A stretch of DNA of 52,328 nt, taken from NCBI GenBank assembly GCA_023260975.1, contig JALQTK010000006.1, positions 17,335-69,662 on the forward strand, read 5' to 3'. Both the position numbers and the translations under genes were made by a program. The stretch's first letter is position 1. Every line of letters begins with the position of its first letter. Positions 1-52,328 of this stretch are shown here, one piece after another. The notes beneath the pieces were generated by a model, which worked only from the letters and a program-made list of their open reading frames with translations, was not told the DNA's origin and did no database searches. Origin of the DNA: Pseudidiomarina sp. GTDB taxonomy: Bacteria; Pseudomonadota; Gammaproteobacteria; Enterobacterales; Alteromonadaceae.

Positions 1-292
1 AGGCTTGATGCATGAGTTCACGACCAACCCCTTGCCCACGTGCTAGCGGCGAACTCACTACGCGGCCAATGCGCGCTACGTTACTAAGTACCTCGGGTAA
101 AAATAGCCGAGCGCAAGCGACCATGTGCTGGTCGCTGTTATAGGCAAATAGGTGCCAAGCATATAAATCGTTACCATCGGCATCTAAATAAGCACAGGTT
201 TGCTCTACCACAAATACCTGTTGGCGCAGTTGCAGCAGGTCATAAAGCTCGCGGGTAGTGAGCTGATTAAATGGTTTAGCCTGCCAAATCAT
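1..292 (-). CDS. elaA: ElaA-type GNAT N-acetyltransferase (3' end beyond the window)
   Basis: This is the first 97 codons of a GNAT-fold acetyltransferase, which would transfer acetyl from acetyl-CoA to an amine; the substrate is unknown for this family. The visible part reads LRQQVFVVEQ near residue 25, the usual ElaA opening, and then RIGRVVSSPLARGQGVGREL, which is the acetyl-CoA pyrophosphate-binding loop (motif A, R/Q-x-x-G-x-G/A). The ATG overlaps the dam stop codon as ATGA, so the gene is probably translated by coupling to dam and is the last visible gene of the pil-aro-dam transcription unit. The C-terminal end lies off the left edge. The family call is from motif recall and fairly sure; the symbol follows E. 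coli ElaA. Confidence 0.8.
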   Translation of the reverse strand, partial: MIWQAKPFNQLTTRELYDLLQLRQQVFVVEQTCAYLDADGNDLYAWHLFAYNSDQHMVACARLFLPEVLSNVARIGRVVSSPLARGQGVGRELMHQA

Positions 293-1158
293 TGGGCTAA
301 TTTCCGTTGCGCCTGAGCCAGCGGTACCACATTGCTGGCCGCACTGGAGCTATAGAGCGCCAGTAACTCAGCGACTTTGCCACGCTTTGCACCATTTTGG
401 CTGATAAAGCGGGCTACTTGCAGGCTATGCAAGTTGGCATCGGCATACAGTAAGCGGGTTAATTCAGTATCATGATTACTAATCAATACCGGGATGTTGC
501 GCTTATGAGCGGTATGGGCAGCGCGCCGAGCGAGTTCGTGTTGATGCTCAAGACTGAAGCCGCTACTGGCATAGCTGGTGAAATTTGCGGTGGTGCTTAA
601 CGGTGCATAGGGTGGGTCGCAATAAATCACATCACCCTGCCGTGCGCGCCGAAATACTTTTTCAAAACTGAGGCAGGTAAAGCTGGCCCGCTGGGCTTTC
701 TCAGCAAAAAATTCAATTTCTGCTTGCGGAAAATACGGTCGTAAATATTGTCCAAACGGCACGTTGAATTGGCCACTACGATTGTAGCGACAAAGTCCGT
801 TATAGCCGTGGCGATTGAGGTATAAAAATAACAATGCGCGCTGGTAACGGTCGTTACTGCGGTTAAATTCAGCGCGCAAGGCATAGTAAGCCGCAGCATT
901 GTTATTGAGCGGTGAAAATAACGCCGCTGCATCGGTAATAAAGCCTTGTGGCTTGCGTTTAACAATGTTGAATAGATGAATTAAATCGGGGTTCACATCA
1001 TTCAGCAAGTAGCTTTCGAAGTTGCTGTTCAGAAATACCGAACCAGCTCCAACAAAGGGCTCAATAAGCCTTTCCCCGGCCGGTAACAGCCGATTAATTG
1101 GTTCCACTAGGGCAAATTTGCCGCCGGCCCATTTCAAGAACGCCCGATGCTTAGCCAT
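289..1158 (-). CDS. dam: DNA adenine methylase Dam
   Basis: Class D12 N6-adenine methyltransferase of 289 residues that methylates GATC sites, acting in mismatch repair, replication timing and gene regulation. Visible motifs are the S-adenosylmethionine loops AGGK (11-14) and PFVGAGSVF (about 34-42) and the catalytic DPPY at 181-184, followed by a typical Dam C-terminal half. The length is close to E. coli Dam (278). It overlaps the upstream aroB by 8 nt and the downstream elaA by 4 nt, so translation is likely coupled. In E. coli damX sits between aroB and dam; here it is absent. A phage or plasmid Dam is unlikely because the aroK-aroB-dam order is the chromosomal one. Confidence 0.95.
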   Translation of the reverse strand: MAKHRAFLKWAGGKFALVEPINRLLPAGERLIEPFVGAGSVFLNSNFESYLLNDVNPDLIHLFNIVKRKPQGFITDAAALFSPLNNNAAAYYALRAEFNRSNDRYQRALLFLYLNRHGYNGLCRYNRSGQFNVPFGQYLRPYFPQAEIEFFAEKAQRASFTCLSFEKVFRRARQGDVIYCDPPYAPLSTTANFTSYASSGFSLEHQHELARRAAHTAHKRNIPVLISNHDTELTRLLYADANLHSLQVARFISQNGAKRGKVAELLALYSSSAASNVVPLAQAQRKLAQ

Positions 1159-2248
1159 GACTCACAGCCAAAATTGCTTGGTATACCGCCTGCCAATCAG
1201 TGACTACACGCAGTTCGGCGGCACCAATAGCGGTTGGTAGCACTAAGCGCAGCTGCCCGGCTTTTACCTTTTTATCGCGTTGCATATAGCCCTGCCAACG
1301 TTCAATCGGCAGAGTCGGTGCCATGGTCGGTAAACCGCAGCGCCGCACCAGCGCAGTAATACGTTCAACATCAAGCTGTTGCAACTGGCCTTGCTGCAGC
1401 ATGTAGTGGCTAGCGATGATTATGCCTACCGCTACGGCCTCGCCATGGCGCCACTGGTGATAATCATGTGCCTCTATGGCATGACCAAAGGTATGACCGA
1501 GATTGAGTAGTGCTCGCACGCCTTGTTCGGTCTCATCGGCCGCAACAATGGCCGCTTTAATCGCACAACTGCGGGCGATAGCGTAACTTACCGCGGCGCC
1601 ATCACGAGCGACTAATTGGTCTGCTTGCTGCTCAAGCCAGTTGAAGAATTCGGCATCATAAATAATGCCATATTTGATTATTTCGGCGAGCCCGCAGGCA
1701 TAATCGCGGTCGCTGAGGGTGTGCAAACATTGATGGTCAATGAGTACGGCCTGGGGCTGATAAAAGGCGCCGATGAGGTTCTTACCGCCCGGATGATTGA
1801 CCGCAGTTTTACCGCCAACCGAGGAGTCGACTTGAGCTAACAGCGTGGTTGGAATTTGGTAAAAGCTGACGCCACGTTGATAGGTTGCCGCGACAAAGCC
1901 GGCAAGGTCGCCGACCACGCCGCCACCTAACGCAATAATCGCACAATCACGGTTAAAGCCCTGTGCAATCAGGGTATCCATGACCTCGGTATAGTGTTGT
2001 AGGCTTTTGTATTGCTCGCCGTCACCGATCAGGTGCACCACCAGCTGATGAGCAGCGAGTGCCTGTTGCAGAGCAGGTAAATAAAGTTTTGCCACGGTCG
2101 CATTGGAAATCACCAATAGCTGTTTTGGTAGCGCAGGGAAATGCGTGGTGAGTTGAGTGAGTAGCTGACTACCGATAATGATTGGATAACTGCGCTCATG
2201 CAAACCCACGGTAACAACCTGATCTATCTGTTGCGTGGAATTATGCAT
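1151..2248 (-). CDS. aroB: 3-dehydroquinate synthase
   Basis: AroB (365 aa) converts DAHP to 3-dehydroquinate, the second step of the shikimate pathway, using NAD and a divalent metal in the cytoplasm. The NAD-binding GGGVVGDLAGF loop is near residue 107, and the metal ligands are seen as the glutamate in LAEIIKYG and the histidines of LLNLGHTFGHA and WRHGEA. The length matches the family. The gene starts 15 nt after the aroK stop and overlaps dam by 8 nt at its end, so aroK-aroB-dam behave as one unit. Nothing in the sequence is unusual. Confidence 0.97.
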   Translation of the reverse strand: MHNSTQQIDQVVTVGLHERSYPIIIGSQLLTQLTTHFPALPKQLLVISNATVAKLYLPALQQALAAHQLVVHLIGDGEQYKSLQHYTEVMDTLIAQGFNRDCAIIALGGGVVGDLAGFVAATYQRGVSFYQIPTTLLAQVDSSVGGKTAVNHPGGKNLIGAFYQPQAVLIDHQCLHTLSDRDYACGLAEIIKYGIIYDAEFFNWLEQQADQLVARDGAAVSYAIARSCAIKAAIVAADETEQGVRALLNLGHTFGHAIEAHDYHQWRHGEAVAVGIIIASHYMLQQGQLQQLDVERITALVRRCGLPTMAPTLPIERWQGYMQRDKKVKAGQLRLVLPTAIGAAELRVVTDWQAVYQAILAVSHG

Positions 2249-2263
2249 AAGCGCCTCCGCGGC

Positions 2264-2782
2264 CTATAAGCCGATTTTTTCGATAATCTCGTCAATCACA
2301 ACTTTAGTGCTTTGTTCATCGGTGCGAACCACGATGTCGGCTATTTCTTCATACAGCGCATTGCGTGAATCGGCTAACTCTTCTAACACTTCACGCGGAT
2401 TTTCGGCCTCGGCAATCAGTGGCCGGCGTTTATCACGCTGGGTGCGCGCCAATTGCTTATCAATCGTGGTTTGCAGATACACCACAATACCACGGGCAGA
2501 TAACCGATTACGACTCTCTTTACTGAGAATCGATCCGCCGCCGGTAGCGAGCACGATGCCGGTGTTTTCGGTTAGCTCCTCAATCACTTTTTCTTCGCGC
2601 TGACGAAAGCCTTGTTCACCCTCAAGTTCAAATACCCAGGCGATATCGGCGCCGGTGCGACGTTCAATTTCAGTATCAGAATCAAAGAATTCAAGGTGGA
2701 GTTGGCGGGCTAGTTGCCTGCCGATGGTACTTTTACCGGCACCCATAGGGCCGATCAGAAAGATATTACGTTTTTCAGCCAT
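2264..2782 (-). CDS. aroK: Shikimate kinase I
   Basis: AroK (172 aa) phosphorylates shikimate at the 3-hydroxyl with ATP, the fifth step of aromatic amino acid synthesis. The Walker A loop GPMGAGKST lies at about residues 11-19, the shikimate-binding acidic DSDTEIE follows, and a glycine-rich ATGGGS loop sits mid-protein. Length equals the E. coli enzyme (173). It is the first gene of the aroK-aroB-dam group and is separated from the upstream pilQ by 126 nt that hold a long-range inverted repeat, so it may have its own promoter there or be read through from the pil operon. Confidence 0.96.
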
Positions 2783-2809
2783 AGTGTTGCTTTACTTCAC
2801 TCAATTAAC

Positions 2810-2896
2810 TAGCTGTGACTCACGGAATCCGGAGTGTCTGGTGACCTTCCTTAACCCAACGAAAAAAAGATGGGCGATTATCGCAAGTCACAGCTA
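2810..2896. repeat. 11-bp inverted repeat spanning the pilQ-aroK gap
   Basis: The arms TAGCTGTGACT (2810-2820) and AGTCACAGCTA (2886-2896) are exact reverse complements 65 nt apart, almost the full width of the pilQ-aroK gap. No T-tract follows the distal arm on the minus strand, so it is not a standard intrinsic terminator. It could fold in the pilQ-aroK read-through RNA or act as paired protein sites. Confidence 0.5.
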
Positions 2897-2908
2897 TTTA
2901 CGCAAGGA

Positions 2909-4228
2909 TTACGGCACCGCGTTAACAATTCGTGGAGTCACGAAAATGAGTAGTTCGCGCTTCTCGTTAATCCGGCTTTCATTGCGGAATAGCACGCCAA
3001 CATAGGGAATATCGCCGAGCAGCGGCACTTTTTGAATAGTATTTAAGATTTGCTGCTGATAAATACCACCCAACACAATGGTTTGCCCATTTTCTATGAG
3101 TACCTGAGTACCGATTTCTTGGGTATCAATCGATACGGCTGGGCCGGTGGGCGTGGTTACTGTTTCACCACGGGTATTTTGGGTAATGAAAAGGTCCATG
3201 ATAACGCGGTTGTCTGGGGTAATTTGTGGTGTGACGCGCAGCCCCAGCACGGCCTTTTTAAATTTCACCGAGGTTGCTCCTGAACTTGCGCTTTCCACAT
3301 AGGGAATGTCAGTACCTTGTTCAATGTAAGCTTGTTTTTGGTTTGCTGTAGTAATTCGCGGGCTAGCAATGATTTCGCCTTTGCCTTCGCGTTCTAGTGC
3401 CGATAGCTCCAGATCAAGCAATCTGCCATCTGCCAACTTAGCCACCTGCATACCCATGCTGGCAGCCGCTGTCGAGGCCGGTAGGTTGATAGTAAAGGTG
3501 CTGGCGCCAGTGATTTGAGCGTCGCCTAGCGCAGCTGAGCTGTCATCATTGAAGCCGATACCCCAGCGAATACCAAGGTCGTCACTGACGTTATCGCGTA
3601 CCGTGACCATGCGTGCTTCAATTACTACTTGGCGCGCTGGCACATCGAGAACGGTTATCATGGTTTTCAGGTCATTAATTTGCGCAGCGGTATCACGAAC
3701 GAGCAAGATATTGGTGCGCTCATCAACGCTCACCGCACCCTGCTGGGATAATAAATCAGCGCGCTCGGTACGTAAAATTGCCGCAATTTCCGACGCTTTG
3801 GCGTAGTTAATTTGGATATACGCCGACTCCAAAGGTGCTAATTCGCTCATCCGCTTGCTTGCTTCGAGTTGCTGCTGTTCACGCTGTGCCAGCTCGGTTG
3901 CTGGCGCTACTAGCAGAATAGAGTCATCAATACGACTCGCTAAACCTTTGACTTGCAGTATGGTTTGCAATGCTCGCTGCCACGGCACGTTATCTAAACG
4001 CAAGGTGATGTTGCCGCTGACCGATTCATTGGCGACCAAGTTCAGCTGGTTTTCGTCAGCGAGAATTTGCAATAACTGGCGTACCGGCACGTCTTGGAAA
4101 TTCAGTGAAATTGGTTTTTCCAGATCGGCGCCATGATCTGCAGTATCAGCGGCACTATCAGCGGCACTATCAGCGGTGATTGGCGCAAGTAGTGCGAGCC
4201 ACAGCAGCACAGCTAGCTGGTTCATCAT
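2909..4228 (-). CDS. pilQ: Type IV pilus secretin PilQ, short HofQ/ComE-like form
   Basis: Outer-membrane secretin through which the type IV pilus is extruded (or DNA taken up). The 439-residue protein has a signal peptide, a low-complexity SAAD repeat just after it, an STN/N0 domain (about 38-95, SLNFQDVPVRQLLQILA), an N1-type secretin domain (about 135-205) and the C-terminal secretin channel (about 260-435, ending EKRELLIFVTPRIV). PilQ proteins of pilus-rich species are near 700 residues with N-terminal AMIN domains; those are absent, so the size resembles E. coli HofQ or Haemophilus ComE. It ends the pilMNOPQ operon; its start shares one base with the pilP stop (TAATG). Function in piliation versus DNA uptake cannot be told from sequence. 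Confidence 0.92.
   Translation of the reverse strand: MMNQLAVLLWLALLAPITADSAADSAADTADHGADLEKPISLNFQDVPVRQLLQILADENQLNLVANESVSGNITLRLDNVPWQRALQTILQVKGLASRIDDSILLVAPATELAQREQQQLEASKRMSELAPLESAYIQINYAKASEIAAILRTERADLLSQQGAVSVDERTNILLVRDTAAQINDLKTMITVLDVPARQVVIEARMVTVRDNVSDDLGIRWGIGFNDDSSAALGDAQITGASTFTINLPASTAAASMGMQVAKLADGRLLDLELSALEREGKGEIIASPRITTANQKQAYIEQGTDIPYVESASSGATSVKFKKAVLGLRVTPQITPDNRVIMDLFITQNTRGETVTTPTGPAVSIDTQEIGTQVLIENGQTIVLGGIYQQQILNTIQKVPLLGDIPYVGVLFRNESRINEKRELLIFVTPRIVNAVP
4141..4176. repeat. Three tandem in-frame 12-bp repeats inside pilQ
   Basis: CAGTATCAGCGG, CACTATCAGCGG and CACTATCAGCGG lie head to tail; the last two are identical and the first differs at one base. On the coding (minus) strand each unit encodes the four residues of an SAAD repeat, placed immediately after the signal peptide region of PilQ. 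Gain or loss of a unit by slippage would keep the frame. Confidence 0.85.
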
Positions 4229-4782
4229 TAAAAACTCCTTGGCGAAAGACTGAGGTTTAGTTCGACATCAGCTTGCTGCCAACAGCCGTCAGCGCGGCGA
4301 AGCCACTCGCGGATGGTCAGTTTTTGTCGCTCTAATGTAATCACACGACCATAACTCGCGCCGATATAATCGCCCTCAGCGACTCGATGTAAACGCCCGT
4401 CTTCACTGATGACGAGGGCGATGTCAGAACCATTGGCAGTGGTTAGGGTGCCGATGAAGGTTAATTGGTCGAGCGCGAAATTCTCTAACCCATGATGGTG
4501 GCGTGGTAAATCAGGCTGTTCGCAGGCCAATCGATGGTTACTGTTGCGTTCGAGTTGAGTTAGGCCTGCTTCAAAGGGGTTGCGATACTGTTCGCCATGA
4601 TAGGGCATCTGAGTTAACAGCTGGGATGACTCTAGTAGCTCAGGCCGCGGTGCAGTAGCTGCCGCGGGAGTGCCTTGTAGCGCTGCTATATACGCTTCAA
4701 GATCGTTAACTTGGGGGGTATGACAGGCGTTAAGAAAAACGCTTCCAGTCATCATCAATACGATAGTAGGTTGCGCTTTCAC
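4228..4782 (-). CDS. pilP: Type IV pilus assembly lipoprotein PilP
   Basis: PilP (184 aa) is the inner-membrane lipoprotein linking the PilN/PilO platform to the PilQ secretin through the periplasm. The N-terminus has a hydrophobic stretch ending in the lipobox LNAC, with the lipid-modified cysteine at residue 20. The middle shows the family pattern RNPFEAG, and the C-terminal half carries the beta-rich FIGTL...VAEGDYIG...ITL region seen in PilP. The gene overlaps pilO by 4 nt at its start and pilQ by 1 nt at its end, which fits strict translational coupling and equimolar assembly of the alignment subcomplex. Confidence 0.92.
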   Translation of the reverse strand: MKAQPTIVLMMTGSVFLNACHTPQVNDLEAYIAALQGTPAAATAPRPELLESSQLLTQMPYHGEQYRNPFEAGLTQLERNSNHRLACEQPDLPRHHHGLENFALDQLTFIGTLTTANGSDIALVISEDGRLHRVAEGDYIGASYGRVITLERQKLTIREWLRRADGCWQQADVELNLSLSPRSF

Positions 4783-5369
4783 GGCTGCGCTCGTAAGGTT
4801 TGTCGATGATAGGTTTCGGCGCTGATTGAGAGGCTTAAATGACCATTATGGTGAGAGCGCTTAAGGTTAAAATCGGTCACGCTAATGATCTGATCAAGAC
4901 CACTCAACTTGCTCAAAAAGCTGCCGATTTGATGATAGTTTCCGGCCAGTTTCATACGCATCGGTAAGGCAGTATAAAACTCCCGCGGCTGCGGTGTAAC
5001 CCATTCGATACGGTCAAATATGAGACCACTTTGCCTGCCGATGGCGGTGCTCTGTTCAATCAGCGTTGGTGTTTCATTATCGCTTGGCAACCTGACTAAC
5101 AAGGCCGCCAGATCAGCGCCGAGTTGACTCAGCTGGTACCGCTGTCTCGGTAAATCCGCTACGCTTTGGTACTTGCTGCGGTAGTCATTGCGCAGCGACG
5201 TCTCCAGCGTTTGCTCGCGCTGATAGCTGTTCATGGCATCAGCAATGATGAAGGAATGGCCGAGCCAAAGCACGCTCGCTGCCATGATAACTAGCGCAGC
5301 GATGCGTAACGGTGTTGGCCAAAAGGGCAGTTCGCTGATATCCAAGTCATTCCAACTGAGCTCGCTCAT
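4779..5369 (-). CDS. pilO: Type IV pilus inner-membrane platform protein PilO
   Basis: PilO (196 aa) pairs with PilN to form the inner-membrane alignment complex of the pilus machine. A short cytoplasmic N-terminus is followed by one membrane span (about residues 23-45, RIAALVIMAASVLWLGHSFI), then a coiled-coil with many Q, R and L residues and a ferredoxin-like periplasmic core with the usual KLAGNYHQIGSFLSKLSGL pattern. Starts and stops overlap pilN and pilP by 4 nt each. Length is close to that of other PilO proteins. Identity is supported by both motif and position. Confidence 0.92.
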   Translation of the reverse strand: MSELSWNDLDISELPFWPTPLRIAALVIMAASVLWLGHSFIIADAMNSYQREQTLETSLRNDYRSKYQSVADLPRQRYQLSQLGADLAALLVRLPSDNETPTLIEQSTAIGRQSGLIFDRIEWVTPQPREFYTALPMRMKLAGNYHQIGSFLSKLSGLDQIISVTDFNLKRSHHNGHLSLSISAETYHRQTLRAQP

Positions 5370-5920
5370 AGCGACGGTCCCTGGCTGATTCCGACAATAA
5401 CCGTAAAGGTACTTGCAACTTCACCCTCCACGTCGTCGGTACTGACCAGTTGACGAATATCGGCCTGCTCGAACTGTGGTGAGGCATTCAATAGGCGTAA
5501 AAATTCTGCCACCTGGTGATTGGCTGCACTCTGCCCGTGAAGGGTCAGTACGCGGTCTTTTTTGTCGACACTGATGAGCACAATGCCACCCGGTGTGCGG
5601 GCAGCTAGTTCATTAAAGATAGCGATGGCAGTGGTACCATCATGATGCAGCTGGTGAATCAATTTTATGCGGTTGCTGACTTGATCGTGCTGCTCAGTAA
5701 TTTCAGTGAGTTCAGCTAGTTGGTTGTCGAGCAGGCTAATTTGTTGCTGTAAATAACGATTACGATGGCTTTGCTGCTGCTGCAACGCACTGATACTGAA
5801 GTAGGCAACAAGAATAACTGCCGTAGTGACGCCAATAACCGCAGCGATATGCCGATAAAACCGCTGCTTAGTGCGCTGTTGCTCGGTTTCACGCCAGGGC
5901 AGCAAGTTTACCTGTGCCAT
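5366..5920 (-). CDS. pilN: Type IV pilus assembly protein PilN
   Basis: PilN (184 aa) begins with the diagnostic VNLLPWRE motif, the cytoplasmic tail that docks into PilM. A single membrane span follows (about residues 25-47), then a coiled coil (QQQISLLDNQLAELTEI) and a periplasmic fold that pairs with PilO. The gene overlaps pilM by 13 nt and pilO by 4 nt. Nothing is missing compared with the family. Confidence 0.93.
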   Translation of the reverse strand: MAQVNLLPWRETEQQRTKQRFYRHIAAVIGVTTAVILVAYFSISALQQQQSHRNRYLQQQISLLDNQLAELTEITEQHDQVSNRIKLIHQLHHDGTTAIAIFNELAARTPGGIVLISVDKKDRVLTLHGQSAANHQVAEFLRLLNASPQFEQADIRQLVSTDDVEGEVASTFTVIVGISQGPSL

Positions 5921-6879
5921 GGTACAAAACTTCGCAGCGCCAAGCCCATAGCGACAACAAAAATCGGCCCTTGCTGCTGATGCTGGCTCAACCGCTCAGG
6001 TAGCGCAAAATGTTCGAATGGGTTCAATACCACAACCGGCAGGTTTATTTGCTGACCAACAGCTTCCGCTAGTTGCGGTAAGGTTGCCGCCGTGTTTATC
6101 ATCACCAAGCCGGCCAGCGGTTGGTTGCCAGAGTGACTCTGCAGCATATCGATACGACTGGTTATTTCATCGACCACAGCGGCGATACAAACAGCACCTA
6201 TTGCGTTACGATTGTGGCGTTCGGTAAAGCTGATTTCAGCATGCTCTATGACCATCAGTTGCAGCGTTTCAGCACCCATATCGAGGACGACGATTGGGTA
6301 TGGGCTAGCAGAAATTTCAGGCGCTAAATGCGGTAGTAAGTGGTTACACACCCGCAACATTGCTTGACTATTGACATCCATCACCAGGGTTTCAAACCCA
6401 GCACGCTCAAGTGCTTGTATGCGGCTATCAACACTCAGGGTTCGGCTTGCGGTGAGTAAAATACGCTGCTGATCTGGCGTGCCAATATCCGCACCCAAAC
6501 TCTCAAAGTCATAGCAAACCTCAGCACTCGGCAACGGCATCAGTGTCTCTACTTCGGCTTCTAGTTTTTCCGCTATGGCAGCGTCGGTTAAATCAGCTGA
6601 CATGAATAGCTGCTTGGAGGCGACTTGGCTAGTTGGTAGCGCGGCAACTACCTGATGCATTGATGTGGTGATTCGCTTGCGTAGCTGTTCAAGTGCTTTA
6701 ACCAGCGCTGCTAAATCACTGACCTGGTCATCAACGATCACCAAATTAGGTAATTGTACGGTGGCCAAGCCAGTTACAGTGTAACCATCTGCGTTGGCGA
6801 GTAATTCAACCGCATGAATGGCATCACCCGCGATATCGATACCCAGTGCCCGTTTTGTGGCGAAACCAAAGCGTTGCAT
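5908..6879 (-). CDS. pilM: Type IV pilus assembly ATPase-like protein PilM
   Basis: PilM (323 aa) is an actin-like (FtsA-fold) cytoplasmic protein that binds the PilN tail. It shows the nucleotide-binding LGIDIAGDAIHAVEL start, the VVLDMGAETLQLMVIE phosphate loop and the C-terminal NPFEHF segment of the family. The frame is open 24 codons further upstream, but the ATG at 6879 is preferred because GGGAG lies 7 nt before it and the protein then begins with the conserved MQRFGFATKRALGIDI. It is first in pilMNOPQ and diverges from mrcA with about 90 nt between them. Confidence 0.93.
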   Translation of the reverse strand: MQRFGFATKRALGIDIAGDAIHAVELLANADGYTVTGLATVQLPNLVIVDDQVSDLAALVKALEQLRKRITTSMHQVVAALPTSQVASKQLFMSADLTDAAIAEKLEAEVETLMPLPSAEVCYDFESLGADIGTPDQQRILLTASRTLSVDSRIQALERAGFETLVMDVNSQAMLRVCNHLLPHLAPEISASPYPIVVLDMGAETLQLMVIEHAEISFTERHNRNAIGAVCIAAVVDEITSRIDMLQSHSGNQPLAGLVMINTAATLPQLAEAVGQQINLPVVVLNPFEHFALPERLSQHQQQGPIFVVAMGLALRSFVPWHR

Positions 6880-6902
6880 AAATTTCTCCCAGCAATTAAG
6901 TA

Positions 6903-6932
6903 TTATCAATCTGCACGTTAACTTTCTATAAT
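6903..6932 (+). promoter_or_regulatory. Possible sigma-70 promoter of mrcA
   Basis: TTATCA (6903-6908) and a perfect TATAAT (6927-6932) are separated by 18 bp, pointing toward mrcA. The -35 hexamer matches only 4 of 6 bases, so the call rests on the -10 box and its position in the pilM/mrcA divergent gap. Confidence 0.45.
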
Positions 6933-6969
6933 AGGTAGTGATTGGTAACAACTGCCCAAGGTGCCTCTG

Positions 6970-9429
6970 GTGAAATGGATAAAGTGGTCATGCTATGGTG
7001 TTCTCGGCTTAATTGCCGCGGGATTGCTGACGACGGCTGCGCTATATCTTTATTTCAAAGACGAATTACCCTCAGTTGAGGAGTTAAAAGATGTTCGTTT
7101 ACAGACACCTATGCAAGTTTACTCAGCTGATGGTGAGCTTATCGCCCAGTTTGGTGAAGTGCGTCGAATTCCACTGAAATTAGACGACATCCCGCAACCG
7201 TTAATAGACGCTTTTCTGGCCACCGAAGACCAACGTTTTTATAGCCACTATGGTATCGACCCAATTGGTGTAGCCCGTGCAGTGGTGCAACTTATCCTCA
7301 CCGGTGATATTCAAGGTGGCGGCTCAACCATTACCCAGCAGGCTGCACGTAATTTCTATTTGAGTTTTGAGCAGACGTTCACGCGCAAAATTAAAGAGGC
7401 GTTTATTGCGCTGCGGATGGAGAGTGAGCTGAGCAAGGATGAAATTCTTGAGCTGTATTTAAATAAAATCACCTTTGGTCATCGTGCCCATGGCGTCGGT
7501 GCAGCGGCCCAAGTTTATTACGGTCGCGATGTGAAGGATCTGACCCTGGCGCAAATGGCGATGATTGCCGGGTTGCCAAAGGCGCCGTCAACCATGAATC
7601 CAATTTCTAATCCGCAGCGCGCTCGCGAACGTCGCGCTGTGGTGCTGGGTCGTATGCTCGATGAGAAAAAAATCACCACCGAGCAGTATCGTCAGGCGCT
7701 TGCTGAGCCAGTAGAAACCCGTTTTCATGGGCCTGAAGTGACTATGAATGCACCTTATCTAGCTGAGATGGCGCGCGCTGAAGTGGTCGGTATCTACGGT
7801 GAAGAAATTGCCTATACCAGTGGTCTGAAGGTCTACACCACCGCCAATGCTAAGCAACAGCGTGCGGCGCAGATGGCCGTGCAAGAAAATCTTCATGCTT
7901 ATGATGAGCGTCATGGTTATCGCGGCGCTGAGGCCGTTTGGTGGCAAGCCGATGCGGCGGCCCCCGAGCGGGCTGAGTTAGTGCAACGTTTGCGCAGTAT
8001 ACCCAGCATTGGCTTGACCTTGCCGGCGCTGGTGCTGGCAGTTGACGAGCAGCAGGCAACGGTATTGCTTGGTGATGGTCGAGAACAGCTACTGGAATGG
8101 ACTGATATAAACTGGGCGCGCGCCTATATGCATGCTGAGCGACAAGGTCCAGCGCCGCTTAGCGCGAGTGAAATTTTAGCGGTCGGTGAGCAAATCCGCA
8201 TCCGCTTAGTTGGCGAGCGCTGGCGTTTGGCACAAGTGCCTGAGCCCAGTGCTGCGATTATTGCATTACGCCCGCAGGATGGTGGTATTGCGGCGGTAGT
8301 GGGTGGTTATAGTTTCACCTTAAGCCAATACAACCGTGCCATTCAGGCGCAGCGACAAGCGGGCTCGAATATCAAGCCGTTCCTGTATTCCGCGGCACTT
8401 GAAAATGGTTTTACCCTCGCCACCTTGGTTAACGATGCACCGATTAACCAGTGGAACCCGGGTAGCGGTATTGCCTGGCGACCACGCAATTCTCCCGATG
8501 TTTACGAGGGCCCGATTACGGTTCGTGAAGCCTTGGCGAAATCGAAGAACGTGGTGTCGGTACGTCTGCTGCGGGCTCTGGGCATCGAGACTGCGGTCAA
8601 CTATCTGACGCGTTTTGGTTTTAATATCAATGATCTGCCACGCAATGAGTCATTATCATTAGGTTCCGGCTCACTGACTCCGCTGGAAATGGCGCGTGGT
8701 TACGCGGTATTTGCCAATGGCGGCTATTTGGTGAACCCTTATTTGATTGAGCGTATTACCGATAGTTTTGACCAAGAAATTTATCGCGCTCGGCCGGCGG
8801 TGGCGTGCATGGAGTGTGAACAAAGTGGTCGTGATGTAACGCAGGCAGCGCAGGTCATTAGCGAGCAGAACGCCTTTTTGCTGACCCAGATGATGCATTC
8901 CGCAGTGTGGGGTGGTGGCAGTTGGGCGCACCGCACCGGCTGGAATGGTACCGCCTGGCGTATCCAGCGTTCGGCCGAATTAGTGCGTCATGCTGGGCGC
9001 AATGTGGTGGGTAAAACCGGTACCACCAATGATATTAAAGATACTTGGTTTTCTGGCTATGTCAGCGGCTTGGTCACTACCGCCTGGGTTGGCTTTGATA
9101 ACCTTGAGCGGGCTCTCGGTAGCACCTCTCTCAACAGCAATTTAAGTGAGGGTGAACAAGAGGTTTCCGGGGCTGAGGGTGGCGCTAAGACTGCCTTACC
9201 AATGTGGATTAAATTTATGGAGATAGCCAGCCAAGATGTTGCGGCTGAAGCATTCCAAGTACCGCCAGGTTTAGTCTCGGCGCGAATTGATTTGGACACT
9301 GGGCTATTGAGTCGTAACACCGACCATACCAGCCGTTTTGAATATTTTTTACCGGGTACCGCACCGACCCAATATAGCGAAGAAAAGTCGTCACCGGATC
9401 CGTTCGATGACGACGATAGTATTTTTTAG
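6970..9429 (+). CDS. mrcA: Penicillin-binding protein 1A (bifunctional peptidoglycan synthase)
   Basis: PBP1a polymerises glycan strands and cross-links peptides in the periplasm while anchored by one N-terminal membrane span (residues about 7-28). The glycosyltransferase domain shows the catalytic glutamate in ATEDQRFYSHYG (Glu86 with this start) and GGSTITQQ; an OB-like insert follows; the transpeptidase has GSNIKP (nucleophile Ser), SKN and KTGTT. About 819 aa, close to E. coli PBP1a (850). Two GTG starts are possible: 6961 without a ribosome site, or 6970 with AAGG 8 nt upstream, giving MKWIKW as in relatives; I chose the latter. It ends in an acidic tail (PDPFDDDDS), 9 nt from the convergent metL. 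Divergence from pilM is the normal gammaproteobacterial arrangement. Confidence 0.95.
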   Translation: MKWIKWSCYGVLGLIAAGLLTTAALYLYFKDELPSVEELKDVRLQTPMQVYSADGELIAQFGEVRRIPLKLDDIPQPLIDAFLATEDQRFYSHYGIDPIGVARAVVQLILTGDIQGGGSTITQQAARNFYLSFEQTFTRKIKEAFIALRMESELSKDEILELYLNKITFGHRAHGVGAAAQVYYGRDVKDLTLAQMAMIAGLPKAPSTMNPISNPQRARERRAVVLGRMLDEKKITTEQYRQALAEPVETRFHGPEVTMNAPYLAEMARAEVVGIYGEEIAYTSGLKVYTTANAKQQRAAQMAVQENLHAYDERHGYRGAEAVWWQADAAAPERAELVQRLRSIPSIGLTLPALVLAVDEQQATVLLGDGREQLLEWTDINWARAYMHAERQGPAPLSASEILAVGEQIRIRLVGERWRLAQVPEPSAAIIALRPQDGGIAAVVGGYSFTLSQYNRAIQAQRQAGSNIKPFLYSAALENGFTLATLVNDAPINQWNPGSGIAWRPRNSPDVYEGPITVREALAKSKNVVSVRLLRALGIETAVNYLTRFGFNINDLPRNESLSLGSGSLTPLEMARGYAVFANGGYLVNPYLIERITDSFDQEIYRARPAVACMECEQSGRDVTQAAQVISEQNAFLLTQMMHSAVWGGGSWAHRTGWNGTAWRIQRSAELVRHAGRNVVGKTGTTNDIKDTWFSGYVSGLVTTAWVGFDNLERALGSTSLNSNLSEGEQEVSGAEGGAKTALPMWIKFMEIASQDVAAEAFQVPPGLVSARIDLDTGLLSRNTDHTSRFEYFLPGTAPTQYSEEKSSPDPFDDDDSIF

Positions 9430-9438
9430 TCGCAGCGA

Positions 9439-11895
9439 TTACAGCGCTCGTTTAACTTGGCTGAGGCGGCTGAGTAGCTGATTGAGATCAGATTGCACGC
9501 CGCCCGCAGTCACTTCCTTGCCAGCGCCAGGGCCGCTAATGACCAGCGGCATTTGGTGATACCAATCGGTATAAATCACGAAGATATTCTCGCCGGGGAT
9601 CAAATTAGCCAGCATATCGCCTTCTGGAATATATTCGATGCCAACCCGGGCTTGCACGCTGTCGTCGTCGCGAACCGCGAAGCTGGCTAATAGACGCGGC
9701 ACTTTGCTGGTCTGCTGCGCATCGTGATAGAGTGCGTCGAGCTCGGCATCAAGCTCGGGTAGGCGCTGCATGAATTCATCCATGGGAATGTCAGCCAGCT
9801 GCTCGGGTAGCAAGCTATCCACATCAATATCATGCCAATCAAGTTTCAAGCCAATTTCCCGCGCTAAAATGAGTAACTTGCGAATAATATCGCGGCAAGA
9901 TAAGTCTTCACGCGGGTCTGGTTCGCTTAAGCCTTGCAGCTTGGCTTCGCGCACTAGGTCGCTAAATTTTACTTCGGCGTGGAAATTCTCGAACAACCAC
10001 GACATGGTGCCCGAGAAAATGCCGGAAATACTGCGAATGGTATCGCCCGAGTTGCGTAAATCATTCAGTGCATAATTCAGCGGCAAACCAGCACCGACCG
10101 TGGTGTTGTAGTACCACTCGCGCTCATACTCATGCTGAATAGTACGAATTTCATCATACATACTGTTGTTGGCCGAGCCACCGCGTTTGTTGGCGCTAAT
10201 AATATGCAGGCCATTGGCAAACATACTTGGGTATTGCTGCGCCACCGCATCGGCGTCAGTCAGATCGAGTGCGACCAATTCGTCATAGGGTGCATGCGGC
10301 ATGTTACTAATTAACTGACCGAGTTCGTAGGGCTGCGCCAACTGATCAAACTGTGCTTCCCAGTCATTCAATTCCACGCCATCGTAATCGAGCCAGCAAT
10401 ACTTTGAGTTCATAATGGCAATGATGCGCACATCCATTTGCTCATTAATGCGTTGGCGTAAGCGTTTGTATAAAGCCAGCCAGGCACTACCAATATTGCC
10501 GCGGCCAATCACTAGCACTCCTAAGCTACGGCGATAATTGAACAATTGACTGTGAACACGGTTGAGTAGCCGGTTATCTAACTTCTGCTCAAGTATGGCA
10601 ATCACAGCGGTCTGGTCTGGACTGAAGCTCAGTTGACGTAAATTCTGTTCGCTCAGTTCCCGTTTAAACACTGCGTACTGCGGGGTTTCTTGAACACGGT
10701 TACCGACCAGCGCCATCATGGAGAAGCCAGTCATGAGCTCAACGTGAGCGGCATCATTGAGTTGCTCCACCCAATTACTCATGAAATCGCTATGATTTTG
10801 GTGGTAAGCGTAATAGGCGTGTTGATGAGTTAGGTCGTTCCAGCTCAGCAGCGGCGTCAACTCGAGTTGTTCAAATTGGTCAATCAGCGCCGCATTACTT
10901 AAATTAGCGCGAAATAGCACCACCTCAGAAAGTGCGGTTAATACTTTACCGGTAGCTTCGGTATCGTGATATTGGCCAATTCGCGTTTGCTGATTTTCTA
11001 CTTTTAAGCTTGAACGTACCGCAATCACCATACGCTCGCGGTCTACTGGTTGGAAGGTGCGTGGGTGCAACACCGGGCTGCCCAGCCGGGCCAACTCTTC
11101 AGCTTCTTGCCAATCAAGTAGCGGCAAACTGACCACGCGTTCTACTTTGCGCGGGTCGGCGGAGTAAACCCCGGCGACATCTTTCCAAATGGTGACTTGC
11201 TTAGAATCAATCAAGCTGCCGACCAAGGTGGCCGAGTAATCACTCCCGTTACGGCCTAAAATCAATGAACGACCCGCTGGGTCGCGACAAATAAAACCGG
11301 TGACAATAAAGCGAGTGCCGGCATGTGCAGCAATACGATTGAGCAAACCGCAGCGTGATTCCGCGGTATGAATTTGTGGCTCGGGAGCATCATCGGCCAG
11401 CAGAAAACTGCGGGCATCTAGGTAATCGGCTTGGCTGCCCTGCTGTTGCAATAAATGCGCTAATAGCCGAGCTGACCAGAGCTCACCGTAGGATAGCAAC
11501 TCGGGTTTGTGATCGATGACTTCAGCGCCACGCAACCAATCATGCCAGCGCGCAAAATCGTGTTGGCACAGTGCCATAACCTGCTGGTGGTAATCACCGC
11601 TGAGTAAATCGTTAATCAACCCGTACTGGTACTTCTCAAGTTGCTTGAGGAGCACTTCGGCAATGCCAACATCGTCATTGTGTTTGGCATCAATAATCGC
11701 CAAGATACGATTGGTGGTATCGCCTGCGGCAGAAACCACAACTAAGTCACTGGCACCGGCATAATCGGTGACGATGCGCGCCACCCGCCGATAACAATAG
11801 GCATCAGCTAAGCTGCTGCCGCCAAATTTATGTACTTGCACGGTATCTGCTACGGTAGCAATTTGCTCTGGGCTTGCGGTCACCTCAACGGTCAT
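9439..11895 (-). CDS. metL: Bifunctional aspartate kinase II / homoserine dehydrogenase II
   Basis: MetL (818 aa) phosphorylates aspartate and reduces aspartate semialdehyde to homoserine for methionine and threonine synthesis. The N-terminal kinase has VHKFGGSSLADA (about 21-32) and LGRNGSDYSATL; a divergent ACT-like linker lies mid-protein; the dehydrogenase has the NAD(P) loop VIGRGNIGSAWL, ISANKRGG, GAGLPLNYAL and ISGIFSGTMSWLF. HKFGGSSLAD followed by CYRRVARI, and closeness to metJ, favour MetL over ThrA; ThrA would normally sit with thrB and thrC. A strong AAGGAGA site precedes the ATG. No metB is adjacent, unlike the E. coli metBL operon. Confidence 0.93.
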   Translation of the reverse strand: MTVEVTASPEQIATVADTVQVHKFGGSSLADAYCYRRVARIVTDYAGASDLVVVSAAGDTTNRILAIIDAKHNDDVGIAEVLLKQLEKYQYGLINDLLSGDYHQQVMALCQHDFARWHDWLRGAEVIDHKPELLSYGELWSARLLAHLLQQQGSQADYLDARSFLLADDAPEPQIHTAESRCGLLNRIAAHAGTRFIVTGFICRDPAGRSLILGRNGSDYSATLVGSLIDSKQVTIWKDVAGVYSADPRKVERVVSLPLLDWQEAEELARLGSPVLHPRTFQPVDRERMVIAVRSSLKVENQQTRIGQYHDTEATGKVLTALSEVVLFRANLSNAALIDQFEQLELTPLLSWNDLTHQHAYYAYHQNHSDFMSNWVEQLNDAAHVELMTGFSMMALVGNRVQETPQYAVFKRELSEQNLRQLSFSPDQTAVIAILEQKLDNRLLNRVHSQLFNYRRSLGVLVIGRGNIGSAWLALYKRLRQRINEQMDVRIIAIMNSKYCWLDYDGVELNDWEAQFDQLAQPYELGQLISNMPHAPYDELVALDLTDADAVAQQYPSMFANGLHIISANKRGGSANNSMYDEIRTIQHEYEREWYYNTTVGAGLPLNYALNDLRNSGDTIRSISGIFSGTMSWLFENFHAEVKFSDLVREAKLQGLSEPDPREDLSCRDIIRKLLILAREIGLKLDWHDIDVDSLLPEQLADIPMDEFMQRLPELDAELDALYHDAQQTSKVPRLLASFAVRDDDSVQARVGIEYIPEGDMLANLIPGENIFVIYTDWYHQMPLVISGPGAGKEVTAGGVQSDLNQLLSRLSQVKRAL

Positions 11896-11986
11896 GATGC
11901 GTGTGCGTTCTCCTTGTGGTAAGTGGCATCAACAGTGATAATTATACACGACCACTAGCGAGATTCTTTAAATTTCATGGAGCCCT

Positions 11987-12685
11987 ATGCGCCTCGATAA
12001 ATATATTTGTGATTGCACTGGACTCACTCGTAATCAAGCCGGCAAGTTGATTCGCCAACGCGCTATCACGGTGAACGGCAACGTGGCGAAGCAGGCGGCA
12101 ATGAAGCTAAGCGCTGCTGATGAGGTGCAACTCGACGGCGAAAGCATCAGCCCAATTGGGCTGCGCTACTTAGTCATGAATAAACCAGCAGGCTATGTGT
12201 GTGGACTTGATGATCCCCATCACCCAGCAGTGTTCAGCTTACTGGATGAGCCGGCGGCTGAAAAAATTCATAGTGTCGGCCGGCTAGATGTCGATACCAC
12301 CGGGTTGCTGCTGCTTACTGACGATGGCCAATGGTCACATCGTATTAGCTCGCCGCGTCATCATATTGCTAAGACCTATCGGGTCTGGACTGCCGACTCG
12401 ATTAGCGCTGCTGCCGTGACACAGTTCGAGCAAGGGGTGGTGCTGCGTGACGAGCCGAGCCCGACTAAACCAGCACAACTTGAGCTGGTGGATAGTCATG
12501 AGGCGCTGCTAACCATTCATGAGGGACGCTATCATCAGGTTAAACGTATGTTCGCTGCGCTAGGTAATCGGGTTGAACAGCTTCACCGTGAACGCATTGG
12601 CGGATTGCAATTACCGACCGATTTAGATTTGGGTGCGTATCGACCGTTGCATGCTGACGAGTTGCTTGCTGTGTTTGCTAATTAA
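11987..12685 (+). CDS. rsuA: 16S rRNA pseudouridine(516) synthase
   Basis: RsuA (232 aa) isomerises U516 of 16S rRNA to pseudouridine. An S4-like RNA-binding domain (MRLDKYICDCTGLTRNQAGKLI, residues 1-60) is followed by the RsuA/RluB/E/F catalytic domain with the active-site aspartate in GRLDVDTTGLLLLT (near residue 103) and the KTYRVW and GRYHQVKRM motifs. A GGAG ribosome site lies 4 nt before the ATG. The length matches E. coli RsuA (231). RluE and RluF relatives differ in length and in the lack or type of the S4 domain, so RsuA is the best call. Confidence 0.92.
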   Translation: MRLDKYICDCTGLTRNQAGKLIRQRAITVNGNVAKQAAMKLSAADEVQLDGESISPIGLRYLVMNKPAGYVCGLDDPHHPAVFSLLDEPAAEKIHSVGRLDVDTTGLLLLTDDGQWSHRISSPRHHIAKTYRVWTADSISAAAVTQFEQGVVLRDEPSPTKPAQLELVDSHEALLTIHEGRYHQVKRMFAALGNRVEQLHRERIGGLQLPTDLDLGAYRPLHADELLAVFAN

Positions 12686-12692
12686 GCCGCAT

Positions 12693-12718
12693 AGCTGTCT
12701 ATACGGATAAAGTTGACT
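12693..12718 (+). promoter_or_regulatory. Candidate MetJ operator (met boxes) before metJ
   Basis: AGCTGTCT (12693-12700) and the adjacent ATACGGAT (12701-12708) match the AGACGTCT met box at 6 of 8 and 5 of 8 positions in the expected abutting arrangement, with a weaker AGTTGACT (12711-12718) next. MetJ normally binds two or more such boxes cooperatively and represses its own gene. The match is modest. Confidence 0.4.
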
Positions 12719-12790
12719 GTGGCGCTGAGGCTAGTAGAATCCATCACATTAAGCAGGGTTTTTACACCATTTGAATAGCGAAGGTGCAGC

Positions 12791-13117
12791 ATGAAGTGGG
12801 ATGGCGAATACATTTATCCGTATGTTGAACACGGACAAAAAAGCGAGCGGGTGAAGAAGATCACCGTTTCGATTCCGACCCGCGTGTTGAAAGTATTGAC
12901 TGACGAGCGCACTCGCCGCCAGGTTAAAAATCTGCGCCATGCTACGAACAGCGAGCTCCTGTGTGAAGCTTTTTTGCATGCGTTCACTGGCCAGCCGCTG
13001 CCGACCGACGACGATTTACGCAAAGATAACCTACAACGCATTCCCGCTTCAGTGCGTGACGAACTCGAGCGCCGCGGTTTACCGCTGCCAACGCTCGAGT
13101 CCGACGACCAACTATAA
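12791..13117 (+). CDS. metJ: Methionine repressor MetJ
   Basis: MetJ (108 aa) is the ribbon-helix-helix repressor of methionine genes with S-adenosylmethionine as corepressor. The DNA-binding strand [20 protein letters not shown] (about 22-41) and the helical region [26 protein letters not shown] are nearly identical to the E. coli protein (105 aa). AAGG lies 6 nt before the ATG. It follows rsuA by about 105 nt, where weak met boxes can be seen, and lies near metL, a likely target. In E. coli metJ diverges from metBL; here rsuA is inserted and metB is absent. Confidence 0.97.
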
Positions 13118-13124
13118 GCTCAAG

Positions 13125-14966
13125 TTACAAGTAATATTCCAGTGCAATTTCGTCGCAATTGTGCTTTTTAGGGCAGATTTCGCAGTCTTTCATCACTTTT
13201 TCAGGTAACTTTTCTTTCACCGTGAGACGGAAGTTTAAGCGCCCAAAAAACTCTGGCACCCGAGTCAACACGATGGTGCGAGTAATACCCAGTTCGCGGG
13301 CTTTCCAGAGTAACCAAGAGACTAATTCAGCACCTAAGCCTTTACCTTGCGCCGCCGGGAACAAGCCGAGCGAGCGAATTTCGGCCAAGCCGCTACTGTA
13401 GACATAGAGTGCCGCACAGCCCACTACTTGGTCATCAATCTCGGCAACAGCAAAGCCATGAATGGCTTGCATGATATCGGCCTTATTACGCGGTAGGTTT
13501 TCACCTTGCTCAGCCCAGTAAGCAATCAGTTCACAGATTTTGTCGACATCGCTTAAGCGCGCTTGGCGTACGTGTTTGCTTGCTGCTTCGGCGGCCAGCA
13601 ACCAGTCTTGGGCCTGTTTCAGTGCAATTTTAACCGCCGCCGGTGCAGTTCCACCCAATGCAGTACGCTTATTCAGTCCATAGCGCAATTCTAACACCGG
13701 GTAGACATCCGCATCGATGGCTGCGTTAACTGCCTGGAAATCAGCTAATGGCAGGTGCTCAAGTGGCACTCCAGCTTGTTGCGCCTTCACCACTAATTCA
13801 CCGGTAATATGGTGTGCATCGCGGAACGGAATTCCTTTACTGACTAAGTAATCAGCCAATTCGGTGGCGTTGCTGTAGCCCATAGCCGCTTGCTTTTCAG
13901 CATGAGCTACGTTCACGGTTAACTCCGGAATTGCAAATGCGGTCATGGCCAAGCACTGCTGATAGGTATGTAGCGCATCCAATAAGCCGACTTTATCTTC
14001 CTGCATGTCTTTGTTGTACGCCAGCGGCAAGCCTTTAAGGGTGATTTGCAGGGCATGTTGATGACCTAACACCCGACCGGTTTTACCGCGTAATAACTCA
14101 AATAAATCAGGATTCTTTTTTTGTGGCATCAATGATGAGCCGCTGCTGATCTTGTCGCTCATGCTGAAGCAACCGGATTCGCCCGAACAATAGAAAATCA
14201 CATCTTCCGCCAAGCGCGACAAATGCAGCATACCGGTGGCAGCAGCATTGAGTAAATCAAGCGCGAAATCACGATCGGATACAGCGTCCAAGCTGTTTTC
14301 TGCGGCTGAACGAAAACCGAGTTCATGCGCCAGTGCCTGTCGGTCAATACTGGCGGTGGTGCCAGCTAAAGCGCCACTGCCCAGCGGACACACATCGAGG
14401 CGTTTTAGCGCTTCACGTAAACGGTTGACGTCGCGTTGCAGCATGTTGACATAAGCCAATGCCCAATGACCGGCCACAATAGGTTGGGCGCGTTGCAAAT
14501 GGGTGTAGCCCGGTAACAGACTTTGCTGATGTTGCTCGGCGAAATTAAGCAGTGCCTGCACGACCGCCAAATTGGTGGTGACTAATTGTTGGGCAAAATT
14601 CTTACAGAATAAGCGCAGGTCGGTGGCCACTAAGTCATTGCGGCTGCGGCCGGTATGTAATCGTTTTGCCGTTGCGCCAATCTTATCGATGAGCTGCGCT
14701 TCAACCCAACTATGAATATCTTCTTCATCGGTTTGTAATGGCAGTTGTGGATTTTTAGCCACTGCGGCGGCGAGCTCACTCAAGGCTGTTTGTAACTGCT
14801 GATTTTCTTCGCTGGTCAGCAGTTTGGCGTGCAGCAGTGATTGCGCCCAGGCTTTCGATGCTTGGATGTCAAACGGCGCTAACACATAGTCAAAACTGAG
14901 TGAGTCATTAAATTGTTTGAATTCAGCAGCACTCGGCTCACTGAAACGTCCACCCCATAAGCTCAT
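13125..14966 (-). CDS. argH: ArgH(A): argininosuccinate lyase fused to N-acetylglutamate synthase-like GNAT domain
   Basis: The 613-residue protein has a full argininosuccinate lyase (about 1-457) with HTGRSRND, TASIDR and the lyase signature GSSLMPQKKNPD, which releases arginine and fumarate. It continues without a break into a GNAT domain (about 465-613, RQARLSDVDKICELI ... LGLFPAAQGKGLGAELV), ending in a cysteine-rich tail (CEICPKKHNC). This architecture is the ArgH(A) fusion known from Moritella and Vibrio-type bacteria, in which the GNAT part makes N-acetylglutamate, the first step of the same pathway. It directly abuts argG (zero gap) and ends the argCBFGH operon. No frameshift joins the two parts. 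The synthase activity is inferred from the family. Confidence 0.95.
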   Translation of the reverse strand: MSLWGGRFSEPSAAEFKQFNDSLSFDYVLAPFDIQASKAWAQSLLHAKLLTSEENQQLQTALSELAAAVAKNPQLPLQTDEEDIHSWVEAQLIDKIGATAKRLHTGRSRNDLVATDLRLFCKNFAQQLVTTNLAVVQALLNFAEQHQQSLLPGYTHLQRAQPIVAGHWALAYVNMLQRDVNRLREALKRLDVCPLGSGALAGTTASIDRQALAHELGFRSAAENSLDAVSDRDFALDLLNAAATGMLHLSRLAEDVIFYCSGESGCFSMSDKISSGSSLMPQKKNPDLFELLRGKTGRVLGHQHALQITLKGLPLAYNKDMQEDKVGLLDALHTYQQCLAMTAFAIPELTVNVAHAEKQAAMGYSNATELADYLVSKGIPFRDAHHITGELVVKAQQAGVPLEHLPLADFQAVNAAIDADVYPVLELRYGLNKRTALGGTAPAAVKIALKQAQDWLLAAEAASKHVRQARLSDVDKICELIAYWAEQGENLPRNKADIMQAIHGFAVAEIDDQVVGCAALYVYSSGLAEIRSLGLFPAAQGKGLGAELVSWLLWKARELGITRTIVLTRVPEFFGRLNFRLTVKEKLPEKVMKDCEICPKKHNCDEIALEYYL

Positions 14967-16202
14967 TTAGGCGTCTCCACCGTGGTTGTCGTTACCACCG
15001 GCTTGGTGCAGAGCACGAATGCGCGCCGCCAAGCTATATAACCGAATAAACCCTTCGGCATGCTGTTGATTGTAGACTTCGTCTTCATCAAAGGTGGCGA
15101 AAGCGTTTGAGTACAGACTATTCGGGCTGCGTCGCTGAGTTACTGTGACATTGCCCTTGTAAAGTTTCACCACCACCTCGCCAGTCAATGGTTCGGCAAT
15201 AGTATTGATTGCTGCAACCATGGCTTCACGCAATGGAGTAAACCAGCGGCCGTCATAAATTAACTGCGCAAACTCATGACCGAGGCGCAGCCGATAATCC
15301 AGTACGCTGCGGTCGAGTACCAAACTTTCGAGGCCTTGCAAGCCGGCTAACAGCACAGCACCGGCTGGGGTTTCGTAACAACCGCGTGACTTCATGCCAA
15401 CCAGGCGGTTTTCCACCATATCCAGACGGCCGACACCATGTGCACCAGCGATGGTGTTTAGCAAGCCAATCGCATCGGCAAATTTGTGCTGTTCACCATT
15501 CACCGCACTGAGTTCGCCGTTGCTAAAACTGAGCTTTAAATACTCCGGTTTATCTGGCGCTGCTTCTGGCGATGTGGTCCAAGTCCAGACTTGTTCAGAC
15601 GGCTCATTCCAGGGGTTTTCTAGTTCACCGCCTTCGGTTGAGATGTGCCATAAGTTGGCATCGCGGCTATAAATTTTAGTTGCTGAAGCGCTGGTTGGAA
15701 TGTTGCGTTCAGCCAAGTAAGCAAGCAGCTGCGGGCGTGAGCGCATGCTCCACTCGCGCCACGGTGCGATAACCTTGAGCTGCGGGGCTAACGCGGCAAA
15801 GCACGACTCAAAGCGTACTTGGTCATTGCCTTTGCCGGTGCAGCCATGAGAGAGCGCATCAGCTCCTACCGCCAACGCGCATTCGACTTGTGCTTGCGCG
15901 ATGATTGGCCGTGCTAACGCGGTTCCGAGCAGGTATTGCCCTTCATAAATAGCCCCAGCTTTCAGTGCTGGCACAATCACCTGTTCGGCAAACTTGTCTT
16001 TCAAGTCAGCGATGTAGCAGCTGCTCGCGCCAGAGGCGATGGCTTTGGCTTCAACACCCGCCAGCTCCTCATCACCTTGACCGACATCGGCCACAAATGC
16101 GACCACCTCACAGTCATAATTTTCTTTTAACCACGGCACAATCGCTGAGGTATCGAGACCGCCTGAATAGGCGAGGACTACTTTTTTCACTGACTTATTC
16201 AT
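14967..16202 (-). CDS. argG: Argininosuccinate synthase
   Basis: ArgG (411 aa) joins citrulline and aspartate with ATP to give argininosuccinate. The PP-loop AYSGGLDTS lies at residues 11-19, and [14 protein letters not shown] and [15 protein letters not shown] are the other signature segments. This is the approximately 400-residue type found in most bacteria. Its start overlaps the argF end by 8 nt, and its stop is immediately followed by the argH start codon, so the three are translated together. Nothing is odd. Confidence 0.97.
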
Positions 16203-17112
16203 GGCTGGCTCCTTGTAATAGCTGCACTAAGATGGCGTTTTGAGCATGCATGCGATTTTCCGCCTGCTGCAAAATTAATGACTGTGGACCGTCAAGCACT
16301 TCGGTGGTGACTTCACGGCCGCGATAGGCTGGTAAACAATGCATGAAAAATTTCGCCCCTAAGCGTTTCATCAACTGGCAATTGACTTGATAGGGGGCAA
16401 AATCGCGCATAATTTGATTACTGTCGCGTTGCTGTCCCATCGATACCCAGGTATCGGTATAAATAGCATCGGTTGATTGCAATGCGGTTAAATCATGCGT
16501 CACGGTAATTGTGCTGCCGGTTTGTTGGGCGATCTGCTGAGCTTGCGCCAACACCGTGGCATCCGGGCCATAACCCTCGGGCGTGACCACTTGCATGGCC
16601 ATACCCATTTGTGCAGCACCGAGCATCAGGGAATGGCAGACGTTGTTACCATCGCCAATATAGGTCAGATGTGCGTGTGATAAGTCACCGAGCTGCTCTT
16701 GTAGCGTCAATAGATCAGCCATAGCCTGACATGGATGGTCAATATCGCTGAGCGCGTTAATCACCGGCTTCGGTGAGGCGTCGGCCAGTTCTACCAAGGT
16801 GGCTTGGCTAAATACCCGGGCCACAATCGCATCGTGCCATAGTGCTAAATTAGCGCCGACATCTTTTGCTGGTTCGCGAACGCCCATTAAATTAGCGGCA
16901 TCAAGGTAAATACTGTGACCACCTAAACGGTTAATACCAGCAGCAAAACTGGCGCGGGTACGTAATGATGGCTTCTCAAATAACAGCGCCACACTTTTAC
17001 CGGCCAAGGCCTGTGACCACGCTGCAGGGCGTTGCTTAATGGTATGCGCAAGCTGCAGTAGCTCGGCGGTTTGTGAGGGGGTTAAATCACCCATCAAGAG
17101 AAAATCATGCAT
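16195..17112 (-). CDS. argF: Ornithine carbamoyltransferase
   Basis: ArgF (305 aa) transfers carbamoyl phosphate to ornithine to form citrulline. The carbamoyl-phosphate loop EKPSLRTR lies near residue 51, [11 protein letters not shown] is the HPCQ motif, and [13 protein letters not shown] carries the catalytic HCLP. The SLRTR form and short length resemble the archaeal and Bacillus-like OTC type rather than the 334-residue E. coli ArgI. It lies 59 nt after argB and overlaps argG by 8 nt. An acetylornithine transcarbamylase is unlikely because argB and argC are of the standard type. Confidence 0.95.
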
Positions 17113-17171
17113 CTGTTTATTCCAATTAGTAGCAAAAATTAATTCGTGGCGATGAATTGTAAGCGCAGCAA

Positions 17172-17939
17172 TTACACGCTTATGCGGGTTCCGGCGGCTT
17201 CACCCTTGGCCAACCGAGTGAGTGCGTTGGCATCTTGCCAGCCGGCTACCGCGATACTTCGTCGCGATGCGTGGGCGGTTTGTAATGCCGCTTCGAGTTT
17301 GACTTGCATGCCATCGCGAACGGTGCCATCAGCAATTAACGCCGCGGCTTGTTCCGCATGGATGTGCTCTATGAGCTGACCGTGCTGATCCAAAATACCT
17401 GGCACGTCGGTGAGTAAAATTAGATCGGCTTGTAATAGCTGAGCAATACTCGCTGCGGCAAGATCGGCATTAACATTCAGGCGTTGCCCGCTGGCACTGA
17501 CCCCGACCGAACTAATCACCGGCACAAAGTTTTGATCAATTAGCTGTTGGAGTAACTTACTTTCACCGGGCTGCGGAATACCGACCGCACCGCGCTGGCT
17601 ATCGACTTGGCAGCGCACGCTATGGCCAGCGAAGAGTGTCAAACCAACGGCATTCAAGCCATGCAATTGTGCCTGCGCGCACAGCTGTGAGTTTACATCG
17701 CCAGCCAATACGCCGGCGACAATCGGGATATGGCTGACTGGGGTAATACGTTGGCCGCCTGATTTAACGCTTTGCTGACCTAGCTGTTCAAGTAATTGCT
17801 GTACTTGTTCACCGCCGCCATGCACCAAAACTAGTGCACGGATCTGCGCCAGCTTGGTAATAATGGTAAGCAGATGGTGAAGGCTATCCGCGTCGGTCAG
17901 CACTTTGCCGCCAAGCTTGATCACTAATGGCGTGCTCAT
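17172..17939 (-). CDS. argB: Acetylglutamate kinase
   Basis: ArgB (255 aa) phosphorylates N-acetylglutamate, the second arginine step. It shows the amino acid kinase fold with VIKLGGKVL at the start, LVLVHGGGEQV near residue 40, NVNADLAAASIA and LLTDVPGIL. Short ArgB enzymes of about 258 residues, as in E. coli, lack the N-terminal helix that confers arginine feedback, and this one also lacks it, so control is probably at transcription and at the synthase. The start overlaps the argC stop by 4 nt. Confidence 0.95.
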   Translation of the reverse strand: MSTPLVIKLGGKVLTDADSLHHLLTIITKLAQIRALVLVHGGGEQVQQLLEQLGQQSVKSGGQRITPVSHIPIVAGVLAGDVNSQLCAQAQLHGLNAVGLTLFAGHSVRCQVDSQRGAVGIPQPGESKLLQQLIDQNFVPVISSVGVSASGQRLNVNADLAAASIAQLLQADLILLTDVPGILDQHGQLIEHIHAEQAAALIADGTVRDGMQVKLEAALQTAHASRRSIAVAGWQDANALTRLAKGEAAGTRISV

Positions 17940-18988
17940 ACAATCGCTCCGGTTTGGCCAAGCCCGAGCGCACTCGGTAGACCAAAATATTGATTGGCTA
18001 ATTGCAGCGCCTGGGCCGCAGCGCCTTTCAGTAAATTATCAATGGCTGCGCAAATAATCAGTTGCTCGCCTGCTTGTTGCCAATGGATATCGCAATATGG
18101 CGTACCGACCACATGCGCAATCGCAGGCGGTTTAGCGCACAAACGCACCAGTGGTTGTGTGGCGTAGGCCTGCTGATAGGCCTGGTTGATTTGTGCGGCA
18201 TTAACCTGGCCGCTAAGCTGCACATAAATGGTGGCTAAAATACCGCGTTTGAAATTGCCTAAATGCGGTACGAACAATACTGGGCGCCCCACCGCTTGGC
18301 TGATTTCAGGCTGATGCCGATGACTGGCAACGCCATAGGCTTGTAGGCTCACTTCGCAAAAACTGGTATGTGCATGGGCTTTACGTCCGGCGCCCGATAC
18401 TCCGCTAACCGCATTAATGATTGGGGTACAGCCAGACGCCAGCAACGGCATGATTGGTTTAAGCGCCAAACTGGCAACGGTTGGATAACAGCCGGGCACC
18501 GCAATCAGTGGCTCATTACCGGTCAGTTGCGTCCATTCAGCAAGCCCGTAAGGCGCTGCTTGTGCGAGCATGGGTTGACGAAAGCCGTAGGTTTTTTCAT
18601 GCACTTCGGCATGGTGTAAACGAAATGCGCCGGACAAATCAAATACTACTAAACCAGCGGCTATTAATTGTGGCGCCAGCTCCGCGCTCGCTTCGTGTGG
18701 TAAGGCTAAAAATGCCACTTGCGCGCTTGCTGCGAGATTGCTGAGCAAGCTCTCGTGCCATGGCTCTAGCGCTAATTCAAGCCGCCCTGCAAGCGCTGGG
18801 TATAAGCTCGTCAAGCACTCTGGCTCGCGGGCGCCGGAAGAGAATATGTGAGTCAACTCGAATTGTGGGTGATTATGCAGCAACCAAGCCAGTTCAACAC
18901 CACTGTAGCCAGAGGCACCAAATACGGCACAGCGAACACCTGCATGCTGCGGCAGTGAATTGCTGTTTATCGGCGTATCATGAAGCAT
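17936..18988 (-). CDS. argC: N-acetyl-gamma-glutamyl-phosphate reductase
   Basis: ArgC (350 aa) reduces N-acetylglutamyl phosphate to the semialdehyde with NADPH. The dinucleotide loop VFGASGYSGVEL is near residue 22, the catalytic cysteine lies in AVPGCYPTVA, and SGVSGAGR follows. The open frame has about 18 residues before the conserved CAVFGASGYSG, so the true start could be slightly later, but no better ATG is seen. It is first in the argCBFGH(A) operon and lies behind a promoter with ARG boxes. The usual divergent argE is absent; a histidine kinase gene is upstream instead. Confidence 0.95.
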   Translation of the reverse strand: MLHDTPINSNSLPQHAGVRCAVFGASGYSGVELAWLLHNHPQFELTHIFSSGAREPECLTSLYPALAGRLELALEPWHESLLSNLAASAQVAFLALPHEASAELAPQLIAAGLVVFDLSGAFRLHHAEVHEKTYGFRQPMLAQAAPYGLAEWTQLTGNEPLIAVPGCYPTVASLALKPIMPLLASGCTPIINAVSGVSGAGRKAHAHTSFCEVSLQAYGVASHRHQPEISQAVGRPVLFVPHLGNFKRGILATIYVQLSGQVNAAQINQAYQQAYATQPLVRLCAKPPAIAHVVGTPYCDIHWQQAGEQLIICAAIDNLLKGAAAQALQLANQYFGLPSALGLGQTGAIV

Positions 18989-19020
18989 TAGTGCTACCTT
19001 ATGCGTTGTAAACTGACCAT

Positions 19021-19044
19021 TAAAAAAAGCGCCTAGCAGCGCTT
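19021..19044 (-). other. GC-rich hairpin with T-tract in the argC 5' leader
   Basis: On the minus strand AAGCGC, a 6-nt loop and GCGCTT form a perfect 6-bp stem followed by further T residues. It looks like an intrinsic terminator but lies only a few bases after the predicted argC transcription start, too near to terminate that transcript efficiently. It could shield the mRNA 5' end, or stop read-through from the upstream kinase gene. Confidence 0.5.
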
Positions 19045-19055
19045 AAAGTGGCCTT

Positions 19056-19084
19056 AGTATAGTGAATATAAATTCACTTAACAA
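19056..19084 (-). promoter_or_regulatory. Promoter of the argCBFGH operon
   Basis: On the minus strand the -35 TTGTTA (19079-19084) and -10 TATACT (19056-19061) are separated by exactly 17 bp. The spacer contains the main ARG box, so bound ArgR would block RNA polymerase. The predicted start site is near 19049, about 60 nt before the argC start codon. Confidence 0.8.
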
Positions 19085-19099
19085 GCATAAGTATTAAAT
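19061..19099 (-). promoter_or_regulatory. Pair of ARG boxes (ArgR operator)
   Basis: The first box, core TGAATATAAATTCA (19063-19076), matches the ArgR consensus TGAAT-4-ATTCA at all ten conserved bases. Exactly 3 bp beyond its 18-bp frame lies a degenerate second box (19082-19099) matching 7 of 10 core bases. Paired boxes with 3-bp spacing are what an ArgR hexamer binds with arginine as corepressor. No argR gene is in the window. Confidence 0.88.
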
Positions 19100-19125
19100 T
19101 AATCGCGTTATTAATCGTGCTGATA

Positions 19126-19145
19126 GTCAGCGCTAAAGCGCTGAC
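19126..19145 (-). other. Perfect hairpin over the kinase stop codon
   Basis: GTCAGCGCT and AGCGCTGAC pair over a 2-nt centre and include the stop codon of the histidine kinase gene. No T-tract follows on the minus strand, so it may block 3' exonucleases rather than terminate. Confidence 0.45.
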
Positions 19146-21508
19146 GGCGGAGCGTGAACAGTGAGGGTAAAGCAGGCGCCTTCGCCGAGTCGGCTAACAC
19201 AGTTTAAATCACCCCCCATTAAGCGTGCTAATTGGCGGGAAATAGTTAAGCCTAAGCCAGTGCCGCCATAGGTTTTGGTGGTTGATGAGTCGGCTTGTTC
19301 AAAGGCTGCAAAAATCGCCTCAATTCGCTCTGGCGCAATACCTATACCAGTGTCGCTGACGGCAATCGAAAGTAGCGGCAGGCTATAGCTGATGTGGATC
19401 GTAATGGTTCCATCTGAACCACTAAATTTGACCGCATTACTCAATAAGTTATCGACAATTTGTCGCAATCGCGTTTGATCAACTTGCAGCAACGCAGGAA
19501 CATCAGTGGTATCAAGCTGATAACTCAGGTCAGCTGAGTGAAGGCGGTTTTGATAGCTACTCAGTAGCTGACTGATTAACGCAACAATGTCTGTATCTGT
19601 GGCCTGTAGCGGCAACTTACCGGACTCAATTTTGGCGAAATCGAGAATGTCATCAACAATGTGTAATAGGTGCTGACCAGATAGCTCAATTAATTTTAAT
19701 TTATCAAAAAAAGGCGCGGCGTTTGGGTCGTGGAGCAACAGCTCGGTCAGCCCTAATACACCATGCAGAGGCGTGCGTATTTCATGACTGATATTGGCGA
19801 GAAACTGTGATTTTGCATTATTGGCGGCGCTGGCTGAATGCAAGGCAATTTCGAGCTGCTCGGTACGCTGTTGTACGCGCTCTTCGAGTAACTCGTTAGC
19901 TTGCTGCAGACGCATGTTCAGCTCGCTATTCACGCTATTACTGCGGCGCAAGTCAGCCAAGGTTTCACGCAAACGGCTAGCAAATAACCCAAAACTTTGC
20001 TGTAACACGGTGAGTTCTTCTATGTAACGCGAGGTAACTGTTGCAGTCAGTGCTGACAGTGCGCTGGGGTCATCGCGTTGTTGTAGTTTTCTGGTCAACT
20101 CGGTAATTGGCTTGGTCAACTTGGCCGTGAGTCTATGAATAGCCCAACTGCTGAGCCAAGCTAAGGCCACCAATAGCAGCATCGAGCCGAGTAAATATTT
20201 ACTCAGTTGCGCTTCATAACCCGCCATCGAGCCTGCTGTAATGATTTGCCAGCCTTTGCTAGGGATGGTTTGTCGAGCCATAATAAAATCTTGCAAACCA
20301 CTACTGAGGTCGATCATCAGTGATTTGGCTTCGATATTGAATAGGTTTGAGCTGCTCAGATCATCAAGAAAATCATAACCAAATTGCGGCGAAGCGAACA
20401 CCACCCGATTAGCGCTGTCGGTAATGATGTAGTAATGCTGCTGTTCTGCCGAGTTATCATCAAAATCAGCAAGCAAGGTGAGATCCAATGACCCCTCAAG
20501 GATGCCGGAAAAACTCTGTTGTTGATAGAAGGGTACGCTCACTGCGACAATCGGATCGTTACCAAACCCCCGTCCGCGAAAGGCGTTTGAAATAAACGGT
20601 TGCTGACTTTCTTTGACAGTATAAAAGTAGTCGCGGTCAGCCACGTTAATCGCTTGCTGGCCGAGCGCACCAGCCGGCGAGGTGGCAATAATATCGCCGC
20701 GATCGTTGGTCACTATTAAACTAATGAATTCGGGATAGAGTGCATGAACAGCACTAATAGCGCGCTGTAATTCTGTTACAGACGGCTCAGCTGATAATTG
20801 TTTGGAGGCGGCGCCAAGCGCTATAAGATGCTGGGCAAAATGAGCCTCAGTGCGATCAGCAATCAGCTGTGCCACCACGTTGGTCTGTTTTTCAGTTTGG
20901 CTATATAACTCTACGGTGACTGCGCGAAGCCAAAAATAAATCACCACACTGGCAACAAACAGCACCATAAATAGGCCTGTATTGACCAGCATTTGCGGCA
21001 TTTTGGTATGAAAACTGATGCGCGGTTCAGCCTGGATGGTCCGTAATATATGAAATAACGCAAAACCCAATAACACGTTAAACATGCCGTTAAGCACGTA
21101 TTTCAGCATAATGCCGTATAACATCACCGAGGAGTAATCGCCAAAGCCTCCATATAGCAGTGCAACCAGCATCCAACCAAGTGTCAACCAGTAAAGCACG
21201 CCAAACAGCAGGATACTTTTCTCGCGCCGCATGGCCATGGCTATAGCAATCACTTCAACCACAAATGGCACAATGCCGAAGGCGTGCTGCCAATGATACA
21301 GAGTGACCAAGCTACAGATAAATGCTACCGGCAAACCAACGCGCAAGCCGTAAATAATGGTCAAAGCGATGGCAAACGCGTTACCCAGCACAATTTGATT
21401 ATCATCAAACAACGCAATGCCAAAGAAATTCACCGCAATAGCAGCAACGCTCATGGCGATAATGAGGATAGTATTCGGGCTATGGTCGTGATTGATAATG
21501 CGTTGCAC
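19133..21508 (-). CDS. Membrane sensor histidine kinase with multi-span N-terminus and Cache domain
   Basis: The 791-residue kinase has about six hydrophobic spans (1-155), another span (173-195), a periplasmic double-Cache-like sensor (about 200-430; the DRDYFYTVKE signature at 291-300), a span (437-457), a HAMP linker, a coiled coil (515-560), HisKA with phospho-acceptor His575 in ANISHEIRTPLHG, and an ATPase domain with DNLLSNAVKF (N687), DTGIGI (719-724) and GGTGLGL (748-754). There is no receiver or Hpt domain and no adjacent response regulator, so it is an orphan. The start is GTG with AGAGG 7-8 nt upstream. It lies 24 nt after the malic enzyme gene and probably shares its transcript, hinting at sensing of a carboxylic acid; this is a guess. 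Confidence 0.88.
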   Translation of the reverse strand: MQRIINHDHSPNTILIIAMSVAAIAVNFFGIALFDDNQIVLGNAFAIALTIIYGLRVGLPVAFICSLVTLYHWQHAFGIVPFVVEVIAIAMAMRREKSILLFGVLYWLTLGWMLVALLYGGFGDYSSVMLYGIMLKYVLNGMFNVLLGFALFHILRTIQAEPRISFHTKMPQMLVNTGLFMVLFVASVVIYFWLRAVTVELYSQTEKQTNVVAQLIADRTEAHFAQHLIALGAASKQLSAEPSVTELQRAISAVHALYPEFISLIVTNDRGDIIATSPAGALGQQAINVADRDYFYTVKESQQPFISNAFRGRGFGNDPIVAVSVPFYQQQSFSGILEGSLDLTLLADFDDNSAEQQHYYIITDSANRVVFASPQFGYDFLDDLSSSNLFNIEAKSLMIDLSSGLQDFIMARQTIPSKGWQIITAGSMAGYEAQLSKYLLGSMLLLVALAWLSSWAIHRLTAKLTKPITELTRKLQQRDDPSALSALTATVTSRYIEELTVLQQSFGLFASRLRETLADLRRSNSVNSELNMRLQQANELLEERVQQRTEQLEIALHSASAANNAKSQFLANISHEIRTPLHGVLGLTELLLHDPNAAPFFDKLKLIELSGQHLLHIVDDILDFAKIESGKLPLQATDTDIVALISQLLSSYQNRLHSADLSYQLDTTDVPALLQVDQTRLRQIVDNLLSNAVKFSGSDGTITIHISYSLPLLSIAVSDTGIGIAPERIEAIFAAFEQADSSTTKTYGGTGLGLTISRQLARLMGGDLNCVSRLGEGACFTLTVHAPPSAL

Positions 21509-21532
21509 GGTGTTGCCTCTCTAGAACAAGGT

Positions 21533-22777
21533 TTAATCCTCTAGATATTTCAATGGCATGTCAATTCGAGCTACGCCGGAATCAACTGCCGCTTGGGCAA
21601 CAGCGCGAGCGACATGCGTTTTCAGGCGCGGATCAAGCGGCTTCGGAATAATGTAGTCACAGCCAAATTCTAGTTCATCAACGCCACAGGCTGCTAGCAC
21701 AGCTGCCGGTACGGGCAGTTTTGCTAATTCCCGAATGGCCTTTACTGCCGCCAGTTTCATCGCATCATTGATGCGTCGCGCGCGAACATCAAGGGCGCCG
21801 CGGAAGATAAATGGAAAGCACAGTACATTATTGACTTGATTGGGGTAATCGGAACGCCCGGTGGCCATAATGAGATCCTTGCGCACGGCCCAAGCGAGTT
21901 CTGGTTTAATTTCTGGGTCCGGGTTAGAACAGGCAAATACAATCGGCTTTGGCGCCATCAGTTTTAATGCTTCGGCACTAAGCAGGTTGGGTCCAGATAC
22001 GCCGATAAATACATCAGCCTCGGTGATCACCTCGTCAAGTGTACGTTTATCGGTATTATTGGCGAACGCCATTTTGTATTCATTGAGATCGTCACGGCGG
22101 GTATGAATAACCCCTTTAGAATCAAGCATGTAGATATTTTCGCGCTGGGCGCCACATTTAATCAGTAGCTCCATACAGGCAATAGCGGCAGCGCCGGCAC
22201 CTAAACAAACAATATGGGCTTTGTGTAGTTCTTTGCCCTGAATTTCCAAGGCGTTCAACAAGCCGGCAGCGGTGACGATTGCGGTGCCGTGTTGGTCGTC
22301 GTGAAATACCGGAATATCGCAACGCTCAATCAACGCCGTTTCAATTTCAAAACATTCCGGTGCTTTGATGTCTTCCAGATTGATACCACCGAAACTGTCA
22401 GCAATACTCGCCACTGTGTTAATAAATTCTTCGGTAGTATTGTGGGTCACTTCAATGTCAATCGAGTCAATGCCAGCAAAGCGCTTGAACAGCAGCGCCT
22501 TTCCCTCCATCACCGGTTTAGACGCCATAGGGCCAAGATTACCCAAGCCTAAAATGGCACTGCCGTTGGAAATAACCGCAACCATATTGCCTTTACCGGT
22601 AAAGCGGTACACATCATCGGGGTTTTCAGCAATAGCACGCACCGGCTCGGCAACGCCCGGGCTGTAAGCGAGCGCTAAATCTTTACTGGTCTCAGCCGGT
22701 TTACTTAGTTCGATAGTAATTTTACCCGGCTTCGGAAATTCATGGTAATCAAGTGCTTGCTTGCGAAAATCAGACAT
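21533..22777 (-). CDS. Malic enzyme, short form without phosphotransacetylase domain
   Basis: The 414-residue enzyme oxidatively decarboxylates malate to pyruvate with NAD(P). Motifs include the catalytic tyrosine region LAYSPGVAEP, the GLGNLGPMASKPVMEGKA signature, NLEDIKAPECFEIE (metal ligands) with PVFHDDQHGTA, and the dinucleotide loop CLGAGAAAIAC. E. coli MaeB is about 759 residues with a C-terminal phosphotransacetylase-like domain; that part is absent, as in many marine relatives. The ATG at 22777 has AAGG 11 nt upstream and gives the conserved MSDFRKQALDYHEFP start; an in-frame GTG four codons earlier lacks a site. Cofactor preference cannot be read from sequence. Confidence 0.93.
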   Translation of the reverse strand: MSDFRKQALDYHEFPKPGKITIELSKPAETSKDLALAYSPGVAEPVRAIAENPDDVYRFTGKGNMVAVISNGSAILGLGNLGPMASKPVMEGKALLFKRFAGIDSIDIEVTHNTTEEFINTVASIADSFGGINLEDIKAPECFEIETALIERCDIPVFHDDQHGTAIVTAAGLLNALEIQGKELHKAHIVCLGAGAAAIACMELLIKCGAQRENIYMLDSKGVIHTRRDDLNEYKMAFANNTDKRTLDEVITEADVFIGVSGPNLLSAEALKLMAPKPIVFACSNPDPEIKPELAWAVRKDLIMATGRSDYPNQVNNVLCFPFIFRGALDVRARRINDAMKLAAVKAIRELAKLPVPAAVLAACGVDELEFGCDYIIPKPLDPRLKTHVARAVAQAAVDSGVARIDMPLKYLED

Positions 22778-22918
22778 TTTATGGGGCACCTTGCAATGAT
22801 AAATGCAACAGAATAACGATTATAACCTTGCTGAATAAGGTGACCATTGTAGAGGCTAATGGGCGTTTAACAAATCATACCTGATAGAACGCTATAAAAT
22901 AGCGATGGCTAGATAGCA

Positions 22919-22942
22919 TAAAGGCGCCAATGGGCGCCTTTA
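22919..22942 (-). terminator. Terminator hairpin after rpmE
   Basis: TAAAGGCGCC and GGCGCCTTTA form a perfect 10-bp stem with an AATG/CATT loop, 28 nt after the rpmE stop. The T-run on the minus strand is short (TTTAT), so termination is likely but perhaps incomplete. Confidence 0.7.
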
Positions 22943-22969
22943 GCAATCATTCTGAACAAACGCTTAGTT

Positions 22970-23191
22970 TTACGCTTCAGTTTTTTTACCTAACACGGTG
23001 AAACGTTTGTTGAATTTCTCGATACGACCGCCGGTATCCATGATACGTTGTTTGCCGGTATAAAACGGGTGACACTCTGAACAGACGTCCAAGTGTAAGT
23101 CGCCGCTTTTGGTTGAGCGAGTTTCAAATGAGTGACCACACGCACAGGTTACTTTCATGGCGGTGTAGTTAGGATGAATACCTTCTTTCAT
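22970..23191 (-). CDS. rpmE: 50S ribosomal protein L31, zinc-binding form
   Basis: L31 (73 aa) bridges the large-subunit central protuberance to the 30S head. The zinc ligands are visible as CAC (Cys16, Cys18) and CSEC (Cys37, Cys40), so this is the C+ type, which serves as a zinc reserve and is replaced by the cysteine-free paralogue (YkgM) under zinc limitation. The [20 protein letters not shown] segment is typical. It diverges from priA, as in many gammaproteobacteria, and has its own clear promoter. No Zur box was recognised. Confidence 0.97.
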
Positions 23192-23271
23192 GGGATTACC
23201 TCTAGTCAGGCCGCATCGCCATCCGATCGTTTGCCGAACACCATGCGTGATTAATGTTAATAAGGGCGCGA

Positions 23272-23300
23272 ATTGTACTGCACGGTGTGGTTTTGATCAA
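23272..23300 (-). promoter_or_regulatory. Promoter of rpmE
   Basis: On the minus strand TTGATC (23295-23300) and TACAAT (23272-23277) are separated by 17 bp, about 80 nt before the rpmE start codon. Each hexamer matches the sigma-70 consensus well (4 and 5 of 6). Confidence 0.7.
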
Positions 23301-23374
23301 GTAACTTTGTGGTGTATCGCAAGCGTTGTGCGCAGTCCTTGCGTGGCGCTGCAAGGCACCGCACAATAGCAACT

Positions 23375-25573
23375 ATGAGTGTACCATCGGTGTCGACCTA
23401 TCGTTACGTTATTCAGGTTGCACTGCCGCTGCCGTTGTATCGTAATTTTGATTACGATAGCGACGTGTTACCGGCGGTGGGCGCGCGCGTGCGGGTGCCG
23501 TTTGGCAATCGCCAACTGGTCGGTATTTGTGTTGGTGAGACGACTCAGCCCGACGCGCGATTTGCGCGTAAACCGATCATCGAGATCGTTGATCAACAGT
23601 CGGTGTGGCCGCCGGCGCTATGGCGCTTGCTACACTGGGCAGCAGACTATTACCAGCACCCGTTAGGCGAGGTATTGCATCATGGTTTGCCAGTGCTGGC
23701 GCGCCAAGGTGAATTACTTAGTTATCAAGCTACTGAACGTTATGAGGTGACTGCGCAAGGTGCTGCGCTGGCGCTCAGTGAGTTGGCCCGGGCGCCGCAG
23801 CAGCAGCGCCTGTTGGCTGCTTTGCAGCAGCAGCCACTGCTGGCGCGTGATGTGCGGGTTGGCGACTACAGTAGCAGCGCTATCAGCGCGTTACAGCAGA
23901 AAAACCTGATTAGTAAGCAGCGCCATCTGCCTGAACAGCAGAGCGATTGGGCCTTTGGGCTTGATGCCGAACCATTGCAACTAAACCCTGAACAAGCGCT
24001 TGCTGTTGCCGCTATTGCCGCCGCCAAGAAAGCTCAGGCGTACTTGCTCGATGGGGTGACTGGCAGCGGCAAAACTGAGGTGTATCTGCAAGTCATGGCC
24101 GAAGTGCTGCGCCACGGTAAGCAAGTATTAGTGTTAGTACCAGAAATTGGTTTAACGCCACAAACCTTGCGGCGTTTTCAGCAACGCTTTAGCGTGCCGG
24201 TGGTGATGTTGCACTCAGCCTTGACCGACCGCGAGCGGCTTGATGCATGGCTTGATGCCCACCACGGCAGCGCGGCGATAATTATTGGTACCCGCTCGGC
24301 AGTATTTACTCCATGTAAGCGCTTGGGTCTGGTAATCATTGATGAAGAACATGATGGTTCACTCAAGCAGCAAGATGGCTTTCGTTATCATGCTCGCGAT
24401 GTTGCCGTGTTACGCGCTCACGAGGAAGGCGTGCCAATTATTCTGGGCTCTGCCACACCGTCGTTAGAAACCATTAATAACGCTCAGCAAAAGCGTTATG
24501 TGCATTTGCGTTTAACGCAGCGCGCTGGTCATGCGAAGCCGGCTAAGCATGTGATTATTGATGTCAAAGGGCTGCCGTTGAAAGCTGGTTTATCGGCGCC
24601 GCTGATTATTATGATGCGCGAGCAATTGAACGCGGGTCAGCAAGTGTTGTTGTTTCTCAACCGGCGCGGTTTTGCCCCTGCATTACTCTGCCATGAATGC
24701 GGCTGGCTGGCCCATTGTTCCCGCTGTGATGCTTATTTTACCGTGCATCATCAGGCGCAGCAGTTGCAGTGTCATCACTGTGGTTCGCAGCAGCGCATGC
24801 CAAAGCAATGTCACGACTGCGGCTCAACCCAGTTAGTGGGTCGCGGAACCGGAACCGAGCAGCTCGAGCAAGCGCTAGAAGCGCTATTCCCGGAATTTCC
24901 GGTATTGCGGATTGATCGCGACACTACGCGTCGCAAAGGTAGCCTGCAGCAGCACCTGAGTGATGCGCGGGCGAATAAATATCAATTGCTGGTGGGTACC
25001 CAAATGCTCGCCAAAGGTCACCATTTTCCGGAAGTGACTTTGGTTGCGTTATTGGATGTCGATGGCGCCTTATACAGCGCTGATTTTCGTGCCGCAGAAC
25101 GGCTTGGTCAGCTTTATACGCAAGTAGCTGGGCGCGCCGGACGTGCCAGCAAGCAAGGTACGGTGGTACTGCAAACGCACCATCCTGAGCATGAGCTAGT
25201 GCAAGATTTGGTTAACAATGGTTATGGTCATTTCGCCAGCGCTGCGCTGCAGGAAAGGCGATTAACTCAATTACCGCCGTTTTCGCAGTTAGCATTATTC
25301 CGCGCTGAAGCCACCCAAGCGCAAGCAGCTGAACAGGCGGTAAAGGCTATCGCGCAGTTGTTTCCTGCGGTTGACGGTGTCATGGTGTTGGGCCCGATGC
25401 CAGCACTGATGGAGCGGCGTGCCGGCAAATATCGTTATCAATTGTTACTGCAGTGCCGCGATCGAGCGCTGCGCACGCAACTACTGCGGCATGTTTTGCC
25501 ACGTTTAGAGGGACTTGCCGAATTACGTCGGGTGCGTTGGTCGCTTGATGTTGATCCGCAGGATTTTAGCTAG
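23375..25573 (+). CDS. priA: Primosomal replication restart helicase PriA
   Basis: PriA (732 aa, same length as E. coli) recognises stalled forks and reloads the replicative helicase. The N-terminal DNA-binding domain begins YRYVIQVALPLPLYRNFDY; the Walker A loop is DGVTGSGKTEVYL, the Walker B is DEEH, and eight zinc-binding cysteines are arranged as CHEC, CSRC, CHHC and CHDC. The frame is open 22 codons upstream, but the ATG at 23375 begins the conserved region; no strong ribosome site is visible at either. It diverges from rpmE and is followed by a terminator hairpin before argS. Confidence 0.96.
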   Translation: MSVPSVSTYRYVIQVALPLPLYRNFDYDSDVLPAVGARVRVPFGNRQLVGICVGETTQPDARFARKPIIEIVDQQSVWPPALWRLLHWAADYYQHPLGEVLHHGLPVLARQGELLSYQATERYEVTAQGAALALSELARAPQQQRLLAALQQQPLLARDVRVGDYSSSAISALQQKNLISKQRHLPEQQSDWAFGLDAEPLQLNPEQALAVAAIAAAKKAQAYLLDGVTGSGKTEVYLQVMAEVLRHGKQVLVLVPEIGLTPQTLRRFQQRFSVPVVMLHSALTDRERLDAWLDAHHGSAAIIIGTRSAVFTPCKRLGLVIIDEEHDGSLKQQDGFRYHARDVAVLRAHEEGVPIILGSATPSLETINNAQQKRYVHLRLTQRAGHAKPAKHVIIDVKGLPLKAGLSAPLIIMMREQLNAGQQVLLFLNRRGFAPALLCHECGWLAHCSRCDAYFTVHHQAQQLQCHHCGSQQRMPKQCHDCGSTQLVGRGTGTEQLEQALEALFPEFPVLRIDRDTTRRKGSLQQHLSDARANKYQLLVGTQMLAKGHHFPEVTLVALLDVDGALYSADFRAAERLGQLYTQVAGRAGRASKQGTVVLQTHHPEHELVQDLVNNGYGHFASAALQERRLTQLPPFSQLALFRAEATQAQAAEQAVKAIAQLFPAVDGVMVLGPMPALMERRAGKYRYQLLLQCRDRALRTQLLRHVLPRLEGLAELRRVRWSLDVDPQDFS

Positions 25574-25577
25574 TTGT

Positions 25578-25601
25578 AGCCGCACGATAGCGGTTTTTTT
25601 T
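25578..25601 (+). terminator. Intrinsic terminator after priA
   Basis: AGCCGC and GCGGTT pair with one G-U wobble over a 6-nt loop and run into an eight-base T-tract, starting 4 nt after the priA stop codon. Confidence 0.75.
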
Positions 25602-25678
25602 CTGCCAGCAAACCAGTAAACTAGGCGCAGATAAGCTCAACGAGCGAGCAATCACCTAGCCAGTCGTCAAGGAACTCC

Positions 25679-27421
25679 ATGAAAGAAGCGTTGGAACAAT
25701 TACTAGCAACCGCTGTTGCTACCTTACAATCACAACAGACGTTACCGACCGATCTGCCGGTGCGCATTCAGTTGGATCGTCCACGCGATAAAAGCCATGG
25801 TGATTTTGCTACCAACTTAGCGTTGTTGTTGGCTAAGCCTGCAAGCATGAATCCGCGGGTGTTGGCGGAGGCTGTTATTGCTGCTATTCCAGCCAATACA
25901 TTGCTTGAGAAAGCCGATGTTGCTGGGCCAGGTTTCATTAATTTCACCTTCAGTCAGCAGCAATTAGTGCAGCAATTAGAGCGCGCCTATGCTGACGATA
26001 AGCTCGCGGTTGAGTTAGCAACCACGGCTAAAACGGTGGTGATTGACTATTCATCTCCGAATCTTGCCAAAGAAATGCACGTTGGGCATTTACGCTCGGC
26101 CATTATTGGTGACGCGGTGGCGCGGGTGCAGCGTTTTATTGGTAATACCGTGATAGCGCAAAATCATGTTGGTGATTGGGGTACTCAATTCGGTATGTTG
26201 CTGGCGCATATGGAAGCGCTCGAAGGCGACGCCATGGCAATGGAGTTGAGTAACTTAGAAACGTTTTATAAAGCCGCTAAAAAGCGTTTCGATGAGAGTG
26301 AGGCGTTTGCCACTCGAGCGCGTGAGTTGGTGGTCGCATTGCAGTCAGGTGACGCCACCTGTCGGGCACTCTGGCAGCAGTTTATTGAGGTGTCGTTGAG
26401 CCACTGCCAACAAGTTTATGATCGCCTTGGGGTGCAACTCAGCCGTGCCGACGTAATGGCCGAAAGTGCCTACAACGATGATTTGGCTCAAGTTGTTGCC
26501 GATCTACAGGCACAAGGCTTGTTAGTCGAAGACCAAGGCGCTCAATGCGTCTTTTTAGATGAATTTCGTAACAAAGAAGGCGATGCGTTGCCGGTTATTG
26601 TGCAAAAATCGGGTGGCGGGTTCTTATATGCCACCACTGATCTCGCCGCTATTCGGTATCGCCAGAATAAATTACACGCCGATCAGGTGATGTATTTTGT
26701 CGATCAACGCCAAGGTTTACACTTTCAGCAAATCTTCACCCTAGCTCGCAAGGCCGGCTTTGTCAGCGATTCGGTACAACTGGACCATTATGGTTTTGGC
26801 ACCGTGATGGGCAAAGATGGTCGCCCGTACAAGAGTCGTGATGGGGGTGTCACCAAGCTGGCTGATTTGCTTGATGAAGCCGAGAAGCGCGCCTTTGAAT
26901 TATTACAGAGCAAAAATTCGCAATTAACTGAGGCCGAGCAACAGCATGTGGCTAAGGTTATTGGTATTAGTTCGGTGAAATATGCCGACCTATCGAAGAA
27001 CCGTAGCAGCGATTATATTTTTGACTGGGATACCATGCTCAGCTTCGAAGGCAACACCGCACCTTATTTGTTGTACGCTTACACCCGCGTGACCAGCGTG
27101 TTTAACAAAACCAATATTGCGGCGGCCAGCATTAGTGCGCCATTGCTGCTGGAAGACGAGCGCGAGCTGGCGCTTGCGAATCTATTAGTGCGTTTTAATG
27201 AAACTGTTTACAGTGTCGCCGATAAAGCCATGCCACATTTCCTCTGCGGCTACTTGTTTGATTTGGCTGGCGCGTTTTCGACCTTCTACGAAGCCTGTCC
27301 AATTTTAGCTGAGCCGCGTGAAGATCGTCGCTTGAGTCGTCTGAAATTAGCCGCACTAACGGCGAAAACATTGAAGACCGGTTTGTCACTATTGGGTATT
27401 GAAACCCTCGAGAAGATGTGA
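25679..27421 (+). CDS. argS: Arginyl-tRNA synthetase
   Basis: ArgRS (580 aa) charges tRNA-Arg. It has the N-terminal additional domain (about 1-110, with [12 protein letters not shown]), the class I HIGH motif as HVGHLRS, the GxVxGxDGxPYKSRDG element that replaces KMSKS, and an anticodon-binding C-terminal domain ending in a typical [13 protein letters not shown]. Length matches E. coli (577). A GGAAC-type ribosome site precedes the ATG. The gene is followed within 3 nt by the ftsN-like gene, so the two are probably one transcript. Confidence 0.97.
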
Positions 27422-27424
27422 GCT

Positions 27425-27997
27425 ATGGATTACGCGAATCGTAAACGTCCGCCGGTTAAGAAAAAGTCGACCGGTAAATCGGCGAAAAAGTCCGCTGCTA
27501 AAGCCAAAGCCCCGGTGTCTTGGCAGTTGGTGGTGTTTACTCTGAGTTTAGTTGCTGGTTTGGTATGGTTTTTGTACAGCATTGCCGGTAGCAAGGAGCA
27601 ACAGGCCCAGACGCCACAACCAGCGCCAGTAATCAGCGCCAAGATGCAACAGCAGATCGATAAAGAAGCTATTCCTGAACTACCTGATGAGCAGTATAGC
27701 TACCTTGATATGCTGGAAAATGAAGAGGTTGAAGTGGACGTGCCAGAGCGTGAAGCGGGTAAACCCAAACTCATGCAGTGTGGTTCGTTCCGTAGTTCAA
27801 GTGATGCCGAAACCTTGCGTGCACGTATCGCTTTGAATGGTCTTGAAGCCCAAGTTCGTCGCTCGGAAGGGCGCAATGGCGTATGGTATCGAGTTATTCT
27901 TGGTCCTTATGCAACTAAACGTGATGCCGAGCGTGATCGGCACAAACTGCAACGTGCGAAAATTCATTATTGTGAGATTTGGAACTGGAATCTCTAA
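27425..27997 (+). CDS. Short FtsN-like SPOR-domain cell division protein
   Basis: The 190-residue protein has a lysine-rich cytoplasmic tail (1-33), one membrane span (about 34-52), a proline/glutamate linker and a C-terminal SPOR domain (about 112-186, MQCGSFRSSSDAETLRARIA ... YRVILGPYATKRDAER), which binds denuded glycan at the division septum. The position between priA/argS and hslV is that of ftsN. E. coli FtsN is 319 residues; the linker here is much shorter, although a QQQIDKEAIPELPDEQYSYLDMLE segment resembles the essential E-peptide region near the membrane. The start codon is 3 nt after the argS stop. Confidence 0.85.
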   Translation: MDYANRKRPPVKKKSTGKSAKKSAAKAKAPVSWQLVVFTLSLVAGLVWFLYSIAGSKEQQAQTPQPAPVISAKMQQQIDKEAIPELPDEQYSYLDMLENEEVEVDVPEREAGKPKLMQCGSFRSSSDAETLRARIALNGLEAQVRRSEGRNGVWYRVILGPYATKRDAERDRHKLQRAKIHYCEIWNWNL

Positions 27998-28003
27998 GTT
28001 ACC

Positions 28004-28033
28004 ATTGAAATAGCTTGCTGGCGTCCTCATCTA
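28004..28033 (+). promoter_or_regulatory. Candidate heat-shock (sigma-32) promoter of hslVU
   Basis: ATTGAAA (28004-28010) resembles the sigma-32 -35 element CTTGAAA, and CCTCATCTA (28025-28033) matches the -10 element CCCCATNTA at all but one fixed position. The 14-15 bp between them is inside the accepted range. hslVU is a classical sigma-32 target in E. coli. The start would fall near 28039-28042. Confidence 0.65.
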
Positions 28034-28057
28034 TCGGTGATAGCAACATGAGGATGC
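28021..28057 (+). other. Hairpin that encloses the hslV ribosome binding site
   Basis: GCGTCCTCAT (28021-28030) pairs with ATGAGGATGC (28048-28057) over 10 bp with one G-U pair, and CTATC (28031-28035) with GATAG (28039-28043) extends the stem, leaving a 4-nt bulge. The 3' arm holds the GAGGA ribosome site, 7 nt before the hslV GTG. A 5'-leader stem-loop that stabilises hslVU mRNA is known in E. coli; direct covering of the ribosome site is what I see here. Confidence 0.65.
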
Positions 28058-28061
28058 AACA

Positions 28062-28598
28062 GTGACTACAATTGTTTCAGTGCGCCGCGGTAATGCGGTG
28101 GTGATTGGTGGTGATGGCCAGGTTTCGCTCGGCAATACAGTAATGAAAGGCAATGCCCGCAAGGTTCGTCGTCTTTATCAAGATCAAGTCATCGCTGGCT
28201 TCGCCGGTGGTACCGCTGATGCTTTCTCGCTGTTTGAGCGGCTGGAAGTGAAACTCGAAAAACACCAAGGTAATTTAATGCGTGCCGCCATCGAGCTGGC
28301 CAAAGATTGGCGCACCGATCGCATGCTGCGACGACTCGAGGCGATGCTGGTGGTGGCCGATAAAAACGTCTCCTTGTTGATTTCTGGTAATGGTGACGTG
28401 GTGCAGCCTGAACATGATTTAATTGCGATTGGATCAGGTGGTGGCTATGCCCAAGCGGCAGCCACCGCATTGTTGGCCAATACTGACCTGAGTGCCCGCG
28501 ATATCGTCGAAAAATCGCTGACTATTGCCGGTGAGATTTGCGTGTTCACCAACCAATTCCAAACGATTGAACTGCTGGAGACCGCTGAGCATGTCTGA
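28062..28598 (+). CDS. hslV: ATP-dependent protease peptidase subunit HslV
   Basis: HslV (178 aa) is the proteasome-like dodecameric peptidase of the HslUV heat-shock protease. After removal of the initiator Met the N-terminal nucleophile is Thr, seen as [38 protein letters not shown] and the C-terminal helix that docks HslU follow. The start is GTG with GAGGA 7 nt upstream, but that site lies inside a hairpin. The 3' end overlaps hslU by 8 nt, so the two are translationally coupled. Confidence 0.97.
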
Positions 28599-29919
28599 GA
28601 TGACCCCACGCGAAATTGTTGATGCGTTAAATCAGCATATTGTTGGCCAAGACAATGCTAAAAAAGCGGTTGCTGTTGCGCTGCGTAATCGTTGGCGCCG
28701 GATGCAGCTGAGCAGTGACTTACGTCACGAAGTAACGCCTAAAAATATCCTCATGATTGGCCCAACCGGGGTCGGTAAAACGGAAATTGCGCGACGTTTA
28801 GCGAAGCTTGCCAATGCGCCGTTTATCAAGATTGAAGCGACCAAGTTCACCGAGGTTGGTTATGTCGGTAAAGAAGTTGAAAGTATTATCAAAGACTTGA
28901 CTGATATTGCCTTCAAACAAACGCGCGAGCAAATGATGAAAAAAGTTCGCTTTCGCGCGGAAGAGGCGGCTGAAGAGCGTATTTTAGATGCGTTATTACC
29001 GCCAGCTAAGGGCTGGGCAGATGAGTCGGAGCCGCGCGAGCAAAGCAATACCCGTCAGGTGTTCCGCAAAAAATTACGCGAGGGTCAGCTGGACGACAAA
29101 GAAATCGAAATTGATATTGCGCAACCTGCCATGGGTGTTGAAATTATGGCGCCGCCAGGTATGGAAGAAATGACTTCACAATTACAAAGCATGTTCCAGA
29201 ACATCGGCCAAGGTAAGAGCAAAGCGCGTAAGCTCAAGATCAAAGATGCCTTTAAGCAATTGGTCGACGAAGAAGCTGGCAAGATGCTGAACCCAGAAGA
29301 TGTAAAAACTGCAGCATTGCATGCAGTGGAGCAAAACGGCATCGTGTTTTTGGACGAAGTTGATAAAATTTGTAAGCGTGGCGATGTCAGTGGACCTGAC
29401 GTGTCGCGCGAAGGCGTACAACGTGATTTATTGCCGCTGGTTGAGGGCACCACGGTGGCCACGAAGCACGGCATGGTCAAGACTGATCATATTCTATTTA
29501 TCGCCTCTGGCGCTTTTCAAATGTCGAAACCCTCTGATTTAATTCCAGAGCTGCAAGGGCGTTTACCGATTCGAGTCAATCTGGATGCATTAACCAGCCA
29601 TGATTTTGTCCGCATCCTGACCGAGCCGAATGCCTCCCTAACGACTCAGTACCGAGCCTTGATGGCCACTGAAGGGGTAACCATTGAATTTACTGCAGAT
29701 GGTATTCAACGCATTGCGGAAACTGCCTTTCATGTCAACGAAACCACTGAAAACATCGGAGCGCGCCGTTTACATACGGTATTAGAGCGACTGATGGAGG
29801 AAGTTTCCTTTAAAGCCAGTGATTTGGCCGGTGAAACCATCGTCATAAGTGGCGACTACGTTGACCAGCATTTAGGTAAACTGGCGCAAGACGAAGATTT
29901 AAGTCGTTTTATTCTGTAA
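28591..29919 (+). CDS. hslU: ATP-dependent protease ATPase subunit HslU
   Basis: HslU (442 aa) is the AAA+ hexamer that unfolds substrates for HslV. It starts [20 protein letters not shown], with Walker [16 protein letters not shown], the pore loop GYVG in [10 protein letters not shown], an I-domain insertion (about 110-240), Walker [10 protein letters not shown] and the sensor region [14 protein letters not shown], ending in the short tail (LSRFIL) that inserts into HslV. The frame is open upstream, but the ATG at 28591 inside the hslV end gives the conserved N-terminus and the E. coli length (443). Confidence 0.97.
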
Positions 29920-29939
29920 CCCTTGCTTTTGCCCAGTGC

Positions 29940-29985
29940 AGTTACCCGCTATACTGTGTGGGTAACTTATGCGGGTAACTGATGC
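29940..29985 (+). repeat. Inverted and direct repeats in the hslU-rraA gap
   Basis: AGTTACCCGC (29940-29949) and GCGGGTAACT (29971-29980) are perfect 10-bp inverted arms. The second arm is part of two tandem 13-mers, GGGTAACTTATGC (29960-29972) and GGGTAACTGATGC (29973-29985), that differ at one base. A TATACT (29949-29954) lies between the arms and could be a -10 box, though no good -35 is seen. The arrangement looks like an operator around the rraA promoter. Confidence 0.6.
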
Positions 29986-30012
29986 AGCTAATTCACAGGT
30001 AGGGGAACGGCG

Positions 30013-30498
30013 ATGGAATACAATACTTCTGAACTTTGCGATTTATACCCCGATATGGTCGACGTGGTAGAGCCCATGTTTATCCACTACGGCGGCTTGG
30101 TTTCGTTTGGCGGCCAAATTGTCACCATCAAGTGTTTCGAAGATAAAGGCTTGATCGAGCAGGTGCTACAGCAACCGGGCACGGGCAAAGTGTTATTGAT
30201 TGATGGTGGTGGTTCAGCCCGCCGTGCCTTGATCGATGTTGGCATCGCTGAGCAAGCGCTCGACAACGGTTGGGAAGGTATTGTCTGTTTCGGCGCGGTG
30301 CGCGATGTAGATGCCCTCGATGAGCTTGAAATTGGCATTATGGCACTCGCCTCTATTCCAGTCGGTGCGCCAAGTGAAGGGGTTGGTGAAGTCGATGCTG
30401 CGGTTAATTTCGGTGGCGTTACCTTCTTGCCGGAAGACCATCTGTATGCTGATAGCACCGGCGTTATCCTGTCACCAGAACCACTCGATATCGAATAA
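30013..30498 (+). CDS. rraA: Regulator of ribonuclease E activity A
   Basis: RraA (161 aa) is a trimeric ring protein that binds RNase E and inhibits mRNA decay. The sequence [21 protein letters not shown] and [25 protein letters not shown] closely follow E. coli RraA (161 residues). It belongs to the RraA/aldolase-like fold, in which some members are HMG aldolases, but the N-terminus is that of true RraA. AGGGGA precedes the ATG. The upstream gap holds a repeat cluster. The hutG gene starts 3 nt after its stop codon, an unexpected partner. Confidence 0.95.
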
Positions 30499-30501
30499 TT
30501 C

Positions 30502-31548
30502 ATGCTGCTGCAGCCAGTTGATTCTCACACCTTGTTCACCGCGCGAGCCGGTGAGCAACGGCTTGGTGAAGTGCTGGCACAGCTCCCCGTAGTCAACGAT
30601 CAACAGCAGTATCAACAGGCCTTAGCAGCGGCGTGGCAGCGTGGTCAGCGGATCATGCTGCTGGGGGTACCCGAATCGATTGGTCCGCGCGCTAATTTAG
30701 GCCGTGCTGGTGCAGAAGATGGTTGGTATGCAGCCCTCAAAGGCCTACTCAATCTGCAGGCAAATGGTCTGGTGGCTAGCGATTTACTGCTGCTTGCAGG
30801 CGCTGTTATTACCGCTGATTTGCAGCAACAAAGTGCCGACTTAGACCCGAGTAATAGCCAGCAAATCAAGCAGTTACGTGACCTCTGTCGGCAATTGGAT
30901 GAGCGTGTTCGAGCCATACTACAACCGGCATTTGCGCAAGGTTTTGCGGTCATTCTAATTGGTGGTGGTCATAATAACGCCTATCCGCTGATAACTAGTT
31001 TGGCCGCAGCGGTTGAGAATGCAGTTGGTGCTATTAATCTTGATCCGCATGCTGATTTTCGTGCCTGTGAAGGGCGCCATAGCGGCAATGGCTTTAGTTA
31101 TGCCCAGCAACAGGGGGCGTTGGCGCATTACCATGTGGTTGGTTTGCACCCAGCTAAAAATAATGCTGTTAGCCTGCAGCGTATGCAGCAGGCCGGTTTT
31201 AGTTGGGTCACCCTGCAGCAGTTATGGCAACAGCCATGGGCAGAGCAACTTTGCCAGCTGCAGCAGTTGAGTGAAAGCTGGCAGTGTTCATTTGGGCTGG
31301 AGATCGATGTCGATGCGTTATACGGGGTGCCGGCTAGCGCAATTAACTTTATTGGCTTATCAGTTAGTCATGCCGCGACCTTGATCAGTACCTTAGCGAG
31401 CAATAATAAGGCCCGCTATCTGCATCTCGCTGAGGCGGCGCCAAGTTTGCATCCGCACGGTCGCAGCAGTGGTGATTTAGTCACTGCACAAGTGCTCAGT
31501 GAGTTAGTGCTTGCTTACCTGCAAGGCTACTGTCGAAGAACCCCGTGA
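30502..31548 (+). CDS. hutG: Formimidoylglutamase of the arginase (ureohydrolase) family
   Basis: The 348-residue protein carries ureohydrolase metal motifs in divergent form: [19 protein letters not shown] (DxHxD type) and EIDVDAL (DxD). Together with hutI, hutU and hutH nearby this points to formimidoylglutamase, which cleaves N-formimino-glutamate to glutamate and formamide, the last step of histidine breakdown. It is more divergent than agmatinase or arginase, so substrate is assigned by context. The ATG lies 3 nt after the rraA stop and no Shine-Dalgarno sequence precedes it, so translation may depend on coupling to rraA. Its end overlaps the convergent hutI end by 22 bp. Confidence 0.85.
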
Positions 31549-32732
31549 TGCCAGCAGGCGGCTAAGCGCTGGGATGAAAAACTATACGTCAGTTCAGCCG
31601 CATCAGAAAATTTCCAGCAGCATATATCAGCCCGTTGGCCGACTTTTAGCTGACCACGATCGCTTAAGCCGAGGGCTTTTGCTGCGTTCACCGTAACACC
31701 GCGTAAGCATTCTTCGGGGGTTAGATGAAATAGCGTAGCTCCCATATTCAGCATCAATTGTAAGCTTAATAACGGTGAAGTGCCTGGGTTGGCGTCGGTT
31801 GCGAGGGCAATTGGCACACCGTATTCACGCAGTAATGCCAGCGGTGGTAGCTGGGTTTCACGCAAAAAGTAGAATGCGCCGGGCAACAGCACTGCCACCG
31901 TTCCGCTTGCTGCCATGGCTCGCACACCGGCTTCATCCAAATATTCCAAATGATCGCACGAGAGCGCTTGATAGCGCGCTGCTAGCGCACTGCCTTGCTG
32001 ATTCGACAATTGCTCCGCATGCAACTTGAGCGGAATATCGAGTGCTTTCGCCGCAGCAAATAGCTGTTCGGTTTGGGCGATGCTAAAGCCGATGGATTCA
32101 CAAAAAGCATCAACGGCATCAACTAAGCCTTCAGCAACGAGGGTGGGTAAAATTACCTGAACAATGTGATCGATGTAGTCATCGGGGCGTTGTTTGAATT
32201 CAGGCGGCAGCGCATGTGCCGCTAGTAACGTGGTTTGTACCGATACCGCAGCGCGCTCAGCCAGCGCTCGGGCGGCTGACAATTGCTTGCGTTCGTCGCT
32301 CAGTGATAGCCCGTATCCTGATTTTATTTCAATGGTGGTAACACCCTCAGCCATCAACGCTTGTAATCGCGGTTCAGTTACCGCAATCAGTTCTGCTAAA
32401 GTTGCCGCGCGGGTTGCTCGCACTGTTGCGGCAATACCACCGCCGGCAGCGGCAATATCGGCATAGCTGGCGCCATGCAGACGTTGGCTGAATTCATCAG
32501 CGCGCGACCCGGCCCACACAAGATGAGTATGGCAATCAATTAAGCCAGGTGTCAGCAAGCCACCAGCGCCATCGAAAACCGCACCATGATGCTTAGGTGC
32601 TGCAACTCTGCTACCAACATAAGTAATCGTACCATCAGCAAAATCGACCACCCCATCGGGCACTAAACCATAACCATCGCCGGTCATGGTGGCGATGCTG
32701 ACATTACTGATACGTTGCGGCTGATTCGACAT
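31527..32732 (-). CDS. hutI: Imidazolonepropionase
   Basis: HutI (401 aa) hydrolyses imidazolonepropionate to N-formimino-glutamate, the third step of histidine breakdown. It is an amidohydrolase with the metal motif [15 protein letters not shown] near residue 70, KLHAEQLSN, and [22 protein letters not shown] near residue 315. The ATG at 32732 has GGGAG 6 nt upstream; an in-frame TTG four codons earlier overlaps that site and is unlikely to be the start. It diverges from hutC across a palindromic operator and converges on hutG. Confidence 0.96.
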
Positions 32733-32751
32733 TGAGGCTCCCAAAAATAAC

Positions 32752-32763
32752 TTGTATATACAA
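32752..32763. promoter_or_regulatory. Palindromic HutC-type operator
   Basis: TTGTATATACAA is a perfect 12-bp palindrome 20 nt before the hutI ATG and 60 nt before hutC. HutC repressors of the GntR family bind TGTA-n-TACA palindromes and are released by urocanate. One site could control both divergent transcripts. Confidence 0.75.
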
Positions 32764-32822
32764 TTCAGGTTTTCTACACTTTAGCACATCATTTGCTTCG
32801 CAACAGGGGCGCAGTGGCAGGT

Positions 32823-33545
32823 ATGGCTAAATTTTCCGGCATTAAACAGCATTTATACAGCAAAATTGCCTCGGGTGAATGGCCTGAGCATCATCCAGTG
32901 AGCTCGGAAAATGCTTTGGCTCAGCAATTTAATGTGAGCCGTATGACCGCTCGTCGAGCCCTGCAAGAATTAGCTGATGAAGGCTTAGTCATTCGCAGTA
33001 AAGGCTCAGGTACCTATGTGGCGCCGATTAAATCACAAACATCATTTATGGCAATTCGTAATATTGCTGATGAAGTGCGTGGCCGTCAGCATGATTATCG
33101 TGCCGAGGTGCACGTTTTGCGCCGCGAAGCTGCCACGGTGCAGATTGCCGAGTTATTGCGGTTGCCGCCCAATGGCTGGGTCTATCATTCGGTCATAAGC
33201 CACTTCGAAAATGATTTACCGGTGCAGGTTGAAGAACGTTTTGTTAACCCAGTACTGGTGCCGGACTATTTAAAGCAAGATTATCAATGCATAACCCCGC
33301 ACGAATATCTCTGCGCGGTTTCACCGTTGACGGAAGCGAGTCACCAAATCGAAGCCGTGAGTCCGTCGTTACAAGTCTGCCAATGGCTGAGTTTGAGTAA
33401 GCCTGAGCCCTGTTTGCGCATCAACCGGCGCACCTGGAGTGACGCTGGCGTGGTCACTTATGCGGTGCTTACCCATCCCGGTTCGCGCTTTAGTTTGGGT
33501 GGTCATTTACATTTTTCTAATCCACGCAGTAAGGATAATTCATGA
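32823..33545 (+). CDS. hutC: Histidine utilization repressor HutC (GntR/HutC family)
   Basis: HutC (240 aa) represses hut genes until urocanate accumulates. The winged helix-turn-helix is at about 5-70 ([35 protein letters not shown]) and the UTRA ligand-binding domain at about 90-235. The ATG at 32823 gives the usual [15 protein letters not shown]-type start, but its AGGGG lies 13 nt away; a GTG at 32814 has the same AGGGG 4 nt away, so the start is uncertain by three codons. The stop overlaps the hutU start as ATGA. Confidence 0.93.
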
Positions 33546-35218
33546 GTAGCGATCGTTTAGATACTAGCCGTACCATTCGCGCCGCCCGGGGCAGCACATT
33601 AACCACGGCTAATTGGCAAATTGAGGCGGCCAAGCGGATGCTGATGAATAACCTTGATGCTGAGGTGGCCGAGCACCCCCATGCGCTGGTGGTCTATGGC
33701 GGTATTGGGCGGGCGGCGCGTAATTGGCAAAGTTATGACAAGATTATTGAGGTTTTGGACCGTTTACGCCCCGATCAAACCTTGCTCATTCAATCGGGCA
33801 AGCCAGTTGGGGTATTTCCGACCCATGAAGATGCGCCACGGGTGTTACTAGCGAACTCTAATTTGGTGCCACAATGGGCAACTTGGGAGCATTTTAATGA
33901 GCTCGATCAAGCCGGTTTGATGATGTATGGGCAAATGACGGCCGGCTCGTGGATTTATATTGGTTCGCAAGGTATTGTGCAAGGCACCTACGAAACCTTT
34001 GTAGCGGTTGCTAAACAGCATTTTGATGGGGTTGCCCAAGGGCGTTGGATCCTCACCGGTGGTTTAGGCGGCATGGGTGGTGCGCAACCATTGGCGGCAA
34101 CTATGGCAGGCTATTGCATGCTGGCCGTTGAAGTAGATGAATCACGCATTGATTTTCGTTTGCGCACGCGCTACGTCGATCATAAAGCGACCGACTTGGA
34201 TCAAGCCTTAGCGCTGATTACTGCGGCCCGTAATGACGGTCGCGCGATTTCAGTCGCACTGTTAGGTAATGCGGCAGATGTTTATGCGCAATTAGTGCAG
34301 CGCCAGATCACTCCAGATGTTGTCACCGACCAGACCTCGGCGCATGATCCGCTGCATGGTTATGTGCCACAAGGCTGGAGCCTAGAACACTACCTAGCCG
34401 AGCAACAGCGTGACCCACAAGCGACAGTGATCGCCGCCAAACAAGCCATGGCAGTGCAAGTGCAAGCCATGCTAACCATGCAACAACGCGGCGCGGCGAC
34501 CTTAGATTATGGTAATAACATTCGGCAAATGGCCAAAGATGTTGGTGTCGCTGATGCATTTAATTTTCCTGGTTTTGTGCCGGCCTATATTCGGCCGTTG
34601 TTTTGTCAAGGTATCGGCCCGTTCCGTTGGGTGGCGCTATCAGGCGATCCCGAGGATATTTATAAGACCGACGCTAAAGTGAAGGAGTTAATTGCTGATA
34701 ATCCCCATCTGCATAATTGGCTTGATATGGCTCGCGAGCGAATTGCTTTTCAAGGGTTACCGGCGCGAATCTGTTGGATTGGTCTGAAAGATCGCGCACG
34801 TATTGCCCTTGCCTTTAACGACATGGTGCGCAGCGGTGAAGTATCAGCGCCTATTGTTATTGGTCGCGATCATCTCGATTCGGGTTCGGTGGCAAGCCCG
34901 AATCGCGAAACCGAAGCGATGCTAGATGGCTCCGATGCGGTATCCGATTGGCCGCTGTTAAATGCATTGTTAAATACTGCTGGCGGAGCCACCTGGGTTA
35001 GTTTGCATCATGGTGGTGGCGTCGGTATGGGCTATTCCCAACATTCGGGCGTGGTGATTGTTGCTGATGGTAGCGAAGCGGCGGCGAAGCGGTTGGCGCG
35101 AGTGCTGTGGAATGACCCCGGCACTGGAGTCATGCGTCACGCCGATGCCGGTTATGAAATTGCCACTGATTGTGCCCGTGAGCAGGGCTTAGACCTACCG
35201 ATGTTGGAGACTGACTAA
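33542..35218 (+). CDS. hutU: Urocanate hydratase
   Basis: HutU (558 aa) converts urocanate to imidazolonepropionate using tightly bound NAD as an electrophile. Signature segments are [38 protein letters not shown] and the active-site region [14 protein letters not shown]. The length is typical for the family. It overlaps hutC by 4 nt and hutH by 1 nt (TAATG), so hutC-hutU-hutH form a single coupled unit. Nothing appears truncated. Confidence 0.97.
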
Positions 35219-36756
35219 TGGTTGCTAGTTTTGTGTTACGCCCAGGTGAATTAAGCCTCGATGATCTGCGCAGTTGGTGGCAGCAGCCACAGCAGTTACA
35301 ACTGCATGCAGATGCGGCGGGCGCTATTGCCGAATCAGCCGCCACGGTAGCAGCAGTGCTAGCCGCTGGCAAAGTGGTGTACGGAATTAATACTGGCTTT
35401 GGGCTATTGGCTAACACCCGTATTGCGCATGACAAACTGGAAGATTTGCAACGCCGTATTGTGTTATCTCATGCCGCCGGCACCGGCGCGTTGATGAGTG
35501 ATACGGTAGTACGCTTAATGCTATTGTTGAAGATAAACAGCTTAAGCCGAGGTTATTCCGGTGTCCGGCGGCAGGTTATTGACGCGTTAATAGCGCTACT
35601 TAATCATGAAGTTTACCCCTGTGTACCGAGCAAAGGTTCCGTGGGTGCCTCGGGCGACTTGGCACCGCTGGCGCATATGGTATTGCCATTACTGGGTGAA
35701 GGCCAAGTGCGCTACCGCGGGCAACTTATGAGTGCCGCGGAAGGCTTAGCACAGGCGGGGTTGCAGCCGCTTACCTTGGCGCCGAAAGAGGGTTTGGCGC
35801 TATTAAACGGCACCCAAGCATCAACGGCACTGGCCTTACACGGGTTGTTCCAGATTGAGCGGGTGTTTCATGCCGCCTTGGTTGTCGGCGCTACCGCCGT
35901 GGAAGCAGCGTTAGGTTCACGGGCGCCGTTTGATGCCCGCATTCATGCGGTGCGAGGCCAACCAGGACAAATCAAGGTGGCGGAAAGTTTCCGTGCTTTG
36001 TTGGGTGAGAGTTCTGCTATTGCCGCCTCGCATATCGATTGTGACAAGGTGCAAGATCCATACTCATTGCGCTGCCAACCGCAGGTGATGGGGGCGATAT
36101 TCGATCAGTTGCAGCATGCTAGTTCAATTTTACGCCGTGAGGCCAATGGTGTTACTGATAATCCGTTAGTATTTAGTGACAATGGCGATATTATTTCCGG
36201 GGGTAATTTCCATGCTGAGCCGGTTGCTATTGCAGCCGACATCTTAGCCATTGCTGCCAGCGAAATCGGTGCATTATCAGAGCGTCGTTGCGCGCTATTG
36301 ATCGATAAACATCTAACCAATTTACCGCCGTTTTTGGTCAATGATGGCGGCGTTAACTCGGGTTTTATGCTGGCTCAAGTGACCGCTGCGGCACTCGCGT
36401 CAGAAAACAAAACACTGGCTCATCCGGCTTCGATTGATAGCTTGCCAACCTCGGCCAACCAAGAAGATCATGTGTCGATGGCAACCTTTGCGGCTCGGCG
36501 CTTGACCGACATTGCTGAAAATATTCGTGATATCGTTGCGATTGAATGGTTAGAGGCAGCCCAAGCACTTGATTTTCGCCGTCCACTGCTAGCTTCGCCG
36601 GCGGTAGAGCAAGCACAAACATGGTTGCGTGAGCGGGTAAGCTTTTATGATCAAGATCGTTATTTTGCGCCTGATATCAGCGCCGCAGCAGCATTAGTCG
36701 GCAGTGGCAAGCTAAGCCAGCTGATTGACGTTGGTGCGGTATTGACGACTGATTAA
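35218..36756 (+). CDS. hutH: Histidine ammonia-lyase
   Basis: HutH (512 aa) removes ammonia from histidine to give urocanate, the first step of the pathway. The cofactor MIO forms autocatalytically from the Ala-Ser-Gly in [15 protein letters not shown] near residue 143; the conserved YGINTGFG is at about 55-62 and the C-terminal [14 protein letters not shown] is present. The gene ends the hutCUH unit and is followed by a strong hairpin terminator 7 nt later. Confidence 0.97.
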
Positions 36757-36762
36757 CATAAT

Positions 36763-36798
36763 GATGAAGAAGACGGTTAGCTGTCTTCTTCATCTTTT
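36763..36798 (+). terminator. Terminator of hutCUH overlapping the DksA-like gene end
   Basis: GATGAAGAAGAC (36763-36774) and GTCTTCTTCATC (36783-36794) form a perfect 12-bp stem with an 8-nt loop, followed by TTTT on the plus strand. The same bases hold the stop codon and the acidic C-terminal codons of the convergent zinc-finger gene, so one sequence serves both. Confidence 0.82.
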
Positions 36799-37022
36799 AA
36801 GGTTTGACAATCAAGACAGAGCCGAGCTTCTGGCTTCGCTGCGAGTCGTGCTGGAGTAATTTCATCACCACACTCTACACACACACCAAATTCACCGTTG
36901 CGCATCCGCTCTAGCGCTGCAGCCGCTTGCTCACTCCGCAGTGGGTTACTCTGATCAGCGACCATCGCTTCTAATTTAGCGCGGATCCGCAACAACTGGG
37001 GTGCGGATAGTGAATCACTCAT
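36777..37022 (-). CDS. Small DksA/TraR-family C4 zinc-finger protein
   Basis: The 81-residue protein has a helical N-terminus (about 8-45) and a C4 zinc finger, CVECGDEITPARLAAKPEARLCLDC (Cys48, Cys51, Cys69, Cys72 approximately), typical of the DksA/TraR superfamily. It lacks the long coiled coil of DksA (151 residues) and is closer in size to TraR (73) or YbiI (88). TraR-like proteins enter the RNA polymerase secondary channel and can mimic DksA plus ppGpp; whether this one does is not known. The C-terminus DEEDS is encoded inside the hutH terminator. There are no plasmid genes nearby, so it appears to be chromosomal. Confidence 0.88.
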   Translation of the reverse strand: MSDSLSAPQLLRIRAKLEAMVADQSNPLRSEQAAAALERMRNGEFGVCVECGDEITPARLAAKPEARLCLDCQTLKDEEDS

Positions 37023-37057
37023 GTTGACGTTCCTCTCGTTCGATGGCTGTGGTTTGA

Positions 37058-37954
37058 TTATTCAGCTAGTACAACAAATTGCCCAGAAAATTCTGCAACT
37101 GGCTTATTCGCATCGAACAGCTGCGATTTTAGTGTTACCCGAGCGTTGTGTCCGCCAGCTAACACCGACAAGTCACCAACCATATTAGCGACATGAGCAA
37201 TAGCCCGTGGTTCGCGGCTCAACGGCTTATGGTAATGAATCGAGCCATCAGCTAACACAATAGCACCGCGCAGATTTCTTTCGCGCAATTGTAAATGCAG
37301 AAGCCCCCAGCAAGTCAAGGTCGCCAGCGAATAAATACTACCGGCGAACATGGTGCCGTGAACATTGATATTGCGCGATAAAATCGCTTGAGTTTCAAAT
37401 TCACGGCCGCTGTATTGGCGAATCTGAATTCCCATCGTCTCGGAAATGGGAATGTCATGGTGCCAGGTTTGCTGTAGCTCATGGCACCAATCGGGACGAT
37501 AAATGATACGGTTAATATCGTTAAACGTTTTACGTAATTGGTGTTCAGCGGAGGGGTTGCTGAGCGTGTCGGCTTGCTCTTTATGTTCATAGCCACATTT
37601 CAAATAGAAGCCTAAGGTGTTGTCGCGTGAATTAATCACCACGTGGTTGGCGCCTTCGCGCCGGGCCAGTTGTTCGAGCTCATCTAAAATGGTCACACCA
37701 TGACCTTGGCCACGATACTCGGGAGCCGCCGCCATAAAACGAATTTGCGCCTCTTCCGGACTATTAAAATGCAAGCGCCCGACGGCGATGGCGGCACCAG
37801 CACTATTAACGACCATGCGGTGAATGCCGACTTGGTCGTATTCATCTTGCTCTGAGCCCCGCGGACGTTGAAATGGTTCACGCAATACGCGCCAACGCAA
37901 ATCATAATAGCGTTCTAATTGCTCTGCGGTAGTCGGCTCAATGACCTGATACAT
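37058..37954 (-). CDS. Bifunctional GNAT acetyltransferase / hotdog thioesterase-like protein (YiiD/FabY type)
   Basis: The 298-residue protein fuses a GNAT domain (about 1-140; the acetyl-CoA loop FMAAAPEYRGQGHGVTILDEL) to a hotdog-fold thioesterase-like domain (about 155-298; NINVHGTMFAGSIYSLATLTCWGLL resembles the HGGxxxxLxD region of hotdog enzymes). This is the architecture of E. coli YiiD, named FabY for a role in starting fatty acid synthesis. It lies 5 nt after the dtd stop, and yihY-dtd-yiiD is a conserved gammaproteobacterial order, supporting orthology. Catalytic activity of either half is not shown by the sequence alone. Confidence 0.85.
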   Translation of the reverse strand: MYQVIEPTTAEQLERYYDLRWRVLREPFQRPRGSEQDEYDQVGIHRMVVNSAGAAIAVGRLHFNSPEEAQIRFMAAAPEYRGQGHGVTILDELEQLARREGANHVVINSRDNTLGFYLKCGYEHKEQADTLSNPSAEHQLRKTFNDINRIIYRPDWCHELQQTWHHDIPISETMGIQIRQYSGREFETQAILSRNINVHGTMFAGSIYSLATLTCWGLLHLQLRERNLRGAIVLADGSIHYHKPLSREPRAIAHVANMVGDLSVLAGGHNARVTLKSQLFDANKPVAEFSGQFVVLAE

Positions 37955-37959
37955 TGGGT

Positions 37960-38406
37960 TTAATTGCCTTTTGAATGAAGTAAAAAGGTGACTGGACCAT
38001 CGTTGGTCAAGGTCACTTGCATGTCGGCGCCAAATTCTCCAGTCGCTACCTTCAGACCGAACCCCTGCAGCGCTGCCACAAAGTTTTGATACAGTGGTTG
38101 CGCTTGCGCTGGTGGTGCAGCTGAGGAAAAACTCGGGCGGCGGCCGCTGTTAGTATCAGCGGCTAAGGTAAACTGTGATACCACCAGCACACTGCCAGCA
38201 ATGTCACTGACACTCAAGTTCATTTTGTCGGCGCTATCGCTAAATAGCCGATACTCAGCGACGCGTTTTGCCAGTTTACTGACATCGCCAGCTTGATCAT
38301 CGCGCTCGATACCTAGCAGCACCAGCAACCCTTGTTGGATACTGCCGACGGTCTGCCCTGCGATGTCCACACGGGCTTCACTGACTCTCTGTAGTAGCGC
38401 TATCAT
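37960..38406 (-). CDS. dtd: D-aminoacyl-tRNA deacylase
   Basis: Dtd (148 aa) hydrolyses D-aminoacyl-tRNAs, and glycine mischarged on tRNA-Ala, to protect translation. The start MIALLQRVSEARV is the family hallmark, SQFTLAADTNSGRRPSF is the active-site loop, and the NDGPVTFLL segment holds the Gly-cisPro motif. The ATG at 38406 is chosen over an upstream in-frame start because it gives the conserved N-terminus and near-E. coli length (145). It overlaps the end of yihY by 29 nt and is followed by the YiiD-like gene. Confidence 0.96.
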   Translation of the reverse strand: MIALLQRVSEARVDIAGQTVGSIQQGLLVLLGIERDDQAGDVSKLAKRVAEYRLFSDSADKMNLSVSDIAGSVLVVSQFTLAADTNSGRRPSFSSAAPPAQAQPLYQNFVAALQGFGLKVATGEFGADMQVTLTNDGPVTFLLHSKGN

Positions 38407-39250
38407 GCTCCACAAACTCCTCAATACTTGCGGTTAATTCAGCACCAATCAAGACCACGTTCCAGCTGACAAAAATCCATAGCAGCATGATTGGAATTGC
38501 TGCTAAAGCACCATAAATTGCCTCATAGGATGGAAACGCTGTGATATATGCAGCAAAACCGCGCTTAGCGAACTCAAATAAAATCGCCGCAACCAATGCG
38601 CCCCATAGAGCATGGCGCACCTTAACGACACGGTTGGGCATCATCACATATAAAATGACAAAGGCAATCAATGAGGTCAGTATAGGCACCACGCTAAGCA
38701 GCATCGTATGCAAGCCAGAGACATAGCTATCAGCAAAAGCGCTCAGAGAAATAATATACGATGTTACTGCCATACCAGATCCCATCAACAACGGGCCAAG
38801 GGTAAGAATCATCCAGTACACGGCTAACGCAACCGACAGCCTGCGGCGTTTTTTGTTGCGCCAAATATGATTCATGGTGGCGTCTATGGTGGAGATTAAA
38901 TTCACCGCTACCGCAATGACGAATACCACGCCAATACCGGTCATTTTGGAAACATTACCAATAAAGGTGTTTAAATACTCGGACAGGACTTCGCCTGAGG
39001 TCGGCATTAAATTAGCAAATAAAAAACTTTCTAATTGCAGCCGCAGTTCAGTGAACATTGGGAACGCGGCGAAAATAGAAAACACTACAACCAGCAACGG
39101 AACCAGTGCCAGCATACTGACAAAAGTAAGGTGTCCGGCGATGATGGTGATACGATCATCGAGGCAGCGCTGGCCGAAGTAGCGTAAAAATCGACCGGCA
39201 CACAGCAGCGATTGTTTGCTGCGGGTCATCCAGTTCAGTGGTTCTGCCAT
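38378..39250 (-). CDS. yihY: YihY/BrkB-family inner membrane protein
   Basis: The 290-residue protein has about six membrane spans (first near 40-65, last near 240-270) and the family pattern GHLTFVSMLALVPLLVVVFSIF and AIPIMLLWIFVSWNVVLIGAELTA. The family was once mis-named ribonuclease BN; its actual function is unknown, with transport the usual guess. It is first of the yihY-dtd-yiiD group, whose order is conserved in relatives. It diverges from the dehydrogenase gene at 39319. Confidence 0.9.
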   Translation of the reverse strand: MAEPLNWMTRSKQSLLCAGRFLRYFGQRCLDDRITIIAGHLTFVSMLALVPLLVVVFSIFAAFPMFTELRLQLESFLFANLMPTSGEVLSEYLNTFIGNVSKMTGIGVVFVIAVAVNLISTIDATMNHIWRNKKRRRLSVALAVYWMILTLGPLLMGSGMAVTSYIISLSAFADSYVSGLHTMLLSVVPILTSLIAFVILYVMMPNRVVKVRHALWGALVAAILFEFAKRGFAAYITAFPSYEAIYGALAAIPIMLLWIFVSWNVVLIGAELTASIEEFVEHDSATTESQ

Positions 39251-39318
39251 GTGAGTAATCCCATTGATGCATTGCTACGTAATCACAAGCTACAAAGTAT
39301 AACCAGTTGGAGCAAGAT

Positions 39319-40017
39319 ATGATTGTCATTTTTGGTGCCGGTGGTGGCCTAGGTCAAGCATTAGTGAGCCATTATCTGCAGCGTGGTGAACAAGTGCTGG
39401 CGGTCAGTCGTCAGGCGGCTCCTAGCGAACAGCCTAGTCAATGGCAACAGGTTAGTGGCTATGATGCCGAGGCTTTGGCGCCATTACGTGAACGGTTAGA
39501 CCATCAGGTGATCACTGGGGTGATAAGCACCTTGGGCATTCTGCATGATGAGCAGTTCATGCCGGAAAAGCGGCTCGATGATTTGACCACTGATCATATG
39601 CTGCACAGTTACTATGTCAATGCGGTATTGCCAGTGTCGTTGTTGCAATGGATGAAACCTTATTTGCCAACCAAACAGTCGTGCTTTTGGGTCCAGCTCA
39701 GCGCAAAAGTCGGCAGTATTAGCGACAATCAACTAGGTGGTTGGTACAGCTATCGTGCCAGTAAAGCGGCACTAAATATGCTGTTGAAAACCGCCGCTAT
39801 TGAGCTGGCGCGCAGTCACAAACAGCTGACCATTGCTGCCATTCACCCAGGCACCACCGATACCCAATTATCCAAGCCATTTCAAGGTCGTCTCAGCGCT
39901 GATAAGCTCTTTACACCAGCCATGTCGGCAGCACGAATTGCTCAGGTTATCGACAGCTTAGAGCCAGCAATGAGTGGCGCATTATGGCATTGGGATGGTA
40001 CTCGTTTACCTTACTAG
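39319..40017 (+). CDS. Short-chain dehydrogenase/reductase (C-factor-like)
   Basis: A 232-residue Rossmann-fold oxidoreductase with the nucleotide motif FGAGGGLGQAL at about 5-15 and the catalytic YxxxK as WYSYRASKAALNML near residue 148. Substrate is unknown; the general pattern resembles CsgA/C-factor-type SDRs common in Alteromonadales and Vibrio. ATG at 39319 has GGAG 6 nt upstream; an in-frame TTG four codons earlier overlaps that site. It stands alone between yihY and the next operon. Confidence 0.88.
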   Translation: MIVIFGAGGGLGQALVSHYLQRGEQVLAVSRQAAPSEQPSQWQQVSGYDAEALAPLRERLDHQVITGVISTLGILHDEQFMPEKRLDDLTTDHMLHSYYVNAVLPVSLLQWMKPYLPTKQSCFWVQLSAKVGSISDNQLGGWYSYRASKAALNMLLKTAAIELARSHKQLTIAAIHPGTTDTQLSKPFQGRLSADKLFTPAMSAARIAQVIDSLEPAMSGALWHWDGTRLPY

Positions 40018-40120
40018 CTGCTTGCTGTCTTTGCGTTTCATCGATAGATCTCCGATACTGTCTAGATAGTGATCAAGCGACTAAAGATTATTTTTCAATA
40101 GTCGTCAACAAGGGTGCAAA

Positions 40121-40393
40121 ATGAAAAACGAACTGGATACTCACTTGATTCTTGATGTGTACGAAATTGTGCATACGCATGGTGAGCATAATGGCGACGA
40201 ATATGAATTGGAAGGCATTAAAGTATCTACCGACCATGATGGCTACACGGTTTATTTATCTGGGCACGGGGTAGAAATGCGGCTGGAGTTTCACAATAAA
40301 TATCATCTCGACTATCAAACTGAGCGAGAACTTGATTTATTTACCCGCAAACTTGAGCAATTGCGTAAAACCTACCACAGCAACAAAGGCTAA
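40121..40393 (+). CDS. Small conserved protein, resembles DUF3081
   Basis: A 90-residue soluble, acidic protein without signal or membrane span: MKNELDTHLILDVYEIVHTHGE, then YELEGIKVSTDHDGYTVYLSGHGVEMRLEFHNKYHLDY and a charged C-terminal helix. The alternating pattern suggests a small alpha/beta domain. It resembles the uncharacterised DUF3081 family of marine gammaproteobacteria, recalled without a search. It starts an apparent operon: the hemolysin III-like gene begins 2 nt after its stop. I know no function. Confidence 0.7.
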   Translation: MKNELDTHLILDVYEIVHTHGEHNGDEYELEGIKVSTDHDGYTVYLSGHGVEMRLEFHNKYHLDYQTERELDLFTRKLEQLRKTYHSNKG

Positions 40394-40395
40394 GC

Positions 40396-41058
40396 ATGCG
40401 GCCAAATCAGAAAAGCTATAGTTTTGGCGAGGAAGTAGCGCATACCTTGACACATGGTATCGGTGCTATTGCAAGTATTGTAGCGCTGGTACTCATGCTG
40501 TTATGGGCTGGCCGGTACGGGGATGGCTGGCATATGCTCAGTGTGGCAATTTATGGCAGTAGTCTGGTGCTGCTGTATACAGCATCTACACTGTATCATG
40601 CGCTGCCTTCGCCGCGACTTAAGTACTTTTTTCAACAGGCCGATCATGCCGCTATTTATGTCTTGATCGCTGGTACCTATACGCCATTTCTATTGGTTAA
40701 TTTGCGGGGTGCCTGGGGTTGGTCGTTGTTAGCGCTGGTGTGGTCGATTGCGATTATTGGTGTAATCATCGAATTGGTGCTGAAAGAGCGCAAAAAATGG
40801 TTATCACTATCATTGTATTTGGGCTTAGGTTGGATGGCCGTAATTGCTATTAATCCAATGCTCGACAAAGTAGCCGGCGGTGGTTTATTGCTATTACTCG
40901 CTGGTGGTCTTGCCTACAGCCTAGGCGTAAGTTTCTATGTGTGGAAATCACTGAAATATCATCATGCTGTTTGGCATCTATTTGTACTGGCCGGTAGTGT
41001 GTTGCACTTTTTATCGGTTTTTTATTATGTGTTGCCACAACCTAAGCTTCCGTTATGA
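40396..41058 (+). CDS. Hemolysin III / PAQR-like seven-span membrane protein
   Basis: The 220-residue protein has seven predicted spans and the family motifs YSFGEEVAHTLTHGIG at the N-terminus, STLYHALPSPRLKYFFQQADHAAIY and AVWHLFVLAGSVLHFLSVFYYV, in which conserved Ser, His and Asp residues suggest a metal-dependent hydrolase site as in adiponectin receptors (PAQR). E. coli YqfA (TrhA) is the closest named relative; it is linked to membrane energetics and not to true haemolysis. It lies between the DUF3081-like gene (2 nt gap) and a receiver gene (4-nt overlap). Confidence 0.9.
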   Translation: MRPNQKSYSFGEEVAHTLTHGIGAIASIVALVLMLLWAGRYGDGWHMLSVAIYGSSLVLLYTASTLYHALPSPRLKYFFQQADHAAIYVLIAGTYTPFLLVNLRGAWGWSLLALVWSIAIIGVIIELVLKERKKWLSLSLYLGLGWMAVIAINPMLDKVAGGGLLLLLAGGLAYSLGVSFYVWKSLKYHHAVWHLFVLAGSVLHFLSVFYYVLPQPKLPL

Positions 41059-41459
41059 AAAAAGTAATCGCGCAGCATCCGCAGGCTCGTATTGTTGTGG
41101 TCGATGATAACGCGACCAATTTACTGTTGTTAACAGAACTATTAAAACTAGCCGGCTTTGCCTCGGTAACAGCGTTTAGCCATGCCACTGAGGTAATTCC
41201 ATACCTGCAAGCCAATCAGGTGGATGTGTTATTGGTTGATCAGAGCATGCCTGAGGTCACTGGATTGGAGTTATATTTGTGCATGAAGCAACAACTTACT
41301 GAGCTGCCAATCAGTTTTTTAGTGACTGCACACAGCATGGGTGATCTTGCTGAGCGGGCTACTGCAACGGGTATGCAGGGGTTTATTCGCAAACCATTTA
41401 CCATGCATCAAGTGGTCAATGAGATTGACCTGGCACTTACTGCGCCTGGTAACCGCTAG
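41055..41459 (+). CDS. Stand-alone response regulator receiver protein
   Basis: A 134-residue CheY-like single-domain receiver with all key residues: the acidic pair in VVVDDNATN (about 15-18), the phospho-acceptor Asp in VLLVDQSMPE (about 63), Thr in FLVTAHS and Lys in IRKPF. No output domain follows. It overlaps the hemolysin III-like gene by 4 nt (ATGA) and its 3' end overlaps a convergent Hpt gene by 23 bp. Such a receiver usually exchanges phosphate with an Hpt protein or binds a partner. The kinase is not adjacent; the orphan kinase at 19.1-21.5 kb is one conceivable source. Confidence 0.9.
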   Translation: MKKVIAQHPQARIVVVDDNATNLLLLTELLKLAGFASVTAFSHATEVIPYLQANQVDVLLVDQSMPEVTGLELYLCMKQQLTELPISFLVTAHSMGDLAERATATGMQGFIRKPFTMHQVVNEIDLALTAPGNR

Positions 41460-41793
41460 TAGCAAGGTAACGCGATAAATATTGTTGTGCTTGTTCAGCA
41501 GCATCCATAAGCTGCTGCAGCTGGCTGTGATCTAAGCTTTGGGCTGAGGCTTGCTGGTGCAAGGTCCGACAGTGTTGCACTAAAGCAGCCAGCTGCAGTT
41601 GCGCCGCACTACCATGCAAATAATGTACTGCTTTAGCGAGGGTATCGAGCTGACCTTGAGCAAAGGCAGCATGGATAGCTGCTAGGGCGTTGGGCAGGTC
41701 GTTAAGAAAGGTTTGAATAACGCGACAGGCAAGTGTCGCGTCATATAAAAGTTCTGCTTCAAATTCAGACTGGCGCCAAATATCACTGTTCAT
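41437..41793 (-). CDS. Stand-alone Hpt (histidine phosphotransfer) protein
   Basis: A 118-residue all-helical protein with the Hpt signature AVHYLHGSAAQLQLAAL; the histidine of LHGSA (about residue 60) is the phospho-acceptor. The N-terminal ATLACRVIQTFLNDLPNALAAI resembles the first Hpt helix. It has no kinase domain. It starts 30 nt downstream of typA on the same strand and meets the single-domain receiver tail to tail with a 23-bp overlap, so the two may be partners in one phosphorelay; that pairing is inference from position. Confidence 0.82.
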   Translation of the reverse strand: MNSDIWRQSEFEAELLYDATLACRVIQTFLNDLPNALAAIHAAFAQGQLDTLAKAVHYLHGSAAQLQLAALVQHCRTLHQQASAQSLDHSQLQQLMDAAEQAQQYLSRYLATSGYQAQ

Positions 41794-41823
41794 AGTGGTT
41801 ATCCTGCGCCAGCCCTTTTAACT

Positions 41824-43650
41824 TTAGCGGCTCGCGCGCTTACGTTCGTTTTCGGTCAACAAACGCTTGCGAATACGAATTGATTTCGGGGTAATTTCCA
41901 CCAACTCGTCATCATCAATAAACTCCAACGCTTGTTCTAGTGACAATTTAATCGGTGGCGTTAAGGTCAAGGCCTCATCAGTACCAGCCGCCCGAATGTT
42001 GGTTAGCTGCTTGCCTTTGAGTACGTTAACGGTCAGGTCGTTTGAGCGGTTATGCACACCGACGACTTGGCCTTCGTACACCTCATCAGCATGCGATACC
42101 ATCAAACGCCCGCGCTCTTGTAAGTTAAACAGGGCGTAGGCAAGCGCTTTACCTTGCGCGTTTGAAATTAATACGCCATTGGTACGCTGTCCAATTTTAC
42201 CGCCTTTGAACGGGCCGTAATGGTCAAAACTGTGGTACATCAAGCCTGAGCCAGAAGTCAACGTCATAAAATCAGTTTGGAAACCGATTAAGCCGCGGCT
42301 TGGCACAATAAAGTCAATGCGCACGCGGCCTTTACCGTCTGGTGACATGTTGGTCATCTCGGCTTTGCGCAAGCCAAGCTTCTCCATGACTGAGCCTGAA
42401 TGCTCTTCTTCTACGTCTACGGTTAGGTTTTCAAACGGTTCCATTTTCTCACCGTCGACATCTTTCATAATGACTTCTGGGCGTGATACCGCCAGTTCGA
42501 AGCCTTCACGACGCATGTTTTCGATGAGTACACCTAAGTGCAATTCACCACGGCCTGACACCCGGAAGCGATCTGGGTTATCTGTCTCTTCAACACGCAA
42601 GGCAACGTTGTGCTTCAATTCTTGTTTTAGCCGTTCAAGGATCTGACGCGAGGTCACAAACTTACCTTCTTTGCCCGAGAACGGTGAGGTATTAACTTGG
42701 AAGGTCATGGTCACCGTTGGCTCATCAACCGTCAGCGGAATCATGGCTTCAACGGCACCGGCAGCGCAAATGGTATCCGAGATTTTCAGCTCACCGAGAC
42801 CGGTTACCGCAATAATATCGCCGGCACTGGCTTTGTCAGTTTCAATACGATCGAGCCCTAAGTAACCAAATACTTGGCCGACTTTACCGTTACGTTGGCT
42901 ACCATCGGCACCTACCACGGTGACCTGTTGGCCGACTTTGATGCTGCCGCGCTTAATGCGGCCGATACCAATGATGCCGACGTAGCTTGAGTAATCAAGC
43001 TGAGAGATTTGCATTTGTAAGGTGCCATCGCGGTCAGCATCTGGCTGCGCTACTTTACCGATGATGGTTTGAAATAGTGGCTCCATGGTGCTGCTTGGAT
43101 CGTTATAATCTAAGGTAGCGAAGCCGTTTAACGCCGAGGCGTAAACGATTGGAAAATCTAACTGTTCGTCGGTTGCACCTAAGTTATCAAATAAATCAAA
43201 TACTTGGTCAACTACCCAATCAGGGCGGGCACCTGGACGGTCAATTTTATTGACGACCACAATTGGCTTTAAGCCATGTGAAAAGGCCTTTTGGGTAACG
43301 AAGCGAGTTTGTGGCATCGGCCCATCAACGGCATCAACCAGCAGCAATACTGAGTCTGCCATAGACAGCACGCGCTCCACTTCACCGCCGAAATCGGCGT
43401 GGCCGGGAGTATCGAGAATGTTGATGCGATAGTCTTGATAATTAATCGCAGTATTTTTGGCCAAAATGGTGATGCCCCGTTCTTTCTCGAGGTCGTTTGA
43501 GTCCATGATGCGCTCGTCGGAGTCACCACGGCTGATTAACGTGCCTGATTGCTGGAGCAGTTTATCAACCAGGGTGGTTTTACCATGGTCAACGTGCGCG
43601 ATGATCGCGATATTGCGCAGCTTAGAAAGTTCGGTTGCTTGAATAGTCAT
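41824..43650 (-). CDS. typA: Ribosome-binding GTPase TypA/BipA
   Basis: BipA (608 aa) is an EF-G-like translational GTPase active in 50S assembly, cold growth and stress. The G motifs are [15 protein letters not shown] (17-31), [15 protein letters not shown], and NKIDRPGA; the beta-barrel, domain V and the unique C-terminal domain ([23 protein letters not shown]) are present. Length equals E. coli BipA (607). It diverges from glnA, as in E. coli. A minus-strand TATAAT at 43731-43736 could be its -10 box, with no clear -35. Confidence 0.97.
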
Positions 43651-43815
43651 TAATTGGAGCCTGTATTAAAAAACGCGAAGGTGGGGACTACCGAGGTAGA
43701 AAACACCAGAATTGGTCAAAATAGCGGCGCATTATACGCCGTGTAGGGTTCTTAAGCTAGAAAATTTGCTCTGGGGCAACAGTCTCTGTCCGGATTTATT
43801 GCCAATTTAAGCATT

Positions 43816-43834
43816 ATGCACTAAAATAGTGCAT
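43816..43834. promoter_or_regulatory. NtrC binding site 1 (palindrome)
   Basis: ATGCACTAAAATAGTGCAT is a perfect 8-bp inverted repeat around a 3-bp centre and matches the NtrC consensus TGCAC(n7)GTGCA. It lies about 175 bp before the predicted glnA start site. Confidence 0.9.
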
Positions 43835-43848
43835 CACGATCTTCATGA

Positions 43849-43865
43849 TGCACTGTTAAAGTGCA
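43849..43865. promoter_or_regulatory. NtrC binding site 2 (palindrome)
   Basis: TGCACTGTTAAAGTGCA has perfect 6-bp arms around a 5-bp centre. Its centre is 32 bp from that of site 1, three helical turns, the same face of DNA as needed for cooperative NtrC binding in the glnA enhancer. Confidence 0.88.
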
Positions 43866-43971
43866 AATTTGTAATGACAAATCGCCTAGATAGAGTGAAT
43901 TAGGTATCTTGAATGAGGTCGCCGCCATTTGTTTTAATAAAAATATCGATTAAACAATGGATTATATAATA

Positions 43972-43987
43972 TGGCATGTACTTTGCT
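43972..43987 (+). promoter_or_regulatory. Sigma-54 promoter of glnA
   Basis: TGGCATGTACTTTGCT fits the -24/-12 consensus TGGCAC-n5-TTGCW with GG and GC exactly 10 bp apart; the only deviation is T for C at the sixth base. The start would be near 43998, about 58 nt before the glnA ATG. Confidence 0.88.
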
Positions 43988-44055
43988 TTACATCTTTTAA
44001 GCGCTCACGCGCGCCATTTTTTAAATAATTCAAGACACCGATCGTGGAGGATCAC

Positions 44056-45465
44056 ATGTCATCACCTAAAGCAGTCATGGCGTTTATCGCTGAAAATGAA
44101 GTCAAATTTGTTGATTTACGCTTTACCGATACCCTAGGTAAAGAGCAGCACGTAACCATTCCGGTGTCACAAATCAACGAAGAGTTCTTTGAAGAAGGCA
44201 AGATGTTCGATGGCTCGTCAATCACAGGTTGGAAGGGCATCAACGAATCAGACATGGTGCTCATGCCAGACTGCTCAACTATGGTCCTCGACCCGTTTAC
44301 TGATGCCGTTACCTTGAATATTACGTGTGACATTCTTGAGCCCGATACGTTGCAAGGCTACAGCCGTGACCCACGCTCTATTGCCCGTCGCGCCGAAGAA
44401 TATCTGCAAACACAAGGTTTCGATAACGCATTGTTTGGCCCAGAGCCAGAGTTTTTCATGTTTGATAGCGTGCGCTTCCACACCGATATGGCCGGCTCGT
44501 TCTTCAAAATTGAAGACGAAGAAGCTGCCTGGAGTTCAGGTGATAAAATTGAAGGCGGTAACAAAGCTCACCGCCCGCGTGTCAAAGGCGGTTACTTCCC
44601 CGTGCCACCGGTTGATTCAGGCCATGATATTCGCAGCACCATGTGCGAAGTGTTAGAGCAGGTTGGTTTGGTTGTTGAAGCGCATCACCATGAAGTTGCG
44701 ACTGCGGGTCAAAACGAAGTGGCAACACGCTTTAATACCTTGGTGAAGAAAGCTGACGAGATCCAAAAGTACAAATACGTCATTCATAACGTCGCTCATT
44801 CGTACGGTAAAACGGTCACCTTCATGCCGAAGCCATTGGTCGGTGACAACGGTTCAGGCATGCACGTGCACATGTCACTCGGTAAAGACGGTAAAAACAC
44901 CTTTGCTGGCGATTTGTATGGCGGCTTGAGCGAAACAGCGCTGTTCTATATCGGTGGTATCATCAAACACGCTCGCGCGCTGAATGCTTTTGCTAACCCA
45001 AGTACCAACTCATACAAGCGTTTGGTGCCAGGTTTCGAGGCGCCGGTGATGTTGGCCTACTCAGCTCGTAACCGTTCAGCATCAATTCGTATTCCAGTGG
45101 TTGCTAGTGCGCGCGCGCGCCGCATTGAAGTACGTTTCCCAGACCCTGCAGCGAACCCCTATTTACTGTTCTCTGCATTAATGATGGCCGGTTTAGATGG
45201 TATCAAGAACAAGATTCACCCCGGCGATGCTATGGATAAAGACTTGTATGACTTGCCAGCGGAAGAAGCGAAGTTAATCCCTACAGTTTGTGACTCGTTG
45301 GAATTAGCATTGCAAAATCTTGATCAAGACCGCGCCTTCTTAACTGCTGGTGGCGTGTTTACTGACGACATGATTGACGCTTATATCAAAGTTAAAATGA
45401 AAGATGTTATTCGCCTCAAGCAAGCGGTGCATCCGGTCGAGTTTGAGCTTTACTATAGTGTGTAA
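44056..45465 (+). CDS. glnA: Glutamine synthetase type I
   Basis: GlnA (469 aa, as in E. coli) makes glutamine from glutamate and ammonia as a dodecamer. Signatures are [17 protein letters not shown] near residue 48, [17 protein letters not shown] with the ATP/metal residues, [11 protein letters not shown], and [10 protein letters not shown] carrying the adenylylation tyrosine (about 397-398), so GlnE control is expected. The ATG at 44056 has GGAGG 5 nt upstream; an in-frame GTG four codons earlier overlaps that site and is rejected. It is transcribed from a sigma-54 promoter with two NtrC sites and precedes glnL-glnG. Confidence 0.98.
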
Positions 45466-45479
45466 TTGTCACTGACACA

Positions 45480-45507
45480 GTGGGCTTGAGCGGTCGCTTA
45501 AGCCCAC
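45480..45507 (+). other. Hairpin between glnA and glnL
   Basis: GTGGGCTTGAGC and GCTTAAGCCCAC form a 12-bp stem with one G-U pair and a GGTC loop, 14 nt after the glnA stop. There is no T-tract; the glnL ribosome site AAGGAG follows 3 nt later. It may partly terminate or protect glnA mRNA, giving less glnLG than glnA message, as is known for E. coli. Confidence 0.6.
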
Positions 45508-45522
45508 CATAAGGAGCCCAAC

Positions 45523-46677
45523 ATGCCGAGTGAGACAGCCTCCACCAATGCCTTACTCGGGCTCCTCGTCAATGATTGCACCAATATGGTGCGCCCGCAG
45601 CTAGACCAACTTCTCACCGGAGTCTTGTTACTGGACTCCGGCCTGCATATTCACTACATGAACAGCGCGGCCGAGACAATTTTAGACGCTAGTCGTAAAC
45701 GACTGTTAGGGCAGCCTTTCTTCAGTTTGTTCAGTTACTGCAGCTTGAATGCGGCAGTGTTGCAAAGTGCGTTAGCTGAGCAGCAAAGCGTTTCCGATAG
45801 CGATGTCAGTCTGGTTTTTGCTGATGGTCAACGTATCACCATTGAGTTTATTGCGCAGCCACTGCTGCAGGCCGACGGCAGCATACAGGTGCTGGTTGAA
45901 TTACGTCAGGTTGACCAAATTCGTCGAATTAATCATGAAAACTCCCAGCAACAGCAATTGAGTGCAGCGCATGCGATGATCCGTGGGCTGGCTCATGAAA
46001 TTAAAAATCCGCTGGGCGGCTTGCGCGGAGCGGCGCAATTATTAGCCAGTGAATTACCCGATCCAACGTTACGCGAGTATACCGATTTGATTATTAATCA
46101 AGCTGATCGGCTGCGCAATTTGGTTGATCGCATGCTTGGCTCACATCAGCTGCCGCAGCGGCGCAGTGAGAATATCCATGCGCTGCTCGAGCGGGTGTGT
46201 CAATTAGTCAGTTTGAGCGTGAGCCCGGGTATTCAGTGGCAACGTGATTATGATCCGAGCTTACCCGAGCTAACGTTAGCCAGTGATGCGCTCGAGCAAG
46301 CGCTATTGAACATTGTGCTGAACGCCTGTGAGGCGATGGGTGAAGACGGTGTGCTGACCATGCGCACGCGCATTATTCACCAGCAAACGATCTACGGTAG
46401 CCGTTATCGTCATTGTGCCTTAATCGTGGTGCAAGATAATGGCCCAGGCATTGCTGCCACGGTGCGCGACACGTTGTTTTATCCGATGGTCAGTGGCCGC
46501 GCTGGGGGCACCGGATTGGGATTATCAATTGCGCAAAATGTGGTGCATCAGCATGGCGGCAAGATAGAGGTGGTGTCTGAGCCGGGGCATACTGAATTTT
46601 TGATCTATCTGCCCTATCTTGAGTCGCGCGTCGAAAAATCAGTCGAAGTAAGCAAGGACCCTGAGCATGACCAGTAG
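45523..46677 (+). CDS. glnL: Nitrogen regulation sensor kinase/phosphatase NtrB
   Basis: NtrB (384 aa) phosphorylates NtrC under nitrogen limitation and dephosphorylates it when bound by PII. A PAS domain (about 25-125, LLTGVLLLDSGLHIHYMNSAAETIL) precedes HisKA with the phospho-acceptor in GLAHEIKNPLGGLRGAAQLL and an ATPase domain with N-box IVLNACEAM, DNGPGI and GGTGLGLSIA. It is cytoplasmic with no membrane span. It is about 35 residues longer than E. coli GlnL (349), mainly at the N-terminus and linker. It overlaps glnG by 11 nt. AAGGAG lies 6 nt before the ATG. Confidence 0.95.
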   Translation: MPSETASTNALLGLLVNDCTNMVRPQLDQLLTGVLLLDSGLHIHYMNSAAETILDASRKRLLGQPFFSLFSYCSLNAAVLQSALAEQQSVSDSDVSLVFADGQRITIEFIAQPLLQADGSIQVLVELRQVDQIRRINHENSQQQQLSAAHAMIRGLAHEIKNPLGGLRGAAQLLASELPDPTLREYTDLIINQADRLRNLVDRMLGSHQLPQRRSENIHALLERVCQLVSLSVSPGIQWQRDYDPSLPELTLASDALEQALLNIVLNACEAMGEDGVLTMRTRIIHQQTIYGSRYRHCALIVVQDNGPGIAATVRDTLFYPMVSGRAGGTGLGLSIAQNVVHQHGGKIEVVSEPGHTEFLIYLPYLESRVEKSVEVSKDPEHDQ

Positions 46678-48082
46678 CGCACAACCCATCTGGGTGTTAG
46701 ACGATGATAGTTCCATTCGTTGGGTATTAGAGCGTGCCTTGCAACGTGAGCAACTGCACTGCCGCAGTTTCAGCTCGGCAACTGAGCTCTATGATGCTCT
46801 GCGGGCTGAACAGCCACGGCTGTTGCTGACCGATATTCGTATGCCCGGTGACGATGGCTTGCAGGTGCTCGCTCGCTTGCGACAAGACTATCCGGCAATA
46901 CGGGTGATCGTAATGACTGCCCATTCTGATCTTGATTCTGCGGTCAGTGCGTTCCAGGGGGGTGCCTTTGAATATTTAGCCAAGCCCTTTGATTTGGCTG
47001 AGGCGGTGGCGATGGTTCACCGCGCTTTACAGCAAGATCATGAAACATCGTTGGCGACGACTGGTGGTGATGATTCGACCGTCGCTGAACATCCAGCAGC
47101 AAAACTGTCGATGGCCGGCATGATCGGTCATGCACCGGCTATGCAAGATGTATTTCGTGCCATTGGGCGCTTATCAAATACCAGCGTGACGGTATTAATA
47201 ACAGGTCAGTCTGGAACCGGTAAAGAATTGGTCGCACGCGCGTTGCATCAGCATAGCCCACGCGCCGAGAAGCCGTTTATTGCACTGAATATGGCGGCTA
47301 TTCCGAGTGAATTGGTGGAGTCCGAGTTATTTGGCCATGAAAAGGGCGCTTTTACTGGGGCGACCCAGCGTCGCCAAGGGCGCTTTGAGCAAGCCCACGG
47401 CGGCACTTTATTTTTAGATGAAATTGGCGATATGCCATTAGCGGTGCAAACGCGTTTACTGCGGGTGTTGGCCGATGGTCAGTTTTACCCGATTGGCAGC
47501 TATCAACCAGTCAGCGTTGATGTGCGAATTATAGCGGCCACCCATCAACCATTAGAGCAGCGCGTTGCCGATGGGCTGTTCCGTGAGGATTTACTGCACC
47601 GCTTAAACGTGATTCGCTTGAAGCTACCGACATTAGCTGAGCGAGCCAGCGATATTCCGCAACTCGCGCAGTTTTTTTTACAGCAAGCGGCGCAGGAACT
47701 AGGTATAGCAGTGAAGCGCTTAAGTGCAGCCGCCGAGCAGCAGTTATGCAGTGCGCCTTGGCCTGGTAACGTGCGGCAGTTAGAAAACACCTGTCGCTGG
47801 CTTACCGTCATGGCGCCATCGCAGCTAGTTGAGATCAATGATTTACCCGAGGAATTACAACAGCAGCGAGCCGCTACCAGCAATGATTGGCAGCAACATC
47901 TCAAACAACTTCTACAACAACAACTTGCTGCGGGCAATAGTGAGATCTTGGCGCAGCTGTTGCCGCAATTAGAGCAACTCGCACTGGAGCTGGCGCTCGA
48001 GCATACCCAAGGTCACAAGCAACAGGCTGCTGCGTTGCTTGGGTGGGGGCGTAATACGCTCACCCGCAAGCTTAAAGGTTAG
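46667..48082 (+). CDS. glnG: Nitrogen regulation response regulator NtrC
   Basis: NtrC (471 aa) is the sigma-54 activator of nitrogen genes, including glnA. It has a receiver (1-120; WVLDDDSSIRWVLERAL, phospho-acceptor in LLTDIRMPGDDG), an AAA+ domain (about 145-380) with Walker A TGQSGTGKELVARALH and the sigma-54 contact loop GAFTGA, and a Fis-type helix-turn-helix at the end (HKQQAAALLGWGRNTLTRKLKG). Length matches E. coli (469). It overlaps glnL by 11 nt and its 3' end overlaps convergent fieF by 11 bp. Confidence 0.97.
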   Translation: MTSSAQPIWVLDDDSSIRWVLERALQREQLHCRSFSSATELYDALRAEQPRLLLTDIRMPGDDGLQVLARLRQDYPAIRVIVMTAHSDLDSAVSAFQGGAFEYLAKPFDLAEAVAMVHRALQQDHETSLATTGGDDSTVAEHPAAKLSMAGMIGHAPAMQDVFRAIGRLSNTSVTVLITGQSGTGKELVARALHQHSPRAEKPFIALNMAAIPSELVESELFGHEKGAFTGATQRRQGRFEQAHGGTLFLDEIGDMPLAVQTRLLRVLADGQFYPIGSYQPVSVDVRIIAATHQPLEQRVADGLFREDLLHRLNVIRLKLPTLAERASDIPQLAQFFLQQAAQELGIAVKRLSAAAEQQLCSAPWPGNVRQLENTCRWLTVMAPSQLVEINDLPEELQQQRAATSNDWQQHLKQLLQQQLAAGNSEILAQLLPQLEQLALELALEHTQGHKQQAAALLGWGRNTLTRKLKG

Positions 48083-48995
48083 GCTTCCGAATCGAATTGC
48101 TGACATCGACGATTGATTGTGGGTCCATATGCAAGAACACGTCGGTTTCCGGAAACAAGGCGGCGACGCGCTCTTCTGCTTCATGGGTAATATCGTGGGC
48201 TTGCTCGAGCGACAAATCATCATTCAGTTCAATATGACATTGCACAAAACGAGTTTGCCCAGCACTGCGCGTGCGTAATTTGTGGATACCGTCGATACCC
48301 GGACAATTCAGCAGCGTGTCAATGATTAGTAAGCGCTCACTATCAGGTAACTCTCTATCCATTAGGGACTGGAATGCTGCCCAGCCAATCCGAATCGCGC
48401 CGAACGCAAGGTAGCCAGCAATCAGCATAGCGAAAACACTGTCCGCCCATTGGAAGCCTTTACTGGTCAGGTAAATGGCAAGCAGTACCGAGCCATTAAG
48501 TAGAATATCAGAGCGGAAATGCAGGGTGTCAGCGGCAATAGCTTGCGATTTGGTATGGCGCATAACGATGTGTTGCAGTATCACCAGTGCCAGGGTAACG
48601 ACAATGGCAAATAACGATACATAGATACCAATTTGATGACGTTGTACTTCGGTGCCGCTATAAAACTGTTGGAAACTATGCGCGGCAAGCAGTATGGCCG
48701 AGCCGGTAATCAGCGCTGATTGAACCAGTGCTGCTAATGATTCGGCTTTGCCATGGCCGAAGCGATGTTCAGCATCGGCGGGTAAAACCGCATAGCGAAC
48801 CGCAAAAAAGGTGAATAACGAGGCTAAGCCATCAAGCAATGAGTCGGTCATCGACGCGAGCATACTAGCCGAGTCAGTTAATAACCAAGCACCTGCTTTG
48901 ACCACAATCAATAGCAACGCAACAGTAACAGAGGCCCGAGTTGCGAGCATAACCCAGGCGGCGTAATCACGTTGTGGTTGTTCAGAAACAGCCAT
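48072..48995 (-). CDS. fieF: Cation diffusion facilitator FieF/YiiP-like metal efflux pump
   Basis: The 307-residue protein exports divalent metals (zinc, iron) across the inner membrane by proton antiport. Six spans are visible; the transport site is formed by the aspartates of SMTDSLLDGLASL and by HFRSDILLN, and the loop FGHGKAESL is the family signature. A cytoplasmic C-terminal domain has ELNDDLSLEQAHDITHEAE. Length equals E. coli FieF (300). Metal specificity is inferred from the closest family only. It diverges from trmL and overlaps glnG by 11 bp at the 3' end. Confidence 0.93.
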   Translation of the reverse strand: MAVSEQPQRDYAAWVMLATRASVTVALLLIVVKAGAWLLTDSASMLASMTDSLLDGLASLFTFFAVRYAVLPADAEHRFGHGKAESLAALVQSALITGSAILLAAHSFQQFYSGTEVQRHQIGIYVSLFAIVVTLALVILQHIVMRHTKSQAIAADTLHFRSDILLNGSVLLAIYLTSKGFQWADSVFAMLIAGYLAFGAIRIGWAAFQSLMDRELPDSERLLIIDTLLNCPGIDGIHKLRTRSAGQTRFVQCHIELNDDLSLEQAHDITHEAEERVAALFPETDVFLHMDPQSIVDVSNSIRKPNL

Positions 48996-49068
48996 TACTT
49001 ACTCTTTTCAATTCTATAATTCTGCTATTCTAACCGCTTAATTGACCGATAGGAATGAACAATTCGCT

Positions 49069-49539
49069 ATGTTTCATATTGCTCTGTATACCCCGGTAAT
49101 GCCGGCAAACACTGGTAATATCATTCGTTTAGCCGCCAATAATGGCTGCATGTTGCATTTGATTGAACCCTTAGGCTTTGATTTTGAAGAAAAAAAATTA
49201 CGTCGCGCCGGCTTAGATTATCATGACCTTAGCCGGGTTCAGCGCTATCAAAATTTCCAGCAATTCGCCGAGGCTATGGCCGGCCGGCGCATGTTTGCCT
49301 GCACCACGCGCGGAACTGTCGGCTATAGCGAAGTAAGCTATGAACCCGATGATGTGTTGTTATTCGGTTCAGAGACGAGTGGTTTACCTGATGAGGTGCG
49401 CGCCCAGTTTGCGCCTGAGCGGTTGCTGCGTATTCCAATGATGCCCAACAACCGCTCGTTGAATCTCAGCAATGCGGTCGCCATCATTAGCTTTGAGGCA
49501 TGGCGACAACAGCGTTTCGCTGGCTCTACTCAGGCTTGA
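49069..49539 (+). CDS. trmL: tRNA (cytidine/uridine-34-2'-O)-methyltransferase TrmL
   Basis: TrmL (156 aa) is a SPOUT-class knotted methyltransferase that modifies the wobble base of tRNA-Leu. The start [21 protein letters not shown] is the family hallmark, and [11 protein letters not shown] and the knot segment [11 protein letters not shown] bind S-adenosylmethionine. The frame is open nine codons further upstream, but the ATG at 49069 gives the conserved start and E. coli length (157). Ribosome site is weak (AGGA about 14 nt away). Its 3' end overlaps the next, convergent gene by 14 bp. Confidence 0.94.
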
Positions 49540-50938
49540 TATTGAGATAATAGGTCGAACGGTTTAAGTCATCGGCGCTGTAAAATTCAGCAATTTCGCC
49601 ACTTCGAACCAATTCAGCTAAACGCTGATCGAACCAATCACGCAATAGTTTGCCACGTGGCGTATCTTGAAAAATTGCATGAATGGGAAGGCTATCGTGG
49701 ATTTTTATCGATGGGTAGGAGCTAGCCAACTGATCTGGAATGTTTTCATAATAGGAAATCACCCCACCGAGACGATTCAAGCCTAAAAGTGAAAAACAAT
49801 CGGCGGTACTGTTGGTGTAATAGTAATTCAAGGTTTCGGGTAAGAATTTTTCATAACCATAACCCGCTACTTGGCATATTAACCGCTCAAAATCGCCCTG
49901 CATAATGGCATTGAGCGCTTCTTCATTCTGGGCAAATAAATACAACGGTCGGTCATAATCAAAATGCAAACGTGAGGCGATAGCCTTATTTAACTTATGG
50001 TCGGCGTAGTTGCCAATAACAATGTCAAAACGCTGTTCTTCAAGCCCAGCAGTAGCGCGCTGTAGGGTATTGGCATTAAATTGCAGTGCGCTTGTGACCG
50101 GGTTGAATATACGTCGTAATAACTCCCAATAGGTGCCGCTACCATCAATATTAGTGTACTTAGGCCAATGGCCGGCAGCGACATTAATGCGGCCAAATTG
50201 CGGTGGTTTGGCAAACTTGCTCGGGTCACTAATCAGTGCACCGGTGTCACGCATGATCTCTGCAACGCGCCCAGAATCATGCATTTTATGCAGTACTGCG
50301 GCAAGTTTTGGCACCAAATCAGCATATTGTTTGTGCAGATAGTGGTAACCGACTTCGGTTAAAATGGGCACCACGACGTTGTGTGGGTCATCGACAAGAC
50401 CTAATTCTCGGGCCTCAAAATCATTTAATGCAATGGCTTTAACGCGACGATTGGTATACATCAAATGGAGCTGTTGAAGATCCACTGCTTGAACCGTTGG
50501 GCCCTTATAATTCTGTTGCGCGAGTACTTGTTCGACACTGGTCATGCCATTGATATACGCTAAATTTTTGATGTCTTGCAGCTCACATAAGCCACACTGC
50601 CGACGATCAGCGACCACCACCAGTTGGTATTGAAACAAGGTAAAATCAACCGCAATAAGGTTTGGATAATCTTGGTCGAGGCCAGGTATGCGGCCTAATT
50701 CTCCGGCGATACGTCCAGCGTTGGCTTCAACGATACTGCGTGCGCGAGGCATTTCTAAATACACTAACTTGATACCGAGTTGCGCATACGCCTCTTCTAG
50801 CATGGTCGTAATGTATGCCGGTATGGGCCCATTTTCAGGTTGGCGGAAGCTGAGCTCAGTGGTGCGTGCGGCTAACGGAGTAACCGCTTGCAATAATAGC
50901 ATGCTTAACAAAAAGCTTAGTCGGATCAGGGCACGCAT
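49526..50938 (-). CDS. Secreted protein with two tandem SBP_bac_3-like domains
   Basis: The 470-residue protein has a signal peptide (about 1-23, cleavage after LAA) and two halves that both look like extracellular solute-binding family 3 domains: about 27-240 ([31 protein letters not shown]) and about 250-465 ([12 protein letters not shown] ... [11 protein letters not shown]). Both halves end in an [15 protein letters not shown]- or [14 protein letters not shown]-like helix, the normal C-terminus of the domain. No lipobox is present and no ABC permease or kinase lies nearby, so it is probably not a transport component; related domains in marine Alteromonadales are often orphans. Ligand is unknown. 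Confidence 0.8.
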
Positions 50939-51064
50939 GGGAACTCCTTACTCAAGTAGTGCGTCTAAATTAGCACAAAATAACAGATTTGACTCTGTAC
51001 CCGTTTGCCTTTAGCGTGAGCGCGGTTGGCGCATAAAGCCTGAAGTGTTTGTAGGAGATGAGCG
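50939..51064. other. Divergent gap between the solute-binding-like and cyanophycinase-like genes
   Basis: This 126-bp stretch must hold promoters for both divergent genes. I see a good ribosome site (AGGAG at 51053-51057) for the plus-strand gene but no convincing -35/-10 pair. Confidence 0.5.
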
Positions 51065-52328
51065 ATGTATAAATTGGTGGTAGTAATGAGCGCGATCATA
51101 GCGCTGCTGGGAGCTGGCGCAAGCAATGCAGAAGATATCTCGGAAGCTGCCCAGGCGCCGCAGTATAACCTGCTACTCAGCGGCGGTAATTTGCGTATTT
51201 GCTCGACCATGCAAAGTGATAACTGCGACGATACCCGCTGGATCAATCGCGATAGCATGCGGGTAGAGCGCTATGTCAATTTATCAGAGCGCAATCTCAA
51301 GCTATTGCTCAATGACGATTTATGGCCAACGCATCGCCGCAGCATGCGTGATCAAGTTGCCGAAGCATTGGCCCTTATCAAACAGCGGGTCAATCAAGAG
51401 GTGATGTCGGAATACACCTTTATGACCGAGTTTAGCCGTCGCGCGACCGCTTATGTGTTCGACAATTTGTCGGATCAGGAACTGCGCCGTATCGTCCACC
51501 ATGTGGAAATGCCAACACCGACAGATCGCCACGAAGTGATTGATATTAATATGAATATCGATTTGGCAAGTCGTGCGTTAGTGCGCGGCTTGGTGCTGCA
51601 AGCGCGCCAATTGGTTGCAGAAGGTCAGCGTCCGCGGGTGTTGGTGGTGACCGCAGCTGCGCACGATAGCCTTGGCGCTGCTGATTTTTATACCCGACTG
51701 TTACAGTCGGCGGGTGCTGATGCGAGCTGGTTACCGATTGATGCAGCGGTTGCTGCGGCGCAGCGCACCCAGCGTTGCGATGATTTAGCCGCGCTGCGGG
51801 TGCGGGAACAGACCACCTGGCAACGCGACAAAGTGCACCCTGCTCGTCATACCGAGCAGCTCGCCTATTGCCACGATTTAACTGCTGGCGCTGAGTTATT
51901 GCGTGATAGCCACGGGGTGTTTTTTGCCGATGGCTCAGCCCACCTGCTGCGCCAAGCGATGTTAACGCCACTCGGTCAGCCGACAGCGCTTACCGAAGCC
52001 ATTTATCGGCGCCTGCAAAACCAATCGCTGGTGGTTGCCGCAGTTGGTGGTGCCAGTGCGGCGCTCACCGCACGCGCTATGATCAGCGGTGGTAGCAGCG
52101 CTATGGCGCTGCAGCAGGGCGCGCGCGCCGCAGACCCCGCCGGTGGTGCCTGTGATCTGGATGACAGTTGCCCATTAGGGCTTAACCAACATAGCCTCAG
52201 TTACCACCCATTAGGCGGTTTGGGCTGGTTTAGCCCCGCCATTGTTGATAGCGAATTCACCGAAAATGGCCGCCATGGCAGATTACTGCGGCTTGCCGCC
52301 ACCACTAGCACGCCATTGGCGATCGGCA
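51065..52328 (+). CDS. Secreted cyanophycinase-like (peptidase S51 fold) protein, cut by the window edge
   Basis: At least 421 codons are open to the right edge. A signal peptide (1-22, MYKLVVVMSAIIALLGAGAS-NA) is followed by a unique 130-residue region and then a class I glutamine amidotransferase-like fold: RVLVVTAAAHDS (191-202), GVFFADGSAHLLRQAML (284-300), VVAAVGGASAALTARAMI (323-340) and GGLGWFSPAIVDSEFTENGRHGRLLRL (384-410). These track the cyanophycinase (CphB) blocks GGDQ, GTSAGA and DQHF-RGRxGRL, but the catalytic residues differ. ATG has AGGAG 7 nt upstream. Cyanophycinases cleave arginyl-aspartate polymer; activity here is doubtful. No cyanophycin synthetase is in the window. Confidence 0.75.
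   Translation, partial: MYKLVVVMSAIIALLGAGASNAEDISEAAQAPQYNLLLSGGNLRICSTMQSDNCDDTRWINRDSMRVERYVNLSERNLKLLLNDDLWPTHRRSMRDQVAEALALIKQRVNQEVMSEYTFMTEFSRRATAYVFDNLSDQELRRIVHHVEMPTPTDRHEVIDINMNIDLASRALVRGLVLQARQLVAEGQRPRVLVVTAAAHDSLGAADFYTRLLQSAGADASWLPIDAAVAAAQRTQRCDDLAALRVREQTTWQRDKVHPARHTEQLAYCHDLTAGAELLRDSHGVFFADGSAHLLRQAMLTPLGQPTALTEAIYRRLQNQSLVVAAVGGASAALTARAMISGGSSAMALQQGARAADPAGGACDLDDSCPLGLNQHSLSYHPLGGLGWFSPAIVDSEFTENGRHGRLLRLAATTSTPLAIG

Follow-up and report, generated by a model that had tools for sequence, protein, structure and literature searches.

The 5' leader of hslV in the Pseudidiomarina DNA analyzed here (a stretch of 52,328 nucleotides, hereafter the window) probably contains a silencer of read-through RNA that is embedded in the gene's own promoter. 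The bases of the -10 element would have two jobs, acting as promoter in DNA and as an anti-Shine-Dalgarno arm in any RNA entering from ftsN. In such RNA, the -10 bases and the spacer bases preceding them would pair with the Shine-Dalgarno (SD) sequence and with the bases between it and the start codon, thereby closing the hslV ribosome site, and this closure would probably extend to hslU through the overlap of the two genes. RNA initiated at the sigma-32 promoter would start downstream of the 5' arm, could not form the stem and would be translated, such that HslVU synthesis would be limited to sigma-32-initiated mRNA. The basis of this reading is the set of elements present in the DNA, a pairing that is conserved and covaries, and a contrast in computed folding energies; from these, we infer that read-through RNA occurs in the cell, that transcription starts near position 28039 and that translation suffers when the stem forms, with only the promoter-started RNA probably being well translated.

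Promoter and hairpin between ftsN and hslV

The genes at this locus are arranged in the order argS, ftsN, hslV, hslU, rraA (Table 1), and the nearest named relative among the matches listed is P. mangrovi, with 91% identity in HslV. The FtsN profile match (E 4e-29) scores 102.1 bits, slightly below its cut-off of 107.65. Because only 64 nt separate ftsN from hslV and no terminator-like site is listed on the plus strand from 26593 to 28200, read-through from ftsN into hslV is plausible. A terminator-like hairpin followed by a T run occurs at 25578-25605, between priA and argS, so RNA reading into hslV would begin at argS or later. The ATG of hslU lies within the 3' end of hslV, and since this 8-nt overlap (common to all 25 Pseudidiomarina loci) joins the two genes, translation of hslU is probably coupled to that of hslV.

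Table 1. Features of the argS-hslU region, in window coordinates
Feature	Position	Strand	Remarks
argS	25679-27421	+	presumed source of read-through RNA, along with ftsN
ftsN	27425-27997	+	upstream neighbour, presumed origin of read-through RNA; TIGR02223
-35 element, sigma-32 type, ATTGAAA	28004-28010	+	from sequence; 6 of 7 consensus bases
Outer stem, 5' arm, GCGTCCTCAT	28021-28030	+	4 spacer bases and first 6 of -10 element
-10 element, sigma-32 type, CCTCATCT	28025-28032	+	spacer 14 nt; aligned across genus
Inner 5-bp stem, CTATC/GATAG	28031-28043	+	arms 28031-28035 and 28039-28043; 3-nt loop
Predicted RNA start of sigma-32-type promoter	28038-28040	+	promoter geometry, 6-8 nt past -10 element
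Outer stem, 3' arm, ATGAGGATGC	28048-28057	+	contains SD; sequence and folding
Shine-Dalgarno, GAGGA	28050-28054	+	invariant in 23 aligned Pseudidiomarina rows
hslV, HslVU peptidase subunit	28062-28598	+	GTG start 28062-28064; TIGR03692, E 3.9e-84
hslU, HslVU ATPase subunit	28591-29919	+	TIGR00390, E 3.1e-214

The sigma-32 consensus is CTTGAAA, a spacer of 13-15 nt and CCCCATNT. The window's promoter matches 6 of 7 bases at -35 and 6 of the 7 specified bases at -10, and 29 nt lie between the end of its -10 element and the hslV GTG. Judging from its sequence, this promoter is predicted to use sigma-32: its motif and spacing agree with the consensus, it is kept in relatives, and an rpoH gene scoring above its family cut-off is present in the window's genome. 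A second rpoH-like gene is situated beside groES on contig G000:C132 (L220, L233) of the same assembly, an arrangement that the five other genomes checked for groES do not have; this is perhaps a foreign contig within the binned genome. Around the predicted RNA start, the block (C)ATAGCAAC (28039-28047) is nearly invariant in 23 leaders despite lying outside the conserved stem, and two Pseudidiomarina groES promoters (L218, L219) have CATAACTG downstream of the -10 element in common with it, so the region from the -10 element to the start may itself be part of the promoter.

The sequence-only reading placed a 10-bp stem with one G-U, plus a 5-bp inner stem, over the GAGGA of hslV, and it was correct to the base: the segment 28017-28061 folds into exactly these two stems at -18.4 kcal/mol, the single G-U joining 28023 with 28055. 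It was also right that the 5' arm doubles as part of a near-consensus sigma-32 -10 element, the first six bases of which lie in the arm. The promoter thus overlaps the 5' arm, and RNA from its predicted start lacks that arm, whereas in RNA started upstream the SD is paired, according to both computed folds and covariation. The 111-nt leader from 27990 to 28100 folds at -39.5 kcal/mol (z -3.67), a value equaled in 2 of 200 dinucleotide shuffles, and when arms are exchanged with those of hslV leaders from other genera, no combination pairs as strongly as the window's own (-21.2 kcal/mol; z -4.0, p 0.000). The fold of this leader also pairs the -35 region (28003-28011) with early hslV codons; these bases are not kept in relatives, so we regard this pairing as probably due to chance. 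An antisense or divergent promoter arising from the mirrored -10 on the minus strand was likewise rejected, there being no -35-like element at a fitting distance when examined by eye.

Conservation and covariation of the pairing

The outer hairpin is real and is conserved as a structure. Complementarity of the arms in close relatives had been named beforehand as the test of the sequence-only reading, and it is both kept and covarying in Pseudidiomarina and Idiomarina. When presented with an alignment of 23 of the 25 readable Pseudidiomarina leaders (21 distinct; L015, which has an insertion, and L023, whose leader is long, were set aside) or with 13 rows from Idiomarina (counted by the tool as 12 distinct, although L053 and L062 are a single sequence trimmed at different ends and so enter twice), RNAalifold returned, unprompted, the outer helix and no other. 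The inner CTATC/GATAG stem is not conserved in the genus alignment. A single register, with CCTC from the -10 element opposite GAGG from the SD, is used by the best helix of 21 of 22 leaders in Pseudidiomarina and 10 of 11 in Idiomarina, and all four Alkalimonas leaders come close to it. Rheinheimera backs the arrangement weakly, since only L109 uses the -10 element and L029, L039, L040 and L043 have as their best helix one of 4 bp lying farther upstream.

If the pairing were a coincidence, the abundance of C in the -10 element and of G in the SD would be enough for the two to pair within a short leader, and relatives would have inherited the rest. The CCTC/GAGG core (nearly) never varies and is therefore uninformative on this point, and evidence against coincidence must come from outside it. 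Seven pairs lie outside the motif core in Pseudidiomarina, with 86.3% of 146 cells paired, as opposed to 29.5-47.3% when the pairing is slid by one to three columns. Double-change cells outside the core number 12 versus 4.8 in shuffles, and the covariation score is 0.316 versus 0.203, a score that none of 500 shuffles reached; tallies of pairs or of pair types are no higher than in shuffles (2 vs. 1.9; 6 vs. 6.2), and hence the covariation events in this genus are few. In Idiomarina, the four pairs outside the core are paired in 91.7% of 48 cells (6.3-54.2% when slid), with six double-change cells versus 1.4 in shuffles and with three pairs showing double changes versus 1.1 (8 of 500 shuffles). 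On a quick tree built from hslV and the DNA that follows it (23 species and an outgroup), the pair formed by columns 31 and 72 shows compensatory states at four distinct positions (L002; L020 with L024; L009; L018). The median end branch of the genus tree is 0.2 changes per site, and because the species are so well separated, plain descent is a poor explanation of the kept pairing. There is one recurrent mismatch: the base preceding the -10 element and the last A of GAGGA are unpaired in 15 of 21 distinct rows.

Because C-rich -10 elements and G-rich SDs pair by nature, each leader's own -10 and SD arms were compared with arms swapped between species. The permutation test covered 136 of 149 leaders and the single-leader test 188 of 210, with identical leaders counted once; left out were leaders containing N, eight with promoter scores <16, L027 and L028 (from a single fragmented, N-rich genome, G019), L152, and L127, L131 and L135 (these three from the 80 named loci). 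Labels g1, g28, g11 and g72 are based on leaders identical to named loci, and the equation of g18 with Rheinheimera and of g19 and g75 with Pseudoalteromonas was made in this analysis. With one leader taken from each of 41 genus labels (among which a genus may figure twice, once coded and once named), own pairing averages -7.10 kcal/mol versus -6.16 (sd 0.29) when permuted, a level reached in 1 of 2000 permutations.

This excess is concentrated in particular genera. Own, within-genus swapped and other-genus pairings are, respectively, -12.7, -10.8 and -7.5 kcal/mol in Pseudidiomarina (22 leaders), -15.3, -12.8 and -6.9 in Idiomarina (11 leaders), -16.3, -13.7 and -8.1 in Alkalimonas (three leaders), and -10.8, -9.9 and -6.9 in the group labeled Rheinheimera (nine leaders). 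Shewanella does slightly better with its own arms than with swapped ones (-6.9, -6.2 and -5.9), and in Photobacterium and Pseudoalteromonas foreign arms give better pairing than the own ones. Permuting arms inside a genus equals the own pairing in 0 of 5000 cases for Pseudidiomarina and 3 for Idiomarina, rising to 45 for Rheinheimera, 134 for Aliidiomarina, 286 for Shewanella and 393 for g7, and there is no signal in Vibrio (2187), Alteromonas (3476), Photobacterium (3630) or Pseudoalteromonas (4542); the figure for Alkalimonas, 1663, comes from only three leaders, too few to reach significance. Taken singly, leaders whose own arms beat 95% of foreign arms make up 12/22 in Pseudidiomarina, 9/11 in Idiomarina, 4/4 in Alkalimonas, 5/9 in Rheinheimera, 2/8 in Aliidiomarina, 2/6 in g7, 1/5 in Vibrio and 0/6 in Alteromonas, and across the 188 leaders most other lineages of the order are without the -10/SD pairing despite having kept the promoter.

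Coincidence can thus draw on the fact that nearly half of the Pseudidiomarina leaders are unremarkable when viewed singly (the 10 below the 95% mark are L005, L015-L019, L021, L023, L025 and L026, with the arrangement lost in L023; in Idiomarina, L036 and L045 fall below), and on the ability of other-genus arms to pair at about -7 kcal/mol. Nevertheless, the pairs beyond the core, their covariation and the arm-exchange results all speak against it, as does the separation of the species. So does a control from htpG, which in all six Pseudidiomarina genomes examined has the same promoter type and a leader of 39-60 nt: no such -10/SD pairing is found there, the values lying between -6.1 and -10.0 kcal/mol and being equaled by 18-73% of foreign arms. 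We therefore consider coincidence unlikely.

Pairing would be conserved equally if the hairpin were a processing or stability element in read-through RNA, for example one in which a double-strand cut frees a translatable 5' end, with no silencing involved; and the E. coli hslV leader does have a hairpin of its own at another place. This explanation seems to us quite unlikely, however, in that the arms are centred on the SD and the -10 element in a register that is constant in two genera, and no sign of cutting appeared in this analysis.

Computed folding energies of the two predicted transcripts

For RNA beginning at 27998, the computed cost of opening the five SD bases is 11.2 kcal/mol at 37 C. 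For RNA beginning at 28038-28040 the cost is 0.9 kcal/mol at that temperature and 1.7 kcal/mol at 10 C, this short-RNA value varying with the length of coding sequence included (3.0 kcal/mol with 30 coding bases instead of 60), and RNA begun anywhere inside the 5' arm, from 28026 onward, costs at most 1.5 kcal/mol at 37 C. Among relatives, the own cost is >1 kcal/mol above that of the short RNA in 21/22 Pseudidiomarina, 11/11 Idiomarina, 9/9 Shewanella and 6/18 Pseudoalteromonas, but an excess of this size is non-specific, as its presence in every Shewanella leader attests. A fairer figure is the number of leaders whose own cost is above that obtained with all 20 foreign 5' regions, which is 12/22 for Pseudidiomarina, 7/11 for Idiomarina, 0/9 for Shewanella and 4/18 for Pseudoalteromonas. 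The sequence-only reading held that promoter-born RNA would have a free ribosome site and that read-through RNA from argS-ftsN would be folded and poorly translated; covariation and the large computed contrast bear out its structural part, and the regulatory part is what we infer from them.

The same reading had offered an RNA thermometer as an alternative, in which hslV RNA from an upstream housekeeping promoter would carry the hairpin and heat would melt it to free the SD. An SD hidden in a stem ahead of a heat-shock gene is what such a model calls for, and the opening cost of the RNA from 27998 does fall with temperature, from 14.9 kcal/mol at 10 C to 10.5 at 42 C and 9.1 at 50 C. Yet at 60 C the cost is still 7.1 kcal/mol, such that by computation heating read-through RNA even to 50-60 C does not open the site, and the stem does not open within the growth range; the promoter-born RNA is without the stem, and its site is almost fully accessible even at 10 C. 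Nor is there a match to Rfam 15 with E up to 1 within 27700-28400. Species with weaker stems (4-6 kcal/mol) argue less clearly against a thermometer. In the model, the contrast lies between RNAs and not between temperatures, and because that contrast is so large the energies favour a read-through silencer over a thermometer, which we judge very unlikely. Least probable is that a regulator recognizes the inverted repeat in DNA and binds around the predicted start site, which the two arms do flank, because the arm sequences vary among species with their complementarity kept and a protein site would keep its sequence.

Known systems, related leaders and implications

Silencers of this general arrangement are known from bacteriophage T4 gene e, I-TevI and Bacillus subtilis sigG, to which hslV would by analogy add a sigma-32-type case. 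The late promoters of T4 gene e (lysozyme) are located where the 5' strand of the hairpin is encoded (PMC3014915), and in gene e, as in soc, 49 and I-TevI, the SD is likewise sequestered in the longer RNA that starts upstream; I-TevI has the same architecture as the hslV leader (PMC2988022). Whereas T4 employs a phage late promoter and its silencing has been measured, hslV is a chromosomal heat-shock gene with a sigma-32-type promoter, and its silencing is computed only. For sigG, a hairpin is predicted that would keep RNA reading through from the spoIIG promoter from being translated and that is unable to form in RNA from sigG's own promoter (PMC5942855). The sigG stem is larger (20 or more pairs) and the setting is one of sporulation sigma factors, and, unlike for hslV, the passages on it make no claim that the -10 element is the anti-SD (PMC5942855). 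Literature titles and abstracts, in which subscription journals are thinly covered, yielded no promoter-embedded ribosome-site hairpin at a sigma-32 gene.

ROSE and fourU thermometers also hide the SD in a stem ahead of a stress gene, but the hslV stem is computed to be too stable to melt at growth temperatures and is absent from promoter-born RNA. The E. coli hslVU leader likewise has a sigma-32-type promoter between ftsN and hslV; its hairpin (GCCCCGTAC/GTACGGGG), however, comes after the -10 element in a longer leader (69 nt past the -10), and its -10/SD pairing is average (z -0.1). That leader hairpin reportedly affects expression. In a heat-evolved E. coli strain, G6 has changed to G4 between hslV and ftsN (PMC10044804).

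Inspection by eye of other leaders turned up further configurations at the hslV ribosome site. Upstream of hslV in Aliidiomarina L046, L139 and L041 the arms are shifted downstream of the -10 element, and in L046 and L139 the SD is covered by a long hairpin without mismatches, CTTCCTCTTTATC/GATAAAGAGGAAAG, part of which would persist in promoter-born RNA, making a thermometer possible in these two. In five Pseudoalteromonas leaders (L052, L063, L067, L074, L075), a CCTCATC directly 3' of the -10 element complements the SD-bearing GATGAGG, with a further hairpin between the two, which is another way of hiding the SD. The last 35 nt ahead of hslV in g18 L050 and L051 contain a AAGCCCTATG/CATAGGGCTT hairpin and then a T run ending at the start codon; the hairpin contains an SD-like AGGG, placing a terminator-like element inside the ribosome site, and the SD is computed to be closed in long and short RNA alike. 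Vibrio L116 has the -10/SD pairing despite a terminator-like hairpin upstream, which counts against the silencer. The automatic scan of leaders for terminators and for the upstream stop was crude, calling spurious frames and overlooking terminators that the eye could see, and it is confounded by phylogeny.

A broader and more tentative interpretation, for which we would put the chances at somewhat under even, is that the -10 element is a dual DNA and RNA code that licenses only messages from the heat-shock promoter, and that it has been kept or gained repeatedly, with SDs remodeled to fit the -10. The lineages concerned would be Pseudidiomarina, Idiomarina, Alkalimonas, single species of Rheinheimera and Aliidiomarina, and two g7 leaders; some Vibrio and Alteromonas perhaps have the device as well. 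If this is true, a stress gene within a string of housekeeping genes would be insulated without a terminator, the promoter's own bases locking the translation of unwanted RNA. The sigma-32 -10 sequences of these genera would then evolve under two simultaneous constraints, and departures from CCCCAT (here CCTCAT, with the T facing the A of GAGG) may have arisen because these bases also pair with the SD.
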